Shown piece after piece: positions 1-33,354 of a stretch of 33,354 nt of DNA (positions within the stretch are counted from its first letter, which is position 1; the number at the start of each line of letters is the position of its first letter). The stretch lies in the IMG/VR virus record IMGVR_UViG_3300023296_000836, positions 1 to 33,354 of that record; one strand, given 5' to 3'. The stretch is from a virus. Under the pieces are notes generated by a model. The model was not told the origin of the DNA, ran no database searches, and saw only the letters and a program-made list of their open reading frames with translations. The position numbers and the translations under genes are program-made.

Positions 1-3000
1 TGACCCGGAAATATTTCGGCTTGCCACCGACCAGCACCGAGACGACGTCGCGGTCCTTCGGCGGTCGCATGGTGAAGACCTTGAGCATCTGCTGCTTTTG
101 CTCGTTGCTGAGCCCGGCGACCTGAACGCCGATGTCCTCGAGGAGTTCCGTCGCTTTCTCCGGGGCGATGTGCGCGACCGTCCAGTCCATGCCGACACTC
201 TCGACGGCACCGGCCTTTTTGGCCTCGCGCAAGGTCCGCTTCGCCGCCACGTTCTTGAAACTGGCGTCGACCAGGTGGGTGACGTTCATCACCATGTTCT
301 CGATCAGGTCGTTAATCTGTGCTTCGCCGCCCTTGAGTTGGCGAATACCGGATCTCTGATTGGCGATGCCGCGCTTGTTGTAGGGGCCGGACGGCGAGTC
401 GTCGATGACCCTGAAAAACGGCACGTAATCATTCTTAGCCCATGCTTCTCTGGTGTCTCCGTCGACGACGCCGGCGGCTTCCGCCATGTCGAGGATGGCA
501 TTATTGAAGCGGTTCCATTTTCGGAGCGCGACCTGAAATTCCGGGTGTTCCCTGCGGAGTGCGAGCAAGGTCTGAATATCGGAATCGCTCAACAGGTTCT
601 CGCGGCCCTCCGCCTTGAGGCGCTTTGCCCGGTTGGCAATGGCATAGCCTGCCCAAAGCCGCATCAGGCCCTTGTCGGCGATGTCGTTAAAGATACCCTC
701 GAACCCGCCGTCGAACCCTTCCCTGCGGACGAATTGGCCGTCCGTGTAGGCGATCATGCCGCGCTTCAAAAGGACGTGCATCACGGAATGCAGGTTTTGC
801 GTGAGCCGCGTCGCCTTGTAGGCCGACGTCGCCGCATCGCGAAGTTTGCCGGCGTTGCCGGACTTCTCGTAATGCGCAATGGCGTCGAATTGGTCGACGA
901 GCCCTTGGCGCAAATGCCGGCTGGCGTTCTCTTTGATGGATTGAATGCCGTCGCGGATACGCTCGCCCGCGCTGCGGTCGTCGTGCGCGAGGATCTTCGC
1001 CATCACGCGCTCTTGTTCGCTGGTGCCCTTCTTGCGTTCCGGGCCGTTCCACATCGGACCCCCGGCCTTGGCGATGTCGTCGGCCGAAACGCCGGTTTCC
1101 TTTGCGACGCGCTCGGCGCGCGACCGCCAGTTTGGCATGAGCGAAAACTTGCTGCCGTCGTCGTCGATGGTTATATTGTCGTCAGCCGCTCCCTCGGTGT
1201 CCGAGATTTCGCTTCGGCGACGACTGCCAGCCGTCCCCTCCGGGGCACGTAGGTCGGGTTGAAGGGCATCGTGCGTAGGCCGATTGTGGACCTTAGAACC
1301 CACTTTCAGTTCACCGGCGATTATTTTTTCCGCTTCCGTTTCCGAGATTGCGCGGCCCTCACGCGGCACCAGTTTCATATCGGACGGCTCGTCCGCCTGG
1401 GCGACGCGATTCTGTGGTGGCGTCGGAACGGCGGCGAACCTTTCCTCGCCCGTCGCTTGACCACCCCCCCGGCCCCGGTCGCGGACCTGTCCGGTCTCGA
1501 TCTTCCCAAAGATGTCCTCGGCGGTCTGGAAGCCCATGCCGCGCAGCATGTTGGCGACGCGGGCCAGGAAGTCGCTGATCCGCTTGAAGGCGCGTTTGAC
1601 CAGCGGCAACGCGGATACCGGCTTGCCTTGGAGGAAATCGCCGTAAGCATAGGCGACACCCTCCTCCACGTTCGGCACGCCGTAGCGGTCCTTCCAGCGC
1701 TTCCGGCTATCGTTCTCGAGCAACTTCCACTCCTGGTCGGTAAAGAACCCGCCGGCTTTGAGCGCGTGCAGGGTTTCGTGGCGGATCGTGCTTTGCGGGT
1801 CGGCCATGGTGAGCGAAACGCGGATGATGTCCTCGAGCGGGTTGTACGCCCCGGCAATCTCTTGGCGGTCGCTCGACGAGGCGCCGGACATCATCATGTT
1901 TTCGCCGCGGCCGAAAATCTTCTTGAACACCTGCAGGTCGGTTTCCTTGGGCGCAATTTGTGCGAAGATGTCGAGGACCTGGCGGGCGATGGCCTCAAGG
2001 TCTGTGTTCACCTGGCCTTGGCGGCCGACTTCGTAGAGCTCAACGCCCTGTTCGGTTTCGCGGGTCTCGTCGGCCTTGACGGGAGCCTCTTGGGTGCCTG
2101 CCGCGGCGGCGGCCCCCGGCATCTGTGCTGCGGGCGGCGTCACAGACCCAGGGGCCGCACCGGCGCTCTCCGGACGGGAGGTGATATCGTCCGGGGCTGC
2201 CTCCCCCTGCAGGACCGCAACGCCTTCGGCAATGATGGCGTTCCGCTCCCGCTGAATGAGATCTTCGCGGGTGGGTGGGGTTTCGGGGCGGAAACTCTGG
2301 CCGGCTGTTTCTTCGACCGTGATCGCGTCGTCGGTGGGAGCCGTGACAAAGCCCTCACCGTAGATCGAGTCGTTCTCGCGAGGACCTTCGATCTGTAGTT
2401 GCGCCCCCTCCTCGGTTGTCGAGAATCCATCGCCATACGTGGTACGGCCGCCTTGCGGCGGGGTCGGTGCGGGAAGGGCAAGCGGGGTGCCGGGCGCGTT
2501 GAGCGCGGGCATTGGTGCGGGGGCTGGTTGTTCTTCCGGCGGTGGTGGGGCACCGGGGCGGCGGTAGCGCCCGGGCATGATCATCGCGCCAATGGTTTGC
2601 ATCAACGCGCCGACGGTGAAACCGGCGCCGGCGGATTCGGCGGTCCCCGTGAAGAGGCCGCGCGACGGGTCGTAGCCGACGAGGTCACTGGCGATGAGGT
2701 TATCCGATACAGACTGGAACGCCTCTTGGATGGCTTCCTCGGTACCTTGCTTGGCCGCGTCGATGATGACCCGCTTGACGCCACCGCCGGTGGCCTTGTC
2801 GAGCCGGTTTAGCAGCGACGAGATTGGAATTGCCTCGGAGGTGCCGACAACCGCGCCCAGCCCTGCCGCATCATAGGCGTCTTCGATGCTAGCGCCGTGC
2901 CGTATCGCCTCTTCGAATTGATTGACCCCGCCCAAGGATGCACCAGCCCCGGCCATCGTGGCCGCTGCCGGCAGACGGACGGCGCGGCCGGCAAGGCCGG

Positions 3001-3655
3001 TACCGACAAAGCCGACGGCGGACCCGGCGCCTTGCGGTACCGTACTGGTCCAGAACTCATCATCGTAGCGTGGGTTGATGGGGAAGTATTCGGCCGTTTT
3101 CTGCTCGATGTCGGTGCCGAATTTATAGGGGGACGTATCTTGCGGAGACCGCGATATCTCGGCGTACTTTTGGCGCAACGCTCTCCGTTGCTCAGGGGGC
3201 GCGCCGAAATACGTTTCGATGTCGGCAAGATAGTCCCGGTTCGCTGCGGCGCGGCTGGTATAAACGCCTGGCTGATCAGGTCCGGTAATCTCGCCGCGGT
3301 CGATGCTATCGAACACTTCGACGACATTGCCGGCGCGACTGCTTTCGATCAGACCTATGGCTTTCGGCACGCCGGCGGCGACATCGGCGATACCGCGAAG
3401 GAACTGAGCCGCGGCGGTGCGAAGACGCCCGCGCTCGGTATCAACACCGGCGGGCGGTGCGGGTGCCGGCTGCTTGCTCGTCGATTGGCCGAACAACTCC
3501 TGCGTCGATAACGTGCGCGGTGCGGCGGCGGGTGTCGGTTGAGCGGTCTCGGGCGCCATGCTCTGCGCCTGGGGCATTGCTGCTGGTTTTGGTGCTGCCG
3601 GCGCACTGGTGCGCTGCCCGCCGAAAAGCTGCTCAGTCGTAAGTGTTCCCGCCAT
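1..3655 (-). CDS. Giant polyvalent ejection-type protein with zincin motif (partial)
   Basis: The frame is open from an ATG at 3655 to the left edge, at least 1,218 residues with no stop. The start has a good ribosome site (GAGGAAC) just below a terminator hairpin. The first ~100 residues are Ala/Pro/Gln-rich with two copies of a T-x-E-L/Q-L-F-G motif. Residues 626-630 read HETLH, a HExxH zinc-metallopeptidase signature set in the usual context (IRHETLHALKAGGFF followed by an EWKLLE helix). The last ~300 visible residues (a YVPFFR segment, an IxNMVMNVTHLVDASFKN stretch, and GGKPKYFRV at the edge) resemble the large polyvalent-protein domain LPD38. By family knowledge, such giant proteins in podoviruses are packed in the head and ejected into the host. 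The position at the end of the ejection-gene set fits this. The peptidase target is unknown and the C-terminus is not visible. Confidence 0.85.
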   Translation of the reverse strand, partial: MAGTLTTEQLFGGQRTSAPAAPKPAAMPQAQSMAPETAQPTPAAAPRTLSTQELFGQSTSKQPAPAPPAGVDTERGRLRTAAAQFLRGIADVAAGVPKAIGLIESSRAGNVVEVFDSIDRGEITGPDQPGVYTSRAAANRDYLADIETYFGAPPEQRRALRQKYAEISRSPQDTSPYKFGTDIEQKTAEYFPINPRYDDEFWTSTVPQGAGSAVGFVGTGLAGRAVRLPAAATMAGAGASLGGVNQFEEAIRHGASIEDAYDAAGLGAVVGTSEAIPISSLLNRLDKATGGGVKRVIIDAAKQGTEEAIQEAFQSVSDNLIASDLVGYDPSRGLFTGTAESAGAGFTVGALMQTIGAMIMPGRYRRPGAPPPPEEQPAPAPMPALNAPGTPLALPAPTPPQGGRTTYGDGFSTTEEGAQLQIEGPRENDSIYGEGFVTAPTDDAITVEETAGQSFRPETPPTREDLIQRERNAIIAEGVAVLQGEAAPDDITSRPESAGAAPGSVTPPAAQMPGAAAAAGTQEAPVKADETRETEQGVELYEVGRQGQVNTDLEAIARQVLDIFAQIAPKETDLQVFKKIFGRGENMMMSGASSSDRQEIAGAYNPLEDIIRVSLTMADPQSTIRHETLHALKAGGFFTDQEWKLLENDSRKRWKDRYGVPNVEEGVAYAYGDFLQGKPVSALPLVKRAFKRISDFLARVANMLRGMGFQTAEDIFGKIETGQVRDRGRGGGQATGEERFAAVPTPPQNRVAQADEPSDMKLVPREGRAISETEAEKIIAGELKVGSKVHNRPTHDALQPDLRAPEGTAGSRRRSEISDTEGAADDNITIDDDGSKFSLMPNWRSRAERVAKETGVSADDIAKAGGPMWNGPERKKGTSEQERVMAKILAHDDRSAGERIRDGIQSIKENASRHLRQGLVDQFDAIAHYEKSGNAGKLRDAATSAYKATRLTQNLHSVMHVLLKRGMIAYTDGQFVRREGFDGGFEGIFNDIADKGLMRLWAGYAIANRAKRLKAEGRENLLSDSDIQTLLALRREHPEFQVALRKWNRFNNAILDMAEAAGVVDGDTREAWAKNDYVPFFRVIDDSPSGPYNKRGIANQRSGIRQLKGGEAQINDLIENMVMNVTHLVDASFKNVAAKRTLREAKKAGAVESVGMDWTVAHIAPEKATELLEDIGVQVAGLSNEQKQQMLKVFTMRPPKDRDVVSVLVGGKPKYFRV

Positions 3656-3666
3656 AGTGTTCCTCA

Positions 3667-3690
3667 ATAAAAAAGACCGCCGAAGCGGTC
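3667..3690 (-). terminator. Intrinsic terminator with UUCG loop before the giant gene
   Basis: On the minus strand GACCGC-UUCG-GCGGUC forms a perfect 6-bp stem followed by six U. It lies only 12 nt above the start codon of the giant protein, so the U-tract runs almost into the ribosome binding site. It may terminate partially, or protect or process the mRNA. Confidence 0.8.
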
Positions 3691-3774
3691 GTTGCAGAAT
3701 TTTCAAAGTATGGAAACTTTGACTCGGTGGTTCAGCTGGAGTCAGAATTTCCCCATGCCGATGGGGAGTCCTAG

Positions 3775-3984
3775 ATGACCGGAAGATGTCCAGGTTGTGG
3801 AAGTACGATTCGCAGCGTCAAAATCGAACAGATCGACATAAAAGTAGGAATGCGCTCAGCCTATAAGGGCGTCAGCTACGTATGCCCAAGCATGGGGTGC
3901 CATCTTGTTCTTGGCGTTGGTCTTGATCCGATTGCGCTGAAAACGGATTTGGTAAATGAGATTGTGAAGAAGCTCCGCACCTGA
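3775..3984 (+). CDS. Small zinc-ribbon-like protein
   Basis: 69 residues on the plus strand, opposite to the structural genes. A GGGGAG ribosome site lies about 7 nt before the ATG. The protein begins MTGRCPGCGS and has a second cysteine pair (VCPSMGC) near residue 37, so four Cys could hold one zinc in a short ribbon. The C-terminal part (DPIALKTDLVNEIVKKLR) is a predicted amphipathic helix. It resembles small uncharacterised zinc-ribbon proteins that I recall from alphaproteobacterial phages and genomes; this is recollection, not a search. A nucleic-acid-binding role is only inference. Its last 113 bp overlap the minus-strand ORF at 3872-4105 in antiparallel fashion. Confidence 0.65.
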   Translation: MTGRCPGCGSTIRSVKIEQIDIKVGMRSAYKGVSYVCPSMGCHLVLGVGLDPIALKTDLVNEIVKKLRT

Positions 3985-4105
3985 TCGCCGTAACCGCGTC
4001 TTGGTTCAGGATATCGATGTTGAGCATGTCACCCCGTGCCTTTGCCCGATCAAGGGCATTGAACATCGTTTCGGCGACGAAATTCTGCGCGTCAATATTA
4101 TCCAT
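3872..4105 (-). CDS. Small hypothetical protein
   Basis: 77 residues. The start is well supported: ATG at 4105 has AAAGGAAC at good spacing and follows directly after a terminator hairpin, the same arrangement as for the virion genes. The first ~40 residues (MDNIDAQNFVAETMFNALDRA onward) look like an ordinary helical protein. The C-terminal half is Ser/Gln/Asp-rich and low in character, and it lies antisense to the zinc-ribbon gene, so one of the two may be shorter than drawn. No family recognised. Confidence 0.45.
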   Translation of the reverse strand: MDNIDAQNFVAETMFNALDRAKARGDMLNIDILNQDAVTAIRCGASSQSHLPNPFSAQSDQDQRQEQDGTPCLGIRS

Positions 4106-4117
4106 ATCGTGTTCCTT

Positions 4118-4180
4118 TCAATAAAAAGAGGCGGCTCCGAAGAACCGCCCCGTGGGCTCGCTCGTTTTCTTCGTCGCCAT
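4118..4180 (-). CDS. 20-residue peptide ORF overlapping a terminator
   Basis: ATG at 4180 overlaps the TGA of the upstream gene (TGATG) and has GGGAGG 6 nt before it. It encodes a 20-residue peptide, MATKKTSEPTGRFFGAASFY, whose second half (RFFGAASFY) is specified by the terminator hairpin itself. It is basic at the N-terminus and aromatic at the C-terminus. It could be a real micro-protein, or a leader peptide whose translation would open the hairpin and let transcription pass to the 4105 gene. Too short for family assignment. Confidence 0.3.
   Translation of the reverse strand: MATKKTSEPTGRFFGAASFY
4121..4150 (-). terminator. Intrinsic terminator, UUCG loop
   Basis: The minus strand gives an 8-bp stem GGCGGUUC-UUCG-GAGCCGCC, then CUCUUUUU. 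The stem and loop are identical to the terminator at 8186-8217. It lies just upstream of the ribosome site of the 4105 ORF. Confidence 0.85.
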
Positions 4181-4374
4181 CACCGACCTCCCGCCAAAAG
4201 TTTGTCGGTATTGGCTGCAAATCGGTCGTAGGCGCTCTTGATCGGCTCGACGGACTCGGGGTCGCCGCCCAGGTCTGTCACCGCCCGTTCCATCTCGTCC
4301 AGGATCTCGATCGCTCGGAGCATCGCGCCGCCGAGAGACCGGACCTGCGTCGTCCGTAAACTGAGTGCTGTCAT
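4180..4374 (-). CDS. Small helical hypothetical protein
   Basis: 64 residues, from an ATG at 4374 preceded by AGAGGCAATT. A longer frame exists upstream, but this ATG has the ribosome site and lies just below a good promoter. The sequence starts MTALSLRTTQVRSLGG and continues as acidic helices (LRAIEILDEMERAVTDLGG, then SAYDRFAANTDKLL). No signal peptide, membrane segment or cysteine is visible. It is divergent from the ribbon-helix-helix gene at 4484 and shares its intergenic operator region, so the two may be co-regulated. It overlaps the next ORF by TGATG. Function unknown. Confidence 0.55.
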   Translation of the reverse strand: MTALSLRTTQVRSLGGAMLRAIEILDEMERAVTDLGGDPESVEPIKSAYDRFAANTDKLLAGGR

Positions 4375-4412
4375 AATTGCCTCTACCGTTGCTATTGTTG
4401 AATAATGACGGT

Positions 4413-4441
4413 AGAATGCCAGCATCGTTGTTTACTGTCAA
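4413..4441 (-). promoter_or_regulatory. Promoter for the 4374 gene
   Basis: Minus strand: a perfect -35 TTGACA (4441-4436), a 17-nt spacer, and CATTCT as a modest -10 (4418-4413). The predicted start of transcription is about 30 nt above the ATG at 4374. Confidence 0.5.
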
Positions 4442-4447
4442 AAACAA
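4428..4447. promoter_or_regulatory. Palindromic operator candidate between divergent genes
   Basis: TTGTTT and AAACAA form a 6-bp inverted repeat separated by 8 nt. It overlaps the -35 box of the minus-strand promoter and lies 37 nt before the ribbon-helix-helix gene. Autoregulation by that protein is a natural inference. Confidence 0.4.
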
Positions 4448-4483
4448 TGTTTAACAATCGCTAGCGTTTTACGAGGTAATAAG

Positions 4484-4648
4484 ATGGCACGGACCGCAAG
4501 TATCGGTATTCGGGTTAAGCCGGCAGTCAAGCAAGCCGCCGAATCAAAGGCAAAGGAAGACCGTCGAACCCTCGCGGCCTACATTGAACTTCTCATCATC
4601 CGCGATCTTGAGGAATCTGGCCATCTTCCAAAGGGCGCTGCCGAGTGA
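4484..4648 (+). CDS. Ribbon-helix-helix (Arc/CopG-like) transcriptional regulator
   Basis: 54 residues. ATG follows GAGGTAATAAG, a good ribosome site. The sequence has the classic short RHH layout: an N-terminal beta strand with alternating polar residues (TASIGIRVKP), then a first helix (AVKQAAESKAKEDRR), a turn, and a second helix (LAAYIELLIIRDLEE). Members of this family bind DNA as dimers through the strand. Its place at the head of the inverted small-gene cassette, beside a palindrome at 4428-4447, suggests it controls the cassette and the divergent 4374 gene. It could also be the antitoxin of a toxin-antitoxin pair, but no toxin is recognisable next to it. Confidence 0.75.
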   Translation: MARTASIGIRVKPAVKQAAESKAKEDRRTLAAYIELLIIRDLEESGHLPKGAAE

Positions 4649-4722
4649 ACGGCGGCGGCCCCGGCGTCCGGTTCCGCGACCGTCAGGCGACGCAAGAAGC
4701 GATGGATCTCGGCGAGGAATAA
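4645..4722 (+). CDS. Possible 25-residue ORF
   Basis: A GTG at 4645 overlaps the TGA of the regulator gene, giving a 25-residue ORF (Gly/Arg-rich then acidic) that ends in the ribosome site of the next gene. It would complete a translationally coupled chain. Evidence is only the overlap and the plausible composition; it may equally be spacer. Confidence 0.22.
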   Translation: MNGGGPGVRFRDRQATQEAMDLGEE

Positions 4723-4733
4723 AGGTGGTGCGG

Positions 4734-5102
4734 ATGATGTATATCGTCTTGAGTATCGTGACTGCCATCGTCATTATTTTCACTGTATTTGTTCTCAGAC
4801 GCCGCGCCGCCCACATACAACAATACATGGCGCTGCTCGATCTGTTCTACAGATCGACCGATAAATTGCTGGAAGACCCAGACGTTCCTGTCGAGGTCTT
4901 TGAAACCATTCAATTTATCTCAAACAAGATGTACGACGCGAGCATTGTACGCGAAATATTCTTTGCAGTGGTCAACGGCCAAATGACTGACGCCTATGCC
5001 AACGGCCGCGCCACACGCCATGACATGCTTGTCGCTTCGCTGCGGCCTGAATTGCAAGGCCTCTACCTCCACAAGCGGTTGCCGCTGGCGCATTGGCTAT
5101 GA
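4734..5102 (+). CDS. Small membrane-anchored protein
   Basis: 122 residues from the ATG at 4734, chosen because AAAGG lies 8 nt before it and because the hydrophobic stretch then begins at residue 2. Residues 2-21 (YIVLSIVTAIVIIFTVFVL region) form one transmembrane helix followed by RRR, which predicts the N-terminus out or in the membrane and the bulk in the cytoplasm. The soluble part is helical and acidic, then ends with a basic segment. The family is not recognised. It belongs to a plus-strand set of small genes placed between late genes read the other way, the usual place for accessory (moron) functions such as superinfection exclusion, but that role is inference. Confidence 0.6.
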   Translation: MMYIVLSIVTAIVIIFTVFVLRRRAAHIQQYMALLDLFYRSTDKLLEDPDVPVEVFETIQFISNKMYDASIVREIFFAVVNGQMTDAYANGRATRHDMLVASLRPELQGLYLHKRLPLAHWL

Positions 5103-5272
5103 CTTATCAAAGCCCGGTCTTCGGTTCGTTGTTGCGACGGTTCGTACTTTTCAGTGTCACGACGTCAAAGCATAGTCGTAACAGTGGCGGCTTTAACGAT
5201 AGCGGTAAAATCATCGCTTTTGACTTGGTCAGCCACGCTAAGGACCATCACCATAACGAAGTCGCGGCGTAA
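5099..5272 (+). CDS. Possible small ORF
   Basis: 57 residues. Its ATG overlaps the stop of the preceding membrane protein (ATGA), so it could be translationally coupled. The composition is not strongly protein-like: a basic hydrophobic start (SLLRRFVLFSV), then Ser/His-rich. A competing frame in the same stretch extends the next gene upstream to 5154. I cannot decide between them. Confidence 0.28.
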   Translation: MTYQSPVFGSLLRRFVLFSVTTSKHSRNSGGFNDSGKIIAFDLVSHAKDHHHNEVAA

Positions 5273-5282
5273 TCCTCCGCCC

Positions 5283-5717
5283 ATGCGCGATGCATTCGGT
5301 CTCATAATCGTTCTTACGGTCTTCGGCGGGTTTGGTGCTATGATCCTTTACGGCGGTGCCGTCATGGCCTGTCAGAAGGGCAAGAAGCCCGCAGAACGTG
5401 CGGTTGCGGTGCTCTCCGCCCTATTCTACGGCGGTGTCTTCATCGTCGTGGTCCTAATCTCCTTTGGTGCGTTCTCGGCCCCCGCCGCTGCAGACGAGAA
5501 CGCGGTTCCGCCTCTGCCCCCAGAAATGCGCGCCCGCTTCGACCAGGTCATGGCCGGGCTCTGGCATGACGATTGCGGCTGTTGGCGGTTTTTGTTCGAG
5601 GGCAAGGTCAAGGAAATTCACCCGCCCCTGACCGACAAGGACCGCTGGGCGATTATGGGCACGATCGAACGCGGCGAACTTCTTCCTGTCGAGCGAAATA
5701 AGGGGCAAGCGCTCTAA
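5283..5717 (+). CDS. Two-helix membrane protein
   Basis: 144 residues from ATG 5283. This start places the first transmembrane helix (LIIVLTVFGGFGAMILYGG) near the N-terminus; no strong ribosome site precedes it, and a longer start at 5154 is possible. A second helix (LSALFYGGVFIVVVLISFG) follows a positively charged cytoplasmic loop (CQKGKKPAERA), so both ends face the periplasm. The C-terminal ~70 residues are soluble, with a DDCGCWRF motif and acidic/basic stretches. The gene ends 4 bp inside the convergent minus-strand gene, so there is no room for a terminator. Function unknown; an envelope-acting accessory role is inference. Confidence 0.55.
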   Translation: MRDAFGLIIVLTVFGGFGAMILYGGAVMACQKGKKPAERAVAVLSALFYGGVFIVVVLISFGAFSAPAAADENAVPPLPPEMRARFDQVMAGLWHDDCGCWRFLFEGKVKEIHPPLTDKDRWAIMGTIERGELLPVERNKGQAL

Positions 5718-6931
5718 TTCCGTTGGTTGATATGCGCTCTCTGTTCTTCCGGCGTCATCGGATTTCCCTGCACCGCGCCCACCTCTTGCCACTGATCGGC
5801 CCCGATCTTCTGATACGTCCTTCCCTCGATCAGCACTTGCCCGCCGACCGGAAGGTTTGATCCGAAAGCAAAGCGCGCGTCGGGCGTCATCTCCGTAACG
5901 TCAGTCACGGGGACGGTGCCGCCCGGTGCCGGTGCGGGTGCGACGTTCTGGCCACCGTTTCTGTAATAGGCGTCCCAATATTGCCGGGTCTGCTCGATGT
6001 CTTCCTGCGTCGGCGGTTGCAGGGCTTCCTTGTACGTTGCCATGACGGCTTTCTGTACGGCTTGACGGATCTGGAACTCCGTCGGGCCTGATGCCTCCGG
6101 CTGCAACGGCTGCCCGTTCATCATGACCGGCGACGCCGTGACGGCCCCGCCCGGGCCTTGGTTGATGGCGACGACACCGCCCTGCGTGTTCATGGTGCCT
6201 TTGTACGCCGGCGCGGCCTCCGGCATGGCGTTGACCGCCTGGGTGCGGTTCTGGCCCGGCTGGATACCCATGGCCTGCATGTAGCCGATGGCGACCCGCC
6301 CGGCTTGGCGCGGATCCTTGACGCCTTGGCTTTCGGCGTATTCGAGCCCCTTCATGAATGCCATACCCGCTTGCATGTCGGTTGCCCACGGCGGAACCGG
6401 CTTGCCGCGCATGGCAAAGAGCGCCTGAACCCGGCCCGGATCATTCTTGGTGAACGCATCGTTCAGGTCTTTTTTAAACGCGGCCTCGCTATCGGCGCGG
6501 CTTCCCTCCTGCGCCGTGTGCATCTGCAGGGCCGCGGTCCCGCCGCCCGGCACTTGCGAGAGATTGCGGATGATCGACTCCGACGGGTTGCGACGCTCTT
6601 GCGGCTGCGGGTTGAACCCGGGCGTGGCGTGCGGTGTCGGACCGCCGCCCATGGATACTTCCATCGTGCGCGGCCGGTTCGGCTGTGCTTGGGGCTGTGC
6701 CGCGGCCGGGGCTGCCGCCTGGGGCGCTTGCGACTGTCCGCCGCCATCCTGGGCGTAGAAGTCGCCGAGCCCCTTTCTGATCGCCGCATCTTGGCCGACT
6801 TGGGACTTGAAGGCGAACGTCTCGCGGTTGGCGCGGTCCTGGGCGCGCTGCGCATCTTCCTGACGGCGTCGCTCGTCGTCGGCTTGGCGCCGGGCCTGTG
6901 TCGCGGGGTTGACGGTGATGTAGTCGACCAC
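5714..6931 (-). CDS. Internal virion / ejection-type protein
   Basis: 405 residues from GTG 6931. I prefer this start to upstream TTG 7075: GTG has AAAGGAAG at good spacing, and the terminator and leader RNA lie between the two. Residues ~10-45 form a charged coiled coil (RRQADDERRRQEDAQRAQ). A Pro/Gln/Ala-rich linker follows, and then a Gly-rich body with a helical segment ending WDAYYRNGG. No catalytic motif is seen. Position between the Gly-zipper, P/Q-rich and 7111-7818 proteins and the giant polyvalent protein matches the ejection-protein block of P22- and T7-like phages. Homology to a named ejection protein is not shown by the sequence alone. Confidence 0.7.
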   Translation of the reverse strand: MVDYITVNPATQARRQADDERRRQEDAQRAQDRANRETFAFKSQVGQDAAIRKGLGDFYAQDGGGQSQAPQAAAPAAAQPQAQPNRPRTMEVSMGGGPTPHATPGFNPQPQERRNPSESIIRNLSQVPGGGTAALQMHTAQEGSRADSEAAFKKDLNDAFTKNDPGRVQALFAMRGKPVPPWATDMQAGMAFMKGLEYAESQGVKDPRQAGRVAIGYMQAMGIQPGQNRTQAVNAMPEAAPAYKGTMNTQGGVVAINQGPGGAVTASPVMMNGQPLQPEASGPTEFQIRQAVQKAVMATYKEALQPPTQEDIEQTRQYWDAYYRNGGQNVAPAPAPGGTVPVTDVTEMTPDARFAFGSNLPVGGQVLIEGRTYQKIGADQWQEVGAVQGNPMTPEEQRAHINQRN

Positions 6932-6949
6932 GGTACTTCCTTTCAAAAC

Positions 6950-6977
6950 GAAAAGAGGCACCCCGAAGGATGCCTCT
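6950..6977 (-). terminator. Intrinsic terminator, UUCG loop
   Basis: The minus-strand RNA forms a 10-bp stem AGAGGCAUCC-UUCG-GGGUGCCUCU followed by UUUUCG. It ends the ~125-nt leader that begins at the 7081-7109 promoter, and lies about 20 nt above the GTG at 6931. Confidence 0.9.
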
Positions 6978-7076
6978 CTGTTAGCCTTGCCTAGCGGCGC
7001 CGGGCCTTGCCTGACCGTGCGATGCGAAGCCTCGCCACGCCATGTCTGATGGATCGCTTGACGAGTAACGATCAAA
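6978..7076 (-). ncRNA. Leader / small RNA candidate A
   Basis: Between a promoter (7081-7109) and an intrinsic terminator (6950-6977) lies about 100 nt without a gene. It contains GGCGAGGCTT, GTCAGGC, GGCCCGGC and two GGCAAGGC copies, in the same order as in the leader at 8218-8344. A discrete transcript of about 125 nt is predicted. It may be a phage small RNA, or an attenuating leader for the 6931 gene. Confidence 0.5.
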
Positions 7077-7080
7077 CGTA

Positions 7081-7109
7081 AATATAGTTTACGCAGTTTC
7101 TATGCGCAA
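7081..7109 (-). promoter_or_regulatory. Promoter A
   Basis: Minus strand: -35 TTGCGC (7109-7104), 17-nt spacer ending in GTAAAC, -10 TATATT (7086-7081). It begins just after the stop of the 7111-7818 gene. The same layout with the same GTAAAC recurs at 8351-8379, which supports function. Confidence 0.65.
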
Positions 7110-7110
7110 C

Positions 7111-7818
7111 TTAAATGTCCGGGTTTTGCCATTCTTTGTAACGGCTATCACGGCCTTCCTTCGCCTTTTGATCTTGGGCAATGAAGCTACTGAGCGACCC
7201 GACGACGGTGCCTTTGAGCGCGGCGTTGGCGACGTCGGCGCTGGCCGTGGCGTCGGCGCTTCTCGGGATGACGTCGGCGATTGCGCCGCCGGTACTGTAG
7301 TCGATGTCGGCGGCCCGGCGCTGCGCGCTGTTGCCGGCGGATGCAAGTTGGCTGGCCGCGGCGTCCGAGCGCGATAGGTTTTGCGCCACGGCGTTGTCCT
7401 GAAAGCGCTGATCGGCGCTTTGGATCATGTCGACCGCGGCACGTCCGGACCCGCGCATACCCGTTGCGGAAAGCGAACTGCGCGCCTCACGGACCACGTC
7501 GCCGCGCTGGGTTTGCTGCTGCGGTGTCAGGCGGTACGGATCGGCGGCCACGGTGTTCCTGAGATACGTGACCGCCGGGCCCGATGTTTGCACGATGCCG
7601 TCGAGGCGTTCATTGGCGGCTTGGTTGCCCCGCGCCATCGCCTCGGCCTGCGCCTGATACCCTTCCGCCACGGTTCGCGCCGCACGCTCGTTGGCGTCGG
7701 CCGAGATGTAATGACCGGCCACATCGGCCACAAAACCAAGGGCGGGATTGCCGCCCCCGCCGCTGCTGCCGCTAAACCAGTTTGATACTTCGTCGAACGC
7801 GACGTCGAGAAACGACAT
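7111..7818 (-). CDS. Internal virion protein, T7 gp14-like in layout
   Basis: 235 residues with AAGGAGTGA before the ATG. It starts MSFLDVAFDEVSNWFSG, then a Gly-Ser run and a mildly hydrophobic segment (GFVADVAGHYISADA). A long, Ala/Gln/Arg-rich helix follows (residues ~45-160), and then a Ser/Ala-rich segment. The short hydrophobic start followed by a long amphipathic helix is typical of small ejected internal core proteins, which form part of the channel through the envelope (family knowledge from T7 gp14 and P22 gp7/gp20). The assignment rests on layout and neighbourhood, not on a motif. The promoter for the next gene starts right after its stop codon. Confidence 0.65.
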   Translation of the reverse strand: MSFLDVAFDEVSNWFSGSSGGGGNPALGFVADVAGHYISADANERAARTVAEGYQAQAEAMARGNQAANERLDGIVQTSGPAVTYLRNTVAADPYRLTPQQQTQRGDVVREARSSLSATGMRGSGRAAVDMIQSADQRFQDNAVAQNLSRSDAAASQLASAGNSAQRRAADIDYSTGGAIADVIPRSADATASADVANAALKGTVVGSLSSFIAQDQKAKEGRDSRYKEWQNPDI

Positions 7819-7831
7819 GGCCGCTCACTCC

Positions 7832-8167
7832 TTAATTGCTGCGATAGGCCGCGAGACCGCCGCCGGTCGCCGGTGACGGTTGCGCCATCGGCCCGGGTTG
7901 CGGCGCTTGGCCACCCGGTGCCGGGCCCTGCTGCTCGAACAGGGCGGCCAGACCCGGAAACATCGTGAAGATGATGCCGCCCAAGGTCGGGTTATCATCA
8001 ATCAGTTGATCGAGGTACTGCGCTTGCTCGGCATTGATGCGGCTGACGGCGCGTTGCAGGAGCGCCATTTCCGGGCCGGTGGTGCCTTGCTGTTGCGGCG
8101 CCGGCTGCGGCTGTCCGCCTTGTTGCATGGGCGGGCGTCCGCCCGTTGCATCTTGCATCGGATTCAT
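7832..8167 (-). CDS. Small Pro/Gln-rich virion-associated protein
   Basis: 111 residues with AAAAAGGAAATC before the ATG. Both ends are disordered and rich in Pro, Gln and Gly. The middle (ALLQRAVSRINAEQAQYLDQL, then GGIIFTMFPGLAALF) is a helix followed by a short hydrophobic helix. It is the first gene after leader cassette B and is followed after 13 nt by the 7818 gene, so the two are probably co-translated as part of the ejection set. No recognised family. Confidence 0.6.
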   Translation of the reverse strand: MNPMQDATGGRPPMQQGGQPQPAPQQQGTTGPEMALLQRAVSRINAEQAQYLDQLIDDNPTLGGIIFTMFPGLAALFEQQGPAPGGQAPQPGPMAQPSPATGGGLAAYRSN

Positions 8168-8185
8168 GTCGATTTCCTTTTTCCA

Positions 8186-8217
8186 ATGAAAAGAGGCGGC
8201 TCCGAAGAACCGCCTCT
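8186..8217 (-). terminator. Intrinsic terminator, UUCG loop
   Basis: An 11-bp perfect stem AGAGGCGGUUC-UUCG-GAGCCGCCUCU, then UUUUCAUU on the minus strand. Its core is identical to the hairpin at 4121-4150. It lies about 20 nt above the ATG at 8167 and closes leader B. Confidence 0.9.
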
Positions 8218-8344
8218 ATGTAAGCTCAGACTTGCCCTGCCGGGCCGCGCCCTGACACACCAAGCCTCGCCCTGACACGCCTCGACTGCCATGTATCCGC
8301 ATCGCGGACCCGATGTTGATAGGAGAACTCTCGGCGTAACTCCG
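8218..8344 (-). ncRNA. Leader / small RNA candidate B
   Basis: About 125 nt between promoter B and the terminator, without a convincing gene. It carries GTGTCAGGGCG twice, GGCGAGGCTT, GGCCCGGC and GGCAAG, in the order seen in leader A. A transcript of about 155 nt is expected. The resemblance of two leaders in front of two ejection genes argues for a selected RNA, not spacer. Confidence 0.5.
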
Positions 8345-8350
8345 AACGTA

Positions 8351-8379
8351 ATGATAGTTTACGTTATGTCGGGATGCAA
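8351..8379 (-). promoter_or_regulatory. Promoter B
   Basis: Minus strand: -35 TTGCAT (8379-8374), 17-nt spacer ending in GTAAAC, -10 TATCAT (8356-8351). It is embedded in the last codons and stop of the Gly-zipper protein gene. Confidence 0.65.
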
Positions 8380-9735
8380 CTCTTCGATAAACAAGCCCGT
8401 CCAGTCGTACTCTTCCTCGACACTCCTGCCCAGCCAGGTACACCAGCGCTCGCCGATGGCCCGGATCAGTTTGCCGCGGATGTCGCCTCTCTCCCGGTTT
8501 CCCAGGACGTAAGAGACCTCGAAGGCGCGCCACGTCGCGAGGCGCAGCGCAACGGCTACGGTGAGACGGCCGAACCAATCGTCGCGCCGCATCCAGCGAA
8601 CCACGGTCGGCGCCCAACGGTGGTATCCCTTGATTGTCCTCTCATCGAGAGTAACAGAGAATTTCAAATCATCGGCCAATAGAGCCGGGCTCATCAGCCC
8701 ACGACGCTCCAGCTCGGTACAGACCACGCGGCCGCCGATGGCACCGCCGATATATGATCCTACGAATGTTCCGACGGGACCAAATACCGACCCAACGGCC
8801 GCGCCGATGCCGGCACCAAGACCAGATGCAATAGCCTTGGCCGGCCTTTGGCCGGTCAGAAGTCCAATGGCGGCGGTAGCAAGACCCGCACCAAAGCCGG
8901 CACCAAGTGCGCTCCCGCCGCTAAAGCCGCTCGAGACCTCTCCGGCGGCCGCGTCCGAACCGGCCGATGCCGCGGAAGAAGATCCGGAAGCTGCTGCACC
9001 GAACGACTCGGCGGGTGCTGCGGCCGGGCCGGCACCAAGGCCCCCGCCGCCACTTGCCGCGCCTGCGACCTCACCGCCACCGCTGAAAGCGGCGTTTTGG
9101 AACCCGCCTGCGGCAGCACTACCAGCCTCGCTTCCGACCGCGCCGAGCGGAGCGGATGTTACTGGTGTTGCCGCAGCACTCTGAAAGCCGACCGGCGGAA
9201 TGGCCGCTGACGTCACCGACCCGACCGGTGCGCTGTAGGCGGGCGGCGGTAGGGTCCCGGCGAACTCAACGGCACCGACCGGCGCGCTACCCGCCGTTGC
9301 AAAAGCGTTTGCCCCGCCGGTGGCGGCGCCTGCTGTGGGTGATGCGATGCCATCAAAGCCGATAAACTCGGAGACTTGATTGCCGACCTCCTGGACGCCG
9401 GCGCCAAGCGATTCGCCGATTGGACGTCCCTCTTGAATCAATTTTCCGGCCGTTTTGCCGACGGTCGTCGCTGCACCCGTCGCGGCCGAACCAATCAAGG
9501 AGTCAGTAAGCGAACTGCCGCCTTCCGGCTTCGGCAATTCCGGAAGCGCCGGGCCCCTCGTCGTGGGCTGATCTTCGGCCCGGAACGTACTGAGACCTGA
9601 CGAGATTTGCGCACTGCTCGGGTTGACTAGGTTGCCGGTTGCCGGGTCGATGGCGCCGCCGGCAAAGCCGGGATAGCGTGTGGAGCGATACCCGGCGGCG
9701 CGCGTCGGGTAGGCATTGAAATCGGTCTCGCCCAT
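8359..9735 (-). CDS. Ejection-type protein with glycine zipper and C-terminal domain
   Basis: 458 residues from ATG 9735, which has GGAGATAAG before it; the frame stays open further upstream only because it overlaps the preceding gene. Residues ~1-100 are soluble. Residues ~100-300 are a low-complexity Ala/Gly/Ser/Pro region. Residues ~305-338 form a glycine zipper (GLGAGIGAAVGSVFGPVG and on), a membrane-inserting motif. The last 120 residues form a compact domain with six Trp (HRWAPTVVRWMRRDDWFGR, then ERWCTWLGRS). A virion protein that carries a membrane-inserting segment fits a role in the DNA-delivery channel (inference). It lies between tail genes and small internal-protein genes. Promoter B lies in its 3' end. 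Confidence 0.7.
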   Translation of the reverse strand: MGETDFNAYPTRAAGYRSTRYPGFAGGAIDPATGNLVNPSSAQISSGLSTFRAEDQPTTRGPALPELPKPEGGSSLTDSLIGSAATGAATTVGKTAGKLIQEGRPIGESLGAGVQEVGNQVSEFIGFDGIASPTAGAATGGANAFATAGSAPVGAVEFAGTLPPPAYSAPVGSVTSAAIPPVGFQSAAATPVTSAPLGAVGSEAGSAAAGGFQNAAFSGGGEVAGAASGGGGLGAGPAAAPAESFGAAASGSSSAASAGSDAAAGEVSSGFSGGSALGAGFGAGLATAAIGLLTGQRPAKAIASGLGAGIGAAVGSVFGPVGTFVGSYIGGAIGGRVVCTELERRGLMSPALLADDLKFSVTLDERTIKGYHRWAPTVVRWMRRDDWFGRLTVAVALRLATWRAFEVSYVLGNRERGDIRGKLIRAIGERWCTWLGRSVEEEYDWTGLFIEELHPDIT

Positions 9736-9739
9736 GGGC

Positions 9740-10285
9740 TTATCTCCGTCTGAGCCAATAAATGTAAGAGAACGACGTGCCGGACCCCGGCGCGGTGCTG
9801 ACTTCGACCGCGAACTTGTCGGTCGCTTTGGTGATCTTGACCGGGATGGCGCCCTCGAGCGCGGGCGATCCGGTGAAGCCGATCGGCTGGCAAATGACTT
9901 GGTAGTCGGTGTCGGGCTGGGCCTCGCTGAACGTGACGTCGACCGTCGTGTTGGTGCCGGAAAGTGTGAACGTGCCCTCGAGCCAATCGTCGATGCCGCT
10001 GTTGTCGAGCCGGCTTTTGGCGGCCGCGGCGAGCGCATAGGCCTCGTTGGCGGTCTGTTGTGCAGAACCCACGGTCGCTTGTGCCGGGTCGGGCAAGCTG
10101 CTGACGTCGAAACTGTCTGAATCGAAACTCGCGACCCGCTCGATTTCTGCGTTTTGCGCTTTGACGACGTTGAACAACTGGTAGACGTATTCGACCAGCG
10201 CCGGACCGTCTTCCTCCGGCTTTCCTGAGAACCTGGGCGGCGGGTATGTCGGCAGTACGCCGCCGGAGACGTCATCTTCCGCCAT
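9740..10285 (-). CDS. Small tail protein with C-terminal beta domain
   Basis: 181 residues, AGGAGAGTAAC before the ATG. Residues 1-30 are Pro-rich, residues ~30-100 are helical (VEYVYQLFNVVKAQNAEIE), and residues ~105-181 are a beta-sandwich-like domain (VDVTFSEAQPDTDYQVICQP, then FAVEVSTAPGSGTSFSYIYW). Such end domains are common on phage tail or capsid surface proteins. It starts 2 nt before the gp10-like gene ends and is followed by the Gly-zipper protein with 4 nt spacing, so it is part of the tail operon. The exact role is not known. Confidence 0.65.
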   Translation of the reverse strand: MAEDDVSGGVLPTYPPPRFSGKPEEDGPALVEYVYQLFNVVKAQNAEIERVASFDSDSFDVSSLPDPAQATVGSAQQTANEAYALAAAAKSRLDNSGIDDWLEGTFTLSGTNTTVDVTFSEAQPDTDYQVICQPIGFTGSPALEGAIPVKITKATDKFAVEVSTAPGSGTSFSYIYWLRRR

Positions 10286-10286
10286 G

Positions 10287-11705
10287 TTACTCTCCTAGAA
10301 AATCGCGTTGCATTTCGAGGGATCGCAACTCGACCTGGCAGTCGTCGGTTATCATCCACTCGAATTGCCACGTATGGCCCTGGCCGAAGCCGCCGAACTC
10401 AATGACGATGTCGCGGTTACCGTCGGCACCGAGCCCTTTCGACTTCCAGCGCGACCAGCGGCGGTTGTCGCGGCACGCCCGCAAGAGAAACTGCGGGTTG
10501 GAGGTGCCGCCGACGCCGCGCTTGAGACGTGCTCGAATATTGACGATTTCCATCTCGACGCCCGATAGGTGCGCCGTGCGGCCGTACATGCGCTGCACCG
10601 CACCGCCGTTGTTGAACGCGCTCTGGTCCAACTTGAATATCTTGCCGTTACCGCCGACCAGGACCTTGCCCCAAAGCATCGCCACGGAATGCCCGGGCCA
10701 AACGTTCGGCTGCCCGACGTCGGCGTCCCATCCGTAAAGCTCGGCCCATTTTTGTTGCTTGTAGTCGTAAAGGAGCGTGCGGCCCTTGTTGCCGTAGACG
10801 TTCGTCGCACTCGGCAGTTTGAGGACGATAAACTTCTGCCCCTTGGTGTTGATCTGCCCGGTCCAAGCACCTTCCCAGGTGCCGTTCTCGGTGTCGTCGA
10901 TCGCGTCCAAGACGGCTTGAATATCGCCGCTGACCGGCAACGACGACTGTCCGGACGCGCGGACGAACTCACCGTCCTTGTTGACGCACCAGGTCGCGTT
11001 GTCGATATCGGTCAGGACCGTGTAGGGCGCTTTGACGCCCTCGCCGACAGACCAGCGCCGAAAGAACGGGGTCGAGCCGGTCGTCAGGCGTTCGTGCTGC
11101 TCGATACTGCGGCCGCCGCACACCATGATTTCGCGAAAGTCGGTGATGTGCAGCGCCGTCACCGGGTCCGGCTTGGTGCTGGCCGTGAACTGATCCAAGG
11201 CGTTCCATGTGAAGATATCGCCGACGTTCGAATATTTAATGCGGTTGCTGCCGATGTCGTTGGCCAGCGCGTAGCCGTCGATAAAGGCGACGTGTGTGCA
11301 TTTCGGCGCGTTTTCCGAAAGGACCTTTGCCTCTTTGCCGTTATAAAGCACCGCGTCCGACCCGGCGGCCATCAAAAGCCCGTCTTCGGTCTCGGTGAAC
11401 GTCGGCCGGTAGCCGCCCCCGAGCGGCACACCGGCGACCGCCGTAGCAACGCCGGCGGAACTGACCTCGTAGATCGCGCCGTTCGAGACCGCGATGCCGT
11501 TGCCGCGGAACGGCTGATCGTAAATGTAGGTCTCGCCCTGTCCCGAAAGGGTGACAAAATCCGATAGTCCAGGGAACCGGCTGTGCGCACCGGATTCCGT
11601 GATGTAACTGTTTTCGAGGGCGGCAAGGCCCTTGGTCAGACTGGTTTCATCGATGTTGAGGTAGAGCTTGGTGTCGATCGGAATCGGTATCCAAGACTGC
11701 GCCAT
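10287..11705 (-). CDS. Packaged-DNA stabilisation / tail accessory protein, P22 gp10-like
   Basis: 472 residues, about the length of P22 gp10. The sequence is a chain of short beta strands with repeated Gly-rich turns, as expected for the propeller-like neck protein. Recognisable segments include NSYITESGAHSRFPGL near the start, MVCGGRSIEQHERLTTGS in the middle and WQFEWMITDDCQVELRSLE at the end. In P22, gp10 binds below gp4 in the tail neck and keeps the packaged DNA in. The start overlaps the upstream stop by one base (TAATG). Its neighbours (gp4-like protein, fibres) support the assignment. Confidence 0.85.
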   Translation of the reverse strand: MAQSWIPIPIDTKLYLNIDETSLTKGLAALENSYITESGAHSRFPGLSDFVTLSGQGETYIYDQPFRGNGIAVSNGAIYEVSSAGVATAVAGVPLGGGYRPTFTETEDGLLMAAGSDAVLYNGKEAKVLSENAPKCTHVAFIDGYALANDIGSNRIKYSNVGDIFTWNALDQFTASTKPDPVTALHITDFREIMVCGGRSIEQHERLTTGSTPFFRRWSVGEGVKAPYTVLTDIDNATWCVNKDGEFVRASGQSSLPVSGDIQAVLDAIDDTENGTWEGAWTGQINTKGQKFIVLKLPSATNVYGNKGRTLLYDYKQQKWAELYGWDADVGQPNVWPGHSVAMLWGKVLVGGNGKIFKLDQSAFNNGGAVQRMYGRTAHLSGVEMEIVNIRARLKRGVGGTSNPQFLLRACRDNRRWSRWKSKGLGADGNRDIVIEFGGFGQGHTWQFEWMITDDCQVELRSLEMQRDFLGE

Positions 11706-13588
11706 TACGAGAGTACCGCCTTGACATCAACCACCCATTCGATCGTGGTCGAGGCTGCGCCGGTGACCTGCAATTCGATCTTCGTACCGTTGACCGCGAA
11801 CGCCGCGTTCCAGCCGGTGACGTCTTCGTGATCGGTGCCGAGGGTATCAGCCTGGTCGATGACGGCATTGCCGCCCGACGAGAGTGATCCGTTGACGTCG
11901 GCCGAGCCGCCCGACCCGTCGGTGATGGTCTCGCCGTCGGCAAAGGTCCCGACGATGTCGCGGAGCGTCAGCGTACCGGTCGCGCCGCTGTCGCTGTCGG
12001 CCGTGATGCGGGCCGTGGCGCCGGAAGTGCCACCGGTAAGCACGCCGCCGACGGTAAAGTTGGCGGTTTGGTTCTCGTAAGCGCTCGAGGACCCCGGCCG
12101 GCTGATCTTCGCGACCCGATGGTATTGCGCGATCGTGGTGCCGTTGCGGCGGTTACCGAGGACCCGGGCGTCCAAATAGCCGATCTGTCCCGGCTGTACG
12201 TCGATGCTCCACGCATTCGTGGCGGTGGCGTCCGTGGTGATGCCGCTCGATCGGCCTTCATTGACGCGCCGCCAGCGCGTGTACTTGGTGCCCTGTCCAC
12301 TGATCGTGACGTCGCTGTCTTCGATGCAGTCCTGCACCAATATGTTGCCGGTCGGCGACGTCAACGTGAAGTCGACGTCGCTGATATTCATCGCCTCGAG
12401 CACGACGTCCTGGCAGGTGCCGGTCAGGGTCGCCGCGCCGCCGCTCAGAGATCCGCCCCGGAAAAACAGGCCGATGACGGTGTTTTCGGTGATGGCGTCC
12501 GTATCGTCGTCGTCGTCGACCGCGAAGTTGGTCGTGCACCCGGTCCACCAGCACCCGTAAAGGTCGGTGAAGCGGGCACCGTTGATGTTGAGCGCGACGC
12601 CGCTAATGCTCTCGAACCCGACGTTCTTGATCGTGTTGTGCCAGCACCGCTTATCGACATAACTGAACTGGACGCCGGCCGTCGTGCAGTTTTGAACGAT
12701 GCCGCCGTCCCATTCGTTGAACATGAAGTGATCGCCGTCGGCGCCGCCGGAGGCGTCGTTGTCGCCGTGCAGTTTGGCGCCGGTGCCGCAGCCGTCGATA
12801 TCGACGTCGTGCCATTGCGCCTTGCGGCCGCCCTGCATGTGGATGCCGGTCTCGAAATTCTTCATCTCGATGTCATCCAGGCGGATAAAGTCCTTGGCCT
12901 TGGCGTAGAGACCGACCGACCCGGATTGGTTGTCGACGCCGTCAATCTTGATGTGCGCGAGCCCCGCCTCGTCGCCGCCGACGGTGATGACGCTGTCGCC
13001 GGTCTGAGATTGCAGAACGGTTGCCTCATGGCCTTGACCGACGAGGCGGACGCCCGCGGAAAGCGTGACCTGCGTAAAACCGAAGGTGCCGCCAGGAATG
13101 ACGACGTCGCCGCCGCCGTTAGCAGATGCCACGCCGATCGCGGCCGTCAGTGTCGCGGTGTTGGTGGCGCTCGAGGCGTCGGGGTCGCTGGTCGGCAGAA
13201 AAACGCCGTGATCCTCGGCATTGACGACGCGGTCCAGGATGTCGCGGAATTGGATATCTTGCGAGCCCGCCCGCGCTTGGACGGTGGCTTGGCTGGCGTC
13301 GGCGGCGACCAGTGTCGTCAATGCCGGGCGGATGGCGCCAGTCTGATCGGTGGAATCGATGTCCAACGAAACGGCCTGTGCAGTATAGATCGGCTGCGCT
13401 AATTTCCCGAAGGTGCGGCCGCCGAGGTTCAATGTGCCGAGGGTCTGCGGGTTGGCGGCCGCGACGGTCAGCGCCTCGTCGGTGTAGATGCTGGCCTTTG
13501 TCGTCGTGCCGAAGACGTAGACGGTGACGATGGCCCCACCGTAGCCCTCTCGCCACGTCTCGAAGTCGCTAATGCGTTGTGCCGGCAT
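11705..13588 (-). CDS. Tailspike-like protein with right-handed beta-helix
   Basis: 627 residues, GGAGAACACGCC before the ATG. Residues 1-75 form an anchor domain shared with the fibre at 14260-15723: I/F-DF near the start, Y-x-GA-x-VT-x-Y, NPQTL, then GKLAQPIY. Residues ~135-400 show repeated short strands with a pectate-lyase-like rhythm (GGGDVVIPGGTFGF, VRLVGQG, LAHIKIDGVDNQ, IHMQGG, GCGTG), which predicts a beta-helix and perhaps a polysaccharide depolymerase. Near residue 520 is a Gly/Thr-rich module (VGGVLTGGTSGATARI) seen in many phage surface proteins, and the end is a beta domain. No catalytic residues can be named. It probably recognises or degrades host surface glycan. Confidence 0.75.
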   Translation of the reverse strand: MPAQRISDFETWREGYGGAIVTVYVFGTTTKASIYTDEALTVAAANPQTLGTLNLGGRTFGKLAQPIYTAQAVSLDIDSTDQTGAIRPALTTLVAADASQATVQARAGSQDIQFRDILDRVVNAEDHGVFLPTSDPDASSATNTATLTAAIGVASANGGGDVVIPGGTFGFTQVTLSAGVRLVGQGHEATVLQSQTGDSVITVGGDEAGLAHIKIDGVDNQSGSVGLYAKAKDFIRLDDIEMKNFETGIHMQGGRKAQWHDVDIDGCGTGAKLHGDNDASGGADGDHFMFNEWDGGIVQNCTTAGVQFSYVDKRCWHNTIKNVGFESISGVALNINGARFTDLYGCWWTGCTTNFAVDDDDDTDAITENTVIGLFFRGGSLSGGAATLTGTCQDVVLEAMNISDVDFTLTSPTGNILVQDCIEDSDVTISGQGTKYTRWRRVNEGRSSGITTDATATNAWSIDVQPGQIGYLDARVLGNRRNGTTIAQYHRVAKISRPGSSSAYENQTANFTVGGVLTGGTSGATARITADSDSGATGTLTLRDIVGTFADGETITDGSGGSADVNGSLSSGGNAVIDQADTLGTDHEDVTGWNAAFAVNGTKIELQVTGAASTTIEWVVDVKAVLS

Positions 13589-13612
13589 GGCGTGTTCTCC
13601 GATTAAAGTATG

Positions 13613-14260
13613 TCATCCAAAAGCCGCCGAAACGCCCGTCACCAAAGACGGCGATCCCGATGTTTGGGCCGTCACGGATACGGTCTGAGCGGTCGCAAAG
13701 TCATCGTTTGCGCCAGTCTGATAGGTTGTCGCTTCCATTATGGCTTCAAACTTTTTGGTCAGGTTCGTCCAAGTGATCGTCGCCGGACCAATCATCTGGC
13801 TGTAGCCGATCACGCCGCCGTTTGCGTTGACATCTACCGCGAGCGACCCGCCGTTTGTCGTCGCGCCAGCGGTATCAGTGGCAGAAGCCGACGCGCCGCC
13901 GGTTCTTGTCCAGATCGCAATGCCGCACCGAACCTCGCCTGTGCCGCCAAGATTGACCACGACCGTTGCAGTGGTGCCCGCCGGAACAAGAAGCTGCCAC
14001 ATTCCTACGCAAGACGTTGAGTTGGTTTGCTTTTTGACCAATGACGCGGTTACGCCGCCGATGGTCACGGATGTAATGTCCTCGTTGACCGTGCTGGCGC
14101 ACACGACGACGTATCGATCCGCCGCCGCCGTGCCGATGCTCTGACTTGAAAACGTATAGGCGCTCGATTGGTTGCTCGCATCGACGGCATTGCCGATGTA
14201 GCTGATAGCGACCGGGTCGGGGGCGGGGGCGATAATGCCGAGGGGTATGGAGTGCAGCAT
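13613..14260 (-). CDS. Beta-sandwich tail protein
   Basis: 215 residues from ATG 14260, which shares a base with the stop of the fibre gene (TAATG). A GTG 30 nt upstream is possible but overlaps the fibre gene and has no better ribosome site. The protein is almost all beta strand, with segments such as ITSVTIGGVTASLVKKQ and LLVPAGTTATVVVNLGG, rich in Thr, Ala and Gly. It resembles distal tail or fibre accessory proteins often found between fibre genes. No catalytic motif. Role as virion surface protein inferred from place and composition. Confidence 0.7.
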   Translation of the reverse strand: MLHSIPLGIIAPAPDPVAISYIGNAVDASNQSSAYTFSSQSIGTAAADRYVVVCASTVNEDITSVTIGGVTASLVKKQTNSTSCVGMWQLLVPAGTTATVVVNLGGTGEVRCGIAIWTRTGGASASATDTAGATTNGGSLAVDVNANGGVIGYSQMIGPATITWTNLTKKFEAIMEATTYQTGANDDFATAQTVSVTAQTSGSPSLVTGVSAAFG

Positions 14261-15723
14261 TACGAAACCGTCAGGCCGATAACCAACCACTCGTTGGTGG
14301 CGATCTTTAGAAGTGAGGCTGCGCCGTATCGAGCCAAATCGCCCGAACCCGCCGACACGCCGTTGACAGTGACGCCGGTATCGCCCTCGATTGTCGTAAC
14401 GCCAGCGCCAAGCATGACGACATCGATGCGGTCGCCCACGGCGAACGCCACGGCGGCGTTGGCCGGGATGGTAAACGTGTTGGCCGAAGCGTTGTCCATC
14501 GTGACGGTTTTGAATGCGTCGGTGAGAGCGGCGGTATATGTGGTGCCGGTCTGCGCATTGACGGATCCGGATACTTTGGCCGGGGTCACGCCGTTGTCGG
14601 CAAGGTCGCCCGTAGCGATGTTCCCGCTTGACCCGTCGATACCGAGGTTCGTTCGTGCCGTTGCCGCGTTGGAAACGTCGGACAAGTTGTTGGAGCCGAC
14701 CATGTCGCCGCCGCCGGTCTGCGACCAGTCGATATCTGTGGCGTCGAGCGTGCCGCCGCTATCCGATATGGACTGAAAGAACTTGTCAGCGTTGACTGTG
14801 CCCTGCTCGACCGCAACCGTGGCGTTCGGCACCTCTTCCCAGGTATCGAGATCCGCTGCGCGAGACCATGCGCCGGCCGCGACGATGTAAATACCGTTCT
14901 CGCTGGCGTCGGATTGGTCTTTGGCGAGAACGCGGTCACCGGCAACGAGTGCGATATCGTCAACCGTCTGTTCGCCGGAGAGTGTCAGGTTGCCGGTCGA
15001 GGCGGCCTTGGCGTTTTCCTTGCGTCGGAATCCGGAGGCCGCGGCTTGCGCCTCGTCGCGGAAATCTTCGGCCTTCGCCGCATAGTGCTTGGCCGAATAC
15101 TCGGACCCGTCGACAGTGTTGTCCTCGGCCTTTGTTGCCCATTCCTTGGCCGCACCCTTGCCTGGCGTATCAGTGACGCCTGTGCCGCCGATCGCGTAGG
15201 CCTTGGCGGAATATTCAGACGTTCCGTTGACCGCGCCGTCGACCTTGTTGGCCCAATCTGCGGCCGGGCTTACATCGAGAAACAACGTCCAATAACTGTT
15301 GCTGTCGCGGTCGGTGGCGAACGTCCCGGATGTGTGGCGTGCGACGCAAAGATAAAGGTTCGCTCCCTCGTCGACGTCTTCGGCGCTGGTGATGCTGACG
15401 ACGTCGTTTTCGGCGTAGATCGTCGAGGTTACCCAAGCGCCGCGAAAATTGAACGCCGGCGAAATAATGCCGGTGTCGTGATCGGCGATCGATAGCCCCG
15501 AGACCGTCGCGATGACGGACGTGTCGATATAGACCGGCTGTGCCAGTTTGCCCTTGCTGTCGAGGGTCTGCGGATTGGTCAGCGTGCCGCTGCCGGACAG
15601 GCCTTCGTAGAGCGTCGCAAGGGTCGCCGTCTTCACGCCGTTGGCGTCGACGGTGTAGAACGTGACCGTGGCGCCGGGATAGGCGGCGTTGGCGACTTGG
15701 AAGTCTATGACACTGACGCGCAT
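14260..15723 (-). CDS. Tail fibre protein
   Basis: 487 residues. Residues 1-80 are the anchor domain shared with the tailspike (VIDFQVANAAYPGATVTFY, NPQTL, GKLAQPVYID). Residues ~95-160 hold a carbohydrate-binding-like segment (WVTSTIYAENDVVS), followed by a helical neck with repeated YSAKAYA/EWATKAED/YSAKHYAAKAED units typical of a trimeric fibre shaft. The GDRVLAKDQSDASENGIY block near residue 260 is very common in phage fibre proteins, and the C-terminus is a beta domain ending GLTVS. The shared anchor means spike and fibre probably attach to the same tail surface. It starts 3 nt after the gp4-like gene. Confidence 0.8.
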   Translation of the reverse strand: MRVSVIDFQVANAAYPGATVTFYTVDANGVKTATLATLYEGLSGSGTLTNPQTLDSKGKLAQPVYIDTSVIATVSGLSIADHDTGIISPAFNFRGAWVTSTIYAENDVVSITSAEDVDEGANLYLCVARHTSGTFATDRDSNSYWTLFLDVSPAADWANKVDGAVNGTSEYSAKAYAIGGTGVTDTPGKGAAKEWATKAEDNTVDGSEYSAKHYAAKAEDFRDEAQAAASGFRRKENAKAASTGNLTLSGEQTVDDIALVAGDRVLAKDQSDASENGIYIVAAGAWSRAADLDTWEEVPNATVAVEQGTVNADKFFQSISDSGGTLDATDIDWSQTGGGDMVGSNNLSDVSNAATARTNLGIDGSSGNIATGDLADNGVTPAKVSGSVNAQTGTTYTAALTDAFKTVTMDNASANTFTIPANAAVAFAVGDRIDVVMLGAGVTTIEGDTGVTVNGVSAGSGDLARYGAASLLKIATNEWLVIGLTVS

Positions 15724-15726
15724 CGA

Positions 15727-16443
15727 TTATGGCCCCCACGCTTGGACACGTCGGTCGCGCACCTGCTCGGTGTTGACCGACCCATAGGCTTTAAGGTCTT
15801 TGAAGGCCTGCATGGCCTGCTTTTCGATCCGGTCCATGCGTCCGGCCTCGAGGCGGCGTACCGGCCCGTCACTGATAAGAAAGGCGGTCGACAGCGTCAG
15901 CCAAAGCTGCGCCGCTGTATAAAGGCCGTGCTGCTCGGCGAACGGCCGCTTTGTCAGGTCCGGCGAATAAGTCTGAACCAAGAACTTGGCGGTGTAGCCG
16001 CTCGACGGCACCGGATAGAAGTACACTTTCTGTTCGTCGTCGGACGCCAAGCGATCGATGTAGAAGTATTCAGGGCGCCCGGTCGCGGCTTTGTTCTGGA
16101 TGTTCTCGTAGTCGACGCGGCGAAGTTGTTCCAACGGATCGTCGTCGCTGCCGGTCGTGATCCAGACGCCGGGCACGCTAACAATGCCGTCGCTTGGATA
16201 GTCTGTGCCCAAGAGCGTCTCCAGGACGTATGACCCGGTATCAGCCGTCAACGCCTTGGAAATAGTTGCCGGCCGCAACCAGAACGCGGCCTCGGTCCCG
16301 CAGATGTGCGCCAGGTTCATGTCCATCCAGTAGAGCGTTTCCTGCAGCTCTTCCGGATCGGCCTCGGCGTCGTTGATGGAATAGGCGCCGATCTTGCGAA
16401 GGGCGCGCTCGCCGATTTCCTTGGCATTGAACCGTTTGGCCAT
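15727..16443 (-). CDS. Head-to-tail adaptor, P22 gp4-like
   Basis: 238 residues from ATG 16443, with GGAGGTCTGAGC before it; the frame is open further upstream but only as a shadow of the RyR gene. The N-terminus (AKEIGERALRKIGAYS, then ELQETLYWMDMNLAHI) matches the helical start of gp4-type neck proteins. The middle holds PEYFYIDRL and KVYFYPVPSSGYTAKF, and the C-terminus is a helix. In P22, gp4 binds the portal ring and extends it for gp10. This protein is longer than P22 gp4 (166 residues), which is common in relatives. It is the first of the neck/tail genes. Confidence 0.8.
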   Translation of the reverse strand: MAKRFNAKEIGERALRKIGAYSINDAEADPEELQETLYWMDMNLAHICGTEAAFWLRPATISKALTADTGSYVLETLLGTDYPSDGIVSVPGVWITTGSDDDPLEQLRRVDYENIQNKAATGRPEYFYIDRLASDDEQKVYFYPVPSSGYTAKFLVQTYSPDLTKRPFAEQHGLYTAAQLWLTLSTAFLISDGPVRRLEAGRMDRIEKQAMQAFKDLKAYGSVNTEQVRDRRVQAWGP

Positions 16444-16445
16444 GC

Positions 16446-16799
16446 TCAGACCTCCGCCACGACAAGGGCAAAGAAGACATTGTGAAGAAGAACGGCGCGG
16501 CGGCGCCCGACCTCGGAGAGCTCGTCCCACGGCACCATGTTCGGATCTCGCCGCACCAGCCAGTCACGGGCCTCGCCGACCCGCCAGCCGCGCGCCAGCA
16601 TCCCTTGCCGCCAATAGTCGTGGGCGGCATGCGCCGGCGCGACCGGGTTATCGATCAGGTAGTCGACGAGCTCGAGCATGGCTTCCTGCATCCAGCGTGG
16701 CGCGTCATGCCATGCCGGCAGATAGTCATCGCCAAGCGCGCGCAGGTAAGCCCGTCCGGCTTCGTGCAGAGTCTCGGCGATGACGTCTTTCTCGAACAT
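16446..16799 (-). CDS. RyR-domain-like small protein
   Basis: 117 residues. The pattern ETLHEAGRAYLRALGDD, then PAWHDAPRWMQEAM, then DNPVAPAHAAHDYW, GWRVGEARD and NMVPWDELSEVGRRRAVLL follows that of the RyR (ryanodine-receptor repeat) domain as found in many phage and bacterial proteins: His-Glu-x3-x-Tyr, W-x-x-A-P-x-W, P-x3-H-x-x-W, GW-x-x-G and V-P-x-x-x-L. The prokaryotic function is unknown, and a ligand-binding role is inference. It lies between a structural gene and the neck adaptor, in the same operon (3-nt gap on each side). Confidence 0.75.
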   Translation of the reverse strand: MFEKDVIAETLHEAGRAYLRALGDDYLPAWHDAPRWMQEAMLELVDYLIDNPVAPAHAAHDYWRQGMLARGWRVGEARDWLVRRDPNMVPWDELSEVGRRRAVLLHNVFFALVVAEV

Positions 16800-16801
16800 G
16801 C

Positions 16802-17350
16802 TCAGGCGCCCAGGTCGACCGGGCCAAGCAGGCTGTCGAGGCTCTCCCGGTCCATCTGCGGCGCGACCACGCCGTCGCTGCGGCCGGTAACCGCAACATT
16901 GACCTCCGGCTTGTTGGCGAGAATGAAGGAGATGATGTCGTCTTTCGCCGTCGTCTTCTTGATGACCTCCGACCCGGCAAAGCGCTTGGCCCGCTTGATA
17001 AGGCTTTCCTGGGTCAGCTCTTCGAGACGGGCGACAACCTCGTCCTCCTCGAGAACCAGCCGCCCGCTGTCGGGTTTCTTGTTGGAGGGCGGCGTGATGA
17101 CCTTGCCGTCGGGGCCGCGGACCTCGAAGGCTTCGTCGATCAGGAACGTGTAGGCGTCCTCGAGCGGCACTTCGCAGGGCTTGTTGCTGTCGGACGTGAT
17201 CGGGTAGGTGCGGCCGGACCGCGCTTGGTGGTTGGCCACGGCGCCCGGTGGCAAATTCTTCTGGATGACCGTGGCCATCTCGTCGCGGTTCTTCTTATCG
17301 TTGCCCGTCTCGGCCAAATCGGCCGTCTTCTCTGCTGCTTGCGGAGCCAT
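16802..17350 (-). CDS. Structural-operon hypothetical protein
   Basis: 182 residues, AGAGGAGATTTATC before the ATG. Residues 1-60 are polar and probably disordered, residues ~65-110 contain DAYTFLIDEAFEVRGPDGK, and the C-terminal half is helical and charged, with AKDDIISFILANKPEVNV. The last part resembles that of the 21057 gene (FAAMTKAEIRRFIGEKFSVD) in being a short helix-loop-helix near the C-terminus. It follows the likely decoration gene and its terminator. Possible head-completion protein, unproven. Confidence 0.6.
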   Translation of the reverse strand: MAPQAAEKTADLAETGNDKKNRDEMATVIQKNLPPGAVANHQARSGRTYPITSDSNKPCEVPLEDAYTFLIDEAFEVRGPDGKVITPPSNKKPDSGRLVLEEDEVVARLEELTQESLIKRAKRFAGSEVIKKTTAKDDIISFILANKPEVNVAVTGRSDGVVAPQMDRESLDSLLGPVDLGA

Positions 17351-17399
17351 GATAAATCTCCTCTGTGGTTGGCTCTAAATGAACAAATGAAATGGATAA

Positions 17400-17436
17400 A
17401 AAGAGGCGGGGCCGAAAAAGCCCCGCCCCTCTAATC
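17400..17436 (-). terminator. Intrinsic terminator after the decoration gene
   Basis: GGCGGGGC-loop(UUUUUCG)-GCCCCGCC with a further AGAG/CUCU extension and a U-tract on the minus strand. It lies 20 nt after the stop at 17456 and before the 17350 ribosome site. Confidence 0.85.
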
Positions 17437-17455
17437 GTCAGGGGTTCCCCTGGCC

Positions 17456-18166
17456 TCAGTTCATGAGAACGTAAGGCAGGTAGATGAACCCTTCGGCGGT
17501 GTCGGTGCCGGCGGAAAGCGTGTACGTGATCGACTTTGCGGTCGAAACGTGGCTTTCCGGCACCAGGTCGCCGCTGCTTTCGTCGACGTACAGGAGGGCG
17601 CCCAGCGTTGCCGCACCGTCGGCGAGAGTCGCCTTGGCCAGCGCCGCGGTGGCGACCGTGAGACCGTCGATGAAGCCGTCGGCGTTGCCGGAAGCCCCGC
17701 TGTCGGTGCCGACGTCGATGGTTTCGGTTGCGTCCAAGGTCGTGGTACGCACCGCGGCGTTCGGCAGGAACAGCGCGTTGGCCGGCTCGTCGAAACCACT
17801 GTCGGTCTCGGTGGTTGCCGTGGTGTCGCCGATGGCAAACGGGATGACCATCGTTTGATGGCGTACCGTGATGTCGACGGCGAAGTCATGGCCACCCTGG
17901 GGAACACCGGTTTCCACCAAGAATTGGCCACCCGGCGCGAGGATGTAGAGATCCACGGTGTCGACGCTGTCGGCAACATAGAACTCCGCCTTGCCGGCGG
18001 TGAGCGAAACGGGGTTGGAAAGCGTCGCCCCGTCTTTGTCGGTGATGGTGGCCTTGGTGGTATCGCCGGCGATGCAGACAAGAACCACGCCCCCCGCGGC
18101 GGCGATCATCGCCGCACGGGAAAAGCCTCCGATCCCCTTGTAGAGTTGGAAGTTGATGCGTTTCAT
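17456..18166 (-). CDS. Probable head decoration / capsid-associated protein
   Basis: 236 residues, AAAGGAACGATGCA before the ATG. All-beta and Thr/Ala/Asp-rich. The N-terminal part (MKRINFQLYKG, then TTKATITDKDGATLSNPVS and FYVADSVDTVDLYILAPGG) resembles the small anchor fold of the two fibres in strand order. The remainder resembles capsid surface or decoration proteins (ALFLPNAAVRTTTLDATETI, then GTDTAEGFIYLPYVLM). It is directly after the major capsid gene, the usual place of decoration proteins, and is followed by a strong terminator, consistent with high expression of the capsid pair. A fibre-like role cannot be excluded. Confidence 0.6.
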   Translation of the reverse strand: MKRINFQLYKGIGGFSRAAMIAAAGGVVLVCIAGDTTKATITDKDGATLSNPVSLTAGKAEFYVADSVDTVDLYILAPGGQFLVETGVPQGGHDFAVDITVRHQTMVIPFAIGDTTATTETDSGFDEPANALFLPNAAVRTTTLDATETIDVGTDSGASGNADGFIDGLTVATAALAKATLADGAATLGALLYVDESSGDLVPESHVSTAKSITYTLSAGTDTAEGFIYLPYVLMN

Positions 18167-18210
18167 TGCATCGTTCCTTTCGTGTCAGTTTTGAGGGTGA
18201 ACCGTCAGGC

Positions 18211-19332
18211 TTACGCCGTGGCGGCGGCGGCCGTCTTCATGGTGATGAGGCCGTAGTCTTCCGTCGCGTTGGAGTCGTAACGCGATTTGTACTGCGGTTT
18301 CAGCAACCCGAAGATGCGGCCGGTGGCGATCGCAGGGCGGTTTTTGTAGTCGGTGTTATCCGACTCCGCCCAATCGAGGCCGCCGAGCATGGCGGCACCG
18401 GCAGCGCAGGCGCCCATGAGGAACGATTGCGCACCATCGACCGTTCCGGCCGAGCCCCATTTGCTGCTCGACGCCAGACCGAGGGTGTTGAACACCTTCT
18501 GGTGGTCGTAGATCACCACGTCGTTGATGACCTTCTTGGCGTGTGTGAACAGCGGGTTGTTCATGCCGCGCGGCATGGCCTGGGCGTTGAGCGCCTTGTA
18601 GTCGGAGTCCTTTTCCAGATCGCGGCATTGCTCGGTCGACAGCACCAGGACGTAGTAGCCCTTGCCGCCGGCACGGATCGGCTTGATGCGTTTCCGCTTC
18701 GCCAAGGCCTTCGCCTCGATGACCAGGTCCCACTTCATGATGTCGTTCGCCGTCAACGTGTTCTCGGACGTTGCCGAGCCCGCATACAGGATGCGGTTGG
18801 ACGACGCGGCGACGACGTCGGAGGCGAACCGCAACGTGCTCAGTTGCGAGGACGCATCGCGGGTCGAGCCATCGGTGTTGAGCGTATAGGCCCGACCGGC
18901 GATGGTCAGGAACATGAGCTCGTCGATGGTGTCGGCCAGCCAGAAACCGAGAGCGTCGCGCGCCTGAACGCGGAAACGGATCACGGTGTCCTGCTCGGAC
19001 ATGCGGCCGCGCGAGCGAACGCCGTTCCGAAGCTGGTCGATCTGGATGGTCTGCTCGTCGGCGACCAGCGCTTCCTCGTTACCTTCGAGGACGTTGTCAC
19101 CGGCGACGCCGCCACCGGTCAGGTCGGTGACCAGGGGCAGGACGGCTTTAGAGCCGCGCGAGTCCTTGGTCAGTTCCGTCACACGAATGATGGGACGGTT
19201 CATATCGGACGTGCTGGCACCCATGAAGGCGTTGGACATGAAGAAGTTTTCGTCACGTCCCTGTTTCGCCACCTTGGTCGACCATGCCGTCCGCTGCAGC
19301 GCCGATAAGGCGCCGAAATCGGTCTGAGACAT
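18211..19332 (-). CDS. Major capsid protein, N4-gp56 family
   Basis: 373 residues, AAAGGGAAACCT before the ATG. The order of motifs follows the N4-gp56-type capsid family: a helical start (LQRTAWSTKVAKQGRDENFF), then IIRVTELTKDSRGSKAVLPL, the typical GGGVAGDNVLEGNEEAL, then IQIDQLRNGVRSRGRMSEQD and the helix ALGFWLADTIDELMFLTIAG. The C-terminal half contains the P-domain region (GKGYYVLVLSTEQCRDLEKD) and ends GLLKPQYKSRYDSNATEDYG. It comes after the scaffold gene and one weak terminator. By family this is an HK97-fold shell protein. Confidence 0.9.
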   Translation of the reverse strand: MSQTDFGALSALQRTAWSTKVAKQGRDENFFMSNAFMGASTSDMNRPIIRVTELTKDSRGSKAVLPLVTDLTGGGVAGDNVLEGNEEALVADEQTIQIDQLRNGVRSRGRMSEQDTVIRFRVQARDALGFWLADTIDELMFLTIAGRAYTLNTDGSTRDASSQLSTLRFASDVVAASSNRILYAGSATSENTLTANDIMKWDLVIEAKALAKRKRIKPIRAGGKGYYVLVLSTEQCRDLEKDSDYKALNAQAMPRGMNNPLFTHAKKVINDVVIYDHQKVFNTLGLASSSKWGSAGTVDGAQSFLMGACAAGAAMLGGLDWAESDNTDYKNRPAIATGRIFGLLKPQYKSRYDSNATEDYGLITMKTAAAATA

Positions 19333-19393
19333 AGGTTTCCCTTTCGAGATTGAGAGTTGAGGTTGACCGGATCCCGACGTCTGCAGACCAATG

Positions 19394-19414
19394 AAAAAGT
19401 CCGCTTGCGCGGCC
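19394..19414 (-). terminator. Intrinsic terminator between scaffold and capsid
   Basis: GGCCGC-GCAA-GCGGAC stem (one G-A mismatch, GNRA loop) followed by UUUUU on the minus strand, 12 nt after the scaffold stop. The mismatch suggests it leaks, allowing read-through to the capsid gene. Confidence 0.7.
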
Positions 19415-19425
19415 TTTCGGTGTGC

Positions 19426-20577
19426 TTAGTCCGGAATCCCGAGCCGTTTCGCGAGGCCCGGCATTTGGTCGAGAAACTGGATTTGCTCCTCTTCGCCCAT
19501 GCCTTCCAGCTTGGCTTGGAGTTGCTGATCCGAAAGCTGTCCCTCGGCGCCGTTCCCCACGGCGTTGATGTTGGGCGGATGGTTCGAGGCCCTGGCAAGA
19601 GCCGCTTCACGGTCCTTCGCCGATTGGCTGAGACCGCTACCATTGCCCGGCGACTGCGGTTGTTTTCCGCCACCCTGTTGACCACCGGCGCCCGCTTCTG
19701 CGGGGGCGGCCGGCGTGTAGTATTGGCCGAAGTGCTTGTGCGCAGCCTCGGCCGCCATGTTGTGCAAGCGGACGGTGCCAAGAGCGCCAGGCCGGATCGG
19801 TTCCCCGGCGGCTTCGGCGTCTCGGTATGCATGATCCACGAACTGCTGCATCTGCGTCTCATCGAGCGCTTTGATGATCGGAAACGTCGATTCGAGCCGT
19901 TGCAGGTTCTCCTCGATCTTCGTATCGAGCACGACCTGGCGCGAACCGGTGTCCCGGTCGCCCCGCTGGGCGTCTTCGATAGCGCGGATCTCGGATTCCA
20001 GCGCGCGTTCCTTCTTGCGGGCCTCGGAGAAAGAGATTTCGCCGTTGTCGGCGTCGTCCCAAATCTTATCGACCCTCGCATTTAGGTCCGTGAGATGCTG
20101 TTCAGGCGTCGGCGGCTGGCTTGCGTTTTCCGGTTGCCCGGGCCCGTTCGATTGCTCGAGACGGCCCAAGCGCTCGTTTAGCGCGGCCAGATTGCCCCTG
20201 AGAATGGCGTTGTCGCGTTCGGCGTCCTGTCGACGTTTGCGCTCCGCTTGGACCGCGGCCGTCGGCACTTTGCCGTCCTCGCCTTCCTCGTCGTCACCGG
20301 CGGCAGCTTTTTTGCCGTCGGCGGTGTCCTGCTTGCTGTCACCGGTCGCATTGTCGAGGACCTGTTGGTTTTCGTCCTTTTTCCCGGCTGCTTCGTCATC
20401 GTTGCCGGCGTCGGCGGCCTGCTTATCGGCCTCCTCGGCTTCTTGAAGAGCCCGTTCGGCCTCCTCGGCTTCGATGTCTTCCGGGGTTTTGAACTCCTGG
20501 TCCTCAACCACTTCCTTTTTGGTGGCGGTATCTTCCGGGCCTTGCGGCTCGGTCGCAGTCTGATCGTCTTCTTTCAT
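19426..20577 (-). CDS. Capsid scaffolding protein
   Basis: 383 residues, GAGAGGTAGACC before the ATG. It is very acidic at the start (Glu/Asp/Ala-rich, residues 1-110) and has a clear coiled coil around 110-150 (QAERKRRQDAERDNAILRGN). A further long helix follows (RKKERALESEIRAIEDAQRG), then a Gly/Gln-rich linker, and a C-terminal helix-turn (MGEEEQIQFLDQMPGLAKRL). This acidic, coiled-coil, low-complexity layout just before the major capsid gene is typical of phage scaffold proteins, whose C-terminal helix binds the shell during assembly and which are later removed. Confidence 0.8.
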   Translation of the reverse strand: MKEDDQTATEPQGPEDTATKKEVVEDQEFKTPEDIEAEEAERALQEAEEADKQAADAGNDDEAAGKKDENQQVLDNATGDSKQDTADGKKAAAGDDEEGEDGKVPTAAVQAERKRRQDAERDNAILRGNLAALNERLGRLEQSNGPGQPENASQPPTPEQHLTDLNARVDKIWDDADNGEISFSEARKKERALESEIRAIEDAQRGDRDTGSRQVVLDTKIEENLQRLESTFPIIKALDETQMQQFVDHAYRDAEAAGEPIRPGALGTVRLHNMAAEAAHKHFGQYYTPAAPAEAGAGGQQGGGKQPQSPGNGSGLSQSAKDREAALARASNHPPNINAVGNGAEGQLSDQQLQAKLEGMGEEEQIQFLDQMPGLAKRLGIPD

Positions 20578-20598
20578 GGTCTACCTCTCATGCGCTGG

Positions 20599-20800
20599 TA
20601 GGTGGCGAAACGCCCGGCTACGCCCGGCGGCGGCGTCCGACTTGACGGGGTCGGCACCCGTTCGCCCGATTACCCCCGGCGGCGGGGTTGCCGTGATGAC
20701 GGACACGGCACCCGTTCGCCCGATTACCCCCGGCGGCGGGGTTGCCGTGATGACGGACACGGCGGCCGGATACGCCCGATTACCCCCGGCGGCGGGGCAC
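20599..20800. repeat. 54-bp tandem repeat, about 3.5 copies
   Basis: Copies start at about 20653, 20707 and 20761 with a degenerate unit before them (20599). The first two are nearly identical. Each unit holds CCCCGCCGCCGGGG and CCGTCATCACGG, both able to form a small hairpin in RNA. The array fills the leader between the terminator at 20802 and the scaffold gene. Confidence 0.85.
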
Positions 20801-20801
20801 G

Positions 20802-20825
20802 AAAAAAGCCGCCCGGCGGCGGCTT
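20802..20825 (-). terminator. Intrinsic terminator after the 63-residue gene
   Basis: AAGCCGCC-GCCG-GGCGGCUU stem plus a U6 tract on the minus strand, about 50 nt after the stop at 20876. It separates the portal gene group from the scaffold/capsid group. Confidence 0.8.
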
Positions 20826-20875
20826 CATCGTGAAACTCTGCAAATTGACTAAAAAATATTCAGTTTCTATTCAGG

Positions 20876-21067
20876 CTATTGCCGCGTCGGTTCGATCACG
20901 GTTTCCGTAAAGTCTTCGTGCTGAATGACGCGCCGGCACCAAACGCAGCCGCTCAATTGACTGCGTAAGCAAGCGTCGCCGCTCAGATGACAGACGGGCG
21001 GACCCTGACAAATAATCAGTGTCTGGTCCGGCTCGTCGTAGTCGTAGTCGTCATCTTCAAGCGGCAT
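20876..21067 (-). CDS. Small Cys-rich acidic protein
   Basis: 63 residues. It begins MPLEDDDYDYDEPDQTLIIC with an acidic/Tyr start, then five Cys within 25 residues (one isolated, then C-x5-C, C-x6-C and C-x-x-C spacing), which could bind zinc or form disulfides. The start overlaps the upstream gene's stop by 11 nt, and there is no separate ribosome site, so it is probably translationally coupled. It closes the portal gene group before the terminator. Function unknown. Confidence 0.55.
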   Translation of the reverse strand: MPLEDDDYDYDEPDQTLIICQGPPVCHLSGDACLRSQLSGCVWCRRVIQHEDFTETVIEPTRQ

Positions 21068-21512
21068 GCTCGGCCCAAATCTTCTCGGCCTCTTTGACGA
21101 TGACGGGCTTGCTCTTCCAGGAGACCGTCATGTCGACGCTGAATTTCTCGCCGATGAAGCGGCGGATTTCTGCCTTGGTCATCGCGGCGAAGTCGGGCAT
21201 GTCGACCTCGTTGGCGGCCTCGTCACCGTCGCTGGCGGGCGCGGCCTCTGCTTTGACCTCGTCGACCAGAACGTCGCCGTCTTCGATCTGCACGTCCTTG
21301 GCGTTGAAGACGGTATGCCAGGTCTTGTGGTCGGTCGTGCCGTGCGCGAACGGGTTGGGAAAGTCGACGAGGCGCAATTCTGCGCACTTTTTGCGCACCA
21401 CGGCGGCGGCCATGGCGACGTTGCGGCGATCGACGGGAAGCATGGCTTCGCGGATAAGTCCGGCGTGACGCGGTGAATGTTCAAGGGCCTTCTCGATCTG
21501 CTTGTTCAACAT
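21057..21512 (-). CDS. Structural-operon hypothetical protein
   Basis: 151 residues from ATG 21512, with AAGGAACGG before it; the longer frame upstream overlaps another gene and has no support. The first half is helical (QIEKALEHSPRHAGLIREAM, then VAMAAAVVRKKCAELRL), the middle is acidic, and the C-terminal ~45 residues form a small helical module (DFAAMTKAEIRRFIGEKFSVD and a basic end). The module looks like the short SAP/LEM-like helices seen in phage head proteins, though this is only a visual impression. It lies between portal and scaffold genes. Confidence 0.6.
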   Translation of the reverse strand: MLNKQIEKALEHSPRHAGLIREAMLPVDRRNVAMAAAVVRKKCAELRLVDFPNPFAHGTTDHKTWHTVFNAKDVQIEDGDVLVDEVKAEAAPASDGDEAANEVDMPDFAAMTKAEIRRFIGEKFSVDMTVSWKSKPVIVKEAEKIWAEHAA

Positions 21513-21526
21513 GGTCCGTTCCTTGT

Positions 21527-22066
21527 TCAGTTTGGCCGGGTCTGACCCTGCGCGAGTTTGATCTGCTGGTTCGGCTGTGCGTCGATCGCCTCCATGGCAA
21601 TCCGCCACGACCGATACGCCGCCTCGCCGTGCTCTCCCCACTTCTCTATGGGCCACGCCATGATTTCTTTCGGCTTGATGTGCCCGGCGGTGTCTATGGG
21701 AAACTGAATATCGCCGTCGCGGTCCTTCCAGAGCAGATAGAACCGGGAAAACCCCTGATCCATCCATCCGCCGATCCAAGCGCCGCGGTGGTTCAATTCC
21801 CGGTTCAGGTAAGCGACGACGCGGCGCGCATAGTCGCGCATCGATTCCTGCGGCCCGGTGCCGTCGACCTTGGACCAATATCTCCAAGCGCCGTTTTCGG
21901 CATACTGAAAACAGACCCAGCAACGCGACCCGCTCTCGCGCATGAACCACGCGATCAGACGCGATTCCAGCCACTCGCCCGGCAACGTATGCGTTCGCCC
22001 GGTCAGCTTTTCTTCGCCGGCCGTAAACTCTTCCGGCATGATGATCGAAGGATGTTGTCTACCCAT
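21527..22066 (-). CDS. Hypothetical protein next to the portal
   Basis: 179 residues, GAGGAGCGGGCAAT before the ATG, overlapping the portal stop by 8 nt. Trp-rich (12 Trp), with a segment HTLPGEWLESRLIAWFMRES, then RCWVCFQYAENGAWRYW and GAWIGGWMDQGFSRFYLLWK. It is a soluble protein without membrane segments. No family recognised. The close coupling to the portal gene hints at a role in head assembly, without proof. Confidence 0.6.
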   Translation of the reverse strand: MGRQHPSIIMPEEFTAGEEKLTGRTHTLPGEWLESRLIAWFMRESGSRCWVCFQYAENGAWRYWSKVDGTGPQESMRDYARRVVAYLNRELNHRGAWIGGWMDQGFSRFYLLWKDRDGDIQFPIDTAGHIKPKEIMAWPIEKWGEHGEAAYRSWRIAMEAIDAQPNQQIKLAQGQTRPN

Positions 22067-24125
22067 ATTGCCCGCTCCTCGTCTCTACGCCCCCGCCCTC
22101 CGGGACTGGTTGCGGTGCCTGTGCGGCACCTGGGGCCATCGGTGCGCCAGCACCCGGCCCGTATCCTGCTGTTGGCGTCGCCTGCATACCGCCGGCGCCG
22201 GTGCCCATCATCGGCGCTCCCATCGTCGCGCCTGCGGTCATGACGTCGTCGCCGGTGGCGATCCCTTGGGACGCCATCAACGCCTGGACTCGCTGTTTGA
22301 CCATTTCCTTTTGCGGGATGGACGATAGATCGATGGCGACGTCCATGACGGCCTCGAGCGGCAGGACGCCTTTCTCGATCAGTTCCATGAGCTCGTCGAA
22401 TTGCGCCGAGACGAACGACGCCGAAAGCGGTGTCTCGTCGATGGCGATCGCATACCGGCCGACCGTGATGTTGTTCTTTATCTCGCCGGCGACGCGGTGA
22501 TTGATCCGCATTTCGTCGAGAGACCCGTCTTCGCCCTGAATGCGCACCAGGCGATCTTCCGGGTAGTGCTCCTGCATCAATTCCAGTTTCTTGCGCGCGC
22601 CCAATTCCTTCGACCGGCTCATGTTGTCCATGTAGGTCTGAATGGAAATCACGCCCTGGCGCTGCCGGGCGATGATGGCCTTGCCGGATTTGACGCTTTC
22701 GTCGACGCCCTGCATGTCGCGGTTGACGCCGCTGATTTCGCGCAGGTCGTCGGTGTTCTTCATCTCTAGGCGTTCGTAGTTCTGCGGCACCGTGCCGGGC
22801 TGAACCGGCTTTGGCGCAAAGCCGCTTTCCTTGCCTTCCCAATAGCCGATGAAGCCGGACTTCGCGGAGTTGCGCTCCCAATTGCCCATCTCGTCGTCGG
22901 CGATGGACTCTTTGTGCAGGATCCACCCGGAATTGGCCGACCGCATGGTGATGTCGGTCTGTGCCGAGCGCATCTTGTTGATTTGGCGCTGCGGGTCCAA
23001 CAGGTCTTCGACCATGCCGCGGGTCTTGCCGCGCCGGAAGTACGGGAAATACGGAATGATGGTGAACGTGCTGTACGGGCTCCAATCGTCGTAAACGATG
23101 ACGTCGCCAATCAGTGTCGTCCATCGCACCCGGCGGATACGCTGGCGCGCCAAGCGGATCGGCGAGACCTTTCCCATGGCGGCGAATTTGCTGTCCGCCC
23201 ACTGCACCCATGATTGAATGCGCTGCTGGTCCCACGTGTCCGGCAACGGCTTCATCATGCCCGTTTCAAGGTCAATGATGACGTTCGCCATGACGCGCTT
23301 GTAGTGCTGCTGCTCGACTACTCGGACTGCCTTCCGGGTATCGTCGACAAGCCCGTGCGCAAACCCGACGTAGTCGCCAAACGACCCGTAGCCGTATTCC
23401 TGGTCCGGGTTGCCGCCGCCAAAGTTACGCCACGGCGTAATCTCGTTGATATAATCCAGGATCCCCGCCGGCATGCCGCTCGGGCCGTAACCGGAAATCA
23501 GCGGCTCGATGATCTTGCGGACCGGGATGCCGTAAAGCGCCTCGGTGTCGTCAAGGCTGGCCCACCGGCTCGTCGTGACGCGGGCGTGCTCGTTGATGTC
23601 GTACTTGTCGGCGTCGCAGTCCAAATAGACCGAGAACGGATCGAGCGCCTGACACTTGGCGGTGCCAAGGATGTTCTGCTCGAAGTCGATGCGCCAATCG
23701 GTGAAGCCCCGGGCGGTCATGATACCGTCCATGAACACTTCCGCGTCGACGTAAGGCTGCTGCGTCGCTTTGCTGATCTGCTTGGCGGTCTTGGTCAGCG
23801 CGTCAGCGACCTCGGCGGTGCTGGCTTCGTCGTCGCTCGGCAGATAATTCTCGTCGGTGCGGTTGTTGCGGTGATAGCCCAGCACCAGGCGTACCAGCGG
23901 TCCGATCTTGTTGAACGTCAGCGCCGGGCGTCCGTCGGCGTCGAGCGCTTTCAGATCGCTCTCGGACCACTGTTTGCCCTCGACAAACTCGACGCATTCC
24001 TTGGCGACCTCGGCCCATTGGGCTTGCGCCGCGGCGTCGCGTTGAAAGCGGTCCGAGATAAGCAGGATGGTTTCCCAATCCTGTTTCGGAAGTGGCCGCC
24101 TCGAGCTCAACGGGCCGTAGACCAT
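22059..24125 (-). CDS. Portal protein, P22-like
   Basis: 688 residues. The start follows the upstream stop directly (TAA-ATG), with GAAAAGG before it. The N-terminal clip and wing region (AAAQAQWAEVAKECVEFVEG, then KQWSESDLKAL and RPALTFNKIGPLVRLVLGYH) is typical of P22-type portals. The core contains VMANVIIDLETGMMKP, TIIPYFPYFRRGKTRGMVED and DITMRSANSGWILHKES, and the tunnel-loop/crown region follows (GVNRDMQGVDESVKSGKAI). The last ~70 residues are a Pro/Gly/Ala-rich tail. By family the portal forms a dodecamer at one vertex, docks terminase and later the neck proteins. Confidence 0.9.
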   Translation of the reverse strand: MVYGPLSSRRPLPKQDWETILLISDRFQRDAAAQAQWAEVAKECVEFVEGKQWSESDLKALDADGRPALTFNKIGPLVRLVLGYHRNNRTDENYLPSDDEASTAEVADALTKTAKQISKATQQPYVDAEVFMDGIMTARGFTDWRIDFEQNILGTAKCQALDPFSVYLDCDADKYDINEHARVTTSRWASLDDTEALYGIPVRKIIEPLISGYGPSGMPAGILDYINEITPWRNFGGGNPDQEYGYGSFGDYVGFAHGLVDDTRKAVRVVEQQHYKRVMANVIIDLETGMMKPLPDTWDQQRIQSWVQWADSKFAAMGKVSPIRLARQRIRRVRWTTLIGDVIVYDDWSPYSTFTIIPYFPYFRRGKTRGMVEDLLDPQRQINKMRSAQTDITMRSANSGWILHKESIADDEMGNWERNSAKSGFIGYWEGKESGFAPKPVQPGTVPQNYERLEMKNTDDLREISGVNRDMQGVDESVKSGKAIIARQRQGVISIQTYMDNMSRSKELGARKKLELMQEHYPEDRLVRIQGEDGSLDEMRINHRVAGEIKNNITVGRYAIAIDETPLSASFVSAQFDELMELIEKGVLPLEAVMDVAIDLSSIPQKEMVKQRVQALMASQGIATGDDVMTAGATMGAPMMGTGAGGMQATPTAGYGPGAGAPMAPGAAQAPQPVPEGGGVETRSGQYG

Positions 24126-24470
24126 TTAAACCTTTTCCCCTGAGCCGGTATCCTGTTTCCGGTTCAACTCACGCCGGATATTGTCCTGAAGGTTACCGAA
24201 CTGATTATCGAAGTGGCGAATGATACGCTCCTCGATCTTTTGCAGTTGCTCGACGGTGGCGAATGTCTTGGCCGCATCGACCTGATAGACATCAAACTCC
24301 TTGTCGAGCGTGTCGTGCTTGTCCCAAAGGCGACCGATATTGTCGGTGGTCGCCTTTTCCTTGAGTGACCTGTTGACGTAGGCGAGAACGCCGGCAATTA
24401 CGCTCAGGCCCACGACAACCAAGCTGGCCGAAAATCTCAAGAAGTCGCCGATTGTCAGGACAGAATCCAT
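24126..24470 (-). CDS. Single-pass membrane protein with coiled coil
   Basis: 114 residues, GGAGGCTATCG before the ATG. Residues ~10-32 form one transmembrane helix (LRFSASLVVVGLSVIAGVLA), followed by a basic stretch and a long charged coiled coil (residues ~45-105, e.g. VEQLQKIEERIIRHFDNQFG). The layout resembles small phage lysis-accessory proteins (spanin-like or holin-like) but also DUF-type prophage membrane proteins. No Cys lipobox is present. The position before the portal gene is unusual for a lysis gene, and no endolysin is visible in the window. Confidence 0.55.
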   Translation of the reverse strand: MDSVLTIGDFLRFSASLVVVGLSVIAGVLAYVNRSLKEKATTDNIGRLWDKHDTLDKEFDVYQVDAAKTFATVEQLQKIEERIIRHFDNQFGNLQDNIRRELNRKQDTGSGEKV

Positions 24471-24496
24471 CGATAGCCTCCTAGCCGTTAAATTGA

Positions 24497-25087
24497 TCAG
24501 CCGTAGTTACCGGTGACCAGCACGTCGGAGGCGCTAATCAGGCCGGTAACCGGGTTGGCGACGCAGACATAGAAGCCGGTCTTCGCGGTGTCCGTGATTT
24601 CGAGAACGAACGTGCCGGCCGCCTTGGTCTGGCCGATCAGGTGCTTCTTGGCCGTCAACGCGCTCAGGACGGTGCCTTCGCCCGACTTGGCGGTGACCGT
24701 GCCGGACGCGGTGGTCCCGGTGATCCCGGCGCCGGTGCCGGCGTCCGACAGCCAGATTTCCAGATTGCTGATGCCGGTCAATGCCGTGCCGCCAGCGTCT
24801 TTCGGCGTGATCGTGACGTTGGCGACGTTGGTGGCGCCGGCGGCGGCCGCGAACGTGAACGAGAACGGTTGGCCTGCATCGGCGATGCGCATCCAATCGG
24901 TGCTGGTGATGCCCTTGGCGATGTACCAGTGATCGTTCGAGGTGTCGTGGCAGACCTGGCCGGAGAACGCCGGGGTCTGGTTGCTGTTCGGGTCGCCGGC
25001 GTACTCGATGTGGCCGAGGGCTTCGCAGACGGCGGACTTGCCGACCATCGGCGCGAAAAGCTGCTTCAATCGCGATGCGGTTTGCAT
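24497..25087 (-). CDS. Beta-rich structural protein
   Basis: 196 residues, AAAGGATTCCCGTT before the ATG. Residues 1-70 have a mixed head (HIEYAGDPNSNQTPAFSG, then DHWYIAKGITSTDWMRIA). Residues ~75-196 form an Ig-like beta domain with regular strands (VTITPKDAGGTALTGISN, GTVTAKSGEGTVLSAL, GTFVLEITDTAKTGFYVCV). Such proteins are common as head fibres or decoration. It is upstream of the portal gene and just downstream of the tRNA. Role as virion surface protein is inferred. Confidence 0.65.
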   Translation of the reverse strand: MQTASRLKQLFAPMVGKSAVCEALGHIEYAGDPNSNQTPAFSGQVCHDTSNDHWYIAKGITSTDWMRIADAGQPFSFTFAAAAGATNVANVTITPKDAGGTALTGISNLEIWLSDAGTGAGITGTTASGTVTAKSGEGTVLSALTAKKHLIGQTKAAGTFVLEITDTAKTGFYVCVANPVTGLISASDVLVTGNYG

Positions 25088-25128
25088 AACGGGAATCCTT
25101 TCTGGTTTGTTGTGGTTGGTTGGTTAGG

Positions 25129-25142
25129 GGCTTTCGCCCTCG
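25129..25142 (-). other. GNRA-loop hairpin between tRNA and structural gene
   Basis: AGGGC-GAAA-GCCCCT on the minus strand makes a short stable hairpin but has no U-tract, so it is not a typical terminator. It could mark processing of the tRNA-containing transcript or protect the 25087 mRNA. Confidence 0.4.
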
Positions 25143-25166
25143 TTGGCGGCGGATCGCCGCGGAACT

Positions 25167-25241
25167 TGGAGCGGACAGAGGGAATCGAACCCTCGCAGCA
25201 CGGCTTGGAAGGCCGGCGACACAACCCGTGTGCGTGCCCGC
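25167..25241 (-). tRNA. tRNA-Gly (anticodon UCC), CCA encoded
   Basis: The minus strand gives a 75-nt cloverleaf. The acceptor GCGGGCA pairs with TGTCCGC, the discriminator is U as in bacterial tRNA-Gly, and CCA is encoded. The anticodon loop is CTTCCAA (anticodon UCC), and the T-arm GAGGG-TTCGATT-CCCTC is perfect. The acceptor, anticodon loop and T-arm closely match ordinary bacterial tRNA-Gly(UCC). Two features are unusual: position 8 is C instead of U, and the D-arm forms only about three pairs (ACA/TGT). It would read GGA/GGG codons. It lies in the late transcript between a small membrane protein gene and a structural gene, so it must be processed out. Confidence 0.85.
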
Positions 25242-25249
25242 TTAGAAAA

Positions 25250-25375
25250 TCAGCCCCAAAGGCCGAAGCCGATGGCGATTCCGGCACAAACGCCGACCGT
25301 GATATCGATCAGCATCCACGCCCAGGCTTTCGGCGTCTTGGGACGCAAGAACTCGATGATCGTGTGCAGGTTCAT
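25250..25375 (-). CDS. 41-residue membrane peptide
   Basis: Starts MNLHTIIEFLRPKTPKAWAW and then has one hydrophobic helix (MLIDITVGVCAGIAIGFGLW). It is too short to be listed by usual length cut-offs, but it begins 7 nt after the stop of the upstream gene and ends 9 nt before the tRNA, filling the gap. Ribosome site weak. It may be a small holin-like or accessory membrane peptide; function unknown. Confidence 0.5.
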   Translation of the reverse strand: MNLHTIIEFLRPKTPKAWAWMLIDITVGVCAGIAIGFGLWG

Positions 25376-25381
25376 GTCACA

Positions 25382-25810
25382 TCACCAAAGCGGCGGCTCG
25401 AAGAGGCAGCGCGGATCGCCGTTCTCGATGCCGGGATTATCCCTGTCTAATTTCACGCACATCCACCAAGACGCCCGCTCGGATGGCCACACTCGCCTTT
25501 CCGAAAACTTATCTTTGCCGTCGCGCTGAAAGGGCCACCACTTTCCGTTCCAAAAGACGGTGTATCCTCCGGCGATCGGCTTTACAATACTCGCGGGAAT
25601 AACCGTGCAGTCCTGCGGGCCGCAGCAATAGTAGGTGGCCGGGTTGTCAATGATCCACTGCGCATCGCCGTGAGCCGATGCCGGGCGGGCAATCATCACT
25701 AGAAACGCGATGACCAGTGCGACGGCGACAATAAGCACCCGGGCGAAGCCGAACAGGTCGCGTAGCAAGGCGTCCATCATCTGCTCGTCCGTGTCGTCGT
25801 ATCGCTTCAT
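25382..25810 (-). CDS. Membrane-anchored periplasmic Cys-rich protein
   Basis: 142 residues, AGGAGGGCAAG before the ATG. Residues 20-44 are a signal anchor or uncleaved signal (ARVLIVAVALVIAFLVMIAR), ending in ASAHGDA, which is also a good cleavage site. The mature part has a striking YYCCGPQDC motif (three Cys), then VFWNGKWWPF and further Cys near the end (MCVK, RCLF), so disulfides in the periplasm are likely. I recall similar CCGPQDC proteins from alphaproteobacterial phages and genomes, of unknown function; this is not checked. It lies right after terminase, where envelope-acting or lysis-accessory genes are often found. Confidence 0.65.
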   Translation of the reverse strand: MKRYDDTDEQMMDALLRDLFGFARVLIVAVALVIAFLVMIARPASAHGDAQWIIDNPATYYCCGPQDCTVIPASIVKPIAGGYTVFWNGKWWPFQRDGKDKFSERRVWPSERASWWMCVKLDRDNPGIENGDPRCLFEPPLW

Positions 25811-25819
25811 CTTGCCCTC

Positions 25820-28495
25820 CTACCTTCCCATCCAAGATTTGCCCGACTTCTGATCTTGCAGCTTGCGCATCCAGTCCGGCACCGTGTCGGCCGAGGCCGC
25901 TTTCGGCCATTCGATCGGGAAGTCCGGGTCCAGAATCCGCGCCTTGGCGTCCAGGATGTCGTCGTGCTTGACCACCGGGAACGCCAGGTACTCTTCCTGC
26001 ACAAACGATCGCGTCAGATTGACCGCCTTGCCTTCCCAATCGGTCCGGACGATCGATTCAATCTCGAACCAGCGACCGTTCTCGTAGATCGGTATCAGCT
26101 TCTTGATGCGGTCCTGCTTCGAGAGCGGCCCGCTCAACGGTACGATCGTGAACCGATAGTTTTTGTCTTCCTGGACGTACTCGATGTGCTCGATGTCGGC
26201 TTGCAGTCCGTATTCTTCGTAGCCGACCTTGATCGGCTTCCACTGCCTATGCAGCGCAAACAGCGTATCCGTGCGCTCTGTCAGGTTGAGGCGGTCCCGC
26301 ACCCTGTCCAAGGTGTAGTAATTTTGATCGGCACCAAGGCCGATGACCTCCATGACCGTATAGTCCAGGTCCGCCTTCTTGGCGTGTTCGCTGCGCGCCG
26401 TATTGCCGCCGGCCTGCCGTGCCTTCCGACCCGACGCCGGATCGACGAGGATGTAGACGTTCAAGCCACGTGCGTGACCGCCCGGCCAGTATTTAAGCCA
26501 CTCCTCTTTGAAGCCCTGCGACTTGTCGGCGACCGGATCCAAAAGCATCTGCGCCCCGAACGTGTATGGCCCCTGCGTCTTGCGCTTTTCCTGCAGCCAC
26601 TCCGACGAGCGGAAGGCGCAATTCTCAGGCGCGAAATTCTCGCTGCCGTCCAGCGTGCACGGATGCAGCCGAACCGTGACGACGTCGCGCTCGTCCATCA
26701 CCGAGTAGGTGTCGAACAAGTGATAGCGCGTGCCGATATAGCGGACCCACCCGCCTTCCGTGCCCAGGTTGTCCGAGAGCTCCCACATGCGCGTGGTCTT
26801 GTTGATCTGCTCGGCCGTGCCGACTGAGTCTTCGGTCACCACGTCGTCGTAGACGCGGATGTAAAAGTGTGCGCCCGTCGGCATGCCGTCGACGAGACCG
26901 TGACCCTCGACGGTGGCTTCCTTCGGGTTGGTCTTGCGCCGGACCGTGATGCCGTTCTGCACCGACCACGACGGCGCTTCCTTAACGCTTTGCCACAACA
27001 CGTCCGGAAACAAGGCCTTCAAGTCGCCGTTGTTCTCGAACTCCTGCTTGATCTGCGACAGGAAGTCCGTCGCGATCGATTTGTTGTGCGAAAAGATGCC
27101 GACCGTCACTTCGCGGCCGTTGTATCTTGGTTCCGGATGGCCGCCGTGCGAGGCGAGAACGTCCTGAATTGTCAGCCCGAACGTGATAATGGTCGAGTTA
27201 TGCGTCGGCACCATTGCCCTACCGACCAAGTAAAGCCCGTCCGGTCGATCCACCTGAATGCAGGACCCAGGCTTCGGGGCAACCCGCTCGATGGATACGA
27301 TGTACCTGCGCGGCGCTGGCCGCTCGCCCTCTATGCACCGCGCCAGTTTCCGCTTGAGCCGAAACGGCGGCAGTGACGTATATGCCTGAAACGAGACCTG
27401 CCAATACGGATAGGGTTCGCCTCGGACGGTTCCAATGTGCTGACGGCGGCGCGGCTTGAGCCCCAGCGAGTGACAAAGCTCAACGAAGCCGTCAACCAGC
27501 CGCTCGTTGATGTTTACGAACGTCGCTGTTCCGCGCGTGTTGCAATGGCCGTCCGTATCCATGAGCCCTTGCAGCAACGCGATACGCTGCGCCAGCGACG
27601 CCCTCAGATACTCCGGCGGAATCGCCTTCTGGTCGCGAATACCGAGTGCCTTGAGAGCCGCTGAAAGCCCTTCGACGCAACGATACTGCGCCTTTCGGGC
27701 CGGCGTTTTGTCGTGGCCCAATGCGTAACCTGCGGCCCTGATTTCTTCGAACACCTCCGGATCGCCGCTGGTGATACTGCCACCGCCGCGGCTGCCGTCT
27801 CCGAGCCAAACGCCAAGCGTATATGGGTTGATCGAAAGATCAGCCTCCGGAAGCTGCAACGGCCCGGCCACCGGCACGGCAAGTCTGTTGTCCGGCCTAT
27901 GGTCATGCGCCGCAATCTCGCGCGTCGAAAGCGTCACGGTCTCGCGGTATAGGCGCTGCCCACCGGCGCCACGCCTTCGCGTGCGGCGCTCGACGGCCCA
28001 AAGATGGTCATCTCCGGTGACGATCTTGAAACCGTCGTCAAACGTCAGCCGGTACTGCGGCGGCGCCTCGAATACCTCCGTCCGCGCCACGACGCGGCAA
28101 GGACGGCCGTCGCCTCCAAAGATCGTGTCGCCGGGCTCAAGATCGCCGTGGCGCGCCCAGCCGGTTGGTGTCGGCACGGGTTCGTCGATGCGGCAGAGCT
28201 TATAGTGCTCTCTCGCCCACAGGTCCAAGCGGCCGTTCGGTTCCGCCTGCACCTCTCGACAACGAGCGAAAAGCCAATCGTGGTTCAGGTCCGGCCGGTG
28301 CAGCAAAACGACCAGCAAGAAAAACAGGTCGTTCCGCGCCAGCCACCGCTTCGCCTCCTCGATGAAGGTGAAACTGTTTGTCTTTCGACCGGCCTCTAGG
28401 GCCTCTGCATCCTTGTCGGCCGCTTCCTGCAGGACGGATTTGTAGAACTCAATGGACGCTATCCTGGTCTTTGGTAGGATGTCCGGTAGCGCCAT
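25820..28495 (-). CDS. terL: Terminase large subunit with embedded intein
   Basis: 891 residues from ATG 28495 (a TTG at 28504, nearer to GAGGAG, is also possible). Removal of a 334-residue intein leaves a 557-residue protein, normal for terminase ATPase-nucleases. The N-extein (1-99) ends WAREHYK and the C-extein begins STIITFG, so splicing restores a HYKST P-loop. Walker B is FYIRVYDD (residues 544-551), followed by TEDS. The nuclease domain shows YILVDPASG (acidic residue ~685), a conserved LDYTVMEVIG strand, and HDD (844-846) near the end. The enzyme pumps DNA into the procapsid through the portal and cuts concatemers. The gene overlaps the small terminase gene by 47 nt. The intein blocks ATPase function until splicing. 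Confidence 0.95.
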   Translation of the reverse strand: MALPDILPKTRIASIEFYKSVLQEAADKDAEALEAGRKTNSFTFIEEAKRWLARNDLFFLLVVLLHRPDLNHDWLFARCREVQAEPNGRLDLWAREHYKLCRIDEPVPTPTGWARHGDLEPGDTIFGGDGRPCRVVARTEVFEAPPQYRLTFDDGFKIVTGDDHLWAVERRTRRRGAGGQRLYRETVTLSTREIAAHDHRPDNRLAVPVAGPLQLPEADLSINPYTLGVWLGDGSRGGGSITSGDPEVFEEIRAAGYALGHDKTPARKAQYRCVEGLSAALKALGIRDQKAIPPEYLRASLAQRIALLQGLMDTDGHCNTRGTATFVNINERLVDGFVELCHSLGLKPRRRQHIGTVRGEPYPYWQVSFQAYTSLPPFRLKRKLARCIEGERPAPRRYIVSIERVAPKPGSCIQVDRPDGLYLVGRAMVPTHNSTIITFGLTIQDVLASHGGHPEPRYNGREVTVGIFSHNKSIATDFLSQIKQEFENNGDLKALFPDVLWQSVKEAPSWSVQNGITVRRKTNPKEATVEGHGLVDGMPTGAHFYIRVYDDVVTEDSVGTAEQINKTTRMWELSDNLGTEGGWVRYIGTRYHLFDTYSVMDERDVVTVRLHPCTLDGSENFAPENCAFRSSEWLQEKRKTQGPYTFGAQMLLDPVADKSQGFKEEWLKYWPGGHARGLNVYILVDPASGRKARQAGGNTARSEHAKKADLDYTVMEVIGLGADQNYYTLDRVRDRLNLTERTDTLFALHRQWKPIKVGYEEYGLQADIEHIEYVQEDKNYRFTIVPLSGPLSKQDRIKKLIPIYENGRWFEIESIVRTDWEGKAVNLTRSFVQEEYLAFPVVKHDDILDAKARILDPDFPIEWPKAASADTVPDWMRKLQDQKSGKSWMGR
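27197..28198 (-). mobile_element. Class 3 intein with LAGLIDADG homing endonuclease in terL
   Basis: 334 residues, from Leu (after Lys99 of TerL) to Asn; the next residue is Ser. Block A: LCRIDEPVPTPTGW. Block B: TGDDHLWAV, with His65 and Trp67 (intein numbering). Endonuclease block C: YTLGVWLGDGS (126-136); block E: LLQGLMDTDGH (208-218), both with the catalytic-type Asp. Block F: GSCIQVDRPDGLYLVG with Cys313. Block G: PTHN with Thr332, His333, Asn334. Trp, Cys and Thr in these places are the W-C-T set of class 3 inteins, in which the block F Cys makes the first attack and no N-terminal nucleophile is needed. An alternative class 1 start at the Cys one residue later would leave an extra Leu in the P-loop, so is less likely. 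Confidence 0.9.
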
Positions 28496-28982
28496 GACGA
28501 CCAAATATCTCCTCTAGCTCGGCCAGAACGTCACCGCGAGACACCACCTCTTTTGTCTCGACTGGCCCGCCGTCCTTGCCGGTCAATTCAATTTGCCGCT
28601 TGCTTTCGTAGTGCCCGCCGACCTCTTTCGCGATCTGCTCATAAAGCTGCGCCGCCGCCAGGTGGTTATTGCGCCCGGCCATGACCTTGGCCGCCGCCGC
28701 TAGGTTGCGCACCCTTACCGCCTTCGATGCCTCGGGGATTGAGTCCAGGTCATTGAGGTACGATTCCCGCGCCCGGAAGAACTCGGTTTTCAGTTTCTTA
28801 CCCAGCCGCTCGCCGGACATCTTCGTTGGGTCGTAGCTTTCGACGCGCTGCGGCGTGATTTCTTTGCCGAATTGCAGTTGGAAGGCCTTGGCCACCGACG
28901 TCGGCGGCTCATACGCCGCAAGCGCACGCACCAAAAAGAGTTTTTCATGGTCCGTGAGGACCGTGGTCGCTTTTCGTCCCAT
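28449..28982 (-). CDS. terS: Terminase small subunit, DUF2280-like
   Basis: 177 residues. The N-terminal half matches the DUF2280 pattern: LTDHEKLFLVRALAAYEPPT, a helix-turn-helix region (SVAKAFQLQFGKEITPQRVE), then SYDPTKMSGERLGKKL, FFRARESYL, and IPEASKAVRVRNL. The second half has AAAKVMAGRNNHLAAAQLYE and EQIAKEVGG, followed by a flexible acidic tail. Proteins of this type sit directly before terminase large subunits and are thought to recognise the packaging site on DNA. The gene overlaps terL by 47 nt, which implies coupled synthesis of the two subunits. Confidence 0.8.
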   Translation of the reverse strand: MGRKATTVLTDHEKLFLVRALAAYEPPTSVAKAFQLQFGKEITPQRVESYDPTKMSGERLGKKLKTEFFRARESYLNDLDSIPEASKAVRVRNLAAAAKVMAGRNNHLAAAQLYEQIAKEVGGHYESKRQIELTGKDGGPVETKEVVSRGDVLAELEEIFGRHGATGHPTKDQDSVH

Positions 28983-28999
28983 CCAATCTTACTCCAACG

Positions 29000-29656
29000 T
29001 CACGCCGCCCTTAACTGACACGTCCCACATGCCATTGCGATACCACCTGACGACAGGACCGGCTTGGCATTGGCCGCGTTGACCATGTCGCGCACCGGCG
29101 ACCCTGCCGGCGCCCCGTAACGCGCGATAACGCCGACAAACTCCTCAACGTCGTGCCCCCGCATGGCGAACACCGGCAACCCGCTCTGCTTGCTGAACTT
29201 GGGCGCCCCGAACTCGTCCTTGGCTTGGCCGCAGTGATAAAGCTCATGCTCGAGCAAGGCGCAGCGTGCAGCCATCGGATCCGGTAGGGCGTCGCACCCG
29301 TCGGCCCAATATTCTGCGTCGATCGTGATGATGAAGTCCGGCTCAAGCCCGAACCACGCATTGATCTGACATTGCCACCGGGCCCGCCCCCAAGCGCCGC
29401 CGGTCGTTGGCGGCCGTGGTATTTCTGCCTGCCCGACGATCCGCCTACCCTGCTTCTCGTTTGCGACGTTGGTCCAAAGCGCACCGATGCGTGCCGAACT
29501 GAGATGCAGATGATCGGGATTGTGCAGCGCGCCCATCTCGTCGACGAACGTCTGCATGCCCCATCCGCTCAACTCGAACGCCGGCACGAACGCTTTGTTC
29601 AAATGGTCGCTGACCAAGTCCGCCGGCGGCATGGGGATATCGGTCGGTTGCGACAC
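29000..29656 (-). CDS. Putative phage metallopeptidase (PhageMetallopep-like)
   Basis: 218 residues from GTG 29656 (preceded by GAGG); an ATG at 29632 is an alternative. The HExxH motif is HELYH (residues 137-141), in the sequence CALLEHELYHCGQAKDEFG, followed by LPVFAMRGHDVEEFVGVIAR with a third likely ligand (His168/Glu). This layout matches the putative phage metallopeptidase family often found next to terminase genes. The upstream part has WGRARWQCQINAWFGLEPDF, and the C-terminus ends CGTCQLRAA, with a Cys pair. The substrate is unknown. It is the first gene of the late operon, below a promoter and a terminator-like hairpin. Confidence 0.8.
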   Translation of the reverse strand: MSQPTDIPMPPADLVSDHLNKAFVPAFELSGWGMQTFVDEMGALHNPDHLHLSSARIGALWTNVANEKQGRRIVGQAEIPRPPTTGGAWGRARWQCQINAWFGLEPDFIITIDAEYWADGCDALPDPMAARCALLEHELYHCGQAKDEFGAPKFSKQSGLPVFAMRGHDVEEFVGVIARYGAPAGSPVRDMVNAANAKPVLSSGGIAMACGTCQLRAA

Positions 29657-29683
29657 AACACCTCGCGTAAAGAAGATAAACAC

Positions 29684-29718
29684 AAAAAAAACGAAAGTGG
29701 CCCGCGCGATGGCAGGCC
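29684..29718 (-). terminator. Terminator-like hairpin before the metallopeptidase gene
   Basis: A 7-bp stem GGCCUGC-CAUCGC-GCGGGCC, then ACUUUCG and a U8 tract on the minus strand. The gap between stem and U-tract makes it weaker than the others. It lies about 30 nt before the GTG start. Confidence 0.55.
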
Positions 29719-29751
29719 GTGTCCGAAGTCAACTTTCTGATGATGCCCGAA

Positions 29752-29781
29752 TAGATATCAAACTTTGACACCACCTGTCAA
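29752..29781 (-). promoter_or_regulatory. Late-operon promoter with overlapping operator
   Basis: Minus strand: perfect -35 TTGACA (29781-29776), an 18-nt spacer and TATCTA as -10 (29757-29752). The -35 box is half of a perfect palindrome TTGACA-N5-TGTCAA at 29765-29781, an operator like those of the early region. Confidence 0.55.
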
Positions 29782-29827
29782 CATAAAATCTCTAAGTGAC
29801 GCAGTATGTGGGGGATTGCGCCAGATG

Positions 29828-29839
29828 TAGATAGTTTAC
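29828..29839 (-). promoter_or_regulatory. GTAAAC-TATCTA element (third promoter-like site)
   Basis: The minus strand has GTAAAC followed directly by TATCTA, the same junction as at promoters A and B (GTAAAC-TATATT, GTAAAC-TATCAT). Here no good -35 box is present 17 nt upstream (GAATAT), so it may need an activator. Confidence 0.35.
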
Positions 29840-29950
29840 ACAAAACGCCCATATTCGGCTGTCATACATGGTCGATTCGGGTTCCGCTTTACGTTCTATG
29901 TATTTAGTGTAAAGATAATTTATATTCGACGCTTTAGAAAAGGCCCCGGC

Positions 29951-30016
29951 ATGCGGAAAATACGATTTCGCTTACTGATTGTCGCCGTGCTGCCGTTGAT
30001 GCTGCTGGGAACCTAA
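29951..30016 (+). CDS. Possible 21-residue hydrophobic peptide
   Basis: ATG with AAAAGG 7 nt before it encodes MRKIRFRLLIVAVLPLMLLG plus Thr and a stop. It looks like a signal peptide or single membrane helix with a basic N-terminus. It may be a tiny membrane peptide or the stump of a longer secreted protein. An AT-rich stretch upstream could hold a weak promoter. Confidence is low. Confidence 0.25.
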   Translation: MRKIRFRLLIVAVLPLMLLGT

Positions 30017-30046
30017 GTGCAACCCCATTCATCCCCTGCACTGCCA

Positions 30047-30161
30047 TCCCCCCTATCCCCCTCCCCTAAAGGGGAGGAGGGGATTTAGGGGGGTAAGAAT
30101 GGCTGTTTTCTGCCGATCCCCCTAATTCCCCCTTAGGGGGGTAAAAAGGGGATTTAGGGGG
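30047..30161. repeat. Palindromic CCCCCTAAATCCCC-type element
   Basis: About 115 bp with near-inverted ends (CCCCCTATCCCC on the left, GGGGATTTAGGGGG on the right) and two internal palindromes (CCCCTAAAGGGG; CCCCCTTAGGGGG). It abuts the primase stop codon. It resembles the short intergenic palindromic repeats or MITE-like elements known from many bacterial chromosomes. Its several G-tracts could also form a quadruplex. Confidence 0.6.
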
Positions 30162-30163
30162 CA

Positions 30164-32164
30164 TCATTTCTTACCCGCTTTCATCAGGCGAAGCGTACTT
30201 GCGAACACCTCATTCTTCACCGACCAGCCATTACTATTTGTCTCAACAGTATCGGAGTTTATGAGCAATCCGATTGTCAATTTGGAGTATGAAACGCCCA
30301 ACATATTCTCGATTGCTCTGGGCTTGTAGCCATCTTTTTCTAATAGCTGTTTGAACGCCGACCGCGATACATACGGAGCGCCATCGATATCTTCACAACC
30401 TGATGCCCACCATGCGCGTTCAAATAATGTTGTGGCATTGTGCAGGGGAGAGTCGGCCTTGGCATTTATTGGTTCATTACCACCCACAAGGACGGCGCTT
30501 GTTACCTGCTCATTGTCCTCATTAAACCAACCCTTGATTGGCACAGACTGGATATTTACATAGATATTTTGAGCCTCTTCAGAATCCTTGGACTTACGCT
30601 GCACGATACCGATAGGACCGCCATTCTTAGACGGCATGATGCTGATCTCAATATCCAGCGCACCTTTCCATGCTGAAGATCCTCGCGCACGATGCTGTGC
30701 CTCGTCTGAAACACCAGTGTGGTGAACCAAAACAATAGTGCAGCCAAACTCATTTTGCAGCAGAGCCATGTTGTCCAACATGCTTTTAGCATCTTGGGCG
30801 GAGTTCTCGTCACCAGCGAAGTTGCGATGTAGCGTATCGATTACGATGGTGGACGGCGGGATATCGAGTGCGAGTATGGCTTCACGGATCTTTTGATACC
30901 CAGCCGGGGTATTCAGATCGCAACCCGTCATTGTTATGTTGAAATTGTGTTCGAGACTGGTAACACCGTTGTGTTGTTTCCATGCTGCGATACGACCCTT
31001 CAAACCATGATGGCCCTCGCCAGCCAGATACAGGACTGATGACTGCTTTACTTTGTGACCCATCCACTCTGGGATACCTGACGCCATGTGAAGCATCCAA
31101 TCCAGAACAACGAATGTCTTACCGCAACCGGATGGACCGTGAACCATAACCAATGCATCAAACTGTAGCCAATTCTTAACCAGCCAATTTATTGGTGCTG
31201 GCTGGCTGGAGAAGTCGTCGCCATCAACAACCCATGTGTCTGTCTGTGGATACAGCAATTCATGTAGATCACCACCGTTTGCCCGAAAATCATTGGCGTC
31301 ACCAGCTTCTGGCGGTATCACGATGCGGGCGCCCATCTTGGCAGCGGCCTGTTCAGCATAATTCTTACCCACCCCAGATTCATCATTGTCAGCAACAATC
31401 ACGATCTGCTGCATGTCGCCAAACTTATCACGCATTGCCTGTGCCACGGCTGGGATGTTGCCCGCGCTGTATGCAACGACGACTGCCTGTGCTGTGACCT
31501 CTAATATCGTCGCGGCTGTGGCAAAACCTTCAGCAATGAAGATTGTTTTGTCTGGATCCCCAAGCATCCAGTAGCAACCTTTGACGGCACCGCCGGGATG
31601 GTATTTTTTGTCGCCGCTTTCTGTGATGTATTGGAGTGAACTTAACTCACCATCAGCGCCGTACATTGGCACCATTAATCTACCGTCGCCTGTGATGCGA
31701 GCGCCCCAACCACCAACGCCTTTGCGTTTCAGGTATGGATGCTCTGGAGATGCGGCACCAGCATCTCGCCAGATTGTTCCGACTGTCGATGCAGCAACAT
31801 CATTTTTTCGCTTTCGGTCCTCATCCCTAGCAGCGCGAGCTTCAGATGTGCGGCGTGAGATCGCCATCTGTTCAGCGGCTGTAAGCTCACGCCCAACGTC
31901 TGCCCTCCAAGATTGCTCAATGCCATCACGCCAACAACCGAACCGCCCAGCCGGGATGCCATCATCGAACGCAACGTACCAGCCACTGTCATCTCTGGAT
32001 CTGCCCCTCGTTCCAAATCGGTGCAACTGCCCATCTAAAGCAATCTTTGGCGGCGGCTCTATCCCTGCCTGTCGCATGGCATCTGCCAATTGCATCTCTG
32101 GCGGATCTAACTTGTCGGTATTTTTCTGCCACTTGTCTCCTAGAATCCCCGTTATGTCAGCCAT
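30164..32164 (-). CDS. TOPRIM primase / RecA-fold helicase
   Basis: 666 residues. The start overlaps the cro-like stop (TAATG). Residues 1-200 hold a basic linker (LTAAEQMAISRRTSEARAAR) and HPYLKRKGVGGWG, typical of the N-terminal region of such primases. TOPRIM: IFIAEGFATAATI (Glu212) and VIVADNDESG (257-264). The RecA-like helicase has Walker A GPSGCGKT (343-350), Walker B IVIDT (440-444) and the sensor HHTG (481-484), followed by ARGSSAWKGALD. The C-terminal ~130 residues form a small helical domain. The protein primes and unwinds DNA for replication. Base composition and codon choice are markedly less GC-rich than in the late genes, suggesting another origin. Confidence 0.9.
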   Translation of the reverse strand: MADITGILGDKWQKNTDKLDPPEMQLADAMRQAGIEPPPKIALDGQLHRFGTRGRSRDDSGWYVAFDDGIPAGRFGCWRDGIEQSWRADVGRELTAAEQMAISRRTSEARAARDEDRKRKNDVAASTVGTIWRDAGAASPEHPYLKRKGVGGWGARITGDGRLMVPMYGADGELSSLQYITESGDKKYHPGGAVKGCYWMLGDPDKTIFIAEGFATAATILEVTAQAVVVAYSAGNIPAVAQAMRDKFGDMQQIVIVADNDESGVGKNYAEQAAAKMGARIVIPPEAGDANDFRANGGDLHELLYPQTDTWVVDGDDFSSQPAPINWLVKNWLQFDALVMVHGPSGCGKTFVVLDWMLHMASGIPEWMGHKVKQSSVLYLAGEGHHGLKGRIAAWKQHNGVTSLEHNFNITMTGCDLNTPAGYQKIREAILALDIPPSTIVIDTLHRNFAGDENSAQDAKSMLDNMALLQNEFGCTIVLVHHTGVSDEAQHRARGSSAWKGALDIEISIMPSKNGGPIGIVQRKSKDSEEAQNIYVNIQSVPIKGWFNEDNEQVTSAVLVGGNEPINAKADSPLHNATTLFERAWWASGCEDIDGAPYVSRSAFKQLLEKDGYKPRAIENMLGVSYSKLTIGLLINSDTVETNSNGWSVKNEVFASTLRLMKAGKK

Positions 32165-32325
32165 TAATCAGCAGCCAACTTACCGTCTGTTAAACGCTCA
32201 ATCTCAAACTGTCTCAGCTTGGGCGGCGTTTCTTTCCAGCGGTAAATCGGATGGGGCCAAATGCCAAGGGCATTCGCCAGATTCTTGATGCTACCAAAAT
32301 GTTCAATCGCTTCAGAGGTCTTCAT
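32164..32325 (-). CDS. cro: Cro-like repressor
   Basis: 53 residues, AAAGGCAAATGAA before the ATG. Starts MKTSEAIEHFGSIKNLANAL and continues GIWPHPIYRWKETPPKLRQF, then EIERLTDGKLAAD. This is the compact Cro layout: first helix, helix-turn-helix with recognition helix PHPIYRWK, and the IERLTDGKL end typical of Cro/DicC-like proteins. It is transcribed together with the primase-helicase and divergently from the early genes at 32433. Its promoter overlaps a palindromic operator, as expected for a self-regulating lysis/lysogeny switch. No CI-type repressor is visible in the window. Confidence 0.85.
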   Translation of the reverse strand: MKTSEAIEHFGSIKNLANALGIWPHPIYRWKETPPKLRQFEIERLTDGKLAAD

Positions 32326-32353
32326 TTCATTTGCCTTTCATTGCAATTAGAAT

Positions 32354-32369
32354 TTGACTTATAGTTCAA
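32354..32369. promoter_or_regulatory. Operator O1 in the divergent promoter region
   Basis: TTGACTTATAGTTCAA is a 16-bp imperfect palindrome. It covers the -10 box of the minus-strand cro promoter and the -35 box of the plus-strand promoter, so one bound dimer would block both. Confidence 0.6.
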
Positions 32370-32381
32370 ATAATATATTAT
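32354..32381 (+). promoter_or_regulatory. Plus-strand early promoter P1
   Basis: -35 TTGACT (32354-32359), 16-nt spacer, -10 TATTAT (32376-32381). It drives the leader and start at 32433. Confidence 0.6.
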
Positions 32382-32386
32382 GTAAA
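32358..32386 (-). promoter_or_regulatory. Promoter of cro and primase
   Basis: Minus strand: -35 TTTACA (32386-32381), 17-nt spacer, -10 TATAAG (32363-32358). Start of transcription about 25 nt before the cro ATG. Confidence 0.65.
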
Positions 32387-32432
32387 TAGAAAAGCGCAAC
32401 CGGACTTCCCCGACCGCGCCAAGGAGAAAAAA

Positions 32433-32635
32433 ATGGCCCGCACAAAATTCCAGCGCCCGGACAACTCGACATCTTCAACTAGACACCAGTAAAGGCTGTT
32501 GTCGATGGCATGGCACTTCCAAGTGACGCGCATATGGGTCCAAATTGCGGGCTGACGGCGATGGCTATTGCGGCGGGCTGCACACTGGCTGAGTCTCGTG
32601 CCGCATACCTGAAGCATCACGAAATAATTGAATAA
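32433..32635 (+). pseudogene. Frameshifted early gene
   Basis: ATG at 32433 has an excellent AAGGAG but the frame stops after 19 residues (32492). A shift of one base near 32478-32480 joins it to a frame reading TPVKAVVDGMALPSDAHMGP and NCGLTAMAIAAGCTLAESRA, ending at 32635. The second part alone could start at ATG 32510 (41 residues). The joined protein of about 65 residues looks like a small early phage protein with an NCGLTAMAIAAG core. The break is either a real mutation, a programmed shift or a sequencing error. Confidence 0.5.
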
Positions 32636-32640
32636 AGATG

Positions 32641-32669
32641 TTGACCCCATGGTCAATAACACCTATATT
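32641..32669 (+). promoter_or_regulatory. Plus-strand early promoter P2 with operator O2
   Basis: -35 TTGACC (32641-32646), 17-nt spacer, -10 TATATT (32664-32669). The -35 box is half of a perfect palindrome TTGACCCCATGGTCAA (32641-32656). The leader that follows resembles the leader after P1. Confidence 0.7.
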
Positions 32670-32723
32670 AAATCATCAAGAGCGCGAACGGATTGTCCGA
32701 CAGCGCGGGAAAGGAGAAAAATA

Positions 32724-33354
32724 ATGCTCGCTTACCATAACGACCCAAAAATCAAGACAGACATTCTAAGTCAGTTACAAGAGCACGCCGCCGCTGATCA
32801 GATAGTCAAGGGCCATTACTGGCAAGACGGTAAAGGGTGTGCCATTGGCTGCACAATACATTCCGACGACCATATGGACTATGAGACACGGTTCGGTATT
32901 CCTATCATGCTGGCACGGCTTGAGGACTGCATTTTCGAGGGGTTGCCAAATGATGCCGCGAAGACCTGGCCTATTCGGTTTATGTCGGCAATCGAACCGG
33001 GCATTGATCTATCGACGGTCGGCTGGAAATTCCTTCACTGGTTATTGACTGACGAAGAAGTTAATCCCGGCATCAATCATCCAATTGTCAAAGACGCTGT
33101 TAAGCGATGCGCCGATGCCTTGCTACCGCTTACCGTTGGGCAATCTATAGATATAAGTGCTGCGAGTGCTGCGTGGAGTGCTGCGAGGGCTGCTGCGAGG
33201 AGTGCTGCTGCGTGGAGTGCTGACAGTTCTGCTGCGTGGAGTGCTGTGTGGGGTGCTGACAGTGCTGCTGCGTGGAGTGCTGACAGTTCTGCTGCGTGGA
33301 GTGCTGACAGTTCTGCTGCGTGGAGTGCTGCGAGGAGTGCTGCTGTGTGGGGTG
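32724..33354 (+). CDS. Early phage protein with Ala/Trp/Ser repeats (partial)
   Basis: At least 210 residues, running off the right edge; AAAGGAG lies before the ATG. The N-terminal ~140 residues form a conserved-looking domain: MLAYHNDPKIKTDILSQLQE, HYWQDGKGCAIGCTIHSDDH, YETRFGIPIMLARLEDCIFE, then LPNDAAKTWPIRFMSAIEPG. From residue ~147 the sequence becomes a long low-complexity repeat of AAWSADSS-type units. This two-part layout matches a widespread uncharacterised prophage protein family that I recall from enteric and other proteobacterial phages. Function unknown. It is under promoter P2. Confidence 0.75.
   Translation, partial: MLAYHNDPKIKTDILSQLQEHAAADQIVKGHYWQDGKGCAIGCTIHSDDHMDYETRFGIPIMLARLEDCIFEGLPNDAAKTWPIRFMSAIEPGIDLSTVGWKFLHWLLTDEEVNPGINHPIVKDAVKRCADALLPLTVGQSIDISAASAAWSAARAAARSAAAWSADSSAAWSAVWGADSAAAWSADSSAAWSADSSAAWSAARSAAVWG
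33160..33354 (+). repeat. In-frame degenerate tandem repeat (AAWSADSS units)
   Basis: Units of 24 nt (TGGAGTGCTGACAGTTCTGC and variants) recur at least four times, mixed with shorter 15-nt units (GCTGCGTGGAGTGCT), up to and past the right edge. All preserve the reading frame. Confidence 0.85.

Follow-up and report, generated by a model that had tools for sequence, protein, structure and literature searches.

A phage large terminase with a putative class 3 intein in its Walker A motif

An intein splits the large terminase reading frame

The window, our term for the whole stretch of DNA that was analysed, is a 33354-base virus record from IMG/VR. On its minus strand the ORF translation gives one uninterrupted frame (28504-25820) of 894 codons with no stop inside, and this frame is a large terminase gene split in frame by a 334-residue intein. 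The C-terminal part was identified as large terminase by profile comparison (PHROG 38, 9.1e-38) and the same window encodes a major head protein as well as a P22-like portal protein, so that family profile and gene context both place the frame among the large terminases. The first-pass annotation had located an intein at 27197-28198 within the terminase, and the open frame, the length of 334 aa and the exact bounds bear this out. The features of the locus are:

28449..28982, minus strand: DUF2280 gene, upstream of the terminase (PF10045, 2.5e-25; PHROG 546, function unknown)
28199..28504, minus strand: N-extein of the large terminase subunit; its last residues, ...LDLWAREHYK, take in Walker A as far as Lys; same block in ~150 intein-free relatives
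27197..28198, minus strand: putative class 3 intein, 334 aa, Leu1...Asn334 with His65, Trp67, Cys313, Thr332 and His333 (sequence, relatives, structure model)
28193..28195, minus strand: Cys2 codon TGC, an alternative class 1 start, unsupported by the junction and the relatives
27998..28006, minus strand: block B core His65-Leu66-Trp67, cat ctt tgg (alignment of relatives)
27434..27811, span approximate, minus strand: LAGLIDADG homing-endonuclease core, motifs LGVWLGDGS and LLQGLMDTDGHC (Pfam LAGLIDADG_3; PI-SceI fold)
27260..27262, minus strand: block F Cys313, tgc, expected initiating nucleophile (alignment of relatives)
27197..27205, minus strand: block G Thr332-His333-Asn334, acg cat aac (alignment of relatives)
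25820..27196, minus strand: C-extein of the large terminase subunit, starting STIITFG, nuclease domain and stop included (PHROG 38, 9.1e-38)

The intein begins with LCRIDEPVPTPTGW directly after ...LDLWAREHYK and ends with MVPTHN directly before STIITFG. The DUF2280 gene occupies the place of the small terminase subunit and, judged by this position, may take that role. A second IMG/VR contig (L002) holds an identical copy of the intein, with 9002/9002 bases the same, and may come from the same sample or population as the window.

The junction lies between the P-loop Lys and Ser

To find intein-free loci we scanned viral contigs and species genomes by C-extein alignment. Ser or Thr comes immediately after Lys (HYK-ST, HGK-SS and similar) in the 152 loci classed as intein-free, a set that is not dereplicated and includes a few rows, such as L075, that are unclear upstream. 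The nearest terminase (L033, ~69-70% identity) has no intein and reads REHYK-STIITFGLSIQ, while another intein-free locus found via its C-extein (L026) reads LDIWAREHYKSTIITYAKSIQ. Since Lys and Ser are adjacent in the intein-free relatives, the junction is HYK^L...THN^ST, and the earlier proposal that the intein splits the P-loop exactly between these two residues holds. That proposal had itself named an extra Leu after the Lys in intein-free relatives as one observation that would overturn it; neither a Leu nor any other residue stands between the P-loop Lys and Ser in the ~150 such relatives, and the claim survives. It had also held that splicing would yield HYK-ST as a proper P-loop. The HYK-ST product is as predicted, but the motif is a degenerate Walker A, HYKS here and HGKS in five relatives; because these five read HGK-SS, we take HYK-ST to be the Walker A Lys-Ser of the family with the usual Gly replaced.

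The intein carries the class 3 signature

The published class 3 signature consists of Trp at B:12, Cys at F:4 and Thr at G:5 (PMC5222942, PMC7664689). Some class 1 inteins also have Cys at F:4 (PMC4031507), so that this residue is by itself not diagnostic. The window intein has Trp67 at block B position 12, Cys313 (in SCIQV) at block F position 4 and Thr332 (in PTHN) at block G position 5, together with Ser at +1 and, as residue 1 of a junction set by intein-free relatives, Leu in place of Cys, Ser or Thr. Tori and Perler are said to have widened the class 3 definition in 2011. The catalytic His65 is likewise present, and experimentally tested class 3 inteins have His65 and Trp67 under the same numbers as the window intein (PMC5222942).

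In an alignment of 20 relatives of the intein, taken from several kinds of host protein, His65, Trp67, Cys313, Thr332, His333 and Asn334 are invariant. A wider set comprised 111 frames in the same register, of which 110 were scorable, one row being gapped at each position. His65, Cys313, Thr332 and Asn334 are each present in 110/110 of these and Trp67 in 108/110. Residue 1 varies (Ala 58, Leu 14, Gly 9, Asp 6, Cys 2, Ser 2, plus others) and the +1 residue is Ser in 59, Thr in 46 and Cys in 2. Judged from these alignments, the conservation of the signature residues is far from chance. The three residues that the first-pass annotation had assigned to blocks B, F and G are thus all present and invariant or nearly so among relatives, and its Leu as first residue agrees with both the intein-free junction and the structural register described below.

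The AlphaFold model, for which the window intein was combined with 20 relatives, reached a pLDDT of 90.9. At full length the predicted model matches PI-SceI (Z 28.6, 331 residues), with a splicing domain plus a LAGLIDADG endonuclease, and in its register Leu1 and Asn334 coincide with the first and last residues of solved inteins. The splicing domain of the model lies within 1.4-1.8 A of Mycobacterium class 3 DnaB inteins at 40-42% identity, compared with about 12-21% identity to class 1 splicing domains. A sequence search against solved structures gave the same picture, as the class 3 DnaB inteins 6rix, 6riy and 6bs8 were matched at values between 4e-22 and 3e-21, with His65 and Trp67 in register, and the class 1 gp41-1 intein at just 0.25; by the best solved-structure matches, the closest kin are therefore class 3. 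For the endonuclease, Pfam LAGLIDADG_3 (PF14528) scores 25.9 bits against a cut-off of 22.5, and the two motifs and the fold matching PI-SceI identify a LAGLIDADG homing endonuclease. NCBIfam comparison gave weak cross-matches only.

Several relatives vary this pattern. L274 and L275 contain WCT inteins in which the aligned residue 1 is Cys, possibly a mixed class 1/class 3 signature. In two inteins at the terminase site that the window intein occupies, the penultimate His is replaced by Arg in L105 (PTRN) and by Phe in L125 (PTFN), with the WCT residues retained. The L007 intein (1859-2728) is shortened to 290 aa and has Asn in place of the first LAGLIDADG Asp (LGNG) with its splicing residues intact, a sequence that suggests a likely decayed endonuclease. 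Lys occupies -1 in 101/109 scorable class 3 relatives, among them one at a Cas4 nuclease site in L196 (VDYK^T), which is not a P-loop. This hints that the intein itself may prefer Lys at -1, and the near-constant Lys before class 3 inteins, even outside the P-loop, offers a small testable lead.

Alternative readings of the intein

Position 2 of the intein is a Cys, and as class 1 inteins start with Cys, the element could be read as a class 1 intein that starts there and leaves an extra Leu in the P-loop (HYK-L-ST). The added residue would break Walker A, however, and the ~150 intein-free relatives have no such residue. Cys2 is moreover not conserved, being found in 1/16 inteins compared at the site (the window intein only), with Leu1 seen without Cys2 in L105 (LEPLTNE), and the register of the predicted model sets Leu1, not Cys2, on residue 1. 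We consider a Cys2 start extremely improbable. Class 1, with Cys, Ser or Thr as residue 1, was rejected on Leu1, the Cys2 start being excluded by the junction; class 2, which calls for a KlbA orthologue with Ala1, Cys+1 and Ser at G:6, was rejected because the host is a terminase, not KlbA, and the intein has Leu1, Ser+1 and His at G:6. Within a class 3 intein there is a slight chance that Cys2, one residue off the scissile bond, pairs with Cys313 or shares the acyl load, which would make splicing redox-controlled or its first step a hybrid one. For mycobacterial DnaB, class 3 splicing is reported to be sensitive to oxidation (PMC6195587). An unrelated P-loop protein (GEGK^T) in L019, from 769 onward, has an intein starting LCR as in the window intein.

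Alternatively, the intein could be decayed and non-splicing, with the terminase dead or working as two pieces. Decayed class 3 inteins exist, reportedly as in Arsp-FB24 Arth_1007 (PMC3196547). In the window, however, no splicing residue is lost, both LAGLIDADG motifs are preserved and the frame stays open over all 894 residues. Tailed phages need the large terminase, and decay of an element within this essential protein is very unlikely. We hold it highly probable that this phage large terminase is interrupted in its Walker A motif by a class 3 intein with a LAGLIDADG endonuclease.

Proposed splicing and mobility

For a class 3 intein at this junction, His65 and Thr332 would activate the block F Cys313, which would attack the Lys-Leu1 bond and form a branched thioester, from which the N-extein would transfer to Ser+1 of the C-extein (class 3 mechanism: PMC5222942, PMC4031507, PMC7664689). 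Cyclisation of Asn334 would free the intein, and an acyl shift would then produce the native ...HYK-ST... bond. In the precursor 334 residues separate the P-loop Lys from its Ser, so that ATPase activity should need splicing, and the first-pass claim that packaging ATPase activity depends on it is a sound inference. If the intein is active in this phage, its endonuclease would be expected to spread the element by cleaving terminase genes that lack the intein at their conserved P-loop codons.

The distribution of the intein over the terminase family is scattered. A terminase tree of 167 rows has 17 intein-bearing tips and 16 state changes (shuffles mean 16.4), and intein and extein identities are uncorrelated (Mantel rho about 0, p 0.46; rho about 0 also without L015), in a test that is biased because a separate intein search supplied the intein-bearing loci. 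This scattered distribution fits lateral movement between phages to the same site (homing). A second intein site is seen in the TerL ORF of L186, where the HGK-SS P-loop is intact and a different, class 1-looking intein (CLSPDTEI...DGYCSKN) lies between GTRYHF and SDTYG.

Comparison with known inteins

Inteins of this kind are already well known from such sites. Among mycobacteriophages, terminases host inteins most often, and TerL1-a inteins between the P-loop Lys and Thr were described in 2016 (PMC5050341). Class 3 inteins had been called rare in the first-pass annotation, but a 2020 count in nr reached 1701, of which 82.5% have LAGLIDADG motifs (PMC7891396). Given the TerL1-a site and these 1701 class 3 inteins, the window intein adds to an already known type. 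It offers a clean class 3 case at the classic P-loop site, in a terminase family many of whose members lack the intein, and should be useful for tracing how inteins move between phages and in the search for active class 3 inteins.

By host gene and site the window intein resembles mycobacteriophage TerL1-a (PMC5050341), both lying in a phage large terminase, after the P-loop Lys and before the hydroxyl residue that follows it, although terminase family and host group differ and +1 is Thr there and Ser in the window. The Mycobacterium DnaB inteins (MchDnaB1, 6rix/6riy; Msm DnaB, 6bs8) share His65, Trp67, the block F Cys, the THN end and a non-nucleophilic residue 1, and their class 3 splicing domain is 40-42% identical to that of the window intein; their host, however, is a replicative helicase, and the solved ones are mini-inteins without endonuclease. 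Among annotated phages, WCT inteins are found in the terminase/exonuclease gene 2 of Gordonia phage Zipp, the terminase of Rhodobacter phage RcDurkin and the Cas4 of mycobacteriophage Traft412. These resemble the window intein over their whole length, including the endonuclease (38-40% identity), and in Lys at -1, Ser/Thr at +1 and THN, whereas their exteins are unrelated.
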